Origin: Novosphingobium sp. CECT 9465
GTDB taxonomy: Bacteria; Pseudomonadota; Alphaproteobacteria; Sphingomonadales; Sphingomonadaceae
NCBI RefSeq assembly: GCF_920987055.1
Contig: NZ_CAKLBX010000001.1
Span: 3,148,501 to 3,212,500 of the forward strand
DNA: 64,000 nucleotides
Direction of reading: 5' to 3'
The position numbers and the translations under genes were made by a program. Shown in pieces: positions 1-64,000 of this stretch (position 1 is its first letter; every line of letters starts with the position of its first letter). Under the pieces are notes generated by a model. The model saw only the letters and a list, made by a program, of their open reading frames with translations. It ran no database searches and was not told where the DNA came from.

Positions 1-355
1 ACACGAAAGTGAAGTCGTGGTGGCCGGACGCTGTGTCGAGTTCCTGAGCTATGATGGGAGAGCGTGTTCCCGACTTGAGATGGATGTGATCCACGACGGC
101 ACCGGCCTTGACGAACTCGGCAACCAAGCGACCGCCTTCGATGTCGTCACCCAACATCAGCAGAGGTACAACATTGCGATGGAGCATTGCCAGCGAGACA
201 AGAACGTTGCCGCAGGAGCCGCCGAGAGCCTCATCCGTCAGATCGCCGTCAGCGTAGATTCTGTCGAGCACGGTGAGCCCGGTCCCTGCGACGTCGAAGA
301 GGTATTGAAGGTGAGTCGATGTGCCCATGTTCTCGTTTAGTATTCCTTCAATCAT
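1..355 (-). CDS. PfkB-family sugar/nucleoside kinase, N-terminal part (cut by window edge)
   Basis: The minus-strand frame starting at ATG 355-353 is open through position 1 and gives 118 residues. It begins MIEGILNENMGTSTHL and contains the PfkB/ribokinase N-terminal signature: GGSCGNVLVSLAML followed by PLLMLGDDIEGGRLVAEF. This is the usual Gly-Gly...Asn...Gly-Asp-Asp-x-x-Gly pattern for the sugar-binding lid region. Its ATG overlaps the stop codon of the upstream SIS-HAD gene as ATGA, so it is translationally coupled and is the fifth gene of the operon. PfkB enzymes phosphorylate sugars, nucleosides or related alcohols. The substrate cannot be told because the C-terminal GAGD catalytic motif lies outside the window. 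Confidence 0.8.
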   Translation of the reverse strand, partial: MIEGILNENMGTSTHLQYLFDVAGTGLTVLDRIYADGDLTDEALGGSCGNVLVSLAMLHRNVVPLLMLGDDIEGGRLVAEFVKAGAVVDHIHLKSGTRSPIIAQELDTASGHHDFTFV

Positions 356-2292
356 TGCCTGTCGAGCTTCAGCGCGGACACATCCAAACGAATCTCGCCA
401 GACGATGATGCCACCAAAGCACTTAACGCTCTGAGAAGTGCCGTCGGTCCGGTTATCGTGCTGCCGAACAGGGACCAGCAACCGTTCGGCGCGCCGCATA
501 CCTCGCCGACGCTGATGCCGTAGGCGTGCGACAGGAGCGCGTGGTCGTTTCCCGAAGACGAGCCGCTGTCACCGAAGCAGAGTACTCCCTTTCCATCGCC
601 GGCGACGCTACGGATCGCCTCGACTACCGTCGTCTTTGTCGAAGACGACGGTATAATGTCGAAGCTGTGCCCGGACTCGGATATTCTGACTTCTCCGCTT
701 TCGATTTGGGGACAACGCGCAACATCGAGCGCGAACCGGAACGGGTAACGCAACCTATGCCTATCTATGCAGATCTGAACCGGGCGAGCCTTGAAGGTCT
801 TCACCAAGAACAACTCGTCCTGTTTGTTCAGCCAGGTTACGGTCGCGGCGATGGCGGGATTGGCGGCTGGCGGATCGAGGTCGATATCGACGTCTGCAGT
901 GCGGATGTGCCCGCCGTTATAGTATCCGATGATTATAGAGGGCAGGACGTCTGGGGGAAGAACCTTGCGCAGATCATCGCCAGCGGAACCGCCCCGTCCT
1001 GTCGCGATGCCGATCTTGACCCCTAAGCGATGCAGTCGAACAAGCTGGTCGATGATCGCCTGGTCGGGGACCTTGAAGCGATCTTCAGTCGAAACAATTG
1101 TCCCATCATAGTCGAACACGACGCCGCCCACGAGTGCCTGCTCCAGGTCTTGAAAGCGTGCGGAGCAAATCGTCAGAAGGCTCAGATTCTCCGGCGGGGC
1201 AGAGTCCGCCTTCGCTATGGCAGCACGCTTATGACGGACGCTGGCAGGAAGCTCATGAGCAAGCGTCTCTAGAGACCTGTCGTCGTAGATCGCCCTTCCG
1301 AACTCACCGATACCTGGTTTGCCGGGGTCGATGCTCAGGACGTCGCCAACCGCCTCGATGACTGCCAGTCCGTCGATGAGGCCGAGTATGTTCGCGAGCC
1401 TTCCGCAAGTGCCGTAGTCGATGCTCACGCGTCGCAGGCCTTCGGGAAGGGCCCCCTCGATCGCTCGCCATGTCGAGCGCGACGAGCTTCCGGTCAACGC
1501 AAGCAGAACCGTTTCGTCGGTTCGGTGGTGGAACCACGCATGCCGACCATGCGCGAGATTGCGAAGGTCGGTGGTCTGAACCGGACAGATCGATGCTTCC
1601 CAGAACGACGTGTCGAGTAGACAGGCGACAGGTCGAAGCAGAGTGTCACCTGCGATGACAAGGGTGTCCGACTTTCGAATGCCCTGCCATTTCTCCGTGA
1701 GGCGGATCCGCTCGCCGGGATTGCGCGAGGCGGCCAGCCGCGCCGAGATCACCTCCAGAGGCGATGGGCTGGCGACCGATTCGCGCGACACCATTGCGCT
1801 GGCCATCAGAAGACTAGCCGTCATCGAGAGCAGGGAGTGGGTGGCGAGATAGCCGTCCTTCTCGTCGGCAACTGGCACAACATGAACGTGTCCGCCGCAC
1901 TTCGATACCAGCGCGGCCGCAGCGCCCGCGGCGTTGCGAGTGACGATGTTTATGTCGCGGCATCCACGATCGATGGCAGCTTTGGCGGCGGCACTGACGT
2001 CAGGATTGTCGCCGCCCGCGCTGAACAGCCAGACCGGAGTCGATGCGAGAGCGAAGTGGTCGGTGACCACTTGCATCGGCGTCGCGACCGACGTTAGCCC
2101 AAACCCAAGCGAGTCCCGGCACCTGAGGAAGTATTCCGCAGCGACAACCGATCCGCCAGATCCGACCGCCAACGCGCCCCGAGCACCGCCGCGGGCCAGT
2201 GCCGTGGCAATGGAAGATGGGTCGAAGCCAGCTATCATATCGAGGGTGGCTGGCAGGGCGTCCAGCTTCGAGCTGAGCCTCGGCGTGCTCAT
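352..2292 (-). CDS. SIS-domain + HAD-phosphatase fusion protein
   Basis: 646 aa. Residues about 30-360 resemble a double SIS (sugar isomerase/phosphosugar-binding) module, with AVGSGGS at 42-48 and a second half containing TSFWEAS and an NLAHGRH segment, as in SIS proteins that bind phosphosugars. Residues about 385-640 are a Cof-type HAD phosphatase: motif I DYDGT (Asp394, Asp396), motif II ATGRGGS, motif III Lys near 553 in SSTKTTVV, and motif IV GDS...GND at 574-583. The catalytic residues look intact. The start overlaps the upstream stop as ATGA, and the stop overlaps the downstream kinase start. The likely role is binding or isomerising and dephosphorylating a sugar phosphate or nucleotide. 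I know of no characterised protein with this exact fusion. Confidence 0.8.
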   Translation of the reverse strand: MSTPRLSSKLDALPATLDMIAGFDPSSIATALARGGARGALAVGSGGSVVAAEYFLRCRDSLGFGLTSVATPMQVVTDHFALASTPVWLFSAGGDNPDVSAAAKAAIDRGCRDINIVTRNAAGAAAALVSKCGGHVHVVPVADEKDGYLATHSLLSMTASLLMASAMVSRESVASPSPLEVISARLAASRNPGERIRLTEKWQGIRKSDTLVIAGDTLLRPVACLLDTSFWEASICPVQTTDLRNLAHGRHAWFHHRTDETVLLALTGSSSRSTWRAIEGALPEGLRRVSIDYGTCGRLANILGLIDGLAVIEAVGDVLSIDPGKPGIGEFGRAIYDDRSLETLAHELPASVRHKRAAIAKADSAPPENLSLLTICSARFQDLEQALVGGVVFDYDGTIVSTEDRFKVPDQAIIDQLVRLHRLGVKIGIATGRGGSAGDDLRKVLPPDVLPSIIIGYYNGGHIRTADVDIDLDPPAANPAIAATVTWLNKQDELFLVKTFKARPVQICIDRHRLRYPFRFALDVARCPQIESGEVRISESGHSFDIIPSSSTKTTVVEAIRSVAGDGKGVLCFGDSGSSSGNDHALLSHAYGISVGEVCGAPNGCWSLFGSTITGPTALLRALSALVASSSGEIRLDVSALKLDRQ

Positions 2293-3377
2293 TCGGAGAG
2301 ATATCCTGCATAGAGCGGACCGGAGAGTACCAGGTGCACAAGCATGTCTGGAGGCCCTCCAATCGACGACTTTGTGGCGCTGAAGTCGTAGCTCTCCGTT
2401 TCAACGTATTGGACCGACATGCCGTGTTCGATCGCTGCCATCATGGCTCCAGCGGCGAGAACTTTGCTGCCCAGCGGCGAGAGGACCATCCGTGGTTCGT
2501 ATGTTCCGTCCATCGTCCGATCAAAGCGCTGCTTTAGGGTCGAGAGCGTCCTATAGCAGTCGAGTGGGTTCTTTTCTGACGCGTAGACGATGTCGCGTGG
2601 ATCGATCTCCCATTCGTTGACCAGTTCGTTCTGATACTCGGTGAGCAGGTCGTCGGCGCGGCGAGGGTTGCGCGCGGGGAAAGGAAGAACCGGGCAGATT
2701 TTATACCAGTTGCCGGGAGTAGCACCAATCTGCGTCAGCGTTGAGGCCCTGCCGCGCGCTAGCTGCGGGATCCAGATTTGCGCAGCATCCAGCGAGCTCA
2801 TTCCTACGTCGGGAGCGAAACCTTTGACCGGACTGATCCGGCTGGACGGCACGCTCGAAATCAAATCGTCAAGTTCAGGGTTGGAAACGATCATGAGGTG
2901 GAATGCGCGCGCTTCGTCGGCCTCGCATTCCTCCAGAAGCAGTTTGGCCGCCGGAAATCCGATACCGATCGAAAGGGCGCTTAGGTCGAGGATGACATCC
3001 GTAACGTCGGAGGCAATCGGATTTGCCAAGATCTCGGCGACCACCCGCGCGCCGCCGACAGGAGCGCCGTCGTCGGCGAAGACGTCGATCTTGAAGATTT
3101 TCGATTCCGGCACAATCGCTTTCAGAGCGGCCTCGTTACCCTCAGCCCGCTTCACTAGTTCATCGGTGGCGCCTGGCCTCTCCTCGCGGATGTAATAGGC
3201 TGTGAGGCGGTCTCCGAGTGCATCTGCCAGCATCTTGGAAACGCGTTGAGAGCGTGGGTCGAAACCGGCCGCCGCGACCAGCAGGACCTTCCGCTTTGGA
3301 TCGTTGAAGTAGTCGCCAACGAACGCGTCAACGTCTTGATCGAAGTTGGTGATGCAGTTCGACCAATGATTACGCAT
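2289..3377 (-). CDS. Conserved-looking protein of unknown function in the PRTase/ATPase operon
   Basis: 362 aa from ATG 3377. A TTG further upstream would add five residues, but the ATG gives a natural 8-nt overlap with the ATPase stop. I do not recognise the family. The pattern looks Rossmann-like: KVLLVAAAGFDPRS near the N terminus, then ILDLSALSIGIGFPAAKLLLE, a middle region rich in Pro, Asn and Arg, and a C-terminal SPLGSKVLAAGAMMAA segment. There is no signal peptide and no transmembrane segment. The ATGA overlap with the downstream SIS-HAD gene and the overlap with the upstream ATPase place it inside one translationally coupled set, so it is probably an enzyme or partner subunit of the same system. 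Confidence 0.7.
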   Translation of the reverse strand: MRNHWSNCITNFDQDVDAFVGDYFNDPKRKVLLVAAAGFDPRSQRVSKMLADALGDRLTAYYIREERPGATDELVKRAEGNEAALKAIVPESKIFKIDVFADDGAPVGGARVVAEILANPIASDVTDVILDLSALSIGIGFPAAKLLLEECEADEARAFHLMIVSNPELDDLISSVPSSRISPVKGFAPDVGMSSLDAAQIWIPQLARGRASTLTQIGATPGNWYKICPVLPFPARNPRRADDLLTEYQNELVNEWEIDPRDIVYASEKNPLDCYRTLSTLKQRFDRTMDGTYEPRMVLSPLGSKVLAAGAMMAAIEHGMSVQYVETESYDFSATKSSIGGPPDMLVHLVLSGPLYAGYLSE

Positions 3378-5289
3378 TCGCCAGGCCCGCAACTTCCCGC
3401 AGGTATCCTACCCGCTTCTCCAGGAATCCACCCCGGTTGTAGGTGAGCCCGTGAACTAGGCTGACCGTGCCCGTGAGTTCGATCAGCGCCCAGTGCTTGC
3501 CGCCTTGACCATAGTCGCGCTCGATCGTGATCGCGCCGTTGGCGATGGCATGCTTCAACACCGCACCGAGCTCGTCGTCGAGGGAGAGTTCCTGCAATTC
3601 CTCTTCGAGGATGCCGATCGCGTTCGCGCCGGCACCGAGGGGAGCGTTCGGCAACAGAGATTCGGACACGCAATCTCTAGCGATCTGGTCGACCATGCTG
3701 CGTACTCGGGCGGCATGGGGGAAGGCCCAGCCGTCCATGATCGCGCGCGCCTTGTCCGCAAGCACCTTCTGCTGGACCCTCGCCGGGAGCGGCAAATCCT
3801 CGTTGCGGATGGCCCGGGTCTCGATATTCGCCACTAGCGCGCCGGCGAACTGGAGGAATATTTCCGCATTCTCGTTGCTCGCGTCGCAGATGTCATCGAC
3901 CCCGAAATGGAATGGCCGTCCAAGCTCGTGATAGAGGTGGAGGCGAGCACCATGCGCTACATCAGAGTCAGCTTTCAGCGGCGTCTTCGGATCGGGATCA
4001 AAGTCCTCGAAGAGAGAAGGGGCGGAGCGCGCTATACGGACGGCATATCGGTGGATCAGGATCCGCACCATGGCGAGCGCAACTTCCGGTCCGTCGTCGT
4101 AAGACCGCGAGCGTTTGAGGTAATCGGCCACGATCGCGTCGATCTCCTTGCGTCTGGAATCCGCGACGCCGAGCTTCACCTGCTCCCGGGCGATCTTCTC
4201 GCTAAGCGAGCGGATTTGAGGGGCCGTGACGCTCGGCGGCTCTGATGGAAGCAGCCGCTCGATGTCGGTTGCCCCACGGTTCCGGAGCGCCTCGACCAGC
4301 GGCAGATAACGTTTTGCCATGTCCTTCGCCATCGTTCGGAACTGACGCCTGGCGGTGTCCTTCTTGCCGTCCTCCACCACTTGCATGCGGATGTCCACGA
4401 AGTCTCGCCCTTGAGCGCGCCCGTGCGAAGGTTGAGCGCCTGGCGATCGAAGCACCGCTCCCGGGCTGAGGGCGTCGAGCCGCATCATCATCCATCGCCC
4501 GAAACGCATTTCTCGGTGCGACAGCGTCTCGAACATCTCTTCGAGCTGATCGTGGTGCAGCGCGTGTACGTCGTCCAGCATCACCAGCGGCGTCACTTCG
4601 ATCAGATCTCCTTCCCATTCGATCCTGATCCGCTGAATGGCGTCGAACGGCGCGTATGGGGCGGTCGCCTCCTCGGGCAGGTCGCCGAGCTTGGGCGGTC
4701 GCAGGCCGGCGCCGATGGAGTAAATCGCGCGCTGAACGGCGAGCGCCCTATCCCGGACGCCTACGGCGGTGAGGCCGCCGATCTGCTCCAGATGCGCCTC
4801 GTATTCCGCTCGCGGCACGAAGGTGATCCCGTCGAGGCTGCGGGTTTTATTGGCTGTTAGGTTCCGAATGAGGCCAAGCATGGCTCGCGCCTGCACCAGC
4901 CAGAAGGCAAGCTTCGTCTTCACTGCGGGGTCGTAGGGAAGTTCCCAGAACTCGCGGTATTCAGATTCCATCGGAACCCTCACGGCGGCGACATGCGGGA
5001 TGGCGTTCTGGAGAAATCCGGCTTCGGCGAGCGCTGCGGCGAGGGTCCGGTTGGTGGCGTTGGTGCGGTCCTTCAAGATTGCCTCGACCATTTTGAACTC
5101 GGCGAGGGTCGCCAGCATCGTCTTTCCACTGCCCGGCGAGCCGATAATGCGCACCGGCACCTCGAACATGTCGTCCTTGTGCTTATTCTTCGCGAGAAAC
5201 GTGGTGAGCGGAGAAGGGCTGACGATCGACAGAAAGGAAGCGTCGTCGCGGACGTATTCTGTTGCACGACGGAGGAATGGGTTTGCCAT
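3370..5289 (-). CDS. P-loop ATPase (ORC/CDC6-like AAA) of the PRTase operon
   Basis: 639 aa. Walker A is GSPGSGKT at residues 50-57 and Walker B is LVMLDD at about 235-240, followed by VHALHHDQLEEMFETLSHRE, in which a downstream Arg/His region could act as sensor. The long spacing between Walker A and B and the helical insertion resemble the ORC/CDC6-type AAA ATPases that I recall being paired with PRTase genes in predicted conflict systems; I could not check that recollection. The C-terminal half is mostly helical, with a basic terminal region. The gene starts 4 nt after the PRTase stop and ends by overlapping the next start by 8 nt. The likely role is a nucleotide-driven sensor or switch; its target is unknown. 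Confidence 0.75.
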   Translation of the reverse strand: MANPFLRRATEYVRDDASFLSIVSPSPLTTFLAKNKHKDDMFEVPVRIIGSPGSGKTMLATLAEFKMVEAILKDRTNATNRTLAAALAEAGFLQNAIPHVAAVRVPMESEYREFWELPYDPAVKTKLAFWLVQARAMLGLIRNLTANKTRSLDGITFVPRAEYEAHLEQIGGLTAVGVRDRALAVQRAIYSIGAGLRPPKLGDLPEEATAPYAPFDAIQRIRIEWEGDLIEVTPLVMLDDVHALHHDQLEEMFETLSHREMRFGRWMMMRLDALSPGAVLRSPGAQPSHGRAQGRDFVDIRMQVVEDGKKDTARRQFRTMAKDMAKRYLPLVEALRNRGATDIERLLPSEPPSVTAPQIRSLSEKIAREQVKLGVADSRRKEIDAIVADYLKRSRSYDDGPEVALAMVRILIHRYAVRIARSAPSLFEDFDPDPKTPLKADSDVAHGARLHLYHELGRPFHFGVDDICDASNENAEIFLQFAGALVANIETRAIRNEDLPLPARVQQKVLADKARAIMDGWAFPHAARVRSMVDQIARDCVSESLLPNAPLGAGANAIGILEEELQELSLDDELGAVLKHAIANGAITIERDYGQGGKHWALIELTGTVSLVHGLTYNRGGFLEKRVGYLREVAGLANA

Positions 5290-5293
5290 ATGA

Positions 5294-6454
5294 TTACCCG
5301 TGACGGTCGCGACGGAGGAACAGCGGGCTCATCCGACGACCCAGCTTGCCCTCTGTTTCGGCCCATAAGATCGGGACCGAGTTGTTGGGCGTGTTGTGTT
5401 CGAGGATCAGCGGAAGCCCGCAGTTCGCGTATCCATACTTCATGTCGTCCTGGCCTGCTTCCTTGCAGTGCTTCTCAAGCCGCATGAACAGCTCGTGATC
5501 ATAGTAGGTGTCGCACAGACCTAGATAGGGCCCGTCTTCCGGTTTCGAAGGCGTCATCACGCCGATCGTCGACTCAATTGAGCCTAGTCGGAGGTCCGTC
5601 GGGAGGCGAAGTCCTTCGGTGATGAATGCGTCGCCATAGCTGCGGTCGGTCAGCTTCTCGGCCGCCTCTACGATGCGCTCCTCCAGCGCGTCTCGAGCCT
5701 GAGTTGTTGAAATGTAGTGGTGGATATGCAGCGTGTACCCCGTTGAAAGGGGGAATTTGTCTCCGAGATGCTCTCGCGCGTCTTTGACGATCTTCTCGAA
5801 CTTCGCGAGCTTCCCCTTTGGCGCTCCGCCGCCGGGAAACCGGATAAAGGTGGTGCCGGATGCCGTGAAGTCGTCGATTAGGTAGACGTCGTCGAAACGC
5901 GCCTGATCGTCCTTCATCTCCTCTTTGAGATCCTTGCCCAGCCCCTCCCACTTGTCGAGATCGACGTTCATCATCGGGACGACCTGTTCCTGCGACAACC
6001 GACCCGAGTTGGCGCGCCGCAGAACGTCGATGCGACTTCCGTCGCTGAGACCGACAAACAGGCAACGGCGAAGTCGATCAGAAAACGCTTTGCTACCCTC
6101 TGCAGTCGCCCACACCCCGTAGGGCTTGACGTCCAACGCGCTGGCTACCGCTTTGCGCAGGTATGGTGTTACGATCTCTGGGATGAAGTTCTCTATGACC
6201 CGCTGCATCTCCGCGGTAGAAATGTAGACGAGCCGCTGCCGCACCATCCCATAGGCGATCTCCCGGTCGGTCTGATCGAAGTGGCGTAACCACGAAACAA
6301 GGCTCTCCAAGAATCGTACGCCGGCTCGGAAGTCTGAATAACCATCATACTTCATTGAGGACATCAGGCGCAGCCAAGCATACTCACTTGTCGCTCGCTC
6401 ATTATCCCAACCCATCACGCTGGCGATTAAATTCAAGGCGAGTGTGTTTATCAT
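5294..6454 (-). CDS. Phosphoribosyltransferase-like protein, first gene of the operon
   Basis: 386 aa. Residues 190-203 read VYLIDDFTASGTTF, a good match to the PRPP-binding loop of type I phosphoribosyltransferases (hydrophobic strand, two acidic residues, then T-x-S/T-G-T). The N-terminal about 180 residues are helical and precede the PRTase core, unlike housekeeping purine or pyrimidine enzymes. The C terminus has a distinctive PLILEHNTPNNSVPILW segment, which I associate with PRTase-like proteins of predicted conflict operons (recollection, not checked). No other housekeeping salvage gene lies nearby. It is the promoter-proximal gene and precedes the ATPase gene by only 4 nt. The base or acceptor is unknown. 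Confidence 0.75.
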   Translation of the reverse strand: MINTLALNLIASVMGWDNERATSEYAWLRLMSSMKYDGYSDFRAGVRFLESLVSWLRHFDQTDREIAYGMVRQRLVYISTAEMQRVIENFIPEIVTPYLRKAVASALDVKPYGVWATAEGSKAFSDRLRRCLFVGLSDGSRIDVLRRANSGRLSQEQVVPMMNVDLDKWEGLGKDLKEEMKDDQARFDDVYLIDDFTASGTTFIRFPGGGAPKGKLAKFEKIVKDAREHLGDKFPLSTGYTLHIHHYISTTQARDALEERIVEAAEKLTDRSYGDAFITEGLRLPTDLRLGSIESTIGVMTPSKPEDGPYLGLCDTYYDHELFMRLEKHCKEAGQDDMKYGYANCGLPLILEHNTPNNSVPILWAETEGKLGRRMSPLFLRRDRHG

Positions 6455-6633
6455 AGTTGCTCGGCGTAAACCTCGTTCTGATAGTGCGCTAGACAGTAAA
6501 TTTCATAGAGTTCAACCACCGTGCCAATTTTGGCGATAGCGCCCTTCGGGGGAGCCGACTGCGTTGACGACAGCCAAGGGGAAGTTTTTGGGCGGCGGAG
6601 CGGCTGAGATTTGGGCGCGAACCTGCCAACACT
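6455..6633. other. Intergenic region upstream of the PRTase operon
   Basis: 179 bp between the stop of the RES toxin gene and the start of the PRTase gene, both on the minus strand. The operon promoter should lie here unless it is read through from the toxin-antitoxin locus. I see no convincing -35/-10 pair or strong terminator hairpin. Confidence 0.3.
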
Positions 6634-7317
6634 TCAACTTTCCAGAAACCGCTTCTCATAGACGGTACCGATTCCGCTACCATCCCAAACATAGCACAGA
6701 TGCCGTTCCTGCCGACAATTCGACAACCGCCGGGGCCGGAACACAGCGGCACATTCTCCGCCGGGATTGCGGACGCTTTCATAGACAATCCCGTCCGACC
6801 CGGCATCGCGCAAGGTCCGCGCGGTTTCCTGAGACACGGCATAGCTGCTCGGATGGTACAGAGCTGGCAGCGCCTCCCGTTGCCCACGGATGTCGTGAAG
6901 GTTCGCGGCGAGATCGACGGCATAAACCCGCATGTCGAGTTCCTGCGCCGGTTCGTCGGTAGCCTCGAGGAAATGCGTGCGGTGATGCCTGGTTTCGGCA
7001 ATTGCGGTTGCCAGTGTCATTCCAGCATAGAAGACGCCGTAGCTGCCGTCGGTGAAGCGGTCGCCGACCGGATTGAGGTGGGTGAACGCCGCCATGATCG
7101 GCGAGGAACCGGGGCCTGAAACTCGGTCCTCAGGCGGCACGAGCGACAGCTCGCCTGCCTCGTCGCGCAGGCGGTCATTGGTCATCGCCTCGATGGCATA
7201 GACCGCTTCAAGATCGGCAGGATCGGCAACTGCCTCGAACAGCGAGATCGGCGGAAATCGGCTCGGGATGATGCGGTAGCAGGGTGTCCAGCGGACTTCA
7301 GACGTGGGAATGTCCAC
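6634..7317 (-). CDS. RES-domain toxin (NAD+-degrading type)
   Basis: 227 aa. It matches the RES family: WTPCYRIIPSRFPP near the N terminus (the Arg of the family name), then YGVFYAGMTLATAIAET, and a C-terminal SDGIVYESVRNPGGECAAVFRP block holding the conserved Tyr, Glu, Ser and Asn positions. Characterised RES toxins deplete cellular NAD+ and are neutralised by an Xre/ParS-type antitoxin encoded just upstream, as here (gap of 3 nt). The length is slightly above the usual RES size because of an N-terminal extension. Adjacent to the conflict-like operon it fits island maintenance or abortive-infection cargo. No inactivating change is evident. Confidence 0.88.
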   Translation of the reverse strand: MDIPTSEVRWTPCYRIIPSRFPPISLFEAVADPADLEAVYAIEAMTNDRLRDEAGELSLVPPEDRVSGPGSSPIMAAFTHLNPVGDRFTDGSYGVFYAGMTLATAIAETRHHRTHFLEATDEPAQELDMRVYAVDLAANLHDIRGQREALPALYHPSSYAVSQETARTLRDAGSDGIVYESVRNPGGECAAVFRPRRLSNCRQERHLCYVWDGSGIGTVYEKRFLES

Positions 7318-7320
7318 GGG

Positions 7321-7737
7321 TCAGCCGCGCTGCCCGTCAACATACTGACGCACGACATAGAGATCGGCGACATTGCCCGACATCATCCGGTCAAGCGCCG
7401 AGGCGCCGCCGAAAACCTGCGCCTTGTTGGGTTTGCGCACCCACTCATCCGCCGTCTTCGGCAACAAGATCTGCAGGCCTTTGTAGATGCCCATGACATA
7501 GGAAATCCGTTCCAGCGCATCCTTGGGCAGCGCCGCGACCACGCCGCGCTTCCAGGATTGGAAGGTCGAGCGGCTCTCCAGACCGAGCAAGCGCATCTGC
7601 TCCTGCTCTTTCAGGCCCCAGGCATCAGCGATGCGGAAAAATGTCCGCAGGGCCGGACCCGTCAGATCCTTGCGATCAAGTCCCTTTGCGGGCGCATTGG
7701 CTGCAGCTTGGATACCCATGTCGGCACGTCCTGTCAT
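7321..7737 (-). CDS. Xre/MbcA/ParS-type antitoxin of the RES toxin
   Basis: 138 aa. The N-terminal half holds an Xre-like helix-turn-helix (residues about 25-80, around RIADAWGLKEQEQMRLLGL and TFQSWKRG). The C-terminal half has the MbcA/ParS toxin-binding domain: YKGLQILLPKTADEWVRKPN, then FGGASALDRMMSG. This is the standard antitoxin partner of RES toxins and normally represses its own promoter. It lies directly upstream of the toxin with a 3-nt gap, forming a two-gene operon. Start ATG 7737 is the obvious Met; a pair of direct repeats upstream may be its operator. Confidence 0.88.
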   Translation of the reverse strand: MTGRADMGIQAAANAPAKGLDRKDLTGPALRTFFRIADAWGLKEQEQMRLLGLESRSTFQSWKRGVVAALPKDALERISYVMGIYKGLQILLPKTADEWVRKPNKAQVFGGASALDRMMSGNVADLYVVRQYVDGQRG

Positions 7738-8157
7738 GGCTTCATGTGCTTATATTCTGCACAAAAGTCAATATGAGAGCTGATATTGCACAATCCGACC
7801 TGTGTAATGCAGCGAGAGCCCACTGCTGTTGCCCGTCCGCTGTCCAAGGTGACGACGCCTCTCGATCTGCCGTTGGCAGCATTTGACGGATGATTGCTGC
7901 TGCGCTCCATCCAGTGATCCGGTGGGGAGGAAGCTTCCGACTTTTGGTCGATGAAAACGGAGATTGCGGACTGACGTTCGTTCTCCGGTGGCGCGAAAGC
8001 CACCCCTGTTTGTCGCCTGTCTGCGGGTCTCGTCACGCCTAATGCCGTCAACCCCGTGCGGGGTTCGCCCTTCGCTGACGCTGCGGTGACGGCGGCTCCC
8101 GGCCCCTTCTTTTGGCGCCATCGGGGATGGTCCCCGACCACCTTTAGGAGAAACGAC
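7738..8157. other. Gene-poor stretch between antitoxin and DUF736 gene
   Basis: 420 bp without a convincing gene. It contains the antitoxin promoter side with the paired repeats, a short hairpin AACCCC-GTGC-GGGGTT at 8050-8065, and the leader of the DUF736 gene with a good AGGAG Shine-Dalgarno about 9 nt before its ATG. The long frames crossing it are shadows without family resemblance. Confidence 0.4.
7752..7793 (-). promoter_or_regulatory. Candidate operator: paired TTGTGCA-type repeats upstream of the antitoxin
   Basis: Two similar direct elements, ATATTCTGCACAA (7752-7764) and ATATTGCACAA (7783-7793), lie 15-56 bp upstream of the antitoxin start. Their spacing (about 30 bp between equivalent positions, near three helical turns) suits cooperative binding by the Xre antitoxin. 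Binding is inferred only. Confidence 0.35.
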
Positions 8158-8478
8158 ATGGCTACCATCGCAAACCTCACCGTGAAGTCCGACGACAGCT
8201 TCGAAGGCAACCTCGCAACGCTGACCGTCTCCGCGCCAATCGCGATCATCCCCAACAACCGCAAGACCAAGGACAGCGAACCCGACTACCGCATCGTCAG
8301 CCGCAAGAACGGCTTCGAACTGGGCGCAGGCTGGAAGCGCTTCTCGCAGAACACCGGCGCCGAATATGTCTCGGTCTCGCTCTCGGCTCCTGAATTCGGC
8401 ACCATCTATGGCAACATCGCCAACGCTCCCGGCGATGACCCTTCGAAGAAGGTCATCATCTGGAACCCGCCGAGCTAA
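8158..8478 (+). CDS. DUF736 family protein
   Basis: 106 aa from ATG 8158, preceded by TTAGGAGAAACGAC. The sequence has the DUF736 layout: MATIANLTVKSDDSFEGNL, then a central PDYRIVSRKNGFELGAGWKR and a terminal SLSAPEFGTIYGNI...VIIWNPP. DUF736 proteins are small and of unknown function. They are common on alphaproteobacterial conjugative plasmids and integrative elements, usually beside antirestriction and conjugation genes. Here those neighbours are missing, so the gene probably marks a decayed or cargo-only segment of the island. An upstream in-frame ATG would add 34 residues but lacks a ribosome binding site. Confidence 0.85.
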   Translation: MATIANLTVKSDDSFEGNLATLTVSAPIAIIPNNRKTKDSEPDYRIVSRKNGFELGAGWKRFSQNTGAEYVSVSLSAPEFGTIYGNIANAPGDDPSKKVIIWNPPS

Positions 8479-8490
8479 GGCGTCAGCGTC

Positions 8491-8512
8491 GGCCCCGCCT
8501 TCGTGCGGGGCC
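8491..8512 (+). terminator. Hairpin after the DUF736 gene
   Basis: Perfect 8-bp inverted repeat GGCCCCGC / GCGGGGCC with a 6-nt loop, 13 bp after the stop codon. No U-tract follows, so it may be a weak or Rho-assisted terminator. Confidence 0.45.
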
Positions 8513-8702
8513 GAACTAACGCCAGTGCAAGAAAAGCAGCATGTTCGACGCCAAGCGCATTGCCTGGAAATAATGGGCGATGCAGAGCGAATAGCGACTA
8601 TGACGGCGTCTGCATCGACATATAGGTCTCGCGCGAATTGGACGAGATCGTCGGCTTGCGCGCGCTTGGCACCGATCGCCTTGCCAGCCAGATGTATAGT
8701 CG

Positions 8703-8739
8703 CGGAATTATCTCGCATCTCACATGCGCGATAATTCCG
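8703..8739. repeat. Long inverted repeat (16-bp arms, 5-nt loop)
   Basis: The arms are CGGAATTATC-T-CGCAT and ATGCG-C-GATAATTCCG, with one mismatch and the loop CTCAC. AT-rich arms without a U-tract on either side argue for a protein-binding site or a recombination/mobility scar rather than a terminator. Confidence 0.6.
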
Positions 8740-8868
8740 AAATCTGGGGCGCGCCGAGCTGGGGCATCGGCCCTGCCTTCGGGCGAGACCATTTCTGCTT
8801 GGTCCCGCTGCACGTCCGAAATACGTGTACATTTTTCGGACAGCGCCCTGGAAGCGCCTCCTGTCGGC

Positions 8869-9264
8869 CTACCGCCGGATGTTCCGGAGAGTTGTCACCT
8901 CTTCCGGATGGCGATCAAGAATCTCAATCAAGCCGACCGCAGCTTCGCTGGGCTGCATTGTACCACGCTCATACTTTTGGAACGCTCGCCGTCCGCCTCC
9001 AATGATCCTACCCGCCTCTTCTTGCGTGAGGCCAAGCTTCTTGCGCACGGCTTTGACCCGTGCGGCATAGGCCGCTCGCAACTCGAGATAGGCTTGATCT
9101 ATCGCTTGAAGTTCAGCGCCCGAATGGATGGAATCGCCATCGCCTTCAGGATACCAGCCCGGCACCTCCACTTCGAGTGACAACGAGCCAACGCTCAGCG
9201 TTTGTATCCGCGCGTCACGCCGAAGCACCTCACCGGTTTTGGGATGAATCCGAGTCTGACCCAT
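8869..9264 (-). CDS. MqsA/HigA-like antitoxin with C-terminal Xre HTH (orphan)
   Basis: 131 aa from ATG 9264, which has an AAGGAGG Shine-Dalgarno 7 nt upstream; a TTG 6 nt earlier is worse placed. The N-terminal part, MGQTRIHPKTGEVLRRDAR then a VEVPGWYPEGDGDSIHSGAE segment, and the C-terminal helix-turn-helix (VRKKLGLTQEEAGRIIGGG, then AFQKYERGTMQPSEA) match MqsA-family type II antitoxins, which bind DNA through this HTH. The cysteines of the zinc-binding N-terminal domain are absent. No MqsR-like toxin gene is found on either side, so it is an orphan or a repurposed regulator. Confidence 0.75.
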   Translation of the reverse strand: MGQTRIHPKTGEVLRRDARIQTLSVGSLSLEVEVPGWYPEGDGDSIHSGAELQAIDQAYLELRAAYAARVKAVRKKLGLTQEEAGRIIGGGRRAFQKYERGTMQPSEAAVGLIEILDRHPEEVTTLRNIRR

Positions 9265-9368
9265 CTTCAAACCTCCTTGCCCGATGTTGATCGAAGATCG
9301 TTCAGCATCTCACCTGCAAACCCCAGCGCGAAAAGTTCTCTCTGGCTTCCGACAATACACCTTCAAGG

Positions 9369-10649
9369 TTAATTTTCAACTGCCGCCGTTTGTCTGACCG
9401 GGCGCAACGATGCAGCGCCTTCAGCCAGCAGGCGGGCTATCTCGTCTGACGTTTTGCGCACCGCCAACTTCAGTGCTTCGTCGATATGAATATAGTCCTG
9501 CGTCACGTTCTGCGAAGCATGCCCAAGCATAGCCCGTATCGTCAGTTCCGTGAATCCGAGTTCGCCCGCGATGCTGCCGAAAGTGTGGCGAAGGGTATGA
9601 AGTGTTGCGCCCTCAATTCCCGCCCACTGGCAAACTCTCCGGAAACAGGCTGGTGCAGCCTGGTATGCGCCAGCGCCCGTCATTGACGGGAACACGTAGG
9701 GGTTACCAACGATCTCAGGTTGAGCGAGAACGACCTTCAGTGCTTCTGGGCCGATCGAGCGGACCTGAGCATCGGTTTTGGTATCCGGGAAGGAGACAAA
9801 CCCGCCCTCCGCATGCACCCAGGCGCGCTTCATCGACTGCGCCTCTTCCCGTCTGTATCCTGTCAGCGCAAGTGTCCGTACCACTGCAAGTGCTGTCGGA
9901 TTTTCGCCGTTACGCTCGCCATAGGCAATGGCTTTACCGAACGCGACGAGTTCCGCAGTGCTGAGTCGCCTCGTCTTCTTGTTGATTGCGAGTTTCTTGG
10001 CTCCTCTGGTTGGGTGCTCCGCAATCAGCCCCTTGTGCTTGGCATGACCCAAAATGGCTTGCAGCGACCCGAGGCATCGCGACGCGACGCCAGGTCCGCC
10101 AGCGGGCCGACCACCACGGCCTTTACCTCTAGCCTTGGCAGTTTTACCGTCCCGGACATCAGCTTGCATCTGCTCGACATCCGCGATTGTCAGCCTTTTC
10201 GCCATGCGATGGCCAAGAATCGGTTTGATGTGCGTGTTGATCCTGCTTTCATCCATCGCGAGCGAGGAGGCCTTGATTGGACGGTTCTTGCGGCCAAGAA
10301 TGTTACCGGCGCGGGCTTCAACCAGATACCAGTCACAGATCTCGGCGACGGTCATGCCACTGCGGGCCTGATGAATTGCCTCTGCTGGGTCCTGACCACC
10401 AGCAACTTCGCCAAGCTTGATCTTCGCCAGATCCCGAGCTTGCTCCGTCGTAATGACACCATAGCGGCCGAGATTGATGCGCCGCTTGATCCCTTCGATG
10501 TTGCGGTACTGAACAATGAAGGTCTTGAGCCCCGACGGAAGCGCCCGCAAGCCGAAACCCCGAATCTCGCTGTCCCACAGGACGGCCTGTTTATCTTTAG
10601 GCGGCGCGAATGCGTCCACATTGCGCTTGTTCAACTTCGCTGTCGGCAT
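9369..10649 (-). CDS. Tyrosine-type site-specific integrase
   Basis: 426 aa from ATG 10649, preceded by GGAGGG with 6-nt spacing; a longer frame upstream lacks this signal. The N terminus is the DUF4102-type arm-binding domain (AVLWDSEIRGFGLRALPSG), followed by a SAM-like core-binding domain and a catalytic domain with all expected residues: Arg in TGYRREEAQ, His-x-x-Arg in HTLRHTFGS, His in AMLGHAS and the nucleophile Tyr in DYIHID. It lies 182 bp inside the tRNA-Gly 3' fragment, with its start facing that border. This is the usual arrangement for an integrase that acts on its own attachment site. Confidence 0.92.
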   Translation of the reverse strand: MPTAKLNKRNVDAFAPPKDKQAVLWDSEIRGFGLRALPSGLKTFIVQYRNIEGIKRRINLGRYGVITTEQARDLAKIKLGEVAGGQDPAEAIHQARSGMTVAEICDWYLVEARAGNILGRKNRPIKASSLAMDESRINTHIKPILGHRMAKRLTIADVEQMQADVRDGKTAKARGKGRGGRPAGGPGVASRCLGSLQAILGHAKHKGLIAEHPTRGAKKLAINKKTRRLSTAELVAFGKAIAYGERNGENPTALAVVRTLALTGYRREEAQSMKRAWVHAEGGFVSFPDTKTDAQVRSIGPEALKVVLAQPEIVGNPYVFPSMTGAGAYQAAPACFRRVCQWAGIEGATLHTLRHTFGSIAGELGFTELTIRAMLGHASQNVTQDYIHIDEALKLAVRKTSDEIARLLAEGAASLRPVRQTAAVEN

Positions 10650-10830
10650 GTTTGACCCTCCATTTGGAGACAAAGATTTCAGAGGGGTGCTTTGTCTCCA
10701 TTTTGTCTCCAGATTTAAGCGTTTCGAGGGTATTATGGGCGGAGGCAATCGTAAAGGGGAACATCATAAATATCTGATTTAGCGTAGGTAATCGTACTTG
10801 GGAGGGTTTGGGAAAAGTGGCCGAAATATT

Positions 10831-10875
10831 TTGCCAAGGTTGGGGTCGAGGGTTCGAATCCCTTCGCCCGCTCCA
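10831..10875 (+). repeat. attR-like 3' half of tRNA-Gly(GCC)
   Basis: The 45 bp begin in the anticodon loop (TTGCCAA), continue through the 3' anticodon stem, variable loop and T-arm (GGTTCGAATCC), and end with the acceptor strand CGCCCGC, discriminator T and CCA. No 5' half precedes it: D-arm and 5' acceptor are missing. It is therefore a partial tRNA left by integration, i.e. the right attachment site of the island. Confidence 0.85.
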
Positions 10876-11032
10876 AAATTCTGACATAAAATCAATGATA
10901 TAACCGCCTTGTGCGGTCCTGTTCCGGCAAGGCCCGGTTTCAAAACAAGGACCGGCAAAGGACGTGTCGAACAAGGACGATGCCCACAAGTGGCGGTCGC
11001 AAATTACGACGACTGTGCGATACATCGTTCGT

Positions 11033-11812
11033 ATGAGGGGCTATGGCAGTATCAAGTTCGGTCGGCGTGACGCGCTGAAGGCGATTGGCGGGGCTACTGC
11101 GATTGTCGCCACAATGCCAACGAAGGCCATTTCGCAAGGGCGTCGAAAAATGCGTCAATTCCCGCCGTTCGAACTTCAGGCTTCGGCGGCGGATATGCTG
11201 TCGTTACGCGCCGGGGTTCGGGGGTATGCGACGGACGGTGTTGGGCCATCGCCTAGCATGGTTTGGATAAAGGCGGCGAACGATACGATGCTCGCTGTCG
11301 GCGTCGATTCTCGCGACTTAGAATTTAAGTTCGAAGTTTTCACGTTGGCGCTCGAAACCGAACAGGCTCTGGCGCATCGTGTCTTGACCGCGCCGCCGGT
11401 CAAATTACCCGACGACGCCCCCGAAATGATGAAGCAATGGGCGAGTATGCCCCGCGTTGCGCCGAAGCCCCCAGCGGACTTTAAGCCGTGGCCATTCGAT
11501 GCTTGGCGCGTCGAAGTGCTTCGGCGAGCGGAATATATCATCGGCGACCTTCAACCGCCGCCCGAAACTTTCGGCAATGATCCCGTCGCACAAAACCCCG
11601 CAAGGCCGGGCGAAGTCCCGCCGGAAGCATGGGCGGCTTGCGACGTAGCGGTTGGATTGCTTTTCAGTGGTTCCGGCGGAAAGCGGTTGATGGTCGCCGT
11701 CGATTGGATGCCCTTCAATCTAATCGTGACGCAGGACGAACCGGCCATCGTGGAATTTATCGAATCGTGCGCGACAATCGACGTTGAAGAATATGTGAAA
11801 CGTTTGGCGTAG
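11033..11812 (+). CDS. Hypothetical protein with Tat-like signal
   Basis: 259 aa from ATG 11033; a GTG at 10964 would extend it by 23 residues. Near the N terminus, GRRDALKAIGG followed by a hydrophobic run (ATAIVATM) and a small-residue region looks like a twin-arginine export signal, although the motif is not perfect. The remainder contains a Pro-rich middle (PPETFGNDPVAQNPARPG) and no recognised domain. It lies directly outside the tRNA-Gly fragment and 6 bp before the next gene, so the two are probably cotranscribed. The family is not recognised. Confidence 0.6.
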   Translation: MRGYGSIKFGRRDALKAIGGATAIVATMPTKAISQGRRKMRQFPPFELQASAADMLSLRAGVRGYATDGVGPSPSMVWIKAANDTMLAVGVDSRDLEFKFEVFTLALETEQALAHRVLTAPPVKLPDDAPEMMKQWASMPRVAPKPPADFKPWPFDAWRVEVLRRAEYIIGDLQPPPETFGNDPVAQNPARPGEVPPEAWAACDVAVGLLFSGSGGKRLMVAVDWMPFNLIVTQDEPAIVEFIESCATIDVEEYVKRLA

Positions 11813-11818
11813 CTGAAG

Positions 11819-12385
11819 ATGGCAAAGTCGAAGGATGATAGCCGACGCCGGTATGTGACCGAACCGTTGGCCCGCGCCGAAGTGCTGCAACGCCTCGCAC
11901 CGCACTTCGAATTTATCGAAGAAGTCGAAGCCATCAACGCCGATGGCCACGCGCTGCGAATTGACGCCGTAGCGACATGTCGCACGAACGGCTGGACGTT
12001 CGGTTGGGAGTTCAAGAAATCGCACTTGTTCAAGAGCGAGTTCGCCGACGCAATGCGGCAAGCCATCCACTATCGGTTCTCTCGCATCACCGACGCCCGC
12101 CTGCCTGCCCACAAGGGATTGCAGTTGCCAGCCGTTGCGCTGTTTCCCGATTGGCTTGGCGAACACGACGATGACGTGACGAACTACGGCAAGGAAGCTG
12201 AAGGTATGCGACTGGTCGGCGCTCAATTTCGCGTCGGCACGATGCGCCAAACTGGCGACAATAAGTTCGCCTTCATCATGGGCCAGTCCGCGATTTGGCA
12301 TTCATCATCGGGTTGGACGAAGAACGCGGACGGCGTGTTGCACGGCAAGCGTGGGCTAGGTTCTACGCGCAAAAAGGACAGCTAA
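11819..12385 (+). CDS. Hypothetical protein, possible PD-(D/E)XK nuclease-like fold
   Basis: 188 aa. Residues about 44-66 read ALRIDAVA, a short spacer, then GWEFKKS. An Asp followed about 15 residues later by Glu-x-Lys is the minimal signature of the PD-(D/E)XK nuclease fold. A helix with Gln/Ala (MRQAIHYRFS) follows, as in many such enzymes. No family is recognised and there is no associated methylase or helicase. It starts 6 bp after the upstream hypothetical gene. The nuclease reading is an inference from the motif only; the protein could be structural or a restriction-like relic. Confidence 0.6.
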   Translation: MAKSKDDSRRRYVTEPLARAEVLQRLAPHFEFIEEVEAINADGHALRIDAVATCRTNGWTFGWEFKKSHLFKSEFADAMRQAIHYRFSRITDARLPAHKGLQLPAVALFPDWLGEHDDDVTNYGKEAEGMRLVGAQFRVGTMRQTGDNKFAFIMGQSAIWHSSSGWTKNADGVLHGKRGLGSTRKKDS

Positions 12386-12606
12386 AATGCGTTCGGTCCT
12401 TTGCCCGTCCTTACCAGAATTGCGCGATATAGCATTCGCGCGAACATGCGTCTGAAAATACGCCGATAATTGCGACGTTTGACCGCTATTCCGTCACCTA
12501 TGTAGGGTTGTGGAATGTAGTGCGGCTGAAAAACCCGGCCAACGCTGGAACATACGTTGACCGGGTTTCCGACGCGACGGGCAAGGGAAGGACAAAACCG
12601 CCGCGC
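12386..12606. other. Short non-coding stretch with a terminator
   Basis: 221 bp between converging genes. Apart from the minus-strand terminator at 12526-12567 I see no gene or RNA here. Confidence 0.4.
12526..12567 (-). terminator. Rho-independent terminator of the minus-strand gene at 12607
   Basis: Inverted repeat AACCCGGCCAACG (12532-12544) and CGTTGACCGGGTT (12555-12567), with one mismatch and a 10-nt loop. Read on the minus strand it is followed by a T-rich tract (GGGTTTTTCAG), the classical form. Confidence 0.75.
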
Positions 12607-13142
12607 CTATGGGGTGAACTTCAGTGCCGCCACTTCCTTGCGACGAAGCTTGAACAGCGGCACGACGACGACCGGCGCGTTGGGGTCAAGGTCGTCGGCC
12701 CCGGCAAGCCGGATGGCTCCCTGTGGGGTCGTGGCGGGTCCAGGAGAGGCACGAAGCTTAGGACCGGCCAACCCGTTGCCGTCCGCGCCGTGCCACGATG
12801 CCATGCCGCTTGCCGCCGCCTGTTGCGTGCTGAACAGGATGCTGGCCAGCCGCAAGGCTGTGCGCGGCTGAAATGGCGGGTCGCCCAAGTCCGCCGAATC
12901 TGGCAGCGAAACGTCCGCCGCGTCGTCGAACGAAATCAGCAAGGGCAGCGCGTTCGGGTGATAATCGCAATCGAACGGTTCGGCGAAGTTGACGGGTAAC
13001 AGTTCGGCGAACCGGCCCTTCGCAAGCATATCGTCGTGACGTTCAACGACCGGCTTGCGCGCGCCCAACAGCCCGCGACGTGGCGCACGGCGCTTAGGAT
13101 AACGCCCAAAAGCGTTCCATCATCCTTGCCATGCTCTGACAT
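12607..13142 (-). pseudogene. Hypothetical gene with apparent single-base frameshift
   Basis: Two frames together make one plausible protein. From ATG 13142 the frame gives MSEHGKDDGTLLGVILSAV then RHVAG. Near 13070 the reading has to change frame to continue as LLGARKPVVERHDDMLAKG, followed by about 140 more residues (EPFDCDYHPNALPLL, then DLGDPPFQPRTALRLASI) to the stop at 12607. A single missing C would restore one frame of about 178 codons. The strong terminator just downstream supports a real transcription unit. If the shift is not real, the shorter frame from TTG 13068 is the gene. The family is not recognised. Confidence 0.45.
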
Positions 13143-13177
13143 GGGCGGGAGCTTTGGGGCCGGCTGGGATGAAGGAC

Positions 13178-13208
13178 AACCCACCGGCCACTGAAGGGCC
13201 GATGGGTT
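13178..13208 (-). terminator. Hairpin downstream of the TonB-dependent receptor
   Basis: Stem AACCCA-C-CGGCC / GGCCG-A-TGGGTT (one mismatch) with a 7-nt loop, 28 bp after the receptor stop codon. It lacks a long U-tract. Confidence 0.5.
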
Positions 13209-13235
13209 TCCTGACCGCACTGTCAGAACGTAATA

Positions 13236-15647
13236 TCAGAACCTGTAGGTTGCCGAGACGCCGTAAGTGCGAGGGGCATTGACGCTTGAAGTGGCAATGC
13301 CGACAGACTGGTAAAGCCCGGTGAACGGGGCGTCGTAATACTTTACCTGCGTCAGGTTCTGGCCCCACACAGCTATTTCGATGTCAGGTTGTTCGAGATT
13401 GTAGGTGATCCGCGCGTTCAGATTGCTGTGGCCTTTTACCAGGCCAAGATCGTTCAGCCGCGTGATAATGGCAGGCGTGAGCGCCGGATTGGTCGGATTG
13501 AAGCTGTTTGCATAAAACGCGAAAGTCGAGATGTAGGAATAATCGGCATGCAGCGATAGCCTGCCATTGGGCACGTCCACTTTCTGCGTTGCACCGATCG
13601 ACCAGGTCCACTCCGGGGCCTGGGTAACCGTCTCTCCGCTGCGGTCGTAGAACGGTGTAGCGGGAACGCCGGTGGGGGCCAGGAAACTGCCTGGCACATA
13701 GCGCGAGTGCAGATAGGCGACGTTTCCGGTCAGTTCCATGCCCTGCCACGGCAGAATCGTGGTTTCCAGTTCACCGCCATATTGGCGTGCATCGCCTGCG
13801 TTGATCTGGAACTGCGTGGTGCGCCCGTTGATGATCGGGTTGACGTTTGCCTGAAGGGCGCTGCGCCAGATATGGAAGGCCGACAGGTTCAGCCGGACAT
13901 GGCGGTCGAACAGGTCGCTCTTTATGCCGGCTTCGACATCCCGCACCGCTTCGGGGCTGATCGATTCCAGCCCCGGCGCGGTTGCGCGGAAGTTGATGCC
14001 CCCCGCGAGCGAGGCGCCGCTCGTCTTGAGGTAGACAAAGGTGACCGGGCTGACCTGATAATCGACGCTGGCCAGCCAGGCGGGGTAGGAGAAATTGCCG
14101 CCGCGCGCATCGTTGCAGCCGCCTGCCGGATCGCGCATGGTTGCCGTGGGAACGAACCCTGAAACCACGGCGCAAGCGGAATCGCTGAAATCGGGCAGGA
14201 CGCTGCCATTGCGGCCATGACGCACCGCATTGCGGCTGTCCCACGTGTACCGGATGCCGCCCGTGATCCGCAATTCACTGGTAACCCGGTAGTTCAACTG
14301 GGTGAAAAGCCCGCGCGAGATCGATTTGTAATCGGTTGAATCCCGCGCGAAGGGGAATGGGTTGCCGCCAAAGAATTGCTGGTCGGATACGGTATCTTCA
14401 ACGCCGCTTTCCTGAAAATAGATGGCGCCGACGATCCAGTCCAGATCCCCCAGCTTGCCGGAGGCTTGCACCTCCTGGCTGAACTGCTTGTTGGAATAAT
14501 CGCTGGAGAAGCTGACGCCGCGCGCGGGGCTGCCGTCGATATCCACGTTGGTGATGCTGCGCCCGGTGCGATAGGCGGTGATCGACTTCACCTGAACACC
14601 ACCGAAATCGATGTCCAGATTGGCGTTGAGGCCTTTTCCGACCACTTTGCTGCTTGGCTCATCGATGACGGAATTGCCGCTCGCGCCGGTTCCCACGGGA
14701 ATATTCAGCGTGGTGTTGAGGAAAGACCCTGCGCCGACGGCACGGCTGTAGCTCTTGTAAAAATCGTCCTTGGTGTTGACGAGTGACGTGCCGAAAAACG
14801 CACTGCCCAGGCCAAAGTCGTCGGAAATCTGTACCGACGCCAGACCATTGTCCTGATAGTTGGTATAATCGCCGCTGATCTGCAACTTGAGAGGCAGTTC
14901 ATCCGGCCGCCAGAGCAAGGTGCCGCGCGCCTGGTAATTGCCCTTGATATCATTCTCACGCCGGCCGGTTGCCAGATTTTGGACATATCCATCACGCTTT
15001 TCATAGCGGCCTGCAAAGCGTGTCGAGACGGTTTGGCTGAGCGGTATGTTGACAACGCCTTCCGTCATATATTGCGAGTAATTGCCCACGCCGAGCTTCA
15101 GGTAACCCTCGAATATCTCGGTTGGGGCCTGCGTGGTGATATTGATCGCGCCGCCGGTGGTATTGCGGCCGAACAGTGTACCTTGCGGTCCGCGCAACAC
15201 TTCGGCGCTGGCAAGATCGAGGACGCCGGAGTTCCCCATGATCGGGCGGGCCTGATAGACGCCATCGATATAGATGCCGACAGGTGAATCGTTGCCCGAT
15301 CCGGGATTGGCCTGGCTTTGGCCACGGATCGAAAAGGTCGCGACCAACGGCCCGGCCGTTCCGCCGCCGAGCGAGGCGAAGCCCGGCGTTGTACGGGTAA
15401 GATCGCCGAGACGGACGATCTGCTTTTCCTGTATCTGGACCGCCGAGATCGCGGTGACAGCCACGGGTGTGCGCTGCTGGTTTTCCGAGGACCGGCGGGC
15501 CGTCACCACGATGTCTTTCAGTTCCTGGCCGTTGGCGTCGGTTTCTGCGGTTGCAGTGGATTCGGCCTGGGCATGAACAAGGCCCGGAGCGCCAATCAGG
15601 GCGGCTGCCCCCAGTATGGATCTGCTCATAACTGAATGGAAACGCAT
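13236..15647 (-). CDS. TonB-dependent outer-membrane receptor 1
   Basis: 803 aa from ATG 15647 (SD GAGGAGAGGG); longer upstream frames lack a signal peptide. The N terminus, MRFHSVMSRSILGAAALIG then a short stretch ending VHAQA, is a signal peptide cleaved near AQA. The TonB box region and plug follow (DIVVTARRSSENQQRTPVA, then GPQGTLFGRNTTGGAINI), and the rest is a 22-strand-type barrel ending in a terminal Phe (ATYRF). It is a Sphingomonadales-style receptor that imports a large or poorly soluble substrate. It is divergent from the SDR at 15994 and begins the catabolic cluster, so it probably imports the cluster substrate. Confidence 0.92.
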   Translation of the reverse strand: MRFHSVMSRSILGAAALIGAPGLVHAQAESTATAETDANGQELKDIVVTARRSSENQQRTPVAVTAISAVQIQEKQIVRLGDLTRTTPGFASLGGGTAGPLVATFSIRGQSQANPGSGNDSPVGIYIDGVYQARPIMGNSGVLDLASAEVLRGPQGTLFGRNTTGGAINITTQAPTEIFEGYLKLGVGNYSQYMTEGVVNIPLSQTVSTRFAGRYEKRDGYVQNLATGRRENDIKGNYQARGTLLWRPDELPLKLQISGDYTNYQDNGLASVQISDDFGLGSAFFGTSLVNTKDDFYKSYSRAVGAGSFLNTTLNIPVGTGASGNSVIDEPSSKVVGKGLNANLDIDFGGVQVKSITAYRTGRSITNVDIDGSPARGVSFSSDYSNKQFSQEVQASGKLGDLDWIVGAIYFQESGVEDTVSDQQFFGGNPFPFARDSTDYKSISRGLFTQLNYRVTSELRITGGIRYTWDSRNAVRHGRNGSVLPDFSDSACAVVSGFVPTATMRDPAGGCNDARGGNFSYPAWLASVDYQVSPVTFVYLKTSGASLAGGINFRATAPGLESISPEAVRDVEAGIKSDLFDRHVRLNLSAFHIWRSALQANVNPIINGRTTQFQINAGDARQYGGELETTILPWQGMELTGNVAYLHSRYVPGSFLAPTGVPATPFYDRSGETVTQAPEWTWSIGATQKVDVPNGRLSLHADYSYISTFAFYANSFNPTNPALTPAIITRLNDLGLVKGHSNLNARITYNLEQPDIEIAVWGQNLTQVKYYDAPFTGLYQSVGIATSSVNAPRTYGVSATYRF

Positions 15648-15993
15648 AAACCCTCTCCTCTTCCGCATCAGACCAATTGGTTGGTTTCGCTTGCGGGACG
15701 CGGACAGGGAACACAAAGTCCGCCTGCATGAAAGAGGTTGTCCTACGGGCTTATCAATTGTCCGGTCAGAGCAATTGGGCAATTGCCCTGTCGGGCAGGT
15801 ATTTATTTTGCCCTGCAAAATTTATTGTGATGACTAACGGATATATGATGCCGATTTAATGAATATGCATTGGAATTTGTCTTCTGAAAAATGCATTTGT
15901 CCTGTCAGAAACAATATTATCATTTGGCCGCTTGCGTGAAGCCCCTACCAATGCTGCCGGGGTTCAAGCGGCAATTGCGCAGGAGACGATACA
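15648..15993. promoter_or_regulatory. Divergent promoter region, receptor 1 / SDR
   Basis: 346 bp between divergent genes. It contains a perfect 12-bp palindrome GGGCAATTGCCC at 15777-15788, a TTGTCCG element (reverse of CGGACAA) at 15758-15764 that recurs in other intergenic regions of this cluster, and a TTGCCCTGTCGGG sequence at 15783-15795 that resembles TTGCCCTTTCGGG upstream of the AraC gene. The region becomes AT-rich at 15805-15935, which suits promoters. Regulator identity is inferred only. Confidence 0.5.
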
Positions 15994-16791
15994 ATGAAGC
16001 GTTTCGCGGGACGGGTCGCTTTGGTCACAGGGGCGTTGCGGGGCATTGGCAGGGCGGCTGCCGATCAACTGCATGCCGATGGGGCCACGGTGATTGTTTC
16101 GGATATTGACGACCCGCAGCAGGATGCGGCGGCACGGGTCGCCCGCGATCTTCCCGGCGCGCAATATCTGCAACTGGATGCCACCAGCGAAACCGCATGG
16201 CAGGCTGCCCGCGACCGTGTGGTCAGCGATTACGATCGGCTGGACATATTGGTGAACAATGTCGGCGCGGAAACCTCGTCTCCGGTACAGGAGATGGAAC
16301 TGGCGGTCTGGCGGCGCATGATGGTGATGAACGTCGAAACAGGGTTTCTGGGGGTGAAGACCTTTCAGCCGCTGCTCGCACAATCGGGCAATCTGACGCC
16401 CTATGGCTCCAGCATCGTCAATGTCAGTTCGATGATGGGGCTTGTCGCGCTGCCCAACACCTCTGCGTACAGTACCGCAAAAGGCGCGGTGCGGCTGTTC
16501 ACCAAATCGATCGCGGTGGAATTTGCCAAAGCCGGAGTGCCGATCCGCGCCAACAGCGTCCATCCGGGCTATGTCGATACCGACATGCTCCGCAATGGCC
16601 TGTCGCGGGTGGCGGTGGAAGCCGGAATGGAAAGTGGCGCGCTGGTTGCCCTGACCGAACAGGGCGTTCCCATGGGCCGCATGGCCAAACCCGGTGAAAT
16701 CGCCAGGGTCATCGCCTTTCTGGCCAGTGATGACAGCAGCTACATGACCGGCGCGGAATTGGTAGTGGACGGAGGAATCACGGCGATGTGA
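15994..16791 (+). CDS. SDR-family NAD(P)-dependent oxidoreductase
   Basis: 265 aa classical short-chain dehydrogenase: cofactor motif TGALRGIG near residue 14, an Asp after strand beta2 (VIVSDID) that points to NAD preference, NNVG, the catalytic Ser (VNVSSMMG) and Tyr-x-x-x-Lys (SAYSTAKGA), and a C-terminal DGGITAM. It oxidises or reduces a hydroxyl/keto group. It is divergent from receptor 1 and convergent with the thiolase, so it forms its own short unit in the catabolic cluster. The substrate is unknown. Confidence 0.88.
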   Translation: MKRFAGRVALVTGALRGIGRAAADQLHADGATVIVSDIDDPQQDAAARVARDLPGAQYLQLDATSETAWQAARDRVVSDYDRLDILVNNVGAETSSPVQEMELAVWRRMMVMNVETGFLGVKTFQPLLAQSGNLTPYGSSIVNVSSMMGLVALPNTSAYSTAKGAVRLFTKSIAVEFAKAGVPIRANSVHPGYVDTDMLRNGLSRVAVEAGMESGALVALTEQGVPMGRMAKPGEIARVIAFLASDDSSYMTGAELVVDGGITAM

Positions 16792-16795
16792 TCGC

Positions 16796-18007
16796 CTATA
16801 CCCTTTCCAGAATCAGCCCAATGCCCTGCCCCACGCCCACGCACATGAAGGCCATGGCATAGCGTCCACCGGTACGCTGCAATTCCTCGACCGCCGAAAG
16901 GGTGATGCGCGCGCCCGACATGCCCAGCGGGTGCCCCAGCGCTATTGCCCCGCCATTGCGGTTGACGCGGGCATCGTCGGGCGCGATCCCCAGATCGCGC
17001 AGGCACGCGATGGCCTGGCTGGCAAAAGCCTCGTTCAATTCGATCACATCGATCTGGTCCATTTCAAGGCCGCTGAGGCGCAGCAGCTTGTGCGCGGCCT
17101 CGACCGGTCCCACCCCCATGATCTGCGGGGCGATGCCTGCGGCCGCCATTGCCACGATCCGTGCGCGCGGGCGCAGACCATGGCGGTGCGCGGACGCTTC
17201 AGAGGCGATCAGCATCGCCGCCGCGCCGTCGTTCAGCCCTGAGGCATTGCCCGCCGTGACCGTGCCACCGGGCTGTACAACGGGCTTCAGGCTGGCAAGG
17301 GCGGCAAGGCTGGTGGCGCGCGGGTGTTCATCCTGCGCGAAGATCACCGGTTCTCCGCGCACGTGCGGGACCGTCACGGGCACGATCTCTGCGGCGAGCC
17401 TGCCGCTGATCTGCGCTGCGGCAGCCTTTTCCTGGCTGCGCAGCGCGAAAAGATCCTGCTCTTCACGGCTAACGTGCCACCGTGCGGCAACATTCTCGCC
17501 CGTTTGCGGCATTGTATCGACGCCGTAAGCGGCGCGCATGGCCGGATTGATGAACCGCCAGCCCAGCACGGTGTCTTCCAGCTTCTGAGTGCGATCAAGC
17601 GCCCCTTGCGCCTTGCCCATGACGTAGGGCGCGCGGCTCATGCCCTCGACGCCGCCCGCGAGGATGAATTGCGCATCGCCGCTGCGGATGGCCTGTGCGG
17701 CAAGGCCGATGGCGTTCAGCCCCGAACCGCACAGGCGGTTGACCGTGACGGCGGGCACCACTTCGGGCAGGCCAGCCAGCAGCACGGCCATGCGGGCAAC
17801 ATTGCGATTGTCCTCGCCCGCCTGGTTCGCGCAGCCCAGCATGACATCATCAAGCGCAGCCCAATCCACACCGGGATTGCGTTCGACGAGCGCCCGGATC
17901 GGGATCGCGGCCAGATCATCGGTGCGGATGGTGGCAAGCGCGCCGTTCAAACGGCCGATCGGCGTACGAATGGCATCGCACACGAATGCCTGATTCATGG
18001 CGGCCAT
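16796..18007 (-). CDS. pcaF: Thiolase, probably 3-oxoadipyl-CoA thiolase
   Basis: 403 aa thiolase. The active-site Cys93 is in NRLCGSGLNAIG, and NEAFA, GHPLGMSGAR and CVGVGQG provide the other catalytic blocks. Sequence style and length agree with 3-oxoadipyl-CoA thiolases (PcaF/PaaJ), which cleave 3-oxoadipyl-CoA into succinyl-CoA and acetyl-CoA. Start ATG 18007 overlaps the stop of the CoA-transferase gene as TAATG, so the two are coupled. With hydroxyquinol dioxygenase and maleylacetate reductase in the same cluster, it completes the lower 3-oxoadipate route. Generic acetyl-CoA acyltransferase activity cannot be excluded. Confidence 0.85.
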   Translation of the reverse strand: MAAMNQAFVCDAIRTPIGRLNGALATIRTDDLAAIPIRALVERNPGVDWAALDDVMLGCANQAGEDNRNVARMAVLLAGLPEVVPAVTVNRLCGSGLNAIGLAAQAIRSGDAQFILAGGVEGMSRAPYVMGKAQGALDRTQKLEDTVLGWRFINPAMRAAYGVDTMPQTGENVAARWHVSREEQDLFALRSQEKAAAAQISGRLAAEIVPVTVPHVRGEPVIFAQDEHPRATSLAALASLKPVVQPGGTVTAGNASGLNDGAAAMLIASEASAHRHGLRPRARIVAMAAAGIAPQIMGVGPVEAAHKLLRLSGLEMDQIDVIELNEAFASQAIACLRDLGIAPDDARVNRNGGAIALGHPLGMSGARITLSAVEELQRTGGRYAMAFMCVGVGQGIGLILERV

Positions 18008-18717
18008 TACGCGCTTGCCCGCTGGCGCACAGTCCGGTTCTCGATGCGCTTTTCGTTTATCGTCGATCGGACGATACGCTGCACATAGATGCCGGGCGTG
18101 TGGATGTGATCGGGGTCGAAATCGCCCTCGGCAACGATTTCTTCCGCTTCGACCACGGTGATCGCTGCTGCGGTGGCCATCACCGGGTTGAAGTTGCGCG
18201 CGGTCTTGCGGAACATCAGATTACCGGCCGGGTCTGCCCGCCACGCTTTGATGATGGCCAGATCGGCTTTCAGCCAGCTTTCGCGAACATAGCGTTCTCC
18301 GCCGAATGTCTCGACCGGCTTGCCTTCAGCCACCACTGTTCCCACGCCCGTCCGGGTATAGAACGCAGGGATACCCGCACCGCCCGCGCGGATGCGTTCG
18401 GCCAGCGTACCTTGCGGGCTGAGTTCCAGCGCCAGTTCGCCTGACAGGTACTGTGTTTCGAACAGCTTGTTATCGCCGATGTAGGATGAAATCATCTTGG
18501 CGATCTGCCGGCTTTGCAGCAGCATCCACAGGCCAAAGCCTTCGGCGCCGGCATTGTTCGAAATCACGGTCAGCCCGCGCACTCCTGCGGCCCGGATTTC
18601 GGGAATCAGGCTTTCGGGATTGCCACTTAGCCCAAATCCGCCCGCCATGATCGTCATCCCGTCAAACAGCAGGCCGTCAAGCGCGGCGGCAGGGCTTTCG
18701 TATATCTTCGATGCCAT
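18007..18717 (-). CDS. 3-oxoacid/3-oxoadipate CoA-transferase, subunit A only
   Basis: 236 aa class I CoA-transferase alpha subunit (PcaI/ScoA type): MTIMAGGFGLSGNPESLI near the N terminus, ISNNAGAEGFGL, LSPQGTLAERIRAGGAGIPAF and RKTARNFNP are all family hallmarks. It transfers CoA from succinyl-CoA to 3-oxoadipate or acetoacetate, together with a beta subunit that carries the catalytic Glu. No beta subunit is present next to it: the next coupled gene is the thiolase, and nothing in the window matches PcaJ/ScoB. The missing partner must be elsewhere in the genome or the enzyme is incomplete. Confidence 0.85.
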   Translation of the reverse strand: MASKIYESPAAALDGLLFDGMTIMAGGFGLSGNPESLIPEIRAAGVRGLTVISNNAGAEGFGLWMLLQSRQIAKMISSYIGDNKLFETQYLSGELALELSPQGTLAERIRAGGAGIPAFYTRTGVGTVVAEGKPVETFGGERYVRESWLKADLAIIKAWRADPAGNLMFRKTARNFNPVMATAAAITVVEAEEIVAEGDFDPDHIHTPGIYVQRIVRSTINEKRIENRTVRQRASA

Positions 18718-18792
18718 CGTCCATTCCCATCGTCACAGGCCTGCGATTAGCATGACTGCCCGTCCGCATGTTTGGCATTCGTTATCGCGTGG

Positions 18793-18806
18793 CGGACAAG
18801 GATCGC
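18793..18806 (+). promoter_or_regulatory. Shared 14-bp element CGGACAAGGATCGC, copy A
   Basis: Lies in the divergent promoter region between the CoA-transferase (minus) and the SDR at 18933 (plus). An identical 14-mer is at 35047-35060, also between divergent genes. Shorter forms occur upstream of 19873, 30412/30503 and 15994. It is a candidate operator of the cluster regulator. Confidence 0.45.
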
Positions 18807-18932
18807 GCTGGAGTAACATCGTGCCGGGCAACCGGCGGCAGCCAATTGACAAGAGTTGCGGCCTGTGGGTGAAAGTCCCCCGACAACAACCACCCCTGCG
18901 AGGGCGATGTGGTGTATTGGGGAGAAGCAGTC

Positions 18933-19682
18933 GTGCTTGAAGGAATGGGCATTCTGATAACCGGCGGCGCCAGCGGCATCGGGCGGGCGGCGGCAGAACT
19001 GTTCGTCGATTACGGAGCCAGGGTTGCCGTGGCGGACATCGACGTGGCCTCTGCGCAAATCGCGGTGGATTCCATCGTGGCGCGTGGCGGATCGGCCATC
19101 GCGCTTGCGGTGGATACGTCGAGCGCGCAGCAGGTGGACCTTATGGTCGAGCAGGCGGCCGAATGGCTGGGGCGGATTGATGCCGCCTTCAACAATGTCG
19201 GCATAGCGCATCCGCTGCATCCGATAGACGAATTGCCGCTCTCCGTATGGCAGCGCACCATGGACATCACCGCCACCGGCACGCTGCTTTCGATGCAGGC
19301 AGAATTGCGCCACATGACCAAGGCAGGCGGCGGTGCGATCGTCAACACCGCGTCAAATTCCGGCACACATGGTACGCCGATGCTGGGCGGATATGGTGCA
19401 TCGAAGGCCGCTGTGATCAACCTTACCAAAACGGTCGCGGTGGAATATGCATCACGCGGCATCCGCGCCAATGCCATCTGTCCGGGCGTGATCGACACGC
19501 CACCGATTGCCGCGCTGGCGGCGGCAGGCACCGATTTTTCGCAGATCATCAATGCCCCGATGGGGCGCATCGGAACGGCCAGAGAAGTTGCCGAACTGGC
19601 CGCATGGCTGTGTTCGGGGCGTTCGTCCTATGTCACGGGTCAGGCCATCTCCATCGACGGCGGGCAAACCGCTACGCCCTGA
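18933..19682 (+). CDS. SDR-family oxidoreductase
   Basis: 249 aa from GTG 18933, which has GGGGAG 8 nt upstream; an ATG at 18909 would add eight residues. The classical SDR motifs are present: TGGASGIG close to the N terminus, an Asp-containing beta2 end (VAVADID), NNVG, the catalytic Ser in NTASNSG, Tyr-x-x-x-Lys in GGYGASKAA, and SIDGGQTA near the C terminus. It begins a plus-strand series that continues with the KSTD-like flavoprotein and the P450. The likely role is oxidation of a ring hydroxyl in the upper pathway; the substrate is unknown. Confidence 0.87.
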   Translation: MLEGMGILITGGASGIGRAAAELFVDYGARVAVADIDVASAQIAVDSIVARGGSAIALAVDTSSAQQVDLMVEQAAEWLGRIDAAFNNVGIAHPLHPIDELPLSVWQRTMDITATGTLLSMQAELRHMTKAGGGAIVNTASNSGTHGTPMLGGYGASKAAVINLTKTVAVEYASRGIRANAICPGVIDTPPIAALAAAGTDFSQIINAPMGRIGTAREVAELAAWLCSGRSSYVTGQAISIDGGQTATP

Positions 19683-19821
19683 CCAGTGGGCAAGGTAACC
19701 CCCTGTCAACAGCCTCTAATGTGGCTTTGATCGGACATCGCTGTCGCCAAGCGAAGATTGGGCCTTCCGGCAGTTGCAGTGCGCCCCGCCCGGCGTCTTA
19801 ACTCGCCCTGAAATTGCGCGG

Positions 19822-19829
19822 CGGACAAG
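19822..19829 (+). promoter_or_regulatory. CGGACAAG element upstream of the KSTD-like gene
   Basis: GCGGACAAG 51 bp upstream of ATG 19873 matches the 8-bp core of the recurrent element in this cluster. Position and core suggest an operator or activator site; not proven. Confidence 0.35.
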
Positions 19830-19872
19830 TCCCCCAAGGGAATGGCCGCGCCACGACGGGAGAGCGTGAGCG

Positions 19873-21567
19873 ATGGCCGAACAGGTATGGGATCACGAAT
19901 GCGATGTGCTGGTTATCGGATCGGGCGCTGGCGGGCTGACCGCGGCGGTGGTGGCCGCCGATCAGAAGGCGCACGTAATCGTTATCGAAAAGGGCAAACT
20001 GTTCGGCGGCACTTCGGCAACATCAGGCGGCGTCTTGTGGATTCCGGCCAGTTATCTGGCGCAGCAGGCGGGCGCCAAGGACAGCGTCGAAGAAGCTTTT
20101 ACGTATGTGAAGGATCTGACGGGCGATGAAGGCTCTGACGACCTGATCCGTACCTATGTGACGCAAGCGCGTGAAATGCTGCGTTACATGATGCAGCATA
20201 GTGATGTTCAATACAGCGCGATCCCCTATCCCGATTATCAAAGCCATCGCACTGGCGGAAAGAAGGGGTATCGCAACCACGATGTCACCCCGCTTGATGG
20301 GCGGGTGCTGGGCGATGATCTGGAACGGTTGCAACGCACCCACCCATCCAACATGCTGTTTGGCAAATATGTCTGGAATACCGCCGAAGCTTCGAAGCTG
20401 ATCACACGCACGCCGGGCTGGATGAAGGCGATGGCGAGCACGCTGTGGCGTTACTACAGCGATGTGGGCCAGCGCCTGAAATCCTCACGCTCGCGTTATC
20501 TGACTGGGGGCAATGCCCTGATCGGGCGGCTCAAGCTGTCGCTCGACAAGCGCGGGGTGGCAATCTGGACGGGCACCGGGTTGCAGGAATTGATACGCGA
20601 TGCAGACGGCCGGATAACCGGAGTCATTGCCCAGCAAGGCGGGCGGCGCGTGGCCATCGGCGCAAGGCGCGCGGTGATCATGGCGGCAGGCGGGTTCGAA
20701 CGCAGCAAGGATTTGCGGGCGCGCTACCTCAAAGCCTCGCCCAATACCGACTGGAGCGGATCGCAGCCTTACAACACAGGCGATGCGCTGGTTGCGGCCA
20801 TGGCCGTGGGCGCAGCGACGCAGCGGCTGGATTCCGCCTGGCGGGCGCCCACCGTGCATGTGCCGGGCGAAGACCGCGCGCGGCCGCTGTTCATCGAACG
20901 CTCGCTACCCGGCGCGATCATCGTGAATCAGGCCGCAAAGCGTTACATGAACGAGTCCACGGATTATCATCTGGCCGGGCAGGCGATGGTCGATAACGAT
21001 CTGCCGGGCGCGGGCACTTCACCTTCGTTTGTCATCTTCGATGCCGTGTTCAAATGGCGCTATCCGATGGGACCGGTGATGCCGATGCTGCCGGTGTGGA
21101 TGCTGCCTCGCGCGGTTCGCTCGATCCTCTATTCCGATGCCACGATCGGCGGCCTTGCCCGCAAGCTGGATCTGGACCCGGCGGTGCTGGAACAGACCGT
21201 GTCGCGCTTCAACGCTTCTGTCGAAAATGGCCGTGACGAAGATTTCCACCGGGGCGAAAACTTCTACGATTCGCTGTTCGGTGATCCCAGGTTGCCGAAG
21301 AACCCGGCACTGGCTCCGGTAAGTAAGGGGCCGTTCTACGCCTTGCGCATATACCCCGGAGACATCGGCACGAATGGCGGGCTGGTCACCGATACGCATG
21401 GCGTGGTGCTGGATCAGGCAGGCAAGCAGATCCCCGGCCTTTATGCCACCGGCAATCTCGTCGCCTCGCCCATGGTGCGGTCATATCCCGGCGGCGGGGC
21501 CACGTTGGCACCAGCGATGACATTTGGCTATCTAGCCGCGCGCCACGCCATGGGCGCCAACAGTTGA
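19873..21567 (+). CDS. FAD-dependent oxidoreductase, 3-ketosteroid-delta1-dehydrogenase-like
   Basis: 564 aa. The N-terminal Rossmann motif is CDVLVIGSGAGGLTAA. GTSATSGGVLWIPAS and a C-terminal RSYPGGGATLAP then AMTFGYLAARH match the fumarate reductase/KstD superfamily, where the Tyr-Pro-Gly segment contributes to substrate binding in delta1-dehydrogenases. Such enzymes desaturate a ring next to a ketone, or reduce an enone. There is no steroid gene set nearby, and the neighbours are P450, Rieske and hydroxyquinol genes, so a hydroaromatic or terpenoid ketone is a possible substrate. It precedes the P450 gene by a short spacer and is likely cotranscribed. Confidence 0.85.
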   Translation: MAEQVWDHECDVLVIGSGAGGLTAAVVAADQKAHVIVIEKGKLFGGTSATSGGVLWIPASYLAQQAGAKDSVEEAFTYVKDLTGDEGSDDLIRTYVTQAREMLRYMMQHSDVQYSAIPYPDYQSHRTGGKKGYRNHDVTPLDGRVLGDDLERLQRTHPSNMLFGKYVWNTAEASKLITRTPGWMKAMASTLWRYYSDVGQRLKSSRSRYLTGGNALIGRLKLSLDKRGVAIWTGTGLQELIRDADGRITGVIAQQGGRRVAIGARRAVIMAAGGFERSKDLRARYLKASPNTDWSGSQPYNTGDALVAAMAVGAATQRLDSAWRAPTVHVPGEDRARPLFIERSLPGAIIVNQAAKRYMNESTDYHLAGQAMVDNDLPGAGTSPSFVIFDAVFKWRYPMGPVMPMLPVWMLPRAVRSILYSDATIGGLARKLDLDPAVLEQTVSRFNASVENGRDEDFHRGENFYDSLFGDPRLPKNPALAPVSKGPFYALRIYPGDIGTNGGLVTDTHGVVLDQAGKQIPGLYATGNLVASPMVRSYPGGGATLAPAMTFGYLAARHAMGANS

Positions 21568-21593
21568 GCGCGCCTTCAGCAGGAGCAGACGAA

Positions 21594-22829
21594 ATGAGCA
21601 ATGGCGTTGCCGCACCAATCCGTTCGGTCATCCCGGATCATGTGCCACCAGAACTGGTCTTTGATTATCCGCTGATCGTATCGCGCAAGACTACCGAAAA
21701 CCCGTTTGACCGGATCGTCCCCGAAGTCGCCACATGGCCGGATGTGTTTTACGCGCCTGGGGCAGTGCCGACAGGCGATGCGGCGTGGGTGTTCCGCCGC
21801 GCCGCTGATCTTCGGCGGCTGTTCAAGGACACCGAAAACTTCACAGCGCGGGGGTGGGCCAGTTTCAGCGGGCTGATCGGCGATAGCTGGTATCAGGTGC
21901 CGGTCGAATATGATCCGCCCGAACACGGACCGTTGCGGTCGCTGCTGAACCCGTTGCTGTCGCCAGCCCGGATGATCACGCTGGATGCAAAGGTCCGCAA
22001 TTACGCCCGCCACTACATCGCGCTGTTCAAGGACCGGGGTCATTGCGAATTCATGAGCGAGTTCGCCTTCAAATTCCCCATTGCGGTCTTCCTTGAATTG
22101 ATGGGCCTGCCGCAAGACGATGTCGAACAGCTGCTGGCCTGGGAAATGGGGCTACTGCACGAACCCGATGTGATGAAGATGGCCGACGCAACCCGGTCAG
22201 TGCGCGATTATCTGGAAGTGAAGCTGGCCGAGAGCGCCAGGAATCCGCGCGATGATTTCATCAGTTTCATCGCCACGGCGCGGCTGGCGGATCGTGCGTT
22301 GAGCCGGGACGAGCAGGTCGGCATGGCGTTCAATTTCTATACCGGCGGGCTTGATACGGTATCGACCAACATCGCGCTGCATTTCCGGCATCTGGCCGAA
22401 AACCCCGAACATCAGGCCACCTTGCGCGCCCATCCCGAAAGGATACCCTTGGCGACCGAGGAATTGCTGCGGGCTTATGCTGCGGTCACCACATTCCGCA
22501 TCTGTACCCGCGAAGTGGTTATAAATGGCGCGCGGATCATGCCCGGCGACCGGGTGGCGCTGAGCACCACGCTGGCCTGCCGGGACGAAAGCAAATACGA
22601 AAATCCGCACGAAATCCGCCTTGATCGCGGGCCGCAGCATGAAGGCTTCGCCTTTGGGCCGCACCGCTGCGTGGGGATGCATCTGGCCCGCCGGGAGATG
22701 CACTGCGCGCTGGAAGAAGTGCTGGCGGCGATCCCGCAGTTCGGGATCGAACCGGGTGCGACCATTGTCTCGACACTCGGCCCGATCATTCAGCCAGAGA
22801 CATTGCCGCTGGTGTGGGAACCCCGTTGA
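21594..22829 (+). CDS. Cytochrome P450 (1)
   Basis: 411 aa from ATG 21594 (SD AGGAG, 8 nt spacing). The heme loop is FAFGPHRCVG, with Cys as the thiolate ligand. The K-helix ExxR is present (EELLRAY), and the I-helix region reads MAFNFYTGGLDTV, in which the usual acid-Thr pair is replaced by Gly-Leu-Asp-Thr. It is a soluble bacterial class I P450 needing a ferredoxin and reductase that are not next to it. It follows the KSTD-like gene and starts a run with the flavin monooxygenase-like and Rieske genes, so it likely hydroxylates the same substrate family. Confidence 0.9.
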   Translation: MSNGVAAPIRSVIPDHVPPELVFDYPLIVSRKTTENPFDRIVPEVATWPDVFYAPGAVPTGDAAWVFRRAADLRRLFKDTENFTARGWASFSGLIGDSWYQVPVEYDPPEHGPLRSLLNPLLSPARMITLDAKVRNYARHYIALFKDRGHCEFMSEFAFKFPIAVFLELMGLPQDDVEQLLAWEMGLLHEPDVMKMADATRSVRDYLEVKLAESARNPRDDFISFIATARLADRALSRDEQVGMAFNFYTGGLDTVSTNIALHFRHLAENPEHQATLRAHPERIPLATEELLRAYAAVTTFRICTREVVINGARIMPGDRVALSTTLACRDESKYENPHEIRLDRGPQHEGFAFGPHRCVGMHLARREMHCALEEVLAAIPQFGIEPGATIVSTLGPIIQPETLPLVWEPR

Positions 22830-22978
22830 GATGCGGTCAAACAGCACCCGTCCGCTGCCCTACACCGATGGCCGATATACTACGATGGCTGCGATTGCGC
22901 AGAAAACGGGGCGGCCAATAATAGAATTGACCGGGTGCATGGCATCCGGGTTCTTCGACTGACCTTTGAGAGGCTTTC

Positions 22979-24211
22979 ATGCTTAAAATTGCGCCAGCGT
23001 CTTCCACGCCGAACGAGATCAATGGATTTGATGAACAGGCTGGTGAAGACGCTATTCAGGCCGCAATCGGTCTGCGAGGACTGCTGCGGGCAGAAGCCGA
23101 AAAGGGCGATGTGCAGCGCTACCCGTCGCAACGGGTGATCGATGCGCTGACCGAGGCCGATCTCTGGGCTGTTGCGGTGCCCAAGCGGCTTGGCGGGCGC
23201 GGCGCTTCGGCCACGGCGCTGACCCGCATGGGGGCGGAACTTGCCAAAGGCGATCCCTCTGTTGCCTGGGTATCGCAGATCATCAACGGCACCACATGGG
23301 TAACCTCGATCGGGCCGGATGCACTGCAGGACGAAATTTTCGCCGATGGTGTGCCGCGCATTGCCGGTGCCTTCAATCCGCCGGGCACGGCAACGCCGGT
23401 CGAGGGGGGATATCGCGTGACTGGCGCGTGGCCTTATGCTTCTGCCATCCGGCACACCCAGTGGAGCCAGTGGGGAATCAAGATCGTGCATCCCGATGGC
23501 ACCGAAGTGCCCGGCAACTTCTGTTACATTCCCACCGATCAGCTGGTTATCGAAAACACCTGGTTTGTTACCGGCCTGCAGGGCACCGGATCGGATACGG
23601 CAGTGGCGAACGACCTGTTCGTGCCGGAAAACCGGGTCGTTCATGCCGCAAGGTCGTATAACTTCGTGGAACCGGGCAAGCGCAATTATGGCGCGGCATC
23701 CGATTACTTTGCCCAGATGGCCTTTGTGCACCGCACGATGACCGGCACACCGCTTGGCGCGGCGGAAGGTTTGCTGGCCGCGGTTGGCGAGACGGCCAAG
23801 GCCAAGCCGATGGTCGGCACTATCTTTGCCCGCCAGATCGATTCTCACGTGATCGTCAAGGAAATCGGCGAGGCGGCCATCAAGATCGATGCAGCCCGTT
23901 TGTTGATCGAGGATGCCACGGGCGTGATCGATGCGGCAGCGCTGGCCATGCGGGTACTGACCGAGCGTGAGCGCGCCCGCAACAAGGCGCAAGCCAACTA
24001 TGCGATACAGATACTGGGCGAAGCGGTGCATTCCCTGATGAACATCGCCGGATCAGCCGCATTCAACAACGCCAATGTCGCCGCGCGATACTGGCGCGAT
24101 TTCAACATGGTGGCGCGCCATTTTGGCAACATCCCGTCGGTCGGTCACGAAGTCTATGGCCGGTCACTGATGGGTGTGACCCCCAACGCCGTGCCGCCAT
24201 TCATGTATTGA
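22979..24211 (+). CDS. Acyl-CoA dehydrogenase-fold flavoprotein, probable group D flavin monooxygenase
   Basis: 410 aa. It has the acyl-CoA dehydrogenase fold: helical N terminus (ADLWAVAVPKRLGGRG), a beta domain with GGYRVTGAWPYASAI, and a C-terminal helical bundle with ERERARNKAQANYAI then SAAFNNANVAARYWRDFNMVARH. The final WRDFNMVARH signature and the ring context match the HsaA/HpaB-type two-component flavin-dependent hydroxylases rather than fatty acid dehydrogenases. These hydroxylate phenolic rings using reduced flavin from a separate reductase, which is not seen nearby. It is located between the P450 and the Rieske genes. Confidence 0.75.
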   Translation: MLKIAPASSTPNEINGFDEQAGEDAIQAAIGLRGLLRAEAEKGDVQRYPSQRVIDALTEADLWAVAVPKRLGGRGASATALTRMGAELAKGDPSVAWVSQIINGTTWVTSIGPDALQDEIFADGVPRIAGAFNPPGTATPVEGGYRVTGAWPYASAIRHTQWSQWGIKIVHPDGTEVPGNFCYIPTDQLVIENTWFVTGLQGTGSDTAVANDLFVPENRVVHAARSYNFVEPGKRNYGAASDYFAQMAFVHRTMTGTPLGAAEGLLAAVGETAKAKPMVGTIFARQIDSHVIVKEIGEAAIKIDAARLLIEDATGVIDAAALAMRVLTERERARNKAQANYAIQILGEAVHSLMNIAGSAAFNNANVAARYWRDFNMVARHFGNIPSVGHEVYGRSLMGVTPNAVPPFMY

Positions 24212-24252
24212 AACCCGGTATCGCACGATTCAAGAAAGAGGATGTGAAAGCA

Positions 24253-24768
24253 ATGATCGACAAGGAACTGTTTAACCACACGCCAGAACGGCGCTCGCAA
24301 GTGGTGCAAGGGCTGACCGACAAGCAGGCCAAAATGGCCAATCACTGGATGGACCTGTTCGATCACGCCTTCAATGTTGGCGATTTCGTCAAGATGGATG
24401 AATTCTTCCATCCCGACATGACCTACAGCAATCCCAATCGTCTGGATCTGGGACCGTACAAGGCGTGGAAGACATCGCCAGTGGCATTGTACAAGACGTT
24501 CCCGCCTTCGGTCTACCGGGTGCTGGAAGCCTATGGCAAGGGTGAGGACAAGATCTGCGTGTTCTGCAACCATCAGGGTGAGCAGACCGGCGGTCCCTAC
24601 ATGGGCATTCCGCCCGTGGGCCAGAAGATCAATGTTCACTGGTTCTCGGTGCTGACGTTCAAGGATGACAAGATCATTCACATCTATTCGATCTCGGACG
24701 TGTTGAGCATGCTGATCGATATTGGCGTGATCGCCAAGGACAAGCAGCCGGTCGATCCCTACAAGTAA
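24253..24768 (+). CDS. SnoaL-like (NTF2-fold) protein
   Basis: 171 aa from ATG 24253 with AGAGG 11 nt upstream; a TTG at 24208 overlaps the previous stop and is less likely. The sequence fits the SnoaL polyketide-cyclase-like family: ANHWMDLFDHAFNVGDF, DEFFHPDMTYSNPN, and a second half with VHWFSVLTFKDDKI. SnoaL-like folds act as cyclases, isomerases or small binding domains. It sits between the flavin monooxygenase and the VOC gene in the same orientation, so it probably acts on an intermediate of the upper pathway. The specific reaction is unknown. Confidence 0.8.
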   Translation: MIDKELFNHTPERRSQVVQGLTDKQAKMANHWMDLFDHAFNVGDFVKMDEFFHPDMTYSNPNRLDLGPYKAWKTSPVALYKTFPPSVYRVLEAYGKGEDKICVFCNHQGEQTGGPYMGIPPVGQKINVHWFSVLTFKDDKIIHIYSISDVLSMLIDIGVIAKDKQPVDPYK

Positions 24769-24778
24769 GTCCGCTGTG

Positions 24779-24807
24779 GGCGGGCGATCTGGCAAGGATC
24801 GTCCGCC
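24779..24807 (+). terminator. Intercistronic hairpin between SnoaL and VOC genes
   Basis: Inverted repeat GGCGGGCGATC / GATCGTCCGCC with one mismatch and a 7-nt loop, just after the SnoaL stop. There is no U-tract and the downstream gene continues in the same direction, so it may be an attenuator or mRNA-stability element. Confidence 0.4.
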
Positions 24808-24849
24808 TGCCACAAAGGGGGCGGCAGACCCCCGTTCAGGAGAATGACG

Positions 24850-25377
24850 ATGTCAGATGCGGCAGCGCGGTTTGTTGGCAAGCAGTTCGATCAGGTGGCT
24901 TTCGTCGTCGATCGGCTGGAGCCTGCGCAGGAAAAGTTCGGTGCACTTTATGGCATTTCGAACTGGAATGTGTGGCGCAACCTTGCCGACGGGCAAATCA
25001 ACAAGGCCTATCGCGGCACCCCCGGCGATTACCAGTTCAGCTGCGCTTATGCCTATGTTGGCGATCTGCAGGTGGAACTGTGCCAGCACGATGGCGGACG
25101 CAGCATTTACAAGGACTGGCTCGACACGCGCGGACCAAGCCTGCACCATCTCGGTTTCCGGCTGGATACGCGCGCGGAATACGAAGCGGCTGCGGCAAGC
25201 TTCGTGGCCCAGGGCGCGCCACTGGCGATGGGCGGCGAGATCGAGAATACCGGCGTATGGGCCTATTTCGACACGGTCGACCAGCTGGGCTGCTATACCG
25301 AGCTTTACTGGTCAGCCCCGCATGTCCTGAAGATTTTCGAACAGATGAAACGCGGTGAGCAGGTTTCGCTCACGTGA
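24850..25377 (+). CDS. VOC-family (glyoxalase-fold) protein
   Basis: 175 aa from the ATG at 24850 (SD AGGAG, 7 nt spacing). FVGKQFDQVAFVVDRLEPA starts the first VOC beta-alpha-beta unit, and the second begins at SLHHLGFRLDTRAEYEAA, ending with YTELYWSAP. The ordered His and Glu residues (HHLGF, ELYW) resemble the metal ligands of VOC lyases and epimerases. VOC enzymes cover ring-cleavage dioxygenases, epimerases and glyoxalases. Located directly before the Rieske alpha gene with short spacing, it belongs to the same operon; the reaction is not determined. Confidence 0.8.
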   Translation: MSDAAARFVGKQFDQVAFVVDRLEPAQEKFGALYGISNWNVWRNLADGQINKAYRGTPGDYQFSCAYAYVGDLQVELCQHDGGRSIYKDWLDTRGPSLHHLGFRLDTRAEYEAAAASFVAQGAPLAMGGEIENTGVWAYFDTVDQLGCYTELYWSAPHVLKIFEQMKRGEQVSLT

Positions 25378-25393
25378 CCCGATGGAGCATGGA

Positions 25394-26794
25394 ATGAGCG
25401 CGAGCAATGGGGCTGAGGAAAGCGGCGCGATGCCACGTCTGAAAGATGGAACGCTGGTGCGCGATCTGTTCGATCACGGCAAACGGCAGGTGCAGTTGCG
25501 TGTGCATCACGATGCCGAAATCTTCGATCTGGAAATGGAGCGGATTTTCGCAAAATCGTGGCTGCCGGTTGCCCATGAAAGCGAAATTCCCAACCCCGGT
25601 GATTTCGTGCGTCGCTACATGGGGCAGGATTCCTGCCTGGTCGTGCGCGGTGACGATGGCGGAATTTCGGTTCTGCTGAATGCCTGTTCGCATCGCGGCA
25701 TGGCGTTGTGCCGTGAAGAAAAGGGCAAGGCGGCAAACTTCAAGTGCCCCTATCACGGTTGGGCGTTCAGCAAGGAGGGCCGCTTCATGGCGGCACCCTT
25801 CGAAAAGCAGATGTACGGCGACCAGCTTCGGCGCGATACAGAGGATCTGGGGCTGGTTACCGCCAAGACCGGAATGCTGGCGGGCATGGTCTTTGCCAAC
25901 TGGGACCACGAGGCCGAGAGTTTTCAGGACTATCTCGGCGATTTCGGATGGTATTTGCAGGCTGCGCTGGAAAGGACCAATCGCGGCCTTGAAGTTGTGG
26001 GGCCGCCGCAGCGCCACATCATGCGCGCCAACTGGAAGCTGCTGGCCGAACAACTGGCCGATGGCTATCACGCACGCGCCTTGCACCAGTCGGCCGGCGA
26101 TATGGGCACGCTGGGGCATAACCCCAACGATCCGGCTTCGTGGGGGCTGATCGGCATCAATGTCAGTACGCCGGGCGGCCATACCCTGCGCTGTATCGAC
26201 ATGCGCCTGGCCTACAACTTCGAAGGTCTGTCCGCCGAAGCTTCTGCGAAGGAGCGGCTGGCCGCGATCCCGCCACCGGGTGCCAATCCGGCCATGGTCG
26301 CGGAATTCGGACAGAATCTTACCGACGGCCAGATCGCGCTGATCGCCGATACCCCGCCGCTGGTGATGGGCCTGTTTCCAGGCACCGATTTCTTCACGCT
26401 GATGAGCGTCAGCGGATCCGAAGACGGCAGCCACGGACCGGTCATGGTCGCGCGGACGTGGATTCCGCGCGCGCCCGATCTGTTCGAAATGCTCACCTGG
26501 ATACTCGTTGAAAAGGACGCACCCGAAGACCTGCGCGAGAAGACCAAGCGCACGACCGTCCGCAACTTCGGGATCAGCGGCTATATCGAACAGGACGATG
26601 CCGAAGCGTGGCAGGGCATCCAGAAAGTGGTGCAGGGTCCGGTCGGACGCAAGTTGACAGGCAAGTATCAGGCACAGCTCGGGATCGTGAAGCCGGACGA
26701 TTTTCACGGTGGCGGCGATGTCCACGCCGGTTTCAGCCGGGATGATGCGCAATGGGCATGGTGGAAACGCTATGCCGAAGTGATGAGCAACTGA
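25394..26794 (+). CDS. Rieske ring-hydroxylating oxygenase, alpha subunit
   Basis: 466 aa from ATG 25394 (SD GGAG). The Rieske motif is complete: Cys98-x-His100 in NACSHRGMAL and Cys118-x-x-His121 in FKCPYHGW. The mononuclear iron site follows with Asp223, His226 and His231 in LADGYHARALHQ, so both bridging Asp and the two His ligands are present. It dihydroxylates or demethylates an aromatic ring with electrons from a ferredoxin and reductase. The beta subunit gene follows at 26819. No dedicated ferredoxin or reductase is in this operon. Confidence 0.92.
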   Translation: MSASNGAEESGAMPRLKDGTLVRDLFDHGKRQVQLRVHHDAEIFDLEMERIFAKSWLPVAHESEIPNPGDFVRRYMGQDSCLVVRGDDGGISVLLNACSHRGMALCREEKGKAANFKCPYHGWAFSKEGRFMAAPFEKQMYGDQLRRDTEDLGLVTAKTGMLAGMVFANWDHEAESFQDYLGDFGWYLQAALERTNRGLEVVGPPQRHIMRANWKLLAEQLADGYHARALHQSAGDMGTLGHNPNDPASWGLIGINVSTPGGHTLRCIDMRLAYNFEGLSAEASAKERLAAIPPPGANPAMVAEFGQNLTDGQIALIADTPPLVMGLFPGTDFFTLMSVSGSEDGSHGPVMVARTWIPRAPDLFEMLTWILVEKDAPEDLREKTKRTTVRNFGISGYIEQDDAEAWQGIQKVVQGPVGRKLTGKYQAQLGIVKPDDFHGGGDVHAGFSRDDAQWAWWKRYAEVMSN

Positions 26795-26818
26795 TTGCAA
26801 GAGTGGAGTGCCTGACCG

Positions 26819-27397
26819 GTGACCGAGAATTTGAAACTTGCCGAGCCAGTGGAGGCAGACGTACCGGTTTTCGGCGCGGGACGGCGGCTGCGCGCTGCTG
26901 AACCGCGCTATCTGGAAGTGCTGGACTTCCTGTGGGAAGAGGCAGCGATCCTCGATCGCGATGATCTGATCGGCTGGAAAGCCATGCTGGATGAGGCCAT
27001 CGTGTACCGCATGCCGGTGTGCGTCACGCGCAAGCGCCATAGCGGCGAGAGCTTCGAGACGCCGACGATGCATTTCGACGAGGATTATCTCTCGATCGCC
27101 TTTCGCATCCGGCGCTTTGTCGAAACGCAGGCCTGGGCAGCCGATCCGCCCACCCGCACCCGGCGTTTCGTAACGGGGGTGCGTGTATGGGAAGGGGCAA
27201 CGCCGGATGTCTTCGACGTCACCAGTTCGCTGCTGCTCGTCCGTTCGACAGACGATGATTATCGCACCGATATCGTGACAGCGGAAAGGTTCGATCGGAT
27301 CCGGTTTTTACCCGATGACACGCCGCTGCTGCGAGACCGCAAGATCGTTGCCGATCAGACGACGATCGGGACGCACAATCTTGCAGTGTTTCTTTAG
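26819..27397 (+). CDS. Ring-hydroxylating oxygenase beta subunit
   Basis: 192 aa from GTG 26819. NTF2-fold beta subunit: RYLEVLDFLWEEAAILDR, then DDLIGWKAMLDEAIVYRMPV near the start, typical of dioxygenase beta subunits that form an alpha3beta3 hexamer, and VRSTDDDYRTDIVTAERFDR near the end. It is positioned right behind the alpha subunit with a 24-bp gap. It is structural and has no catalytic residue of its own. A free-standing SnoaL function is unlikely given the context. Confidence 0.88.
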   Translation: MTENLKLAEPVEADVPVFGAGRRLRAAEPRYLEVLDFLWEEAAILDRDDLIGWKAMLDEAIVYRMPVCVTRKRHSGESFETPTMHFDEDYLSIAFRIRRFVETQAWAADPPTRTRRFVTGVRVWEGATPDVFDVTSSLLLVRSTDDDYRTDIVTAERFDRIRFLPDDTPLLRDRKIVADQTTIGTHNLAVFL

Positions 27398-27411
27398 GTT
27401 GGCGCACCTGC

Positions 27412-27437
27412 AAGGGCAATCGAAAGAGGTTGCCCTT
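27412..27437 (+). promoter_or_regulatory. Inverted repeat AAGGGCAA...TTGCCCTT before the AraC gene
   Basis: 8-bp perfect arms with a 10-nt loop, between the Rieske beta stop and the AraC start. No U-tract follows. The right arm, TTGCCCTTTCGGG, resembles TTGCCCTGTCGGG at 15783-15795. It is either a terminator or the AraC operator. Confidence 0.4.
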
Positions 27438-27507
27438 TCGGGAACCTTTGTGCCATCAATCCCGGCAAAACATAATGGTGTGGGCCAAGTCCATCCGGGA
27501 GAGTCAG

Positions 27508-28389
27508 ATGATAGTTGATTGCTTGCCAAAGCCCAGCACTTTGGCCGGAACGGTTGAGTGTGAAGCCCGTGGTCCGACCAGCGTGATCCAGATCAACCGC
27601 TATAGCTGGGATGAGCCGCGAGAGGCGCTGTTCAAGCCCGACACCCCGATTGTCGATATTGTCCTGTCGCGCCGGAAGGCCAGCCTTGATTGCTCGTTTC
27701 TGGAGCTGTCGCGGCCGGAATCGCGCCGGGTGGGCGATATTCTGTTCATGCCACCGGGCTATACCCTGCACAGTCGCTGGGATCGCGGCGCTCGCCGGTC
27801 GATGTGCTGCGTGTTCGATCCGGCCAGCGTGACCGATCTGTTCGATTTCGACTGGGGCGATCGCAAACTTGTCGCCAGCCTGGGGATCGACAATGCGATC
27901 ATTCGCGGCACGATGATGCGCCTGGTATCCGAAGCGCTGGAGCCGCAATTTGCCAGTGCCCTCCTGATCGAATCGCTGTGCACGGCGCTGGCGGTGGAAT
28001 TGCGCCGGCATTTCGACATCCTCGACAAGGATGATGCGCCGATCGAAAGCGAGGGTGGACTGAGCCACAACGAATTGCACCGCATCCGCGAAAGTCTGGA
28101 GGATGAGGACGCTTCGAACCCGACCACGGTGGCGCGGCTGGCTCAGGCCGCAGGGATGAGCGTGCGCCATTTCTCGCGCCTGTTCCGCGCCTCGACCGGC
28201 GGAACCGTGAGTGAATATGCGGCACAAGTGCGGATCGAACGCGCGATGCGCCTGTTGTGCGAAGAGCGGCTGCTGATCAAGGAAATCGCGTTTCGCTGCG
28301 GATTCCAAAGCTCGTCCAGCTTCTCGTCCGCCTTCCGCCGCGCCACGACCCTTACGCCGCAGCAATACCGCGCGGCCCGCTTGAATTGA
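27508..28389 (+). CDS. AraC-family transcriptional regulator
   Basis: 293 aa from ATG 27508, preceded by GGGAGAG with 4-nt spacing; longer in-frame starts at 27430 and 27475 are less well placed. The C-terminal part has the two AraC helix-turn-helix motifs: VARLAQAAGMSVRHFSRLFR and IKEIAFRCGFQSSSSFSSAF, ending in the usual TPQQYRAARLN. The N-terminal part is an effector-binding domain (FMPPGYTLHSRW). As the only AraC gene inside the catabolic cluster, it is the likely activator that responds to the substrate; its binding site may be the recurrent CGGACAAG element. Confidence 0.9.
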   Translation: MIVDCLPKPSTLAGTVECEARGPTSVIQINRYSWDEPREALFKPDTPIVDIVLSRRKASLDCSFLELSRPESRRVGDILFMPPGYTLHSRWDRGARRSMCCVFDPASVTDLFDFDWGDRKLVASLGIDNAIIRGTMMRLVSEALEPQFASALLIESLCTALAVELRRHFDILDKDDAPIESEGGLSHNELHRIRESLEDEDASNPTTVARLAQAAGMSVRHFSRLFRASTGGTVSEYAAQVRIERAMRLLCEERLLIKEIAFRCGFQSSSSFSSAFRRATTLTPQQYRAARLN

Positions 28390-28395
28390 TCTTCT

Positions 28396-28432
28396 GCATC
28401 TGGCCGCACCCTGTTGTGATGCGGCCAGATGC
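28396..28432. terminator. Bidirectional terminator between AraC and hydroxyquinol dioxygenase
   Basis: Perfect 13-bp arms GCATCTGGCCGCA (28396-28408) and TGCGGCCAGATGC (28420-28432), loop 11 nt. It sits between convergent genes and can end both. Confidence 0.8.
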
Positions 28433-28436
28433 CGCC

Positions 28437-29306
28437 TCAGCCCTGTTGGTCGTCGAGCACGAAGGTATGGTCGAGCGATACCCATGGCCCGTTTACCGGG
28501 CGGCCTTGCACTTCTTCGGCATTCGCATGGACAACATAGGGCTGAATCAGCGATTCCTTGACGCCAAACACCACATCGGAATCAAGATAGGCATCGCCCT
28601 GCGCAAACACGTGCGTCACCAGCGGCCGGCAACCGGGCGCGGTGATCTTGAAATGGATATGTTCCGGGCGCCATGGATGGCGTCCCTGTGCCGCCAGCAT
28701 ATCGCCCACCGGGCCATCGGTCGGGATCGGATAGGCAGCGGGCCTGCGCGTCCAGAAATGAAAGGCGCCATCTGTATCGGCGATAAAGCGGCCGCGCCCG
28801 GCCAGCCCGCCGGTCTTGTCCATCTGCTGGACATCGTAGAACCCCGCCTCGTCCGAATGCCACACGTCGATGATTGCGCCTGCTGCGGCCGCGCCCCCGG
28901 ATTTGCGCACCCGGCCCGAAACCAGCATTGGTAGCCCCTCGATCGCAGCGCCCATATCCTGGCCAAGCCCGAATTCGGGCGGGGGCACGTAAAACGGGCC
29001 GAATACCGTCGTTTCGGTGACATCGCCTGTAACCGGGTTGTTGATGGCATCGACAAGGGTGGAAACGCCCAGAGTGTCGGACAGGAGGATGAACTCCTGA
29101 CGCTTGTCATCGCACTTCTGGCCGGTCGCGGTCAGGAAGCCGATGCCTGCTTCCCATTCTTCAGCTGAGGGGCGGATTTCGCGCACAAACGCATGCAGAT
29201 GCCGGACCAGCGCCTCGCTGATATGGCGCGCCCGTTCGCTGCTGGCCCCGGCCATTCTGGCCACAACAGCGTCCGTAATGCTGCTTTCGTCAAATTCACG
29301 CATCAT
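28437..29306 (-). CDS. Hydroxyquinol 1,2-dioxygenase (intradiol)
   Basis: 289 aa intradiol ring-cleavage dioxygenase. The non-heme Fe(III) ligands are visible: Tyr157 (EAGFYDVQ), Tyr192 (AAYPIP), His216 and His218 (RPEHIHFK). The N-terminal helical dimerisation domain is present (MREFDESSITDAVVARM, then HAFVREIRPSAEEWEAG). The family with this N terminus includes the hydroxyquinol and chlorocatechol 1,2-dioxygenases; the neighbouring maleylacetate reductase makes hydroxyquinol (benzene-1,2,4-triol) the more likely substrate, giving maleylacetate. The start overlaps the reductase stop within ATGATG, so the two are translationally coupled. Confidence 0.88.
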   Translation of the reverse strand: MMREFDESSITDAVVARMAGASSERARHISEALVRHLHAFVREIRPSAEEWEAGIGFLTATGQKCDDKRQEFILLSDTLGVSTLVDAINNPVTGDVTETTVFGPFYVPPPEFGLGQDMGAAIEGLPMLVSGRVRKSGGAAAAGAIIDVWHSDEAGFYDVQQMDKTGGLAGRGRFIADTDGAFHFWTRRPAAYPIPTDGPVGDMLAAQGRHPWRPEHIHFKITAPGCRPLVTHVFAQGDAYLDSDVVFGVKESLIQPYVVHANAEEVQGRPVNGPWVSLDHTFVLDDQQG

Positions 29307-30412
29307 GTTTCCTCAGGCAAGGGCGGCGATCCGGCCCACGCGCGGCGCAACAGCGCCATCAGGGGATCGCGTTCGATGGGGCGGGGGTTGGGATAGGGAT
29401 TGGCCGTGGCAAGATCGGCGGCCTGCGCAATCCCTGCTTCGGGCATCCCCAGATCGCGCAGCGCCGCAGGTGCACCCAATTGCCGGCAAAGCGCAAACAT
29501 GCCCAGCGCCGGCGGCTGATCGGTGCCCAGCGCACGAGCGATCCGGCCCATCGCATCGCCTGCCACGGCATTGTACGCAATGGCATGGGGCAGCACGATG
29601 CTGTGCGTTTCTGCATGGGGAAGGTCAAAAGTCCCGCCGAGCGTGTGGCAAAGCTTGTGATGCAAAGCCATGCCAACCTGGCCAAGGCAGGTCCCGCACA
29701 GCCACGCCCCATACAGCGCCTGTTCGCGCGCGCTCCGATCCTGCGGGTCGGTGTGCAGGCGGGGCAGGGCTTGGGCGAAGCTGCGGATGCCTTCTTCGGC
29801 CAGCAGCGATGTCACCGGGTTGGCATCGATGGCATAAAGCGCCTCGACGGCATGGGCGATGGCATTGATGCCGGAAGTAACGGATGCGGCAATCGGCAGG
29901 CTTAGTGTCAGATCCACATCATAGATCACGGCGCGGGGCTGAATGACGGGCTGGCGCTGAGTCACCTTGCGGCCTGCATCGGTTTCGCCCAGGATCGGGG
30001 TCATTTCGGAACCGGCATAGGTCGTGGGCACGGTGATCTGGGGCAGACCGGTACGCAATGCGATGGCCTTGCCCAGCCCGATTGTCGATCCGCCGCCCAG
30101 CGACACAATGCCATCCACCCCGGCTTCGCGCGCTTGTGCGAGCGCAGCCTGCGTCACAGTCACGGGGGTATGCATGGTGGCTTCGGTAAAACGGGTGACG
30201 GCAACTTCGCCCAGCAATTCGTCTGCGCGGTCGGCCAGCGAAATCTGCTGAGGCGTGGTCAGCACGATGGCGCGGGTGATGCCCAGCCGGGCCACCTCTT
30301 CGCGCAGATGAACCAGACTCCCGCTGCCGAAGCGGATACGGGTCGCCGCATTTTCGAATTGAAAGGCCTGCACCTGAACTCCCGCGATTGATAGCCGGAC
30401 GATAGGTTGCAT
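29303..30412 (-). CDS. Maleylacetate reductase (Fe-ADH family)
   Basis: 369 aa from ATG 30412; a much longer frame upstream is antisense to the P450 gene and has no family match. The iron-alcohol-dehydrogenase fold is shown by GGGSTIGLGKA (dinucleotide binding), TTYAGSEMT, HHKLCHTLGG and PHAETHSIVLPH, where His residues lie in the active site. Maleylacetate reductases convert maleylacetate to 3-oxoadipate using NAD(P)H. It is the upstream partner of the hydroxyquinol dioxygenase in one operon. Its start lies only 90 bp from the divergent P450 start. Confidence 0.88.
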   Translation of the reverse strand: MQPIVRLSIAGVQVQAFQFENAATRIRFGSGSLVHLREEVARLGITRAIVLTTPQQISLADRADELLGEVAVTRFTEATMHTPVTVTQAALAQAREAGVDGIVSLGGGSTIGLGKAIALRTGLPQITVPTTYAGSEMTPILGETDAGRKVTQRQPVIQPRAVIYDVDLTLSLPIAASVTSGINAIAHAVEALYAIDANPVTSLLAEEGIRSFAQALPRLHTDPQDRSAREQALYGAWLCGTCLGQVGMALHHKLCHTLGGTFDLPHAETHSIVLPHAIAYNAVAGDAMGRIARALGTDQPPALGMFALCRQLGAPAALRDLGMPEAGIAQAADLATANPYPNPRPIERDPLMALLRRAWAGSPPLPEET

Positions 30413-30461
30413 GGCGGCTGCGCTCAACACCCGGCACGGCGCTTGACCGATCCTGAAGTGC

Positions 30462-30469
30462 CTTGTCCG
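30462..30469 (-). promoter_or_regulatory. CGGACAAG element in the reductase/P450 divergent promoter
   Basis: CTTGTCCG on the plus strand (CGGACAAG on the minus strand), with GATCGC-like flank on the plus side (CTTGTCCGATCGCC). It lies in the 90-bp region between divergent starts and shares the core seen at 18793, 19822 and 35047. Confidence 0.35.
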
Positions 30470-30502
30470 ATCGCCTACAGGCCGCCGCGTTGACCCCCGG
30501 CC

Positions 30503-31894
30503 ATGGTCAGCCGATCTCCGATGGCGAACATGGCAAGGACTACCCCACCCGTGACAGCCCCACCCGTGACAGCCCCAACCGTGACAGCCCCAACCGTGAC
30601 AGGCGCTATCAGCGATACACTCGCCAGCAACTCCCCTGCACCGAACACCTTTGATGCAGTCAGCGCCACGTATGGCGCGGGCGGCATGGCCGATCCCTAT
30701 CCCTTGTATACCGCCGCGCGGCGCGATGAACCCGTGATGCAGGGCGACATCCTGGCCCGCTTCGGCATTCCGTCGCAGGCAGACTATGCCAATGTCGGGC
30801 GGCAGGTGTTTACCGTGTTCCGCCACACAGATGTCGAGGCGGTGCTTGGCGATGATGCCACCTGGTCGAGCGATCTTCTGGCCGATGGGTTGGGCCAGTT
30901 TCTGGGCGAGATGTTCCTGAGCGCGCGCGACGGGCCATCGCACCGGCAGTTGCGCGGCTTGCTGCAAACCTGCTTTGCCCCCGATGCGCTGCGGCGCTGG
31001 AAGGAAAAGCTGATCGTGCCGCTAATCGAGCGGCAGTATGGTGAGCGGATCAGGGCGCTGGGCCGTGCCGAACTGGTGCAGGATATTGCGCTGCCCTTCC
31101 CGATTCACGCGATCTACACTGTGCTGGGTTTTCCCGATGATCCGGCGGCGATGGCGCGATTTGCCGATCAGGCACTGCGCATCCTGAACGGCCCGCAGAT
31201 TGATGCCGACAAAGCCGAGGCCGCCATGGCCGGTGCCTTTGCCGCCGCTGCCGAACTGGACGAAAGCGTGAAGGCAATCGTCCAGCAAAAACGCGCGGCA
31301 GGCGCGGCGGGTGACACGATGATCGAACGGTTGATCCACGCCGAACTGAATGGCGAGACGTTCACCGACGAACAGATCGCGGGCATCGTGCGGATGATGC
31401 TGCCTGCCGCCGCCGAAACCACAACCCGTACCGTGGCCAACCTGTTCACCCTGCTGTTCGAAAATCCGGCGATGCTGGGCCGGGTGCGCGCCGATCGCGG
31501 GTTGCTGGGCAAAGTGATCACCGAAACGATGCGGTTGGAACCCGTGGCGGGTTTTCTGGCCCGGCGCGCCACGTGCGATACCGAACTGGGCGGCGTGGCG
31601 ATCCCGGCAGGCGCCGCAGTGTCACTGGTGATCGGTTCGGCAAACCGCGACGAGACTGTGTTCGAAAACCCCGATACCTTCGACATCGCCCGGCCCTTTC
31701 GGCGCAGCTTCGGTTTTGGGCATGGGGTGCACATGTGCCTGGGGATGCCCATCGCCAAGCTGGAGCTGGAAGCGATTGCCAATTTCCTGCTCGATCTGCC
31801 GGGCCTGCGGCTGGACCCCGATTACCCGGCACCGGTCATCAGCGGCTTGCAGTTCCGCAATCCGGGTGCCGTCCATATGCTGTGGGACGTGTGA
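30503..31894 (+). CDS. Cytochrome P450 (2) with repeat-rich N terminus
   Basis: 463 aa if ATG 30503 is used; ATGs at 30521 and 30530 are possible, and none has a clear ribosome site. The first about 40 residues carry a tandem PPVTA/PTVTA repeat. The P450 fold follows: I-helix LPAAAETTTRTVANL with Ala-x-x-Glu-Thr-Thr, ExxR in ETMRLEP, and the heme loop FGFGHGVHMCLG. It is soluble and class I-like. The O-methyltransferase gene follows with a TGATG overlap, so the two enzymes probably act on the same compound, for example hydroxylation followed by methylation, or O-demethylation as an alternative. Confidence 0.88.
   Translation: MVSRSPMANMARTTPPVTAPPVTAPTVTAPTVTGAISDTLASNSPAPNTFDAVSATYGAGGMADPYPLYTAARRDEPVMQGDILARFGIPSQADYANVGRQVFTVFRHTDVEAVLGDDATWSSDLLADGLGQFLGEMFLSARDGPSHRQLRGLLQTCFAPDALRRWKEKLIVPLIERQYGERIRALGRAELVQDIALPFPIHAIYTVLGFPDDPAAMARFADQALRILNGPQIDADKAEAAMAGAFAAAAELDESVKAIVQQKRAAGAAGDTMIERLIHAELNGETFTDEQIAGIVRMMLPAAAETTTRTVANLFTLLFENPAMLGRVRADRGLLGKVITETMRLEPVAGFLARRATCDTELGGVAIPAGAAVSLVIGSANRDETVFENPDTFDIARPFRRSFGFGHGVHMCLGMPIAKLELEAIANFLLDLPGLRLDPDYPAPVISGLQFRNPGAVHMLWDV
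30545..30604 (+). repeat. 15-bp tandem repeat, four copies, in P450 coding sequence
   Basis: GTGACA recurs at 30551, 30566, 30581 and 30596 with a 15-bp period (consensus CCC[A/C]ACCGTGACAG in rough form). It encodes four Pro/Thr-Val-Thr-Ala units near the P450 N terminus. A coding minisatellite in frame, so copy changes keep the frame. Confidence 0.75.
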
Positions 31895-32520
31895 TGACGA
31901 TGGACCCCGCGATTGCCGCTTTGCTGACCGAACTGGAAGCGCGCTGGATGCGAGAGCAGGCTGAACAGGCCAGCCTTTCCAAAGCCGATGCCTATGCAAG
32001 GGTGGACGATTATCTGCTGCCGGTCGGGCCGGAAACCGGGCGGTTGATGAACGATCTGATCCGCGCGCTGCGCCCTGCCGTCGTGGCCGAGATCGGCAGT
32101 TCCTATGGCTATTCCACGCTTTGGCTGGCCGAAGCGGCCCGCGCGGTGGGTGGCAGGGTGATCTCTTTCGAAATTCATGCCGGGAAGATCGCCGCAGCAA
32201 AAACGATGCTGGCCTCTGTCGCTCTCGATCCCGTGGTGCACTTTGTCGAGGGTGACGCGCTGGCATCGCTTGAAGCGTTCGATGGCGAGATCGGCTTTGT
32301 CCTCATCGACCTCTGGAAAGACCTCTACATCCCCTGCTTCGACAGGATTGCCGACAAGCTGGCACCCGGTGCCATCGTGATTGCCGACAATATGACATTC
32401 CCGGCTGAAAACATCGGCAATGCCAATGCCTATCGCGCCCGCATCCGTGCCGACGCGCGCTTTGAAAGCGTGCTTCTGCCGATTGGCGCAGGGATCGAAG
32501 TTACCCGACGTCTTCCTTAG
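31894..32520 (+). CDS. Class I SAM-dependent O-methyltransferase
   Basis: 208 aa; ATG 31894 overlaps the P450 stop (TGATG). Motif I for S-adenosylmethionine is VAEIGSSYGYSTLWLAEAA, with the acidic residue at the end of beta2 (ISFEIHAGKIAAAK), and the motif IV-like FVLIDLWKDLY and ADNMTF segments are as in catechol-type O-methyltransferases (metal-binding Asp residues). It would methylate a catechol or hydroxyl on the pathway substrate, which fits the catecholic intermediates expected in this cluster. A bypass or protective role is an alternative. It is convergent with the PQQ dehydrogenase gene at 32529. Confidence 0.85.
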   Translation: MTMDPAIAALLTELEARWMREQAEQASLSKADAYARVDDYLLPVGPETGRLMNDLIRALRPAVVAEIGSSYGYSTLWLAEAARAVGGRVISFEIHAGKIAAAKTMLASVALDPVVHFVEGDALASLEAFDGEIGFVLIDLWKDLYIPCFDRIADKLAPGAIVIADNMTFPAENIGNANAYRARIRADARFESVLLPIGAGIEVTRRLP

Positions 32521-32528
32521 CCGAGGCC

Positions 32529-34919
32529 TTAATCCGGCAGGGCATAAGCGATGACATTGTCACCGGCAGGCGATCCGATTGCCCGATAGCCGCCCGCGAC
32601 CACGACCACCATCTGGCGGCCACTTCGCGGTGACAGATAGGTCATGGGCGTGGCGTGGCCCCCGGCGGGCAAGCGCGCGCGCCATAGTTCGAGCCCGGTG
32701 GTAACATCATACCCGCGCACGAAATGATCCAGCGTACCGGTCAGAAATGCCACCCCGCCCGCCGTTACGATCGGGCCGCCCAGCGTAGGCACTCCCGGTG
32801 CAAACGGCAGCGGTAGCGGGGTCAGATCGCGCACACTGCCATTGGGCCTGCGCCACACCACTTTGCCGGTGCGCAAGTCGATCCCGGCCAGAACGCCCCA
32901 CGGCGGTGCCTGACACGGCAGGCCCAGTGGCGACAGGAAGGGCATGATGTTGACGCCATAGGGTGCGCCGTCATTGGGGCTGTTGCCGAATTCCCCGGTG
33001 CCACCATTGGCGGCTTGGCGGGCATAGTCTGCGCGAGGGATCAGCCGATCAACATAGGCCATGTAATTGGGCGCGGCGATTGCCACCTGGCGCACCGGGT
33101 CAACCGCGATGCCGCTCCAGTTGAACACGCCCAGATGGCCGGGATAGACCAGCGTGCCCTGCACCGAGGGCGGCGTATAAGGCCCTTCGTATCGCAAACG
33201 CCGAAAGGCGATGCGGCAGCGCATCTGGTCGAACGGAGAAAGGCCCCACATGCCGCTTTCGGTTTCGTGCGGGTGGGCAAGGAGATTGAGCGCCGACACA
33301 GGTTGGGTGGGCGCTGTATAATCCCCCGGCACCGCCCCGCCCGGTACGGGCACTTCGCGCACCGGCAGCACAGGCTTGCCGGTGCGCCGGTCCAGAATGA
33401 AGATATTGCCGGTCTTGGTCGGCTGGACCAGTGCAGGCACTTTTCCGCCGGGCAGATCAAGATCGAGGAGGACCGGCTGTGATCCGACATCCATGTCCCA
33501 CAGATCATGGTGGACGGTCTGAAACGCCCAGCGCAATGTGCCGGTGCGGGCATCAAGCGCCACCACCGAGGTTGCCAGCCGGTCCACCACAGGGGTACGC
33601 GCACCGCCGAACGCATCAGGTGTGGCATTGCCCAACGGTACATAGATCAGACCTAGCGCGGGATCATAGCTCGACAGGCTCCAGCTGTTGGGGGAATTGT
33701 TGGTGTAAGTAGCGCCAGCGGGTAGCGGAGCGGTGGAATGCGGACGTCCCGCGTCCCAGTTCCACACCAGCCGCCCGGTCCGGCCATCATAGGCGCGCAG
33801 CACACCCGATGGTTCGCGGACCGAGCGATTGTCGTCCACCTGCCCGCCGATCACGACCAGCGCGCCTGCAACCAGCGGCGGTGAGGTGGAGTAATATATT
33901 CCCGGCTGCATTCCGCCCATGCCAAGCGCAAGATCGACTGCGCTGTTCCTGCCGAAATCGGCACAGGGCTTGCCGCTTTTCGCATCCAGCGCAAACAGGC
34001 GCGCGTCAGGTGTGGGCAGGAACAGGCGCGCGGCGCAAGGAGCGGTATCGCCCGGTTGCTGAGGCGGCAAGTACGAGAGACCCCGGCAGGTCAGGAAAGG
34101 CGCGCTGGCGCTGATCGCGGCTTGGGGATCGAACCGCCACAGTTCGCGGCCGGTTTCTGCATCCAGGGCAATGGCCAAAGCATGAGGCGTACACAGGAAC
34201 AGCGCCTGCCCGATCTTGAGCGGCGTAACCTGATTGGTCACCGACAGCGGATCGCCGCGGCGGGGCAAATCGCCTGTGTGATAATGCCACACCGGTTTCA
34301 GGCGGGCGATATTGGCGGGGGTAATCTGGGCGAGCGCAGACCAGTGCCGCCCGGCAGCATCCCCGCCATAGGCAGTCCATTCGCCATTGGTCCCGGCATC
34401 TGCAAAGGGGGCTTGGGGCAGGACGCCGTCCACCGTCTGGGGGGCAGATATCCAAGCGGCGATGGCGATCCCGACGGATGCCACGATGGCTGCTTGCATG
34501 GGCAGCGCGGTAAACTTTCGCCCCTCGCCATGCTCCATTCGCCTGCGCACCGGTCGCACCAGCAGCAGGATGCCAAACAGCACCAGCAATCCCCCGCGCG
34601 GTGCCAGCTGCCACCAGTCCAGACCGACTTCGGCCAGCGCCCAGACCAGCGTTGCCAGCAAGATAAGCGCATAGACCGGCAGCGCCGCCACGCTGCGCAA
34701 CATGATCAGCACCGCCATCACCAGCAGCGCCGCACCTGTCATGATGTAATAGGGCGATCCGCCCATTTGCAGCAATGCCAGCCCGCCGATGCCCATGTCA
34801 GCCCCCGCCGCCGCCAGCAGCAGCGCCACCAGCAGGCGCAGCAGTTTGCCGCCCCTGACCGCGCGCTGCGCACCAGCGGCGTTATCCGACGGGGTTGTGG
34901 AGGCGGACGGTTGCGGCAC
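32529..34919 (-). CDS. Membrane-bound PQQ-dependent dehydrogenase (glucose/quinate type)
   Basis: 796 aa. The N-terminal about 150 residues hold several transmembrane helices (LLRLLVALLLAAAGADMG and following, PVYALILLATLVWALAEVG, GLLVLFGILLLV, AAIVASVGIAIAAWI). The remaining part is the eight-bladed PQQ propeller, starting with NGEWTAYGGDAAGRHWSALA, containing WDMDVGSQPVLLDL, FIDRR-like FILDRRTG and TLGGPIVTAGGVAF. This is the layout of quinoprotein glucose and quinate/shikimate dehydrogenases. They pass electrons to ubiquinone. In this cluster a quinate-like cyclic polyol is an attractive substrate, but glucose cannot be excluded. Divergent from the SnoaL gene at 35169. Confidence 0.87.
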   Translation of the reverse strand: MPQPSASTTPSDNAAGAQRAVRGGKLLRLLVALLLAAAGADMGIGGLALLQMGGSPYYIMTGAALLVMAVLIMLRSVAALPVYALILLATLVWALAEVGLDWWQLAPRGGLLVLFGILLLVRPVRRRMEHGEGRKFTALPMQAAIVASVGIAIAAWISAPQTVDGVLPQAPFADAGTNGEWTAYGGDAAGRHWSALAQITPANIARLKPVWHYHTGDLPRRGDPLSVTNQVTPLKIGQALFLCTPHALAIALDAETGRELWRFDPQAAISASAPFLTCRGLSYLPPQQPGDTAPCAARLFLPTPDARLFALDAKSGKPCADFGRNSAVDLALGMGGMQPGIYYSTSPPLVAGALVVIGGQVDDNRSVREPSGVLRAYDGRTGRLVWNWDAGRPHSTAPLPAGATYTNNSPNSWSLSSYDPALGLIYVPLGNATPDAFGGARTPVVDRLATSVVALDARTGTLRWAFQTVHHDLWDMDVGSQPVLLDLDLPGGKVPALVQPTKTGNIFILDRRTGKPVLPVREVPVPGGAVPGDYTAPTQPVSALNLLAHPHETESGMWGLSPFDQMRCRIAFRRLRYEGPYTPPSVQGTLVYPGHLGVFNWSGIAVDPVRQVAIAAPNYMAYVDRLIPRADYARQAANGGTGEFGNSPNDGAPYGVNIMPFLSPLGLPCQAPPWGVLAGIDLRTGKVVWRRPNGSVRDLTPLPLPFAPGVPTLGGPIVTAGGVAFLTGTLDHFVRGYDVTTGLELWRARLPAGGHATPMTYLSPRSGRQMVVVVAGGYRAIGSPAGDNVIAYALPD

Positions 34920-35046
34920 CTGCGTATCCTTTTTTGGTATGGCTGGCCCTAACCGATTGCCGCGCGTTGCCGAATGCCCACGGGCCGGTTTGGCCGATAA
35001 GGCATAGCGATGTCCGCACCGGCACTGCGGCGCGCACGTCGCACGT

Positions 35047-35060
35047 CGGACAAGGATCGC
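35047..35060 (+). promoter_or_regulatory. Shared 14-bp element CGGACAAGGATCGC, copy B
   Basis: Identical to 18793-18806. It lies between the divergent PQQ dehydrogenase and SnoaL genes, 109 bp before the SnoaL start. Identity over 14 bp in two promoter regions 16 kb apart supports a shared regulator. Confidence 0.45.
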
Positions 35061-35168
35061 TTGTGCAGGTCATGCACGGGCAGATGGCTTGCGGCTTCGC
35101 CTCGGCTGGGCCTAGCTACGCCGCAAGGTTCGGCCAGACCGGACTTGTGGTGGAGAGGCAGGCAGCCA

Positions 35169-35669
35169 ATGGGTGCAGTTCAGCCCGTAGATCTGGAAAG
35201 CGTATGCGCCGTTCTGGCGATACACACGCTGAAGGCGCGGTATTTCCGCGCTATCGACACGCGCGACTGGGCATTGCTGCGCACACTGTTCACCCCTGAT
35301 GCCACGCTGCATTTCACCGAAGCGCAGAATGCACCGCTGGGGCTGGAAGCCTCGATCAGCTTCATCGCCAGCGGGATGGAAGGCAGCACCAGCGTCCATC
35401 ACGGCCACATGCCGGAAATAGAAATCATCTCGCCCAAGGCGGCGCGGGGAATCTGGGCGATGGAGGATCGGCTGTGGTGGCAGCCGGGCAGCGCCAGTCG
35501 GCTCGGCCTCGCCACGTTGCAGGGCTGCGGCCACTATTACGAGACTTATGCACACCATGACGACGGCTGGCGGATCAGTTCGCTGCGACTGGTGCGGCAA
35601 TGGGTCAACGCGGTGCCCGCTACGGAAATCAACGACAATGGCACACAGCATCGGGAAACAACGCAATGA
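35169..35669 (+). CDS. SnoaL-like (NTF2-fold) protein
   Basis: 166 aa from ATG 35169 (SD AGAGGCAGG region); a much longer upstream frame covers the promoter and is not credible. The fold is seen in VCAVLAIHTLKARYFRAID (the typical first helix), WALLRTLFTPDATLHF, SVHHGHMPEIEII and the strongly conserved ARGIWAMEDRLWW, then YYETYAHHDDGWRI. SnoaL_4-type proteins include dehydratases and small steroid isomerase relatives. It begins a coupled set: its stop overlaps the SDR start as ATGA, and the reductase follows. The reaction is unknown. Confidence 0.82.
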   Translation: MGAVQPVDLESVCAVLAIHTLKARYFRAIDTRDWALLRTLFTPDATLHFTEAQNAPLGLEASISFIASGMEGSTSVHHGHMPEIEIISPKAARGIWAMEDRLWWQPGSASRLGLATLQGCGHYYETYAHHDDGWRISSLRLVRQWVNAVPATEINDNGTQHRETTQ

Positions 35670-36460
35670 ACAGGCTTGAAGGCAAAGTTGCCATCGTAAC
35701 AGGTGGTGCGGGCGGGATCGGTGCGGCCACGGCGCGGCGGCTGGCGCGCGAAGGCGCAAAAGTGCTGGTGGCCGATATTGCAAAGGACGCCGCCGATGCG
35801 GTTGCGGCTGACATTGGCGATGCGGCGCACGGCTTTGCTTTCGATGCAGCCAGCAACGATTCGGTGGAAGCGATGGTCGAAGCGGCGGTGGTGCGCTTCG
35901 GCCGGCTCGATATTCTGCACAACAATGCGGCTTATGTCGGCGCCGATCTGGCGCGGGATTCAAAGGTCACCGATATTCCCTATGACTTGTGGGACAAGAC
36001 CATGGCGATCAACCTGCGCGCCTATTTTGTGGGTTGCCGGTTTGCCATCCCGCACATGGCGCGGACAGGTGGCGGGTCGATCATCAATACCGCTTCGGGT
36101 TCGGCCTTTCTGGGCGATCTGGCGCGGGTCGCTTATGGCACGTCCAAGGGCGCGGTCGTGTCCTTGACCCGCTATGTCGCCACCCAGCATGCTGCCGAAG
36201 GCATCCGCTGCAACGCGATTGCGCCGGGCCTGATCATGACGCCGGCCTTCGCCAATTCCGGCCAGACCAATATCGAACCCTTCATGAAGCAGATCCTCTC
36301 GCCGCGCGTGGGCGCGCCGGACGATGTGGCGGCAGCCGTCGCCTATCTGGCGTCGGATGAGGCAGGCTATGTTACTGGCACGGTGCTGCATGTTGATGGC
36401 GGGCTGTCCGCGCATCAGCCCTATGTGGCGGATTTTGAAGCGATGCTCGCAGGCGGGTGA
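35666..36460 (+). CDS. SDR-family oxidoreductase
   Basis: 264 aa from ATG 35666, overlapping the SnoaL stop by ATGA. The standard motifs are VTGGAGGIG close to the N terminus, VLVADIAKD (Asp after beta2, suggesting NAD), NNAAYVG, the catalytic Ser in NTASGSA, and Tyr-x-x-x-Lys in AYGTSKGA; the C terminus has HVDGGLSAHQ. It oxidises a hydroxyl of a substrate handled by the SnoaL protein and the downstream old yellow enzyme. Cotranscribed with both. Confidence 0.87.
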   Translation: MNRLEGKVAIVTGGAGGIGAATARRLAREGAKVLVADIAKDAADAVAADIGDAAHGFAFDAASNDSVEAMVEAAVVRFGRLDILHNNAAYVGADLARDSKVTDIPYDLWDKTMAINLRAYFVGCRFAIPHMARTGGGSIINTASGSAFLGDLARVAYGTSKGAVVSLTRYVATQHAAEGIRCNAIAPGLIMTPAFANSGQTNIEPFMKQILSPRVGAPDDVAAAVAYLASDEAGYVTGTVLHVDGGLSAHQPYVADFEAMLAGG

Positions 36461-36531
36461 GCCGCTGCCTCAAATCAATTCGTCGGCACCAGCAGCCAAC
36501 AGACGCCGCTGGGCCGACATGGGAGACAATG

Positions 36532-38511
36532 ATGGCCCTGAAACTGGTATATGAACCGCTGACGATCAAGGGTGTCGAGATCCGCAACCGGATCGCCCGC
36601 CCCGCCCACGGCACGATGCTCAGCCACTATGGGACCATTACCGACCGTCTGATCGATTATCACGTGGCCCGTGCCAAGGGCGGTGTGGGCCTGTCGATCC
36701 TTGAAGCGGCAACGGTGCATCCATCCTCGGTGCTCAGCCTGTCGAATATGGATGATAGCGTGATCGGCGGTTATCAGAAGCTGATGGCCGCCATCCGCCC
36801 CCACGGAATGCGCGTGTTCCAGCAGATCTGGCATGGCGGGCATATCTATCCGGTGATGGACCAGTCACCGCCATGGGGGGCATCGGCCGTGCCCAATCCA
36901 GCCACCGGGATCGTGCCCAATCCGATGGGTATCGCCGAGATCGAGGAAGTGATCGCCGCCTTTGCCGCATCGGCCCGAAGGTGCCGCGAAGGGGGTATCG
37001 ACGGGGTCGAAATCCATGCCTCGCATGGCTATCTGATCATGCAGTTCCTGAACAAGCTGACCAACCAGCGCACTGACCGTTATGGCGGATCGCTGGAAAA
37101 CCGGATGCGTTTCCTGCGCGAAATCATGCATGCAGTGCGCGCAGAGGTGGGATCGGATTATCCGGTGGGCATCCGCGTTTCTGTCAGCACCGGAGCCGGG
37201 GGGCTGGACGAGAACGAAATCAACACCGTGGTGCGCGCCCTGCGTGACGAGGATTTCATCGATTTCCTCGATGTCAGCTACAGCGACTATTACAATTTCA
37301 AATTCGTGGCCGCGATGGATCAGCCGATGGGCTACCAGATTGAATCTTCGCAAAAGATCACCGCAGCCACACCCGAAGTGCCGCGCTTTGTCATCGGGCG
37401 GTTCCGTACCCTGGACGAGGCCGAGCAGGTTCTGCGCGATGGCATTGCCGATATCGTTCACATGAACCGCGCCCACATTGCCGACCCGGATATTGTGCGC
37501 AAGACGCAGGCCGGGCATCCCGAACAGGTCCGTGCCTGCATCGGCTGCAATCAGGCGTGCTGGCAGGCAACCAACCTGGGCTATCCGATGTCGTGCACGA
37601 TCAATCCGGCGGCCGGGATGGAAGGCACCCTTGCAGAAGATCTTGTGGCGCCCACAGACACACCGGGCAAGGTCGTGGTCATCGGTGGCGGGCCAGCAGG
37701 GATGGAAGCCGCGCGCATTGCCCGGCTGAAGGGGCATGAGGTCATTCTGGTGGAAGCCGGGCCATCGCTGGGGGGCCAACTGGTACTGGCCCGGCGCGCG
37801 CCCTTCCTGCACACCATCGGCGATATCGCGTTCTGGCTGGAACAGGAAATTTACCGTCTGGGCGTGGATGTGCGCACATCGAACTACTGGGACGCTGAAG
37901 ACGTCGTGGCCGAAAATCCCGATCATGTGGTGATCGCCACGGGTGCCCTGCCGCGGGACAATGGCGTACAGTACCGCTATCCGGCAGAACCTGTTCCCGG
38001 CTTTGCCACCGCGCGGACCGTGTCCGCCGTCGAATTGCTGGCCTCACCACAGATGGAGCTTGGGAAAACGGCCGTCGTGTTCGATGATGTGGGCCATTAC
38101 GAAGGGCTGGCAGCCACCGAATACCTCCTTGCCAGGGGCCTGAAGGTGACGTTCGTGACGCGTTTCGAAACGGTGGCGCCGCTGCTCGATTCCGTCACCC
38201 GCGTCGATCCCGCCTATCGCCGCTTTGCCGAAACCGGCCGGTTCGACCTGATGATCCGCAGCCGTATCGTGAGCCTTGGCAATGGCGTGTGCCAGGCGCA
38301 GGCCTTGTATGAAGGAACTAGCCGCAACATCCCCGCAGACATCACGGTTTTCATCAACGCCAAGCAACCGCAGCGCGACATCTATGACGCCTTGCGGGAA
38401 AAGGGCTTCGTCCAGGGACAGAACCTGACAATCGTCGGCGATGCGCGCGCGCCGCGTGATCTGCAATTCGCCATTCAGGAAGGCCACCGCCTGACGCGGG
38501 CCATGGTGTGA
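36532..38511 (+). CDS. OYE-type FMN/Fe-S/FAD oxidoreductase (2,4-dienoyl-CoA reductase-like)
   Basis: 659 aa from ATG 36532 (SD GGGAG with 6-nt spacing). The N-terminal about 370 residues are a TIM-barrel FMN domain (KGVEIRNRIARPAHGTM, EIHASHGYLIMQFLN). Next comes a Cys cluster typical of a 4Fe-4S site: Cys-x-x-Cys-x-x-x-Cys in CIGCNQACW, then Cys in MSCTINPAAG. The C-terminal half has VVVIGGGPAGMEAAR (FAD) and VVFDDVGHYEG (NAD(P)). This matches trimethylamine dehydrogenase/2,4-dienoyl-CoA reductase relatives, including hydroaromatic enone reductases. It would reduce or oxidise an enone of the catabolic route. It is the last gene of the coupled SnoaL-SDR-OYE set. Confidence 0.88.
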   Translation: MALKLVYEPLTIKGVEIRNRIARPAHGTMLSHYGTITDRLIDYHVARAKGGVGLSILEAATVHPSSVLSLSNMDDSVIGGYQKLMAAIRPHGMRVFQQIWHGGHIYPVMDQSPPWGASAVPNPATGIVPNPMGIAEIEEVIAAFAASARRCREGGIDGVEIHASHGYLIMQFLNKLTNQRTDRYGGSLENRMRFLREIMHAVRAEVGSDYPVGIRVSVSTGAGGLDENEINTVVRALRDEDFIDFLDVSYSDYYNFKFVAAMDQPMGYQIESSQKITAATPEVPRFVIGRFRTLDEAEQVLRDGIADIVHMNRAHIADPDIVRKTQAGHPEQVRACIGCNQACWQATNLGYPMSCTINPAAGMEGTLAEDLVAPTDTPGKVVVIGGGPAGMEAARIARLKGHEVILVEAGPSLGGQLVLARRAPFLHTIGDIAFWLEQEIYRLGVDVRTSNYWDAEDVVAENPDHVVIATGALPRDNGVQYRYPAEPVPGFATARTVSAVELLASPQMELGKTAVVFDDVGHYEGLAATEYLLARGLKVTFVTRFETVAPLLDSVTRVDPAYRRFAETGRFDLMIRSRIVSLGNGVCQAQALYEGTSRNIPADITVFINAKQPQRDIYDALREKGFVQGQNLTIVGDARAPRDLQFAIQEGHRLTRAMV

Positions 38512-38773
38512 AACGGCACCCGCGTTCGCGGGGCAACCATGCATCCAAGGTCTGGCAACAGGGGCAGGTGAAGGCACGGGCGCAGCACACTCTTCCAGTT
38601 GCGCCTGCCGTTGCCTGAAGGCTCCGCCAGTTTCCGTGTGCTCCGGTCAAGGTCCGGGGCTTGTCGTAACCACTCATCGCCGGGCGCCTCACCGTCCGTC
38701 CCCACAGCCGCCCAACCCCGTTTGATCGCGCTGCTGTGCGACGCCCCGAAAGGCACCCGGTGCTACATTCAGG
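38512..38773. other. Convergent intergenic region with weak hairpin
   Basis: 262 bp between the OYE gene and P450 (3). A CCCGC/GCGGG hairpin lies at 38519-38532 right after the OYE stop (CCCGCGTTCGCGGG), compatible with a weak terminator. No gene is evident. Confidence 0.35.
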
Positions 38774-39985
38774 TTATCCGCTGATCCGTGCGCGCAGGGT
38801 CAACGGACTGCGCACGAGATTGGAATAGGCGTAGGTCGGCGGAGCAAGGATTTCGACATTGAGATCGCGGGCTAGCACTTCCTCCCACAGGATGCGCAAC
38901 TGCATTTCGGCGAGACGCGCGCCCAGGCAGCGATGGGGTCCCATGCCAAACGAGATGTGCTGGCGGGCGTTAGGCCGATCGATCTGGAGAAGGTCCGCAT
39001 CGGGAAAGACGCTTTCATCCCGATTACCGGAGATATACCACATCACCACCTTGTCACCTGCCGATATCTTCTCACCGCCGACCACGACATCGCAGGTCGC
39101 CGTGCGTCGCTGGTAGATCACCGGAGTCTGGTAACGGATGATCTCGGCTGCAGCATTCCCTGCCAGCGCCGGGTCTGCCTTCAACTTTCGCCATTCGTCT
39201 GGAAATTGGCTGAAGCCCCATGCGCCACCGGACATCGAATTGCGCGTGGTGTCGTTCCCGCCAACCAGAAACAGCCCGAACAACGCGCATATCTCGTCGA
39301 AAGAGGCCGAACGTACGCCCTCGTCATGCGCCAGAAGCGAAATGATATCGTAGCTCTGCGGCTCCTTCTGGCGACGCTGCCACAGATCCATCATCGTCAG
39401 ATAGAAGTCCTGAAGACCGGCTTGGCGCTCCTCTTCGCTACGGACGGGGCTTTCAGGATCGTCGAGGTCCGCTGTCAACACATTGGACCAGTGTACCAGC
39501 TTGTGCCGCTGTTCGACCGGATAGGCGAACAATGTTGCCAACATCATCGATGTCAGTTCGATCGAGACCTGTTCGACCCAGTCAAACTCTTCGTTGCGCG
39601 GCAGTGCGTCCAGCACCTTGCCGGCACGATCGCGAATCAGGCCTTCCATTTGCGCCAGGCTCTTGGGCGCGACCACGGCAGTCACATTCCTGCGCTTCTG
39701 CGTGTGTACCGGCGGGTCCATCTGCATGAACGAGGCCGCGACACGGTCTTCGATCGTAACGCCGCCGTGAAGATGAGAAGAGGAAAATGATAGCGGATCG
39801 GTGTCGACACGGATGATGTCGGCATAACGGCTTATCGACCAGTAAGGACCGCTTCGGCTCTCTGGACAGTAATATACAGGATGCTCGGCGCGCAGCCGGG
39901 CGAATAGAGGGCGCCAGCTATCATCGCGATAAAGCTGCGGATGGCTGACATCCAACGCGTCTGTGGCTTCCATGACCTGCTGCAT
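38774..39985 (-). CDS. Cytochrome P450 (3)
   Basis: 403 aa. The I-helix has FLVGGNDTTRNSMSGG with the oxygen-activating Asp-Thr-Thr pair, ExxR is in EIIRYQ, and the heme loop is FGMGPHRCLG, a perfect match. The N-terminal segment YWSISRYADIIRVDTDP is typical of the CYP125/CYP124-like bacterial P450s. The upstream gene on the same strand is a 2Fe-2S ferredoxin (33-bp gap), giving a P450-ferredoxin operon. The ferredoxin reductase is not in the window. The substrate is unknown; sterol- or terpenoid-type chains are among the possibilities for this group. Confidence 0.9.
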   Translation of the reverse strand: MQQVMEATDALDVSHPQLYRDDSWRPLFARLRAEHPVYYCPESRSGPYWSISRYADIIRVDTDPLSFSSSHLHGGVTIEDRVAASFMQMDPPVHTQKRRNVTAVVAPKSLAQMEGLIRDRAGKVLDALPRNEEFDWVEQVSIELTSMMLATLFAYPVEQRHKLVHWSNVLTADLDDPESPVRSEEERQAGLQDFYLTMMDLWQRRQKEPQSYDIISLLAHDEGVRSASFDEICALFGLFLVGGNDTTRNSMSGGAWGFSQFPDEWRKLKADPALAGNAAAEIIRYQTPVIYQRRTATCDVVVGGEKISAGDKVVMWYISGNRDESVFPDADLLQIDRPNARQHISFGMGPHRCLGARLAEMQLRILWEEVLARDLNVEILAPPTYAYSNLVRSPLTLRARISG

Positions 39986-40018
39986 AATGGCCTCCTCGTC
40001 TTTTTTGTGTCGTTACGG

Positions 40019-40342
40019 TTATTGGCCTTCCGGCACGTCCACGATCAATCCGTCATGAATCGCGGTCAGGTCGATCTGGCAGGCCAGCCGCGAATTGGGC
40101 CGGGCGTCCACGGGCGCGCCGAGAATCATGGCTTCCTCCATCGAGCCAGGCTCGACATTGCCGATTCGCTCCGCCCATGCGGGATCGATGTAGACATGGC
40201 ATGTGCCGCAGGCGCATTGGCCGCCGCAATCTCCGGGGATGCCGTCGATACCATTAGCCTGCGCAACCCGTAGAAGATTGTCTCCCACGCTGGCCGTCAC
40301 AACTCGCTCTCCGGTTTCGGCATATCGAAAGGTTATATGCAT
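40019..40342 (-). CDS. 2Fe-2S ferredoxin (adrenodoxin/putidaredoxin type)
   Basis: 107 aa. Cysteines at 39, 45, 48 and 88 form the Cys-x5-Cys-x2-Cys...Cys pattern (GDCGGQCACGTCHV, then RLACQI), with one extra Cys at 43. It is the class I electron donor for bacterial P450s. It is the promoter-proximal gene with P450 (3) right behind, so it most likely serves that enzyme. It might also serve the other P450s in this window. Confidence 0.92.
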   Translation of the reverse strand: MHITFRYAETGERVVTASVGDNLLRVAQANGIDGIPGDCGGQCACGTCHVYIDPAWAERIGNVEPGSMEEAMILGAPVDARPNSRLACQIDLTAIHDGLIVDVPEGQ

Positions 40343-40454
40343 CTCTCTCCCACTTGTAATTTATGGCTGTCAGTATGTATAATATTCATAGATAAAGTCA
40401 CTGCAACTGACTTAAAAAATGTACTGACAAATTGGGACAGGATGAGGGGAGCCG

Positions 40455-40838
40455 ATGGATCACGAAATCGAACGGAATCGCGATGTCGCGCTGCGGCTGG
40501 TGAAGGCGGTTGGGTCGGGCGACATGGCGACCGTTAAAAAGCTGGTTCACCCCGAACTCGACTGGTGGCTGAACGGCATGGGGCATCTCGATCACGATGC
40601 ATTCCTCGCTTCGCTGCACATGCTGCACAGCGCGAAGACGGGCGGTTTCACCGTCGTTTCCGCCACTGCCGAAGCCGACCGCGTCGCCGTGGAGATGGTG
40701 GGGCATTTCGAATATGAGGACGGCCGCGTCTACGAAAACAACTACTGCGAATTGATGACGCTGAAAGACGGTCTGGTCCACCGCGTCCATGCCTTTTTCG
40801 ACATCGGGGCGGCCGAAAAGGCTTTTGCGACGACCTGA
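40455..40838 (+). CDS. SnoaL-like (NTF2-fold) protein
   Basis: 127 aa. Helical start NRDVALRLVKAVGSGDMAT followed by VKKLVHPELDWWLNG, then a beta-rich half with DRVAVEMVGHFEYEDGRVYEN, then ELMTLKDGLVHRVHAFFD, all NTF2/SnoaL features; this layout is as in small limonene-epoxide-hydrolase-like and ketosteroid-isomerase-like proteins. It is divergent from the ferredoxin gene and precedes P450 (4) in the same direction with a 71-bp gap, so it likely acts with that P450. No catalytic Asp pair can be assigned from sequence alone. Confidence 0.82.
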   Translation: MDHEIERNRDVALRLVKAVGSGDMATVKKLVHPELDWWLNGMGHLDHDAFLASLHMLHSAKTGGFTVVSATAEADRVAVEMVGHFEYEDGRVYENNYCELMTLKDGLVHRVHAFFDIGAAEKAFATT

Positions 40839-40909
40839 AGACAAACGTCGGCCCTGCGGTTCGGGACGGATTTTCCGAAAAGTGGGATTGCACCTTAAGG
40901 AGAAGCCAG

Positions 40910-42151
40910 ATGAGCACGGCATTGTCGTTCGACGTTCCCGTTTTTGCCGAGCTTGACCCGCTCGATCCCGATCAGGCCGCCAACCCCCACGTCCTGCTTG
41001 CGCAGGCCCGGCGGAACCATCCCGTGTTCTTCATGCCAAAATACGGCTGGTACGTCGTAACCCGGCTGGAGGATATCACGCGGATCGCCAACGATCCCGA
41101 AACCTTCTCGAACCGGATGTTCGTTACCGTTCCCGATGTTCCTGAAGGAATGCGCGATCGTCTGCCGCAAGGGTTTCCGATGAAGGTGCAGCTTGCTGCG
41201 GCCGATCCCCCGCAGCATGGTCGGCTCAAGCGCTACATGCAGGCCGCTCTATCGCCCAGAATCATAGCCCGTCACGCCGACCAGATCCGTCAGATCGCGC
41301 ATCAGCTGGTCGACGAAATGCTGCGCAACCCGGATCGCCAGACGAACCTCGTCACCGCCTATGCCGATCGCATTCCGATGATGGCCATTGCCGCGCTGCT
41401 CGATGCGCCTGTGGACGATTATGATCGCTATCGGCAATGGGTCGACGCCTCGCTTGAACTTATCACCACCAACCCGTCACCCGAAAGGCTGGAAATCCTT
41501 GCAGAAACGCTGGTGGATTTCGACAGCTTCATCCGCAAGCTGATCCACGACCGTCGCGAACGCCCCGGCGAGGATGCGATCTCGAAAATGCTGGCCGCAG
41601 GCGACGCCGATGATGCGCTTGGCGAGGAAGAGGTTCTCGGCCTGGTCAGTTCGATGCTGCTTGGCGGAACCGACACGACCGGCACCGCCATCGGCAATAT
41701 GGTATGGAGCCTGCTAACTCATCGTGACCAGTGGGAGGCCGTGCGGGCTGACCGCAGCCTGCTTGCCATCGCGTTCGAGGAAAGCGTGCGCTTCCGGGAT
41801 CCCGGCCGCGGGCCGATCCGGCTTGTCACACGGGATACCGAGATCCGGGGCGTACCGATCCCCAAAGGGTCGCTGGTCCAGCTCTGCACGATGGCAGCCG
41901 ATCATGACGAGACCGTGTTCGACCGGGCCGACACCTTCGACATCTTCCGCAAGGATCTGAAAATCTCGCCGACCTGGGGCCGCGGCATCCACATGTGTGT
42001 CGGTCGTCTGCTTGCCCATCTCGAAGGGGAGATTGCCCTGGAGACGTTGCTTGATCGCATCCCCGATCTCCAATTGGTTGGCGATGGCGGCCGCGTGTAC
42101 ACACCCCAACTGATGATGCCCACATTGCGCAGCCTGAATGTCAGCTGGTAA
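40910..42151 (+). CDS. Cytochrome P450 (4) with Trp in the heme loop
   Basis: 413 aa. I-helix SMLLGGTDTTGTAIGN, ExxR in EESVRFRD, and the heme-binding segment TWGRGIHMCVG: Cys, the Gly/His pattern and the Gly after Cys are intact, but the usual Phe of the FxxGx(H/R)xCxG signature is Trp. This position normally packs on the heme edge. An N-terminal region, ELDPLDPDQAANPHVLLAQA, begins the typical soluble P450 fold. It follows the SnoaL gene. Function is expected to be retained, with possibly shifted redox properties; the substrate is unknown. Confidence 0.88.
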   Translation: MSTALSFDVPVFAELDPLDPDQAANPHVLLAQARRNHPVFFMPKYGWYVVTRLEDITRIANDPETFSNRMFVTVPDVPEGMRDRLPQGFPMKVQLAAADPPQHGRLKRYMQAALSPRIIARHADQIRQIAHQLVDEMLRNPDRQTNLVTAYADRIPMMAIAALLDAPVDDYDRYRQWVDASLELITTNPSPERLEILAETLVDFDSFIRKLIHDRRERPGEDAISKMLAAGDADDALGEEEVLGLVSSMLLGGTDTTGTAIGNMVWSLLTHRDQWEAVRADRSLLAIAFEESVRFRDPGRGPIRLVTRDTEIRGVPIPKGSLVQLCTMAADHDETVFDRADTFDIFRKDLKISPTWGRGIHMCVGRLLAHLEGEIALETLLDRIPDLQLVGDGGRVYTPQLMMPTLRSLNVSW

Positions 42152-42278
42152 CGCTGATTGGACGGGACGATCCTGTCGCCCGTCCATTCCGCGCTTCGCC
42201 TATTGATCGTGCCAGCCTGTAGCCCCACGACTTTGGGAGGCATCGCATATCACCCGATGCGTGATGACACGGCCGGGT

Positions 42279-43061
42279 TCAGTGTTTCAGATGCTCGCCG
42301 CGATCTTTCATCTCGGTGCCCGCGGCCTTGATCCGCGCGCGGGCGCGTTCTTCCCCGGCCAGCCCTGCCGATGTGGGATGATGGATCGCATCCTCGGTGA
42401 TGCGGTCGGTCAGGATGTCCCAGCAGGTCACGGCGAGTGAAGCCTGATCGATATGCGGGCATTCCAGCAGAGCACGAGAACGCCACAGTGAACGCGCGCG
42501 ATCATCGGACAGGCGCCAGATGCCCACGTGGTCGTGTTCCGGGCTGAATTCGACAAGCTGGGCGTGAGGATCATACGCCAGCAACGCGCCGGTGATTATC
42601 CCTTCCTCGCGGAATCGCCCCGGCAGGTAGTGATCGTTGTACCAGTCACGCAGCTGCGCTTCGTGGCCTGGCTTTGCCGTGATCTGTTCGACGATCACGC
42701 TGCCGGTCTGGAACGTGCGCGGGGCCTTGTCGCGATATTGCAGCGGATAGTAATGAAAATCGTCGAGCCGCGAAATGTCGATGGAATCCTCGATCACCAT
42801 GCGCGGCGTCAGCGCATTGTCGATGTGTTCCTGCACAAAGCGTTCGGCATCATAGACTTCGTACAGCGCCAGATACTTCGACGTGAACCGGCCACCGGGG
42901 AATTCCTGCACCTGCTCGTTCGAGAGAATGAAACGCTGCTGCGCAATCGACCCGCGATAGCCCAATGCATCGCGGGTGTGGATGTTGGTGTACCAGTCGT
43001 TGAAATCGTCGTCTCGCCCCTCAACGGGATTGGTGAAGACGACCAGCAGCGCCTCGATCAT
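42279..43061 (-). CDS. Tandem dimeric alpha/beta-barrel protein of unknown function
   Basis: 260 aa. Two similar ferredoxin-like (alpha/beta-barrel) units are visible: ALLVVFTNPVEGRDDDF then DWYTNIHTRDA in the first, and VEQITAKPGHEAQLRDW then YNDHYLPGRFREEG in the second. Each unit has the D-W-Y-x-x-x-H pattern of EthD-like proteins. The C-terminal tail is charged. It is the last gene of a minus-strand operon (49191 down to 42279). EthD-like proteins often assist degradation of ethers or terpenes through an unknown mechanism. I cannot assign a reaction. Confidence 0.7.
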   Translation of the reverse strand: MIEALLVVFTNPVEGRDDDFNDWYTNIHTRDALGYRGSIAQQRFILSNEQVQEFPGGRFTSKYLALYEVYDAERFVQEHIDNALTPRMVIEDSIDISRLDDFHYYPLQYRDKAPRTFQTGSVIVEQITAKPGHEAQLRDWYNDHYLPGRFREEGIITGALLAYDPHAQLVEFSPEHDHVGIWRLSDDRARSLWRSRALLECPHIDQASLAVTCWDILTDRITEDAIHHPTSAGLAGEERARARIKAAGTEMKDRGEHLKH

Positions 43062-43101
43062 CGGTTCTCTCCCTCAGGCAGTCATGCCGCCCTTTTTGTT
43101 T

Positions 43102-43932
43102 TCAGCCAGCCACGAAAAAGTCCGTTGGACGCCCCATTTCCGCCGTCCATGTGCGCGGTTGCTTGCCGTCGATGTCCTTGATGCCATACTTCTGGCCCAG
43201 CTCGGCACCGATCAGCGCCTTGCCCGAAAGCGCTTTGCGGTCTGGATCGGCAAGAAGGCTGGCGATGACCAGTCCGGTGAACTCCGGCGTCTCGAATTCG
43301 GGCAGGATCGCGCGCAGCGGTTCGGGGAAATACTCGTCCGGGATCAGCTTGAATTCGTCGGTGCGTACATAGCCGGGCCAGTAGGACACGATCGAAACGT
43401 CGGTATCGGCAAAATCAATCGCCATATCATGCACCATCTTGTCGGTCCCGGCCTTGGCAGCGCCATAACCCGGCCCGACGAAGTACGACACCGCGCCATA
43501 GAACGAGATATTGGCGATGAGCGAAGCACCGGTGCGGATCATCAGGGGCGCGGCATAATACGCTGCCACGTAATCCGATCGCAGCCCGACGACGATCATG
43601 TCGGCCAGCTTGAGATCCTTTTCCCAGAATGGTCCGGGCTTGGCCAGTTCGTCGCCATAAACGGCGGCCGCGTTGTTGAGCAGCAGGTCCAGACGGCCCT
43701 GTTCGCGTTCGATCTGGTCGAACACGGCCTTCACTTGCGCATCGTCGCGGTGGTCGCACACGATGGCAATGCCTTTGCCGCCTGCGGCATCCACTTCGGC
43801 GGCGGCGGCCTTCAGCGGCTCTTCGCTGCGTGCCGTAAGGTACACGGTCATGCCCTTTGAGCCGAGCGCGCGCGCGGCTCCGCGTCCCACGCCTTTGCTT
43901 GCACCTGTCACCAACGCCACGGTATTTGTCAT
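43102..43932 (-). CDS. SDR-family oxidoreductase
   Basis: 276 aa from ATG 43932 (SD GAGAGAT); a longer upstream frame is less likely. Cofactor motif TGASKGVGRG, NNAA, a Ser in NISFYGA and Tyr-Phe-x-x-x-Gly-Tyr-Gly-Ala-Ala-Lys (VGPGYGAAKAGTDKM) provide the SDR fold, with the active Tyr-x-x-x-Lys found in YGAAK. The C-terminal part after residue 230 is longer than usual. It belongs to the minus-strand operon of the second oxygenase region. The substrate is unknown. Confidence 0.83.
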   Translation of the reverse strand: MTNTVALVTGASKGVGRGAARALGSKGMTVYLTARSEEPLKAAAAEVDAAGGKGIAIVCDHRDDAQVKAVFDQIEREQGRLDLLLNNAAAVYGDELAKPGPFWEKDLKLADMIVVGLRSDYVAAYYAAPLMIRTGASLIANISFYGAVSYFVGPGYGAAKAGTDKMVHDMAIDFADTDVSIVSYWPGYVRTDEFKLIPDEYFPEPLRAILPEFETPEFTGLVIASLLADPDRKALSGKALIGAELGQKYGIKDIDGKQPRTWTAEMGRPTDFFVAG

Positions 43933-44033
43933 AGGGTTATCTCTCGGATCTTGATCGCGCGGCAGATTGCCCACCTTTACGCGAAGCTATGCGCCGCGCG
44001 GCGGCGGTGTCCCTGCCCGCCGATAGGATGGCG

Positions 44034-44501
44034 TCAGGACAGGTCCGGCCCGGCCTCGGTGCCTTCGAGAATATTGATGTAAGTACGCGTCAGGTGCAGC
44101 GAGGCAATATACCACTTGCCATCGAGCAGCGTGTACGTTTCATGGTAATGTCCGCGCGCTTCCAAATGGAAGCCCGGCATCTTCACGATGTCCTCCATCG
44201 CCCAGATCGCCTTGGCGCTGGTGGCCGAGGTTACTTCGATAATCGGCGAATGCACCTGATGCACGGTGTCGGCATTTTCGAGCATCTGGGGCATGAATGT
44301 GCGGATGGCGGCACTGCCGGTGATGCGGGGCGTGGGATTGGCGGGGCGACCGCGCGTTGAAACCGATTGATCCACGTCCATGATCGCGTCGGCGGTGAAC
44401 AGCCCGGCATAGTCATCCCAGTGCTTCAGGTCGATGTGAAAGCAGTAGCGGGCCTTGAGGTCCTTGATAGCCTCGCGGATGGACAGTTCTTCAAGCGTCA
44501 T
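44034..44501 (-). CDS. SnoaL-like (NTF2-fold) protein
   Basis: 155 aa. First helix LSIREAIKDLKARYCFHIDL, then WDDYAGLFTADAIMDVDQS, the middle SPIIEVTSATSAKAIWAMED and YHETYTLLDGKWYIASLHLTR. This closely parallels the SnoaL protein at 35169 (AIWAMED vs GIWAMED), so both belong to the same SnoaL_4-type family. Starts 15 bp after the kinase-like gene stop, in the same operon. Possible roles are dehydration or hydratase steps; none demonstrated. Confidence 0.82.
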   Translation of the reverse strand: MTLEELSIREAIKDLKARYCFHIDLKHWDDYAGLFTADAIMDVDQSVSTRGRPANPTPRITGSAAIRTFMPQMLENADTVHQVHSPIIEVTSATSAKAIWAMEDIVKMPGFHLEARGHYHETYTLLDGKWYIASLHLTRTYINILEGTEAGPDLS

Positions 44502-44516
44502 GATCGCAACTCCTGT

Positions 44517-45644
44517 TCAGCCCAGCGCCCGAATGAGCGCGCCGGTATCGTGATCCTCAAACGCCGTTGTCAGACGCAAGTGATTGAGAACGCTGATTTC
44601 CCAGCCGTAATTCGCAATATTGGTGGTGAGCCAGCCAATATAGACGCCCCACACCAGGCAGCGGCGGTATTCGTCCCAGGTTTCATCGAAGCCGGGCACC
44701 TCAGTCACGCCATAGGCCTGCAACCGATCGAGATAGAAGGTCAGCAGATCGCGTTCGTTGTCGCGGCGCACGTCGATCGGCAGCGCGGTCGTGATCAGGT
44801 AGTTCACGTCGTGCATGTGGTGCCCGCGCACGGTCAACTGCCAATCGAGCAGTCCGGCGCGGCCATCGGGCAGAAGATAGGTATTGCCGATGTGGGTATC
44901 GCCGTGGAGCACGGTATGCGGCAGGGTCTGCTGGTGCTGGTGCAGCCGCGCAACGCCCCGGCGCAGTTCATCGCCCGATGTGCGCAGGCGGGCGACCATC
45001 TCGCGCTTGAAGTTCTCGGTATCGATTTCGTGCTGGATCGCCTGAGGCACGAACTCATGCATGAACGTGGCGAGTTCGCCCTGCGTATGCGTTTCAAGAA
45101 AACCAAGGTCACTGGCAAAACGCGGCGATTTCCAATAGCGCGCATGCAGCCGGGCGAGCACATCGAGCAGCGCCCGCACTTGTTCCAGCGTGTTCTTTGC
45201 CAGCACATTGGGGAACACGGCACCCTGATCGGTCAGGTCGCCCAGCAGCAGTGCAAAAGCCTGCGTGGATGGATCGTAGGAACCGCCGAGCGTGAACGGC
45301 GCTTCGATATCGGTCACTTCAGGCCGCAGCACGTTGTAGAAACGCACTTCGTTCTGGTAGAGCGGACCGATCATGAAATCGGGCGAGCGGCCCAGCTTCA
45401 GCACCAGATGGCGCGGCAGATCCGCTGGCGCTCCGGCGGCGTATTCCACATCGAGAAACGCGCGCGCAGCGGTGGAGACCATGCCATCGCCGTAGCGTTT
45501 GGCTTCCTTCACCCGCACATTCGCGATGCGCACGTCGGGCCGCCACGGCGCGATGATCGCGTTCAGCGTTTCGGCGCTATACGCTTCAGGATCGAAAGGG
45601 ATTCCCCCGTCAGGAACGATGCCGTTTGGTTGTGGACTACCCAT
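44517..45644 (-). CDS. APH-family phosphotransferase (aminoglycoside/choline-kinase fold)
   Basis: 375 aa from ATG 45644 (SD GGGAG, 8-nt spacing). The catalytic loop VLHGDTHIGNTY has the Brenner motif His-Gly-Asp...Asn, and GLLDWQL provides the metal-binding Asp. N-terminal LPRHLVLKLG contains the ATP-binding Lys. The family is the phosphotransferase enzymes found beside acyl-CoA dehydrogenases and P450s in sphingomonads and mycobacteria; they phosphorylate small alcohols or act on sterol-like compounds. In this operon with Rieske and SDR genes it likely activates a hydroxylated substrate. It is not an antibiotic-resistance gene by context. Confidence 0.85.
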   Translation of the reverse strand: MGSPQPNGIVPDGGIPFDPEAYSAETLNAIIAPWRPDVRIANVRVKEAKRYGDGMVSTAARAFLDVEYAAGAPADLPRHLVLKLGRSPDFMIGPLYQNEVRFYNVLRPEVTDIEAPFTLGGSYDPSTQAFALLLGDLTDQGAVFPNVLAKNTLEQVRALLDVLARLHARYWKSPRFASDLGFLETHTQGELATFMHEFVPQAIQHEIDTENFKREMVARLRTSGDELRRGVARLHQHQQTLPHTVLHGDTHIGNTYLLPDGRAGLLDWQLTVRGHHMHDVNYLITTALPIDVRRDNERDLLTFYLDRLQAYGVTEVPGFDETWDEYRRCLVWGVYIGWLTTNIANYGWEISVLNHLRLTTAFEDHDTGALIRALG

Positions 45645-45674
45645 ACATTCTTCTCCCAATCGCGCCTACGTCCT

Positions 45675-46397
45675 TCAGCAGATCATTGCGCCGTCAATCA
45701 GAAACTCGGCCCCCGAAACATAGCTTGCATCATCAGAAGCGATGAACACCACCACGCGGGCAAATTCGTCTGCGCCGCCGACCCGGCCCATGGGGATGAG
45801 GGCGGCGGCATTTTCGCGCACCGCGGGAACGAGCGATGGCGTTTCGATGGCGCCAGGCGTCAGGGTGACGACGCGGATGTTGTCGGGCGCCAGTTCCTTG
45901 GCACCGAGCCGGGTCATCCCGCGCACACCCCACTTGGACACACCATAGGCAAAGTATCCGGGCAGGCTGGTGAAGGCGAGGCCCGACGCGATATTGATGA
46001 TCGCCCCGCCGCCATTGTCCTTCATCGGCCCGCGCACGGCCTTCATGCCCAGGAACGAACCGACGATATTCACGTCGAGCATACGGCGCATGAAAGCAGC
46101 GTCGGTATTGTCGAAAGTGTCGGACTTGGTCAGCCCGGCATTGTTGACGAGAACGTCGATCTTGCCGAACTTTTCCAGCGCTGTTGCCACCACATGGCTC
46201 CAGCCGGCTTCGTCCGCCACGTCATGTTCGATCGCGATGGCATTGGCGCCGATTTCCTCGGCAACCTTGCCGCAGGCTTCGCCGGCAATATCGGTAATGA
46301 CGACTTTGGCACCCTCTGCAGCGAACATCCGCGCCTCGTCCGCGCCCATACCGCTGCCTGCGCCGGTGATGATCGCAACTTTGCCTGCAAGCTTCAT
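45675..46397 (-). CDS. SDR-family oxidoreductase
   Basis: 240 aa: TGAGSGMG cofactor motif, VVITDIAGE (Asp after beta2, NAD preference), NNAG, catalytic Ser in NIASGLA, Tyr-x-x-x-Lys in YGVSKWG and a typical FLIDGAMIC end. Internal member of the minus-strand operon between the kinase-like gene and another SDR (gap 27 bp). It probably oxidises an alcohol formed by the Rieske or P450 enzymes; the exact substrate is unknown. Confidence 0.87.
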   Translation of the reverse strand: MKLAGKVAIITGAGSGMGADEARMFAAEGAKVVITDIAGEACGKVAEEIGANAIAIEHDVADEAGWSHVVATALEKFGKIDVLVNNAGLTKSDTFDNTDAAFMRRMLDVNIVGSFLGMKAVRGPMKDNGGGAIINIASGLAFTSLPGYFAYGVSKWGVRGMTRLGAKELAPDNIRVVTLTPGAIETPSLVPAVRENAAALIPMGRVGGADEFARVVVFIASDDASYVSGAEFLIDGAMIC

Positions 46398-46424
46398 ATA
46401 ATTTCCTTTGCGTGGAGTTCGCGG

Positions 46425-47234
46425 TCAGTTCAGCGTGGCGTGCGATCCGCCATCGACGCGATAATTGGTGCCCGTGATGTAGGATGCATGCTGGCTTGCC
46501 ACGAAGCAGATGACCGCAGCAATTTCCTCGACCCTGCCCGTGCGACTGACCAGACTGCGCCATTGCCTGGCAAAGCGGCGCTCCAGTGTGTCGATATCGG
46601 TTTCTTCCCAGCCATTCGCCTTGCCGATGATTGGCAGGTTGGATTTGAGCGCCTCGGTCAGCACGTTGCCGGGGCTGACCGTGTTGACCGTGATGCCGGT
46701 ATCGGCCAGCGATTTGGCAAGGCCCACCGAAAGGTTCACCAGCGCCGCCTTTGACGGGCCATAGGTGGGAAATTCGGGCGGCGGTTCGGTATAGGCACCG
46801 CTCGCAATGTTGATGATGCGGCCCCAGCCTGCGGCCTTCATGCCCGCCACGCTGGCACGGATCGTGCGGACCGCAGCAATCACGTTGGCTTCATAAGTCG
46901 CAGCCCACTGCGCGGGTGTGGCATCTGCCCAGACCGGGGCGAATGGTTCATACTGCCCCAGATTGTTGATCAGGATATCAATTCCGCCGAATGCCCCAAG
47001 CGCGGCCTGCATGACAGCCTCGGCGCCCTCGTCGGTGGAAAGATCGCCCAGGGCGATCTCTGCCGTGCCACCGGACGCCACGATTGCGGCGCGCACTGCT
47101 GCGGCCCGGTCGGCATTGCGACCGTTGATGACCACGCGAACCCCTTCCTCGGCAAGCATTTTTGCCGTTGCGGCCCCGATGCCCGACGTGCTGCCCGTCA
47201 CCAGCGCGCGCTTGCCTTCGATACCCAGGTTCAT
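46425..47234 (-). CDS. SDR-family oxidoreductase
   Basis: 269 aa: TGSTSGIG, VVINGRNAD (Arg after beta2 suggests NADP preference), NNLGQY, Ser in NIASGAY and Tyr-x-x-x-Lys in YGPSKAA, with a YRVDGGSHATLN C terminus. The family includes gluconate-like and 3-oxoacyl reductases, and relatives used for ring carbonyl reduction. Located between the Rieske oxygenase and the other SDR in the same operon. Two adjacent SDRs with different cofactor residues suggest an oxidation-reduction pair. Confidence 0.86.
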   Translation of the reverse strand: MNLGIEGKRALVTGSTSGIGAATAKMLAEEGVRVVINGRNADRAAAVRAAIVASGGTAEIALGDLSTDEGAEAVMQAALGAFGGIDILINNLGQYEPFAPVWADATPAQWAATYEANVIAAVRTIRASVAGMKAAGWGRIINIASGAYTEPPPEFPTYGPSKAALVNLSVGLAKSLADTGITVNTVSPGNVLTEALKSNLPIIGKANGWEETDIDTLERRFARQWRSLVSRTGRVEEIAAVICFVASQHASYITGTNYRVDGGSHATLN

Positions 47235-47276
47235 CCACTCATCCCCGTCCGCAGTTTGTGCACTGCCAATGCAAGT

Positions 47277-47304
47277 GTGCCTGCCCCGTTGCGAGGGCAG
47301 GCAC
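47277..47304 (-). terminator. Hairpin between the Rieske oxygenase and SDR genes
   Basis: Perfect 10-bp arms GTGCCTGCCC / GGGCAGGCAC, 8-nt loop. It lies between two genes of the same direction and has no U-tract, so it may be an attenuator. Confidence 0.5.
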
Positions 47305-47363
47305 GCCTATCGTTGGTCTGGCCTGTCTGGAAAAACTGCACCCGACACCGGGTTGCAAACACT

Positions 47364-48641
47364 CTATTCGGCAGCGATCCGGGCTGCTTCGGCGTCGTTT
47401 GCTGCGGCTTCGGACACTGCGGCAAGATGCTTGCAAAGCGCTTCCTGTTCGCCGAACTGTACGATTTTCTTCGCGCCGCTCTGCATCACTTCCTGTTGCT
47501 GCACCAGGGCAAGGTTATCTTCCATCAGCGTGTCGCGGTTCAGCGCCAGCGAATATTGCACGGCGAACTGGTTGCGCAGGCTTTGCGGCTGTTCGAAGTG
47601 GTAGACCGCTTCCCAATAGCACTTGTCCGCAGCAATCGGCCAGAAGCGGTGCAGCCACCAGCCACCCAGCGAAAGGTGGAAGATGAAATGCGGATAGAGC
47701 ACATACTGGTCATTGCCCCACAGGTTTGACCTGATGGGATTGACATCATTGTGCCCGGCAAAGGTTTCTTCCGGCTTTTCCTGCGCGCCGGTATCGGCGA
47801 TCACCATCTGCTGCGCGTTCATGAACGAAAACGCCTGCACCAGTTTTTCAGGTGACAGTTCATAATCGGGATTGCGCGGAACCGAGTTCATGCGATGCGC
47901 GCCGAGAAATTCGACATGGAGCGGATGAACGTAAGGATTTTCCTTGGAAGACAGCATCTTCGACACGGTGCGGGAATGCAGCGCACGGACATGATAGGCT
48001 TCGCACTGGGCTTCGATCGCCAGCTTCCAGTTGGCATCGATCATCGATCCGACACGCGCGGTATAAGGATAGCTGCCGAAGGGCACATTCTTCAGCCGTT
48101 CGGTCAACGGGCCGAGAAACTCCATCAGCGGTTGCGTGCCCTGCGCATCAAGGTTGATGAAGATCATGCCTTCCCACGTTTCGCACCGCACCGGGGAAAG
48201 GCCGCTGGCCTTCTTGTCGACGTGGGGGAAGCAACCTTCATCGGGAATGTTGACGAGATCGCCTGCGGAATCGAACATCCATGCATGATAGGGGCATGAA
48301 AACCTGCCACCGCGCCCCTTGTCGTCCCACACCAGCTTCATGCCACGATGCGAACAGATGTTGTGGAACGCACGGATTTCCATGTCCTTGCCGCGCACAA
48401 GAATGATCGAGGACGAGCGGACCTTGACATCGCGAACCACCCAATCGCCCGGATTGGGAATTTCAGCGGTTTCCGCGACATTGAGCCAAACCCGGCCGAA
48501 AATTTCCCTCTCCGCCTCGAACCGTTCCTGCGAGGTATAAACCGAAAGGTCGACCTGCCCGGTTTCCATGATGAAGGCGTCGGGCGTCAGCGGGCCGGTG
48601 CCAAGATCGAACGACCGAAGAACAGGCTGTTCCATTCCCAT
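47364..48641 (-). CDS. Rieske 2Fe-2S oxygenase, alpha subunit, with Glu bridging residue
   Basis: 425 aa from ATG 48641 (SD GAGGAG); a longer frame lacks this signal. The Rieske motif is Cys96-x-His98 (NICSHRGMKL) and Cys116-x-x-His119 (FSCPYHAW). The mononuclear iron site is in IEAQCEAYHVRALHS: His217 and His222 are the two His ligands, and the bridging position is Glu214, where most family members have Asp. Glu at this place is known from carnitine oxygenase CntA. There is no beta subunit gene behind it, which also fits an alpha3-type enzyme. In the same operon are SDRs, a kinase-like protein and SnoaL. Confidence 0.9.
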   Translation of the reverse strand: MGMEQPVLRSFDLGTGPLTPDAFIMETGQVDLSVYTSQERFEAEREIFGRVWLNVAETAEIPNPGDWVVRDVKVRSSSIILVRGKDMEIRAFHNICSHRGMKLVWDDKGRGGRFSCPYHAWMFDSAGDLVNIPDEGCFPHVDKKASGLSPVRCETWEGMIFINLDAQGTQPLMEFLGPLTERLKNVPFGSYPYTARVGSMIDANWKLAIEAQCEAYHVRALHSRTVSKMLSSKENPYVHPLHVEFLGAHRMNSVPRNPDYELSPEKLVQAFSFMNAQQMVIADTGAQEKPEETFAGHNDVNPIRSNLWGNDQYVLYPHFIFHLSLGGWWLHRFWPIAADKCYWEAVYHFEQPQSLRNQFAVQYSLALNRDTLMEDNLALVQQQEVMQSGAKKIVQFGEQEALCKHLAAVSEAAANDAEAARIAAE

Positions 48642-48789
48642 GATTTCTCTCCTCGGTTCGCCACCGGTTTCACGCACCTAATCAGGTGTATGCGTTCCAG
48701 GCTGGCCCCTTCTTTGTGCATGGAGCCTATAGAGCCTCCGCAAGGTTTTTCCCAACCCTCAGCGTTGACGCGCAGTCCAACACACTCTT

Positions 48790-49191
48790 TTAGATCATGC
48801 CTTCACCCGGTCGGCCAGCCTTTTTGGTCAGCTGCGCGGTATCGAAATACTCGTCGCCGCGAATGATCAGGTCGTCCTTGATCTGTGCGATGAAGCAATA
48901 GGGCGACGAAATCGCCTTGTCATCCAGAATGCCGGTCATCGTTGCCTGAAGCACGAAACCGTCTTCGGTGATGGTGATCCGCGCGTCCTCGTTTTTCTGG
49001 TCCTGGAACATCGCGTGAGCCGCTTTCAGTGTTTCGACGAATTCGGCGCGCGTCCGGTCCTGCGGATCGAAATTGTACCACATCACGAAATCTGGATGGA
49101 GCACGGTCTGGAATTTCTCGACGTTGTGTTCTTCTGAAACCGTCGCCCAGAAATTGGCGAGGCGCATGGCCACTTCACGATCGACCGCCAC
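48790..49191 (-). CDS. SnoaL-like (NTF2-fold) protein
   Basis: 133 aa from GTG 49191 (GGAGATGACAG upstream, 7-nt spacing). VAMRLANFWATVSEEHNVEKFQTVLHPDFVMWYNF is the typical start region (shown in two parts: the helix up to VSEEHNV and the strand from KFQTVL), followed by EDARITITEDGFVLQATMTG and IRGDEYFDTAQLTK. It is upstream of the Rieske gene by about 150 bp in the same direction and is the first gene of the operon. It resembles beta-subunit-like and ketosteroid-isomerase-like folds; a Rieske beta subunit role is possible but not shown. Confidence 0.8.
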   Translation of the reverse strand: MAVDREVAMRLANFWATVSEEHNVEKFQTVLHPDFVMWYNFDPQDRTRAEFVETLKAAHAMFQDQKNEDARITITEDGFVLQATMTGILDDKAISSPYCFIAQIKDDLIIRGDEYFDTAQLTKKAGRPGEGMI

Positions 49192-49379
49192 CTGTCATCT
49201 CCACTGTAAATCTTTATTACTGACGCCACCGTCCTGTTATTTTGACAAAACAGCACCTGCCACAGGGCAGGTCTTGCAACTGCGCCGATGTGTGCAGCAA
49301 TTTTGGCGATATAAACCGAAAAGCACAAATTCCGGTCAAACCGATGCGCACCATGCCGCAACGGTTTGACCGGCCAGCA

Positions 49380-49763
49380 TCAATTTGCTGCTGCAAGATC
49401 CGCTGCACGCTTGCGCGCAGCATCGATCCCGCGAACCAGCGCGGTGGTATTGCCCGCTCCGGCATAAAACAGCATCAGCATCTTCATTTCTTCGAACTGC
49501 TCATCGGTGATTTCACCGTTTACGATCGCGCCCGCAATCTGGATTTCAAGCAGATCCGCCCGCCCCAGCATCGTCGTCGCACCGATGACCATCAGCCGCT
49601 TGTCGCGAATGGAAAGAGCGTTGGCGCCCCAGATGTCGCCGAACAGGTGCTCGACCGTTTCGTTCAGGTAGTCCGAACGCGGAGCGGCTTCGACCATGCT
49701 CGAAGAACCCTTGCCATAAACGGCATCAAACACTTCGATACCCTTGGCCCATTTATCGGTCAT
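49380..49763 (-). CDS. Carboxymuconolactone decarboxylase (CMD/AhpD)-like protein
   Basis: 127 aa from ATG 49763 (SD GGGAG). The central IRDKRLMVIGATTMLGRADLL, then a helix EIQIAGAIVNGEITDEQF and FYAGAGNTTALVRGI, match the CMD domain, with the small hydrophobic core and helical hairpin. The Cys-x-x-Cys of AhpD is absent, and the usual His is replaced (EIQ for EIH-like). So neither peroxidase nor true decarboxylase activity can be assigned. Downstream of receptor 2 and upstream-separated by a strong hairpin, it may still be in the same unit. Confidence 0.8.
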   Translation of the reverse strand: MTDKWAKGIEVFDAVYGKGSSSMVEAAPRSDYLNETVEHLFGDIWGANALSIRDKRLMVIGATTMLGRADLLEIQIAGAIVNGEITDEQFEEMKMLMLFYAGAGNTTALVRGIDAARKRAADLAAAN

Positions 49764-49791
49764 TTTAAGATCTCCCTTCAAATTCATATGG

Positions 49792-49829
49792 AAAGAGGCG
49801 GAGCATCCGTGCCGGATACCCGCCTCTTT
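49792..49829 (-). terminator. Terminator between receptor 2 and CMD gene
   Basis: Nested hairpin: AAAGAGGCGG...CCGCCTCTTT (10-bp outer arms) with an inner ATCCG/CGGAT stem. On the minus strand it lies downstream of the receptor stop and ends in AT-rich sequence. Confidence 0.7.
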
Positions 49830-49876
49830 GCCAATTCATAAAAGTGATCGGCGCCGTGAAGACCGCCGCCCTGGCC

Positions 49877-52531
49877 CTAGCGCTCTCCCGATCGGCCAAA
49901 CCGTGCGCGAAGCTGCACCCCGACCACGCGCGGATCGCCGTAGATGTAGGTGGTGGTCCCCAATTGCGAACTGATGAGATTGCCAGATCCGATGACAAAC
50001 GTCTTGTTGAACACGTTCTTGGCGTAGATCGAAAGATCGACCGGGTTGCCCATCAGGTTGTTCCAATCGAGCCGCAGATTGCCGATTGCATAAGGTGCCT
50101 GATCTTCTGCGGAGAGCGCGAAGACGGAGTCATCCGAATGCGCGTAGCGGCTCTGGTAGGAAACATTGCCGCTCAACACGAATTCCCCGGTATCACCCGC
50201 ATCGTAGGCATAACGCGCTGCAACGTCGAACTTGTGCCGCGGCGCACCCGATATTGCCGTGTTGATCCGGTCGATGACCGCGCCATCGGACGGACGAACC
50301 ACCACCCCTGGAAAGCTCAGGAATTTCGAATCGAGAAATGCGTAATTCGCATTCACCGTAAAATCTGACGAAAGGCGGATGACTTGTTCGATTTCAATGC
50401 CGCGCGAACGAAGTTTGGCAGCATTGATGATCTGGTTCGACGTCGTCTGGCCGTTGAAGAACGAGGAAGCGCGTTGCAACCCGCCGTAATCCGCCTGGAA
50501 CACGGCCAGATTCGTACGCATGCCAACGGCGCCCAGTTCATAGTCCGCCTTCAGGCCCAGTTCGTAGTCGGTAACCGTTTCGGGACCATAGTAAGGAACT
50601 GCGGCAGCGACTCCGTTGCTGGCAGGAACAATCGACTGAATGTTGATTCCGCCCTCCTTGAAGCCCTTGCGCGTGGTGCCGTACACCAGAATTCCGGGTT
50701 GGATTTTCCAGTCGAGCGAGAGGGTATAGCTGTCTGCCGTCTGCTTGAGATTGGCAGGAATGCCGTTGTCGCCCGGAACCGGCTGAATTCCGGTGGTGGG
50801 AATAATCCGGGCATTCACGGCCAGAAGCCGCGCCTTTACGATCGAATGACGGTATCCCCCGGTAAAGCGCACATTTTCAAGGCCGAAGTCAGCAAAATCG
50901 ATCGTGGCCTGTCCGAAGAAGCCGGTCTGCGATTTCCGGTAATCACGATTATAGCCCGTTGAAATTCCGGGCAATCCCGATGGAACGGTGAACGCACCTC
51001 CCAGAGTCTGGAACACCGCAGGATTGTTGTTGTACTGGTTGGTCTTGGCCACTTCGGTGAAGTAGCCTATCATCCAGTCGTGCTTGTCATTGATCTGGCC
51101 CGAAAACTGGGCCTCTTCGGAATAGACATCGCCCCACTTGTTTTTGCCACCGCCATAGTCGTCGATCTGGGCAGGGCCGGTGCAGGTAAATCCGACGCAG
51201 TTCGGATTGGTCACGTTCAGGACGTTATAGACCACGCCACTGCCTACCCCGCCCTGAATTTCACGGATCGCAGTGGATTGCAGGTTCCGCGTGGCCGAGA
51301 AGATGTTCTTGAACGACGTTTCGCCCAGAAAGCCCAGTCTGCCGAAATCTATCTGCGTGGTGTTGATGAACTGCTGGACGTGCGAATGCAGGAAGTTGTC
51401 GCGCGTGGTGGCAAGTTCACGCACGCTTCCGCCCGCGGCAAGGCGCGCAGCTTCGCTGTCAAGGCTGGCACGGACATTGTTGATCAGCGCAAGGCGGGAG
51501 TTAAGACAATTGGCAAAGGCAGCGCTGCCCGCAGCAGTAATCTGGCCGCACAGGCCGGCCACTGAAATGAAGCCCAGTCCCCCGGCTTGTGCAGGGTCCT
51601 GCGTGGTCAATCCCAGAATGCCGCCGGGACGCGTATCGAGCAACGAACCCGTGACGGTAGACCCGCCGGGAATGCGAGGGTCGACCACGAGCCGGGCAAG
51701 GCCATTCGGCTCGTAATTTCCAAGGACGGCTGCCGTGCCATTTTCCGTAATGTTGTTGTCAGTGAAAATCGCGGTATTTGAAAACCAGTCCGTCGGCCGC
51801 ACAAGCAGCGAAATTCGGTATGATGAACGGTTGCGATCATCAAGATCCTGGCCCGTCGTATTGCTGCGGGCATAGCCATCATGATAGCTGTAATTGGCCG
51901 CAACTCTAAGCGCAATCCGGTCATCCACGATCGGCACGTTCACCGCCCCCGTGAACTCCCGCAGATTGTAATTGCCAAGATTGGCCTCGACGAAACCATC
52001 GAAATCGCCAGAAGGCGCCTTGGGCGTCAACAGCACCGCACCGGCGGTGGTGGACCGTCCGAAAAGCGTTCCTTGCGGACCTTTCAGGACCTGGACCGAA
52101 CCCAGATCATAGAAAGTGATATTCGAACCGCCGCTGGCAGAGTTGGTCTGCTGCGGCACGTCGGCAAAATACGTGACCACCGATGGCGAACTGCCGAACG
52201 TGGCTCCCTGGCCACGGATGAAGTAGAGCACATCGTTGCGCTGCGCACTGCCTGCAGTTGCAGCGATGCCCGGCGTGGAATTTGTCAGATCATAGGGGGT
52301 GGCGATGGCTTTTTCGCGCAACATCTGCTCAGTTACAGCCGTAATGGCCACCGGAACCGACTGCTGGCTTTCAGCGCGGCGACGCGCGGTAACCACGATA
52401 TCGGTAATGGCTGTTTCGGGCAGGTCCACCGCTTGTGCAGACGTTGTTTCCTGCGCATGCACACCTGCTGAAAGGCACACTACATTTGCTGCACAAGCAA
52501 GCAGATGCAGCTTTATTCGAAAAGCTTTCAT
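49877..52531 (-). CDS. TonB-dependent outer-membrane receptor 2
   Basis: 884 aa from ATG 52531 (SD GAGG, 6-nt spacing). Signal peptide MKAFRIKLHLLACAANVVCL then a short stretch ending GVHAQ. The plug domain follows: AITDIVVTARRRAESQQSVP, then QVLKGPQGTLFGRSTTAGAV. The barrel part is long, ending in YIYGDPRVVGVQLRARFGRS, with a non-Phe terminal region. It imports a ligand in the outer membrane with TonB energy. It is upstream of a CMD-like gene and next to the oxygenase operon on the same strand. Confidence 0.92.
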   Translation of the reverse strand: MKAFRIKLHLLACAANVVCLSAGVHAQETTSAQAVDLPETAITDIVVTARRRAESQQSVPVAITAVTEQMLREKAIATPYDLTNSTPGIAATAGSAQRNDVLYFIRGQGATFGSSPSVVTYFADVPQQTNSASGGSNITFYDLGSVQVLKGPQGTLFGRSTTAGAVLLTPKAPSGDFDGFVEANLGNYNLREFTGAVNVPIVDDRIALRVAANYSYHDGYARSNTTGQDLDDRNRSSYRISLLVRPTDWFSNTAIFTDNNITENGTAAVLGNYEPNGLARLVVDPRIPGGSTVTGSLLDTRPGGILGLTTQDPAQAGGLGFISVAGLCGQITAAGSAAFANCLNSRLALINNVRASLDSEAARLAAGGSVRELATTRDNFLHSHVQQFINTTQIDFGRLGFLGETSFKNIFSATRNLQSTAIREIQGGVGSGVVYNVLNVTNPNCVGFTCTGPAQIDDYGGGKNKWGDVYSEEAQFSGQINDKHDWMIGYFTEVAKTNQYNNNPAVFQTLGGAFTVPSGLPGISTGYNRDYRKSQTGFFGQATIDFADFGLENVRFTGGYRHSIVKARLLAVNARIIPTTGIQPVPGDNGIPANLKQTADSYTLSLDWKIQPGILVYGTTRKGFKEGGINIQSIVPASNGVAAAVPYYGPETVTDYELGLKADYELGAVGMRTNLAVFQADYGGLQRASSFFNGQTTSNQIINAAKLRSRGIEIEQVIRLSSDFTVNANYAFLDSKFLSFPGVVVRPSDGAVIDRINTAISGAPRHKFDVAARYAYDAGDTGEFVLSGNVSYQSRYAHSDDSVFALSAEDQAPYAIGNLRLDWNNLMGNPVDLSIYAKNVFNKTFVIGSGNLISSQLGTTTYIYGDPRVVGVQLRARFGRSGER

Positions 52532-53520
52532 GGCATTCCTCACCAATTATGGTTCTGTCGATTTTTCAATGGAATTGGGCCAACTGGCGACAAGGCGCCT
52601 GCCTGATCGGACGCTTATTCAGATCTCCCTCATCGCCTGCCGACTTTTCTTGCCGCTCAGCGCTCCGTTGCCTTGCAATCTAGGCAAAATATCAGGCGTG
52701 TGAGGCCTATCCCCTGGCAGGCGAATATGCATTCCGCAAAATTGTGCATGATTATCCCAAGAGCAAATGGCGGGCGGTCACAGCTGCGAAATTTGTGTAG
52801 CGCGCCATGCAAAAGAAAAGGAATGACCGATTGGCAGGCCTCCGATCCAGATTTCCGCAATATCCTTCAACGCATTGAACGCGCCGTCAGCGCGGCGATC
52901 AAACCCGGCGAAGGCGCGCGCGCAGAAATCATTAACGATGAGGGGGGAGTGGTTGCGCGATTTCGCCCGGCCAGAAGCTGATCCGTGGAAAGCATGCCCT
53001 GTGACACATCCGGCACAGATATGCAGCGCCGGTCACCCCCACAGACCAAGTGTGACATAGCAGCAACACTCAACGCTTCAGACTGGCCGCCTGAGGTCGA
53101 TTCGAGACCGTGCATGATGCCTGTTATGCAGGTGGCGGTGTGCTCGAAGTCCCGCAGCTTCATACTGATAAATAGTATAGTCACACCTGCGCATTCGACA
53201 CGAACTTATTTGGATAACAGATGGTTAGCTTGAACCCTCACCATCGTCGAGTGCAGCAGATTCATCGCCGTCGCTCAGCGCCAGCAAAAATGTATTTTCC
53301 GCCAAGCGAATGAAATTGCTGTTTCGCGACGGTCTATGGCAGGATGGCTACAGAGTTGGGAATGCCTTGTGGTGACACGTTCCATTAGAGTCCGCGCCAT
53401 AAGCATTCTTGCTTTGGAAGTGGCCAGACTGGCTTGAAGCGTCTGAAATGAACGTGGTCCAGTCGCCACGCAAAAACTGCCGGGCACATCGATGTCCGCG
53501 CTTAGGGAAGGGAGACTACC
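52532..53520. other. Long intergenic region between two receptors
   Basis: About 990 bp between divergently read TonB-dependent receptors. It contains the promoter of each receptor and one possible small gene (52823-52981). Outside this I see no convincing gene; the region is moderately AT-rich near 53160-53300, and the leader of receptor 3 has GGGAAGGGAG just before its start. A small RNA cannot be excluded. Confidence 0.4.
52823..52981 (+). CDS. Possible small protein (52 aa)
   Basis: 52 codons from ATG 52823, preceded by AAAAGAAAAGGA. It begins MTDWQASDPDFRNILQRI and ends EIINDEGGVVARFRPARS, an acidic helix followed by short strands. No family is recognised. The composition is credible for a protein and the leader is purine-rich, but there is no further support. 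Confidence 0.3.
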   Translation: MTDWQASDPDFRNILQRIERAVSAAIKPGEGARAEIINDEGGVVARFRPARS

Positions 53521-56064
53521 GTGATGAGGAATTCAGCATACAATCGTATTCTGCTCGCAACCGTTGCACCGGTTGTGGCGTTTGCGATGACCAGCGCTGC
53601 GCATGCGCAGACCGCGCAGGATGGCGCGCAGCAGGCCGAAGAATCGACCGGCGGCCTTGCTGACATCGTCGTGACCGCACGTCGTACCAGTGAAAACATC
53701 CAGACCGTGCCTGTCGCGGTTACTGCACTTAACGCGGAAACCCTTCAGGAACGCCAGGTGCTGCAGGTTACCGACCTTGCGCGCACTGCACCAAGCCTTT
53801 CGATCGGCACCGGCGGCACCGGTCCTGCCACGATCGTCTATCTCGCCATTCGCGGCCAGGCACAGAACAGCCCGAATTCCTATTCTGACGCGGCGGTCGG
53901 CATCTATATCGACGGTGTCTACGTCGCACGTCCGATCGTCGGCAACCTTGGTTTCCTCGATGCGTCCGGCGCGGAAGTGCTGCGCGGCCCGCAGGGTACG
54001 CTGTTCGGTCGCAACACGACCGGTGGTGCGCTCAACCTCACCACGATGCAGCCCCAGCTCGATATTACCGAAGGCTACCTCAAGGTTGGCTTCGGCAACT
54101 ATTCGCAGAAGGTAACCGAAGGTGTTCTGAACCTGCCGCTGACCGACGAACTGGGCGTTCGCGTTGCGGGCCGTTACAATGACCGCGATGGTTATTATCC
54201 CAACCTCTCGACCGGCGAAGCCAATGGCGGGATCAAGGGCGAATACTATGCTCGTGGCTCGCTCAAGTGGGCGCCAAGCTCGGTTCCGCTGACGCTGAAC
54301 CTGTCGGGCGACTACATGAACTATCGCGACACCGGCAACCCGGTTGCCGTTGCGGCCATCAATCCGGCAGGTCCGAACGCCAGCTTCTACGGCATTTCGC
54401 AGGGTGTGCGCTCTGGCGCTATTCCGGGTTCGACACCAATCCCGTTGTCGGCAACGGTTTCCGTGCCTGCATCTACTTTTGCAAGATTCTCGCAGGGTCC
54501 GATCGGTCCGATCACGCAGTACCTGAACCCGGAGTTCGCGACGGATGCACAGCGGGCAACGCTGCTTTCGCGTGATTGGCGGGTAAACTACGGTGCGCCG
54601 TTCACGGGCGATCCTGCGATTGATGACAGCGGTACGTTCAATGAAGCCTATTCGTTGACCGGCAATCTCTCGGTCGATGTTGGCGACGTGACGATCAAGT
54701 CGATCACCGGCTATCGCAATTCGAACACCACCAGCAACCTCGATCTGCTGGGCACGAACACCGGTGCGGGCGCCTTCATCAGCACCTACAAGCAGCATCA
54801 GTTCAGTGAAGAACTGCAGGTTTCCGGCAATGTCGGAAAATTGCAGTACATTTTCGGCGGCATCTATTTCCGTGAAGCTGGTACTGAACAGTCAAGGTCG
54901 CAGATTTTCTATGCTTCCCCGGCTGCAAGCGGTGGTGACAACACCTTTGGTTCGTTCGTCTCGACCTCGAAGGGTTTGTTCGCGCAGCTCTACTACAATG
55001 TGTCTGACGCTGTTCGCCTTACCGGTGGTCTGCGTTACACGTGGGACACGCGCGAAATCGATCGTCAGGGCACCGCGCCGAATGTTCCCCGTCCAGGCCA
55101 GGCAATCACCTGCCAGGCAGGCGTGAACCAGGGCAAGCCAGCGCCAACCGGCCTGCAAGCTCCCAACAGCGGATGCCACGATGTGGGCACGGCAAAGTTC
55201 AGCTATCCTGCCTGGACTGCCGGTGTTGACGTAAAGCTGACCCCGGACGTGTTCCTTTACCTGAAGACCAGCGGCGCATCCAACTCCGGCGGCTTCAACG
55301 CGCGTCCGGTTCCGCCGCCAAACTCCAGCTCGTTCAAGCCGGAAGACGTGCGTGACGTTGAAGGCGGCATCAAGGGCCAGTTCTTCAACAATCGCGTACG
55401 TACCAACCTTGCCGTGTTCCACGCATGGCAGTCAAACGTGCAGCGCATCATCAACACCACCTTTGTTGATGGCGCCGGCGCTACACGCCTGACCCAGTTC
55501 GTGACCAACGCTGGCAAGGCCAAGACGTATGGCTTCGAATTTGAAGGTACTGTCGTCCCTGTGGATGGCCTTGAGATCGGCGGCAGCGTTGCCTATCTTA
55601 ACGCCTCGTACGTGAAGGGCAGCCGTATCGAATCGCAGCTGGTCGGCGGAAAGATTGTCCAGGTTGATCGTTCGGGTGAACCGATCACCCAGGCGCCGAA
55701 GTGGACGGCAAACGCCTCGATCACGCAAACGTTCGAGATGGAAACCGGCAAGCTCGTCCTGCACGGTGACTATTCCTACATCGGCTCGCGTTACTTCGAC
55801 TTCTTCACGACCGGCGATCCGGCGCAGGAAGCCGCAGTGGCAATCGCGAACGAAGCCTCGCGTGTGCGCGCCTATGGTCTGATCAACCTGCAGGCCAGCT
55901 ACACGTTCAACGACCCGGCTATCGAAGTTGCGCTGTGGGGCCGGAACGTCGGCAACAAGGCGAACTTCACCAACGTGTTCAACAGCTATACCGGCCTTGG
56001 TGCCACGGTGCAGTTCCAGGGTGCCCCGCGCACTTACGGTGCAACGGTCAAGTACAGCTTCTGA
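53521..56064 (+). CDS. TonB-dependent outer-membrane receptor 3
   Basis: 847 aa from GTG 53521 (ATG 53524 one codon later is equally possible; SD GGGAG). The signal peptide is in MMRNSAYNRILLATVAPVV and the next residues up to AHAQT. The plug contains DIVVTARRTSENIQTVPVAV and VLRGPQGTLFGRNTTGGALN, and the barrel ends in YGATVKYSF with the terminal Phe needed for outer-membrane assembly. The sequence pattern is close to receptor 1 (RNTTGGA, YPAW, TSGAS blocks shared), so the two are probable paralogues for related substrates. It heads a plus-strand set with three membrane genes downstream. Confidence 0.93.
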   Translation: MMRNSAYNRILLATVAPVVAFAMTSAAHAQTAQDGAQQAEESTGGLADIVVTARRTSENIQTVPVAVTALNAETLQERQVLQVTDLARTAPSLSIGTGGTGPATIVYLAIRGQAQNSPNSYSDAAVGIYIDGVYVARPIVGNLGFLDASGAEVLRGPQGTLFGRNTTGGALNLTTMQPQLDITEGYLKVGFGNYSQKVTEGVLNLPLTDELGVRVAGRYNDRDGYYPNLSTGEANGGIKGEYYARGSLKWAPSSVPLTLNLSGDYMNYRDTGNPVAVAAINPAGPNASFYGISQGVRSGAIPGSTPIPLSATVSVPASTFARFSQGPIGPITQYLNPEFATDAQRATLLSRDWRVNYGAPFTGDPAIDDSGTFNEAYSLTGNLSVDVGDVTIKSITGYRNSNTTSNLDLLGTNTGAGAFISTYKQHQFSEELQVSGNVGKLQYIFGGIYFREAGTEQSRSQIFYASPAASGGDNTFGSFVSTSKGLFAQLYYNVSDAVRLTGGLRYTWDTREIDRQGTAPNVPRPGQAITCQAGVNQGKPAPTGLQAPNSGCHDVGTAKFSYPAWTAGVDVKLTPDVFLYLKTSGASNSGGFNARPVPPPNSSSFKPEDVRDVEGGIKGQFFNNRVRTNLAVFHAWQSNVQRIINTTFVDGAGATRLTQFVTNAGKAKTYGFEFEGTVVPVDGLEIGGSVAYLNASYVKGSRIESQLVGGKIVQVDRSGEPITQAPKWTANASITQTFEMETGKLVLHGDYSYIGSRYFDFFTTGDPAQEAAVAIANEASRVRAYGLINLQASYTFNDPAIEVALWGRNVGNKANFTNVFNSYTGLGATVQFQGAPRTYGATVKYSF

Positions 56065-56081
56065 TCTGATCTGACACGCTG

Positions 56082-56114
56082 AAGCGGCGGTCGCTTGGTG
56101 CGGCCGCCGCTTTT
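56082..56114 (+). terminator. Terminator after receptor 3
   Basis: Stem AAGCGGCGG-T-CGC / GCG-G-CCGCCGCTT with a 5-nt loop, then TTTT. Classical Rho-independent form. The downstream membrane genes then need their own promoter or read-through. Confidence 0.8.
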
Positions 56115-56286
56115 GCATGTGCGGCAAACATCGGTGCGAGGACGGCGGGAGCGGCCGGAATCCGTCAGGCAAACCCTGTCGTCCGGCATGTTTCAAGCGC
56201 AATCGAGTCATCCACTTTTCAACATCGGTCCAGATGCCTTGCCCGTGGTCAAAGGCTTCTGGAGAAAACAGGGGAGTGTTGGAGAG

Positions 56287-56988
56287 ATGAGAAGCGGTGC
56301 CTTGAAGTTGAGTGTTTTTGCCGGTCCATTATGGGGAACATTGTTCTTCATCGCCTTGTGGCCGCTGATGCATATCTTTCCGCCATACAGCCCGATGTTG
56401 TCAGCGAGCGATGTTGCCGCGCATGTTCGCGAATACCAGACAGGTTATCTGGTCGGCGGCATCCTGCTGATGACCGCGTCGGCAATCGTCTGGCCGTTCA
56501 TCGCGATCATCCTTCTATATCTCAAGAAGATAGAGCGTGGTTTCCCGTTGTGGACCACCGTAACGGCGCTGGTGTTCACTTACGGCCAGGTCACGGTGTT
56601 CTTGTGCGGCCTTGCCTTTACCATGGCGGCGTTCCGGCCCGATGCATCCGATGAAGTCATCCGCATGTGGAGCGATCTCGGCATGTTCCTGCTGGTCATC
56701 CCGGCGATTCCCGGCACCACGCAATACCTGGCAACGGGCGCGATCATTCTCCAGGATGACCGGCCTCGCCCCATTCTGCCGCGCTGGTATGGCTACCTCA
56801 ACATCTGGGTCGGAATTCTCAGTGCGCCGGGCGCGGTCGTGGGCCTGTTCAAGATTGGACCGTTCGCCTGGAACGGCGTGGCCGCCTTCTGGATTCCGGC
56901 CGTTGTGTTCGGGGTATGGATCACCGCAACGCAGATCGTCCTGCTTTCGGCAATCAAGCGCAATGCGCTGCAGGATGATCAACCGTGA
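56287..56988 (+). CDS. Integral membrane protein of unknown function (6 TM)
   Basis: 233 aa from ATG 56287, preceded by GGAGAG; a longer frame from 56095 has no ribosome site. About six transmembrane segments are visible, for example SVFAGPLWGTLFFIALWPLM, YLVGGILLMTASAIVWPFIA, TTVTALVFTYGQVTVFLCGL and WIPAVVFGVWITATQIVLL. No known domain is recognised. The stop overlaps the start of the oxidase subunit III-like gene (GTGA), so the two are coupled. It is possibly an accessory subunit of a membrane oxidoreductase. Confidence 0.7.
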   Translation: MRSGALKLSVFAGPLWGTLFFIALWPLMHIFPPYSPMLSASDVAAHVREYQTGYLVGGILLMTASAIVWPFIAIILLYLKKIERGFPLWTTVTALVFTYGQVTVFLCGLAFTMAAFRPDASDEVIRMWSDLGMFLLVIPAIPGTTQYLATGAIILQDDRPRPILPRWYGYLNIWVGILSAPGAVVGLFKIGPFAWNGVAAFWIPAVVFGVWITATQIVLLSAIKRNALQDDQP

Positions 56989-57569
56989 GTGCTGCCGAAG
57001 GCAAAGACTCAAACCTCTCCGGGCATGTCCCCGGAGAGGTCGGCTTGTGGGTGCTGATATTTGGCGACCTGCTGGTTTTTGGCGTACTGTTCGTGACCTA
57101 TGCCGTCGAATTTGCAACCAATGGCACTGCCATAGCGGTTTCCCAGGCCAAGCTTGATCGCGGGCTGGGACTGGCCAACACGGTTCTTCTGCTTACGAGT
57201 TCGTGGTGCATCGCGCATGCGGTGATTGCGGCACGAAAGGGGCTGCCTCACACGCGGCGAATGATCTGGGCTGCTCTCGCGCTCGGCGTGGCGTTCGTAG
57301 GTGTGAAGACCGTCGAATGGGGCCATCATATTGCCAATGGTGACACGCTCAACAGCAGCAGCTTCTTCACGTTCTACTTCATGTACACCGGGATTCACCT
57401 GCTGCACGTACTGATCGGACTGGGTGTGCTGACATGGCTTGCCCTGCGCTGCCAGACGGACGGACGATGGACGGGGTCGTTTCCCACGCTTGAGGGGAGC
57501 GCTGTGTTCTGGCACCTCGTGGACCTGCTGTGGGTGATGATCTTCGCGCTCATCTACCTGCTGCGATAG
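56985..57569 (+). CDS. Heme-copper oxidase subunit III-like (NorE-like) protein
   Basis: 194 aa from GTG 56985, overlapping the previous stop. Helices include EVGLWVLIFGDLLVFGVLF, LANTVLLLTSSWCIAHAVI and FYFMYTGIHLLHVLIGLGVL, with the conserved subunit III elements (Glu in the first helix region, His in YTGIHLLHVLIG, and EGSAVFWHLVDLLWVMIFAL). It is shorter than the aa3 oxidase subunit III and resembles NorE-type proteins. No oxidase subunit I or II gene is in the window. A subunit IV-like gene follows. The partner enzyme is unknown. Confidence 0.82.
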   Translation: MSAAEGKDSNLSGHVPGEVGLWVLIFGDLLVFGVLFVTYAVEFATNGTAIAVSQAKLDRGLGLANTVLLLTSSWCIAHAVIAARKGLPHTRRMIWAALALGVAFVGVKTVEWGHHIANGDTLNSSSFFTFYFMYTGIHLLHVLIGLGVLTWLALRCQTDGRWTGSFPTLEGSAVFWHLVDLLWVMIFALIYLLR

Positions 57570-57581
57570 AAGGGGTACGCT

Positions 57582-57842
57582 ATGACCTGGTATTCGAAGC
57601 GTCTGACCCTGTTCTGGCTCCTGCTTGTCGTCGTCAGCATTTTGTCGTTTGAATCGTCGTTGTTCGGTTCGAAGTTTGCCGCGGCGATCGTTGTCGTGAT
57701 CGGTCTCATCAAGGCAACTATCGTCGGACGCGAATTCATGGAGATCCGGGAGGCGCCTGTTGCCTTGCGCCTGCTGTTCCTTGCGTGGGTTTTGATCCTC
57801 GGCGGGGTTCTCCTGACGATCCTTTACGGTCTCCGATACTGA
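57582..57842 (+). CDS. Cytochrome oxidase subunit IV-like small membrane protein
   Basis: 86 aa. Three hydrophobic helices: LTLFWLLLVVVSILSF, KFAAAIVVVIGLIKATIVG and ALRLLFLAWVLILGGVLLTI, and the motif VVVIGLIKATIVGREFMEIR, characteristic of the prokaryotic COX4/NorF-like small subunit. It is coupled by proximity to the subunit III-like gene (12-bp gap). Together they form a III/IV pair without catalytic subunits. Confidence 0.82.
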   Translation: MTWYSKRLTLFWLLLVVVSILSFESSLFGSKFAAAIVVVIGLIKATIVGREFMEIREAPVALRLLFLAWVLILGGVLLTILYGLRY

Positions 57843-57866
57843 TCGGCCGCTGCGGCGGAGAAAAAA

Positions 57867-57897
57867 GGGGGGCATCCATCAGGATGCCCCCCTTTTT
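57867..57897. terminator. Strong bidirectional terminator
   Basis: Perfect 11-bp arms GGGGGGCATCC (57867-57877) and GGATGCCCCCC (57882-57892), loop ATCA, flanked by AAAAAA and TTTTT. Ends both the plus-strand membrane set and the minus-strand gene at 57916. Confidence 0.92.
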
Positions 57898-57915
57898 GTT
57901 CGCCAAAGACGACGA

Positions 57916-58896
57916 TCAGTGCGTGATCTGCGCCTTCATGGTCTTGGCGTCAGTCACGTAGGACACCATTTCGAGGAAGCTGTACCACTTGCCATCGACG
58001 CGTCGCATGCAATCGCTCTGCCGCAAGGCAACATTGCGCTTCGAACCGTCCTTCATCGTGAGGGTCAGTTCCTGCGTATCGATCTGCACCCCGAACGAGC
58101 CATCGGAATCGACCTCGAACATCGGCATCTCCAGCGTGATCCCGGTATAGCTGCCCATGATCGGGGCGTAGAAATCGGCGATTTCCTTCTTCCCGATCAA
58201 AGCCTTCGGGCTGAACGCATCATACAGCAGCGTGTCATCGCCCGGCCCATAATACTTCATCAGCTTTTCAAGCCCGACAGAAGCACCGCCAACGTCCATG
58301 AACTCCTTGATCTCGGCCTTTGCCTTTTCAGGCGTGGTTGAAACCGGGGCGAGTGGCTGGGCCGACCATGTAATCGTGCGGGGCTGGATCGGGGCGGCAG
58401 TCAGTGCATTCATCGTGGCAGGATCGACCGGGAACGACATATGTTGCTGGACGACGCGCCATTTGCCGTTGATCTTCTTGAACGCATCAAGCACGCGCAC
58501 ATTCATGGCAAACTTGGTGCCGTCCTTCATCTCGGTATGATAGGCAACCTGGCTGGCGACGCAGCCGAAGGTGCCATTGGTTGCCACGATCATTTCGGGC
58601 GTGGTCTTGTTCAGCGATTTGATCGCACCCAGTTGCGGTGCGAACCCGGCGCGGATGGCGTCCTTGCCCTTGAAAATGCCCGGCGCAAACAGATCGAGCA
58701 CAGTGGCATCATCGGCATAAAGCGGCAGGATCTTGTCCACGTCCAGTTCGGTCGCGAGTATTTCCTCCACTTCCTTGATCGCGGCAACATCTGCCGGAGC
58801 GTTGAACACGGGCTGCGGCGTGGATTGCGCCGAGGCGCCCGTTGCCGCAATTATGGCTGCACCTGCCGCCATGGGCAGGAACCTGATAGCTTTCAT
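57916..58896 (-). CDS. Exported protein with two SnoaL/NTF2-like domains
   Basis: 326 aa from ATG 58896 (a longer in-frame start has a non-signal N terminus). Signal peptide MKAIRFLPMAAGAAIIAATG then SAQS, so it is exported, probably periplasmic. Two repeats of the NTF2 fold follow: the first around IKEVEEILATELDVDKILPL and DDATVLDLFAPGIF, ending GKWRVVQQHMSF, the second around KFDKAEI-like VGLEKLMKYYGPGDDTLLYD and ending DGKWYSFLEMVSYVTD. The two halves share the FKGKDAIRAGF / LIGKKEIADFY pattern. Exported tandem SnoaL proteins are uncommon; function is unknown. Confidence 0.8.
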   Translation of the reverse strand: MKAIRFLPMAAGAAIIAATGASAQSTPQPVFNAPADVAAIKEVEEILATELDVDKILPLYADDATVLDLFAPGIFKGKDAIRAGFAPQLGAIKSLNKTTPEMIVATNGTFGCVASQVAYHTEMKDGTKFAMNVRVLDAFKKINGKWRVVQQHMSFPVDPATMNALTAAPIQPRTITWSAQPLAPVSTTPEKAKAEIKEFMDVGGASVGLEKLMKYYGPGDDTLLYDAFSPKALIGKKEIADFYAPIMGSYTGITLEMPMFEVDSDGSFGVQIDTQELTLTMKDGSKRNVALRQSDCMRRVDGKWYSFLEMVSYVTDAKTMKAQITH

Positions 58897-58956
58897 GGTG
58901 CGTTCTCTTTCACGGTCTGTCATTGTGAGACTTGCAGGCAATAAACAGGCAGGCAA

Positions 58957-59766
58957 TCAATGGTACGCCTGCATGAAGCCACCATCGGCGACGATATATT
59001 GGCCGACGATATAGCCGGCATCCTTCGAGCACAGGAACGCCACCAGCGAGCCGACTTCTTCGGGACTGCCAAAGCGATTTGCGGGAATCCGGCGCAAAAA
59101 CGCTTCCATGAATGGTTCGAATTCCATTCCGGCATCGGCGGCGCATTGTTCGAAGAACGCGCCATAGGCCTCTCCAGTATCGATGAAGCCCGGTGCCACG
59201 GTATTGACCGTTATGCCAAAGCGCCCAAGTTCGTCGGCCAGGCTGCGGCTGAGGCCGAGACCCGCAGGCCGCACGACATTGGCCAGCACATAATCGAAGT
59301 TCAGCACCGAAGCGCGCGCCGGCGATTTGGCCGCGCCCGACCCGATCGTGACGATGCGGCCCCAGCGGCGTTCTTTCATCGCAGGCACGACGGCCCGCGC
59401 AAAATGGCGGAAGGCCTTGACGATATTGGCATAGGCTTCGTCAAAGTCGCCATCGTCAAACGCGTCGAATCCGCCGGGAGGCGGTGCCACGGGTGTAAAG
59501 ATCGCGATATCGGGCGCAGCGAAGGCCTTGGTCGCTTCGGCGACGATGAAATCGTATGAGGCCAGATCGGTGAGATCGGCAGACACGCCCACGGCGGTGC
59601 CACCTTTGGCCGTGATCGTGGCGACAGTATCGTCGAGGCCCTGCTGCCCTCGCGCAACCACCACCACGCGAACACCCTCTTCGCCCAGCCGCTCGGCTGC
59701 GACCCGGCCCATGCCTTTCGTGCCACCCGTTACGAGCGCCACTTTCCCCTTGATCCCCAGATCCAT
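58957..59766 (-). CDS. SDR-family oxidoreductase
   Basis: 269 aa from ATG 59766 (SD GAGAGA). TGGTKGMG, RGQQG after beta2, and the central VAPPPGGFDAFDDGDF insertion are seen; the Ser and the Tyr-x-x-x-Lys motif are replaced: the region expected to hold Ser-Tyr reads TIGSGAAKSPARASVLNFDYVLANVV, so the catalytic Tyr/Lys pair is not at its usual place (shown here in parts: TIGSGAAKSPARAS then VLNFDYVLANV). The protein may be an SDR variant with another mechanism or a non-enzymatic relative. It lies between the tandem-SnoaL gene and the second APH-like gene. Confidence 0.75.
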   Translation of the reverse strand: MDLGIKGKVALVTGGTKGMGRVAAERLGEEGVRVVVVARGQQGLDDTVATITAKGGTAVGVSADLTDLASYDFIVAEATKAFAAPDIAIFTPVAPPPGGFDAFDDGDFDEAYANIVKAFRHFARAVVPAMKERRWGRIVTIGSGAAKSPARASVLNFDYVLANVVRPAGLGLSRSLADELGRFGITVNTVAPGFIDTGEAYGAFFEQCAADAGMEFEPFMEAFLRRIPANRFGSPEEVGSLVAFLCSKDAGYIVGQYIVADGGFMQAYH

Positions 59767-59811
59767 GTTTTTTCTCTCTCGCTGGCGCAAATTGATGCGC
59801 GCAATGTGAAA

Positions 59812-59837
59812 GTGAGCGGCGGAATACCGCCGCTCAC
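59812..59837 (-). terminator. Hairpin downstream of the second APH-like gene
   Basis: Perfect 11-bp arms GTGAGCGGCGG / CCGCCGCTCAC with the loop AATA, right after the minus-strand stop at 59848, followed by TTTC on the minus strand. Confidence 0.7.
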
Positions 59838-59847
59838 GTCACGCCTT

Positions 59848-61296
59848 TCAGGCAAAAGCCAGTGCGGGATCACCCACCCGGTCCATCCGGCCATCCAGCA
59901 AAGGTTCGACCTTCATCAATGCGAGGTGATCGGCAGGTGCACCGGGTCCGGCAATGATAAGGCACTGCCGCAACAGGCGGCGGTGCATCAGCTTGGTGAG
60001 CGCAGCGTCATGTTCCGGTCCGGCTGTGCGGATGAACGCAACAAGCTTCTTGTCGGCATCGGCCAGATCAACCGGGCGTTCACCCAGCAAAGTTTCCAGC
60101 TCGGCAAGGTCGGCGTCTTCTGCCCAGCGACGATAACGCGCCTGATTCAGCAGATATTCCGGTACGCTGGCAAGAATGCCACGCTGCCAGCTGGCAAAGG
60201 TTTCGCTGAGCGGAAGACGGTGAAGGTCGGCCGCCAGCTTGGTCAGGGCCATTTCTTCCAGCGGCGACGGACGCGGATCGGGAAGGGTCAGTTCGTCCAG
60301 TTCGATGCCTTCCACTTCGGCAAGCGCTTCCAGCATGCGGCGCCCGATAAAGGCGCATTGCACAGCCGCTTCCACCCAGTCGCCACCGGGATCGGTGCGC
60401 CCCAGGGCAAACAATGGGCCGAAGTAACCGACGCCGAGAAACGCCACGGTGTGATAGGCAATGACGTCCAGATCGAGCGGTTCGCCCAGCGCCTTTTCGT
60501 AATGGCGGAACAGCGATGGCAGATCGCCCATGTTTTCCACCGGATGGCGGCCGCGGAAGCAGGCAAGATCATGCGAATGATCGCCCAGATGACCGATTTC
60601 GACGTCGATCACGCACGTCAGATCGGGTCCTTCGGACAGGAACTGGCCGCAATCGCCCGTCACCAGCGAAATGCGTGTGCGGTGCTGCGGCACGTTGCGG
60701 CGCAGCCAGCGCGTGGCAAATTCCATCGGCGGATCGACGATGCCCTGCTCTTCGTACATCGCATGGAAGCGTTCATAGTGCTGTAGCGCAAGCTCGGTCG
60801 GGCCTTCCGGCCTGGAGCACCCGATGGCTTCAAGCGCCGGGACCGGGATCTTGTGCATGGCCGCCAGCTGCTCCATGTACTGAAGCGATGCCGACCAGCG
60901 GTCGGGCGTCATCGTCGATGCGCTTTCCACCGCTTCCATGACCAGGCCGGGATCGCGTCCGCCGCGCACCCAATCCATGACGATGGCTGGCGGATCAATG
61001 CAGAAGCCACGCTGCGGCGGCACGGGAATATCGTGTGCGGCCAACACATTGAGCAGGTTCATCTCATGAACGTGAGCATAGGGATGGGCCGCCCAGACGC
61101 GGTCTGCCTTGAACAGGTATTCGCGGGCCTCGCCCTTGTCTTCCATGCTTACGCGCCAGACCGGGCGCCAGCGGCGCTGCCGTTCGATGCGGGTAACCTT
61201 GCCGCCCAGATTGGCTTCGGCCCAGCGGGTTATCCGCTCTAGCTGGTCAGCGCTTTCGGAAGCGCCGCGGTTGGTGGGATCTTGTGCCTCTGCCAT
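59848..61296 (-). CDS. APH-like phosphotransferase with altered catalytic loop
   Basis: 482 aa from ATG 61296 (SD GGAGAG). N-terminal VWRVSMEDKGEAREYLFKAD holds a Lys that may bind ATP. The expected Brenner loop reads SLVTGDCGQFLSEG: Asp is kept, but the first His is Thr and the terminal Asn is absent. The second motif VIDVEIGHLGDHSHDLACF still carries Asp-x-Glu. The C-terminal 150 residues are an extra helical region not found in short APH enzymes. It may be a phosphotransferase-fold protein with a different reaction or low activity. It lies opposite the VOC gene at 61501. Confidence 0.75.
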   Translation of the reverse strand: MAEAQDPTNRGASESADQLERITRWAEANLGGKVTRIERQRRWRPVWRVSMEDKGEAREYLFKADRVWAAHPYAHVHEMNLLNVLAAHDIPVPPQRGFCIDPPAIVMDWVRGGRDPGLVMEAVESASTMTPDRWSASLQYMEQLAAMHKIPVPALEAIGCSRPEGPTELALQHYERFHAMYEEQGIVDPPMEFATRWLRRNVPQHRTRISLVTGDCGQFLSEGPDLTCVIDVEIGHLGDHSHDLACFRGRHPVENMGDLPSLFRHYEKALGEPLDLDVIAYHTVAFLGVGYFGPLFALGRTDPGGDWVEAAVQCAFIGRRMLEALAEVEGIELDELTLPDPRPSPLEEMALTKLAADLHRLPLSETFASWQRGILASVPEYLLNQARYRRWAEDADLAELETLLGERPVDLADADKKLVAFIRTAGPEHDAALTKLMHRRLLRQCLIIAGPGAPADHLALMKVEPLLDGRMDRVGDPALAFA

Positions 61297-61500
61297 CTTG
61301 CTCTCCATGATTTGGCACCGGACGGGATTCTTCGTTTCCCTGTAAGGCCGGAACCGCCCTTCTCCCCGATGATACGCATCGCGCCTGAGGGGCTTTCCTA
61401 CCAAAAGGCGGGGCATGGCCTTGTAATGCCGTGCCTAATTCCGGCGCAGCAATTGATCGGCCGCGAAAATGTTCAAGCCGACGGGTATGGGAGAATGCTG

Positions 61501-62322
61501 ATGGTGCCGAAGTTCTGCCGCATGGCGTGGCGAGTCGACGATATGGATGATTTTACCCGGCGGATGGGTGAATTGTTCGGCTTCACATTTTTTACGCCCG
61601 GCCTCATCGCCGAAGTCTATCCCGACGCCACGTTCAAGGTCGGCTTCGGTGAACATGGGATCGAGCCGATTCAACCCGGCGCCGAAGGTCTGGGCTTTGC
61701 CGAGGGCGACCGCTTGATCGAGATCGCGGTGGACGTGGCCGATGCGGAATCGGTGCGCGCGCGCCTGAAAGCCGCAGGCCATGAACCGATCGCGATCAGC
61801 TATCTTCCGGTTCCGGCGGTCGACGAATATCTGTTCGGCCGGGATTTCCACGGCATCCAGTTCCTCGCGTGTACGGAAGGGGTGAACGAGGCGCAGATCC
61901 GGTCGGAACTTCCGTTTGCTGCCCTGGATGACGCCAAGCCGCCAAAGGTCGGCTGCGTGACGCTGGTTTCTGAGGATATCGATGCGCTCGCCGCAAGTCT
62001 GAAGCAGTGCTACGACATGGAATTCCACCCCTTTAATCCTGCGGGCTTCGGCCGTCGCGGGCTTTCGGGCACCCATCGCGTCCGCCTGATCGAAGGCCCT
62101 TCGGCTCTGCTCGATGGGAATGAAAGCGCGCTGGTTTCGGTGGATATCGTCCATCACGATGTCGAAGGCGCGCGCGCCACGCTGGAGGCTGCGGGATATT
62201 CGGTCCGCCATCGCCAGCAACTTGCCAGTGGCGGTTTTGCATATTTCTTCGGGCCGACCGTTCAGGGCTTCCCGCTATCGATCTATCCTGAATCGGCTGA
62301 TGCGGAAATGCTTGGCCTTTGA
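61501..62322 (+). CDS. Two-domain VOC-family (glyoxalase-fold) protein
   Basis: 273 aa from ATG 61501 (GGGAG, 7-nt spacing); the frame upstream is the antisense of the APH-like gene. Two VOC modules are present: MVPKFCRMAWRVDDMDDFTR to about residue 130, and KVGCVTLVSEDIDALAASLK to the end (VSVDIVHHDVEGARATLEAA, then YFFGPTVQGFPLSIYP). The His/Glu ligand positions are not all evident, so a metal-dependent reaction is uncertain. It is transcribed alone between a minus-strand gene and a bidirectional terminator. Confidence 0.78.
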   Translation: MVPKFCRMAWRVDDMDDFTRRMGELFGFTFFTPGLIAEVYPDATFKVGFGEHGIEPIQPGAEGLGFAEGDRLIEIAVDVADAESVRARLKAAGHEPIAISYLPVPAVDEYLFGRDFHGIQFLACTEGVNEAQIRSELPFAALDDAKPPKVGCVTLVSEDIDALAASLKQCYDMEFHPFNPAGFGRRGLSGTHRVRLIEGPSALLDGNESALVSVDIVHHDVEGARATLEAAGYSVRHRQQLASGGFAYFFGPTVQGFPLSIYPESADAEMLGL

Positions 62323-62331
62323 TGATTATCC

Positions 62332-62363
62332 GGCGCCAGCCAGCAGCACCGCTGGCTGGCGCC
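62332..62363. terminator. Bidirectional terminator between VOC and SDR genes
   Basis: Perfect 13-bp arms GGCGCCAGCCAGC / GCTGGCTGGCGCC, loop AGCACC, between convergent genes. Confidence 0.75.
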
Positions 62364-62370
62364 CATGCGA

Positions 62371-63096
62371 TCAGAAGCCTTCGTGTGCTGAATAGACGTG
62401 CACACGTGCGGCATTGGCGCGTGGCGGCTGTTCCAGAATATACAGCACGGCCCGCGCGATATCATCGGGATCGAGCGCGGGAATGTAACTGTCCCACGCC
62501 GGTTTGCCCTCTGCCTTCATCGGCTCGAATATCTCGGTACTGGTCGTGCCCGGCGCGACCAGCCCGACTTTCACGCCGGAACCTGCCAGTTCGATCCGCA
62601 GTGAATCCGTAAACATTTCCAGCGCCTTTTTCAGGCCGCCATAAATACCGCTTCCTGCCGCGGTGATGTTGGCGCCGATGCTGGAGATGTTGACGATCTG
62701 TCCTTGCCCTGCGGCCTTCATCGCGCGCGCAAACAGATAGCAGCTGCGCACCACCGATTCGTAATTGATCGCGATCATTGGCTGAAGATGGGCAAGGTCG
62801 AACTCCTCGACCGATCCCACGTGCAACACGGCAGCGTTATGAACCACGATATCGGGCGTACCGTAATATTCCTGCACATGGGCCAGTAGCTTTGCAGGCG
62901 CTTCAGGTTGCGCAAGATCGATGGCCAGATAGCCGGTCTGGCCGCCCAGGTCCTGTGCCAGTGCAGCCAGCCGCTCCTCGCGCCGCGCCGCCAGCACCAC
63001 GGTCGCCCCGGCTTGGCAAAGTCTGCGCGCAATGGCCTCGCCAATCCCGGCTGAGGCGCCGGTCACGACGGCAATCTTTCCGTCCAGTGATCCCAT
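62371..63096 (-). CDS. SDR-family oxidoreductase
   Basis: 241 aa from ATG 63096 (SD GGGAGAG, relatively far) with a possible GTG 18 nt earlier. TGASAGIG, AARREERLAAL (Arg after beta2, NADP preference), NAAV, Ser in NISSIGANI and Tyr-x-x-x-Lys as GIYGGLKKAL (active Tyr in IYGGLKK) give the SDR fold. It is downstream of the TetR gene (31-bp gap) in the same direction. The substrate is unknown. Confidence 0.84.
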   Translation of the reverse strand: MGSLDGKIAVVTGASAGIGEAIARRLCQAGATVVLAARREERLAALAQDLGGQTGYLAIDLAQPEAPAKLLAHVQEYYGTPDIVVHNAAVLHVGSVEEFDLAHLQPMIAINYESVVRSCYLFARAMKAAGQGQIVNISSIGANITAAGSGIYGGLKKALEMFTDSLRIELAGSGVKVGLVAPGTTSTEIFEPMKAEGKPAWDSYIPALDPDDIARAVLYILEQPPRANAARVHVYSAHEGF

Positions 63097-63127
63097 GATT
63101 TCCGTCTCTCCCACTCACCGCCGCACT

Positions 63128-63829
63128 TCAGGCAGCGAGATCGGGGGACCACCAGCGCAAGATGCCCGCACCTTCCGAAATGCGGGCCAAGGCGGAATAT
63201 TTTGCCTGTGCAAAGACATCCGTGGTCATGCCCAGGCCCGCGAACGTGCAAGCCAGCATTTCATCGATGTACCGTGCCGGGTCATCCGATGCCCGCAACA
63301 GCCTGCGGCGCGCCTCGATCGTCATCCCGACGATCAGGTCAACCGCGATATCGAGCGAACCGAAGTGCATCTGCCCGTTGTCGCGCGCAGCGCGCAGCGC
63401 GTCGCGGACCAGCGCATCCTGCGCGCTGGCCCGCGCAAAGTAATCGACATAATCCACCCGGCAGGTGAACCCGCCCCACCGTGGATCATGCCACGCGCGC
63501 AGCATCGTGATGGCCGAACCACCAATGGCCAGCACCGCCGGGTCGGTTTCAGCGGCAAACAGCGCCCGGAAATCGGCGATCATGCCATTGGCAAGGCTTT
63601 CGCCCAGTTCATCGACGGCTTGTTCGATCGATGTGAAATATTTGTAGAATGTCCCCCGCGATACGCCTGCTGCACGTATCACGTCATCGATGACCAACGC
63701 CGTATTGTCACGGCCTGGCTGATACAGTTGAAGCACAGTTTCAAGCAGCCGCGCCCGCATCCGGTCACGGCGTTCGGCTGCCACGCGCAAGCGCGCATTT
63801 TCCCCGTTCGCGGGTGGGCGCGAAGTCAC
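63128..63829 (-). CDS. TetR-family transcriptional regulator
   Basis: 233 aa from GTG 63829, which overlaps the upstream stop as GTGA; a GTG at 63844 would add five residues. The N-terminal helix-turn-helix is VIDDVIRAAGVSRGTFYKYF, typical of TetR repressors. The C-terminal ligand-binding part is helical and not assignable. It is between an acyl-CoA dehydrogenase-type gene upstream and an SDR downstream, all on the minus strand, so it probably regulates this oxidative gene set. Confidence 0.88.
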   Translation of the reverse strand: MTSRPPANGENARLRVAAERRDRMRARLLETVLQLYQPGRDNTALVIDDVIRAAGVSRGTFYKYFTSIEQAVDELGESLANGMIADFRALFAAETDPAVLAIGGSAITMLRAWHDPRWGGFTCRVDYVDYFARASAQDALVRDALRAARDNGQMHFGSLDIAVDLIVGMTIEARRRLLRASDDPARYIDEMLACTFAGLGMTTDVFAQAKYSALARISEGAGILRWWSPDLAA

Positions 63830-64000
63830 GCTACGATAGCCCACGCCGGGACAGGGCCGATATCGGGCAGAAGGCGCAAATTCGATGGCTGGCCGGTGAG
63901 CGCACGTCCGTAAAGCTCGGTCGAAAGATGGCTGCTGAGTGCATTGTGACGGCTGCCCACATTGAGATCGCGCCAGAGCCGTTGCAATGGATTGTTCAGA
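63826..64000 (-). CDS. Acyl-CoA dehydrogenase/flavin monooxygenase-type protein, C-terminal part
   Basis: The minus-strand frame is open from the right edge to TGA at 63826 and gives 57 codons. It reads NPLQRLWRDLNVGSRHNA, then further on TELYGRALTG and ends VPAWAIVA. The PLQR-x-WRD-(5)-SRH pattern is the C-terminal signature of HsaA/HpaB-like group D flavin monooxygenases and acyl-CoA dehydrogenase relatives. The rest lies beyond position 64000. The stop overlaps the TetR start. It is too short for a substrate guess. Confidence 0.7.
   Translation of the reverse strand, partial: LNNPLQRLWRDLNVGSRHNALSSHLSTELYGRALTGQPSNLRLLPDIGPVPAWAIVA

Follow-up and report, generated by a model that had tools for sequence, protein, structure and literature searches.

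Phosphoribosyltransferases (PRTases) are found in retrons and in the DprA-PRTase system, where the excerpts of the literature drawn on here describe them as probable effectors that act in an unknown way (PMC9122126, PMC12548924). Other NADAR proteins reverse the ADP-ribosylation of guanine and serve as antitoxins to DarT1 and YarT, according to excerpts of PMC11543638 and PMC11125620; in the latter, YbiA of E. coli K-12, although active on ADP-ribosyl-guanosine in vitro, does not work as an antitoxin against either of these toxins. NADARs have also been proposed, in the excerpted part of PMC9503650, to degrade soluble ADP-ribose derivatives.

The locus described here, at the beginning of a 64,000-nucleotide stretch of Novosphingobium sp. 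CECT 9465 DNA (the window), brings a PRTase gene and a NADAR gene together within a conserved gene set with intact motifs, found in mobile settings and, in the window's island, among defence genes. The window holds an operon of five minus-strand genes, in the order PRTase, ATPase, CARF, SIS-HAD and PfkB, with junctions of +4, -8, -4 and -4 nt, provided that translation begins at the ATGs of positions 3377 and 355; genes, order and spacing are those given by the first-pass annotation, which had read them as coupled. This operon is part of a larger cassette of six genes plus an HTH-type gene, extending to the left of the window. The features are as follows, with G000:C1 marking positions outside the window.

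5294..6454, minus strand: PRTase-CE family phosphoribosyltransferase, first gene, putative effector (PF24390 match, PRPP-loop)
3370..5289, minus strand: AAA+-type P-loop ATPase, putative sensor or gate (conserved P-loop and Walker-B-like motifs)
2289..3377, minus strand: CARF6-family protein, putative ligand sensor (PADLOC CARF6 and fold)
352..2292, minus strand: double-SIS plus HAD-IIB fusion (HAD by Pfam, SIS by fold)
1..355, minus strand: 5' part of the PfkB-family kinase gene, starting at ATG 355 and running leftward outside the window to G000:C1:3147881
G000:C1:3147420-3147902, plus strand: NADAR gene (PF08719), left of the window, convergent with PfkB
G000:C1:3147022-3147408, minus strand: HTH gene, left of the window, divergent from NADAR
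9369..10748, minus strand: tyrosine integrase, right end of the island (Phage_integrase 42.4 bits, Arm-DNA-bind_3 58.3 bits)
10831..10875, plus strand: right attachment site, a 45-bp direct repeat of the tRNA-Gly(gcc) 3' end
G000:C1:3092920-3092964: left copy of the 45-bp repeat

The convergent PfkB and NADAR genes overlap by 22 bp. The first product, annotated from its PRPP loop, is indeed a PRTase-CE protein (PF24390, 76.4 bits against a Pfam cut-off of 27), and the loop DD...SGTT(F) is kept across 18 aligned homologues, with alterations only in two distant members. A sequence search of the PDB with this protein gave no match, and to our knowledge no activity is known for PRTase-CE. The second product had been called an ORC/CDC6-like P-loop ATPase. 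Its GxPGxGKT motif and the DD of its Walker-B-like LVMLDD stretch are conserved in 15 homologues. The match to ORC-CDC6-like PF24389 (18.9 bits) lies under the cut-off of 27 and does not confer Pfam membership. Judged by its sequence, the protein appears to be only related to the ORC/CDC6-like ATPases; by hhalign its profile aligned with that of the L144 ATPase, a strong PF24389 member, with a probability of 4%. It retrieved only weak P-loop rows from the PDB by sequence and matched none of 50,697 phage records.

The third protein, which the annotation had left unrecognised, matches the PADLOC CARF6 profile PDLC01910 (377 bits, 1.7e-113), and its predicted model is closest to the structures of Can1, Can2, Csm6, Cam1 and Csa3; it carries no recognised effector domain. 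It aligned with the CARF protein of L144 with a probability of 49% (hhalign, E 1.7e-4), gave a single chance-level row against the PDB by sequence, and had no relative in a scan of viral contigs. The two remaining enzymes are as annotated. The HAD part of the SIS-HAD fusion is a Hydrolase_3 domain (33.6 bits), while its SIS part has no Pfam match and was confirmed by fold; against the PDB by sequence, the fusion returned ribosomal-protein noise and one weak HAD match. The kinase belongs to PF00294 (50.8 bits).

All five annotated genes are thus present, but the gene set was incomplete: the annotation had missed NADAR and HTH, as well as the CARF identity. The NADAR protein (PF08719, 92.8 bits against a cut-off of 35.1) has the catalytic Glu36 and Lys43 of the NADAR/YbiA family, invariant in 15 homologues; in our own mapping, their spacing appears to be the same as that of E88 and K95 in a studied NADAR. 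NADAR is rare in the background: of 190 genomes in the class, 12 have a match. In one genome with the cassette, G839, no NADAR was matched anywhere.

The window cassette sits in a ~66-kb (~66.4-kb) island at tRNA-Gly, and the integrase-bearing island of the annotation was borne out by the integrase and the tRNA-Gly repeats. The island also carries Thoeris, AbiE and Hma/DISARM-like genes, making it a defence-rich mobile island. Thoeris works with a signal plus a Rossmann-type sensor, and in this the cassette may resemble it. The RES toxin locus, beside which the annotation saw the operon placed in the manner of defence cargo, is adjacent, but only locally: in a blastp survey of loci L002-L036, RES-Xre was matched in L002 and in L003, the twin of L002, and nowhere else, and was rejected as a part of the system.

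Forty-one cassette loci, each flanked by no less than 3 kb on either side, were compared. PRTase, ATPase, CARF and SIS-HAD are present in 41/41, PfkB in 39/41 and NADAR in 29/41, the NADAR gene being missing from the stretch read in the other 12, and the genes occur in seven arrangements. The five-gene grouping is more than chance, for these genes are found together again in dozens of loci. Over the 35 loci with all six genes, distances correlate with those of the ATPase at r 0.96 for PRTase, 0.97 for CARF, 0.82 for both SIS-HAD and PfkB, and 0.61 for NADAR. The cassette genes are found together in several phyla; their settings are mobile and variable, and several have defence genes close by, as the first-pass annotation had anticipated; its opposite expectations, homologous operons at conserved housekeeping loci or genes that do not co-occur elsewhere, were looked for and neither was found. 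Beyond the window, cassette loci have mixed neighbours, including some metabolic genes. Gene co-occurrence does not show mechanism.

Elsewhere, the PRTase-CE family accompanies retron RTs, HsdR and, in a pair, NADAR; of the 28 PRTase-CE genomes whose flanks were read, 18 have no NADAR in the vicinity. In a second, compact PRTase-CE clade, NADAR lies directly downstream in 40/40 loci examined, on viral contigs (33/33 loci, 15/15 clusters), on plasmids (3/3 records), in 4 genomes, and inside restriction loci. This compact pair consists of PRTase and NADAR, without CARF, SIS-HAD or PfkB genes, so that the PRTase-NADAR pairing needs no CARF receptor. Members of both PRTase groups, cassette and pair, pass PF24390, and hhalign of one against the other aligned only the C-terminal NTPNN/NCPNN stretch, with a probability of 6%. 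Close to the active-site motifs, the NADARs of the pair depart from those of the cassette at two positions, so the two groups may not share a substrate. In E. coli, only the NADAR part of the pair was matched (62/5426 genomes), no compact pair was found among the 50,697 phage records, and an order-wide search re-found only two already known genomes of 48. No PRTase-NADAR fusion was seen among the 120 listed of 1858 matches.

The open-licence literature searched, as far as its excerpts go, gave no description of a PRTase-NADAR pair. Searches of the same literature returned nothing for CARF6 with PRTase, ORC-CDC6 with PRTase, or PRTase-CE, only unrelated-looking matches for the five-gene set, and, among the matches listed for CARF6, what looks like ARF6 work. 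The excerpted part of DefensePredictor (PMC13092281) speaks of validated systems that contain NADAR domains, and one of its figure legends names PRTase; an overlap of these systems with the compact pair is possible.

Like the DarT1-NADAR (DarTG1) and YarT-YbiA pairs, the cassette combines a transferase gene with a NADAR, which would reverse a ribosyl adduct. Unlike theirs, its transferase is a PRPP-type PRTase-CE and not an NAD-using ART, and ATPase, CARF, SIS-HAD and PfkB are added; the cassette is not of the DarTG1 type, the NADAR partner being a PRTase and no ART being found by Pfam in the operon. The core order PRTase, ATPase, CARF is that of the PRTase-CE/ORC-CDC6-like/CARF6 trio of the L144 type, which carries an N6 methylase where the cassette has SIS-HAD, PfkB, NADAR and HTH. 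FrlD and FrlB handle fructosamines, and PfkB and SIS-HAD may play a part like that of this deglycation pair, with the difference that in the cassette SIS is fused to HAD. The PRTase is likewise a putative effector gene in type III-A retrons and in DprA-PRTase, but the window operon has neither reverse transcriptase nor DprA, and excerpts of the published accounts report no NADAR for these two. A retron or a Cas10 system was also considered and rejected: no RT was found in the scanned proteins beside the operon, and Csm1-family Cas10, searched with the Csm1-type model TIGR02578 alone, was over cut-off in 0/9 system genomes (one weak match, 19.3 bits), so that by this measure the CARF protein is no type III CRISPR accessory. 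The Ter biosynthetic module shares PRTase and HAD enzymes with the cassette and is proposed, in the excerpted part of PMC7824862, to make a nucleotide signal; the cassette itself has no TerB/TerD, TIR or SIR2, and the Thoeris genes of the island lie outside it, as neighbours.

We tentatively favour, while stopping short of calling it probable, a reading in which the operon would form the core of a mobile cassette for conflict, most plausibly abortive and anti-phage in role, with a PRTase-CE effector, a NADAR antidote and an ATPase/CARF gate. ATPase and CARF would sense and gate, and the PRTase-CE would use PRPP to attach a phosphoribosyl to a base, whether that base is in DNA, in RNA or in a free nucleotide. 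The NADAR, acting as an N-glycosidase, would remove it, as suggested by the activity of its relatives and by the pairing with PRTase. The double-SIS/HAD protein and PfkB might, more speculatively, process released or rearranged (Amadori-like) sugar phosphates, and the HTH protein would act as regulator on the NADAR side.

The main rival, possible but in our view doubtful, is a Ter- or Thoeris-like pathway in which infection prompts PRTase, PfkB and SIS-HAD to make an unusual nucleotide or nucleoside that serves as messenger, CARF binds it, and NADAR destroys it as an off switch. CARF proteins bind nucleotide messengers, and the fold matches fit such a receptor, which would need another source of ligand since no Csm1-family Cas10 passed the cut-off in the nine genomes. 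The proposals of nucleotide signals made by Ter enzymes and of soluble ADP-ribose derivatives degraded by NADARs point the same way, whereas the cassette has no recognised nuclease, membrane or protease effector, and the compact pair does without CARF, SIS-HAD and PfkB. It is less likely still that the PRTase consumes the PRPP or nucleobase pool to starve the phage, with NADAR and the sugar enzymes recycling. The intact PRPP-binding loop and the kinase, phosphatase and isomerase-type enzymes would suit such depletion, but a NADAR directly downstream in every compact pair examined fits specific reversal at least as well. Least likely of all is a nucleoside or amino-sugar salvage or damage-repair operon travelling on mobile elements: every enzyme fold has housekeeping relatives and some flanking genes are metabolic, but the PRTase family keeps company elsewhere with retron RTs, HsdR and the NADAR pair, and the sporadic CARF gene (5/298 genomes of the family) and the mobile settings make a housekeeping or salvage locus unlikely.

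A wider proposal, to which we give limited credence, is that PRTase-CE enzymes may form a second large class of base-modifying toxins, phosphoribosylating nucleobases with PRPP as DarT ADP-ribosylates with NAD+. NADAR hydrolases would have been recruited more than once as antidotes, and the window cassette would be an elaborate version, triggered through ATPase and CARF and equipped with PfkB, double-SIS and HAD enzymes of its own to process the adduct. For a CARF6 protein, the cassette also supplies defined partners, and does so in genomes in which Csm1-type Cas10 did not reach the cut-off. The excerpted part of PMC9122126 regards PRTases as probable effectors in defence whose way of acting is unknown, and the chemistry of NADAR is known; their tight genetic pairing turns the question of mode of action into a direct test, namely whether NADAR undoes the action of PRTase-CE.

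The five minus-strand genes that the first-pass annotation had placed at window 1-6454 as a candidate conflict-type operon are present at those positions; using the ATGs at 3377 and 355 as start codons gives junctions of +4, -8, -4 and -4 nt. The operon as described missed two genes beside PfkB, encoding a NADAR and an HTH protein.

Features of the window cassette and its island (G000:C1, contig NZ_CAKLBX010000001.1)
5294-6454, minus strand: PRTase (PRTase-CE Pfam match, 76.4 bits against a cut-off of 27)
3370-5289, minus strand: ATPase
2289-3377, minus strand: CARF6-family protein
352-2292, minus strand: SIS-HAD fusion (HAD part, Pfam Hydrolase_3)
from 355, minus strand: PfkB kinase (Pfam PfkB), truncated by the window start; gene end at G000:C1:3147881
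directly left of the window: NADAR gene (92.8 bits), convergent with PfkB, 22 bp overlap
left of the window: small HTH gene, divergent from the NADAR gene
G000:C1:3092890-3092964: tRNA-Gly(gcc), far end of the island

The ATPase, annotated earlier as ORC/CDC6-like, matches that Pfam family only below threshold (18.9 bits against 27). Also in the window are a RES/Xre-type toxin-antitoxin pair (6634-7737) and a gene for an MqsA-family HTH protein (8869-9270).

The proposed integrase-bearing, defence-type island was borne out. The cassette sits in a genomic island of about 66.4 kb (G000:C1:3092920-3159375) whose right end is window 10875, and the final 45 bp of tRNA-Gly(gcc) are repeated exactly at window 10831-10875, next to the integrase. 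Besides the Thoeris genes for ThsA (514 bits) and ThsB, the island carries AbiEi, AbiEii, a PDC-S06-like ATPase, and Hma/DISARM/BREX-like helicase and methylase genes; a strawberry-notch-type helicase gene also lies within it.

GTDB genomes were scanned with the CARF alignment, yielding 34 loci; tblastn matched 17 of 72,556 plasmid records, of which 15 were examined, and further loci came from searching genomes with CARF, ATPase and PRTase as queries. Genes were called with profiles of the six families (>100 bits), and the ATPase was found in 58 loci. Four were excluded: L036 (frameshifted), L094 (on the L007 contig), L003 (the same as the window) and L105 (cut, with two sets). The L036 cassette (L036:6984-14472) has its PRTase, CARF and SIS-HAD genes broken over several frames each in the record. 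Forty-one of the 54 loci kept have at least 3 kb on either side of the outermost gene; they are not 41 independent events, since near-duplicates are included (four loci from Bradyrhizobium and five similar ones on rhizobial-type plasmids). In these, the operon genes do co-occur, a check that the first-pass annotation had proposed: PRTase, ATPase, CARF and SIS-HAD were each present in 41/41, PfkB in 39/41, NADAR in 29/41 and HTH in at least 20/41, a lower bound since only the window HTH protein served as query. Among seven gene arrangements, the window order with convergent NADAR was commonest (24 loci), followed by SIS-HAD first without NADAR (9 loci); the remaining five were rarer, and NADAR headed the operon in two loci, both with no PfkB found. 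Named hosts are mostly Alphaproteobacteria, with Paraburkholderia, Terriglobus, Kouleothrix, Paenarthrobacter and a MAG labelled Chlamydiae.

Other copies likewise occupy mobile and variable settings, some near defence genes, an outcome that the first-pass annotation had named as support. The CARF gene occurs in 5 of 298 genomes of the family sample. Among 102 flanking ORFs at 27 other loci, Pfam identified five type IV coupling proteins, three Relaxase, one TrwC, three integrases and two resolvases, and the best 25 of 149 PADLOC matches on the flanks include one member each of DISARM, type I and type IIG restriction, and Hma; these are raw neighbour counts, and metabolic genes are likewise among the flanking ORFs. 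On plasmids, conjugation genes flank the L102 copy on both sides, Tn7- or Mu-like transposition genes lie near L099, L100, L108 and L109, and neighbours include Shedu (L108), a caspase gene (L099) and HipA (L110); those of L106 are mainly metabolic. A nucleoside 2-deoxyribosyltransferase is annotated near two plasmid cassettes (L103:1248-2123, L100:14947-15507).

Across the 35 loci with all six genes, NADAR is the most conserved (mean pairwise identity 0.74, against a range of 0.42 to 0.58 among the remaining five). Distance matrices correlated with that of the ATPase at r 0.96 for PRTase, 0.97 for CARF, 0.82 for SIS-HAD and PfkB, and 0.61 for NADAR, values reached by 0 of 2000 permutations, although shared descent alone would also be expected to give such correlations. 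A second PRTase-ATPase-CARF trio adjoins a full cassette at L107:14999-19132, suggesting that the trio is the core of the cassette, a view that the distance correlations fit; another lies next to a further set at L105:444-4640, and neither has its own SIS-HAD in the stretch read. A simpler relative, L144:5831-10530, carries in a row a PRTase, an ATPase with a strong ORC-CDC6-like match (424 bits), a CARF6 protein and, unlike the cassette, an N6-methylase. All three families of the trio (PRTase-CE, ORC-CDC6-like, CARF6) bear names given by curators, so others may already have noticed it.

How might these genes act together? Passages of two papers describe NADARs as hydrolysing guanine-linked ADP-ribose and serving as antitoxins of DarT1 and YarT, and YbiA-type enzymes as cleaving riboflavin intermediates (PMC11543638, PMC11125620). 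Passages of two others term the PRTases of retrons and of the DprA-PRTase system, which protects from T7 and lambda, probable effectors of unknown mode (PMC9122126, PMC12548924). Taken together, these descriptions make adduct formation by PRTase-CE and removal by NADAR the simplest reading. PRTase-CE would make a ribosyl adduct and NADAR would take it off; the ATPase and CARF would restrain the PRTase until infection, while SIS-HAD and PfkB would process sugar-phosphate products, including rearranged adducts that escaped NADAR. From enzyme activity onwards, we infer every step. Against this reading, 12/41 cassettes have no NADAR nearby, and in one genome with the cassette, G839, NADAR had no match anywhere. 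The main alternative, by analogy with a model proposed for Ter systems (PMC7824862, in the passages available), is signal synthesis, in which CARF would sense a messenger that NADAR would end.

A link between PRTase and NADAR is also seen outside the cassette. PRTase-CE exceeded the Pfam cut-off in 13/385 genomes of one set and 18/398 of another, 30 different genomes together. Around the gene in the 28 examined, a few stretches being shortened by a contig end, we found six cassettes (four with NADAR) and four compact pairs, in which a PRTase-CE of a second clade is directly followed by NADAR; no NADAR was seen in the stretches read in the other 18, where two of the scanned neighbours are retron-type reverse transcriptases. 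NADAR was found in 12/190 genomes of the class and is not common background. It is also the next gene on all three plasmid records with a compact PRTase-CE (Methylobacterium, Vibrio, Klebsiella) and directly downstream, on the same strand, at 33/33 viral-contig loci (15/15 clusters at 70% identity). Adjacency thus totals 40/40 loci, all related by descent (viral contigs L169-L201; genomes L079, L080, L141, L142; plasmids L154-L156). Some pairs sit within restriction loci: that of L079 between HsdM/GmrSD and HsdR, and that of L141 with a NOV_C helicase on one side and DUF1156/DUF499 genes on the other. In four pairs the NADAR frame extends into an HsdS domain (type I specificity).

NADAR-HsdS frames
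L079:8834-11152
L169:4918-7152
L171:3095-5179
L177:4801-7200

The compact module resembles a toxin-antitoxin or defence pair. Neither the cassette nor the PRTase-NADAR pairing was described in the open-licence listings and passages searched. Six cassette NADARs share 25-30% identity with the L080 pair NADAR, and cassette and pair NADARs differ at two positions near active-site motifs (QAGK, WGE against QACR, WGA), so the PRTase-NADAR partnership may have more than one origin.
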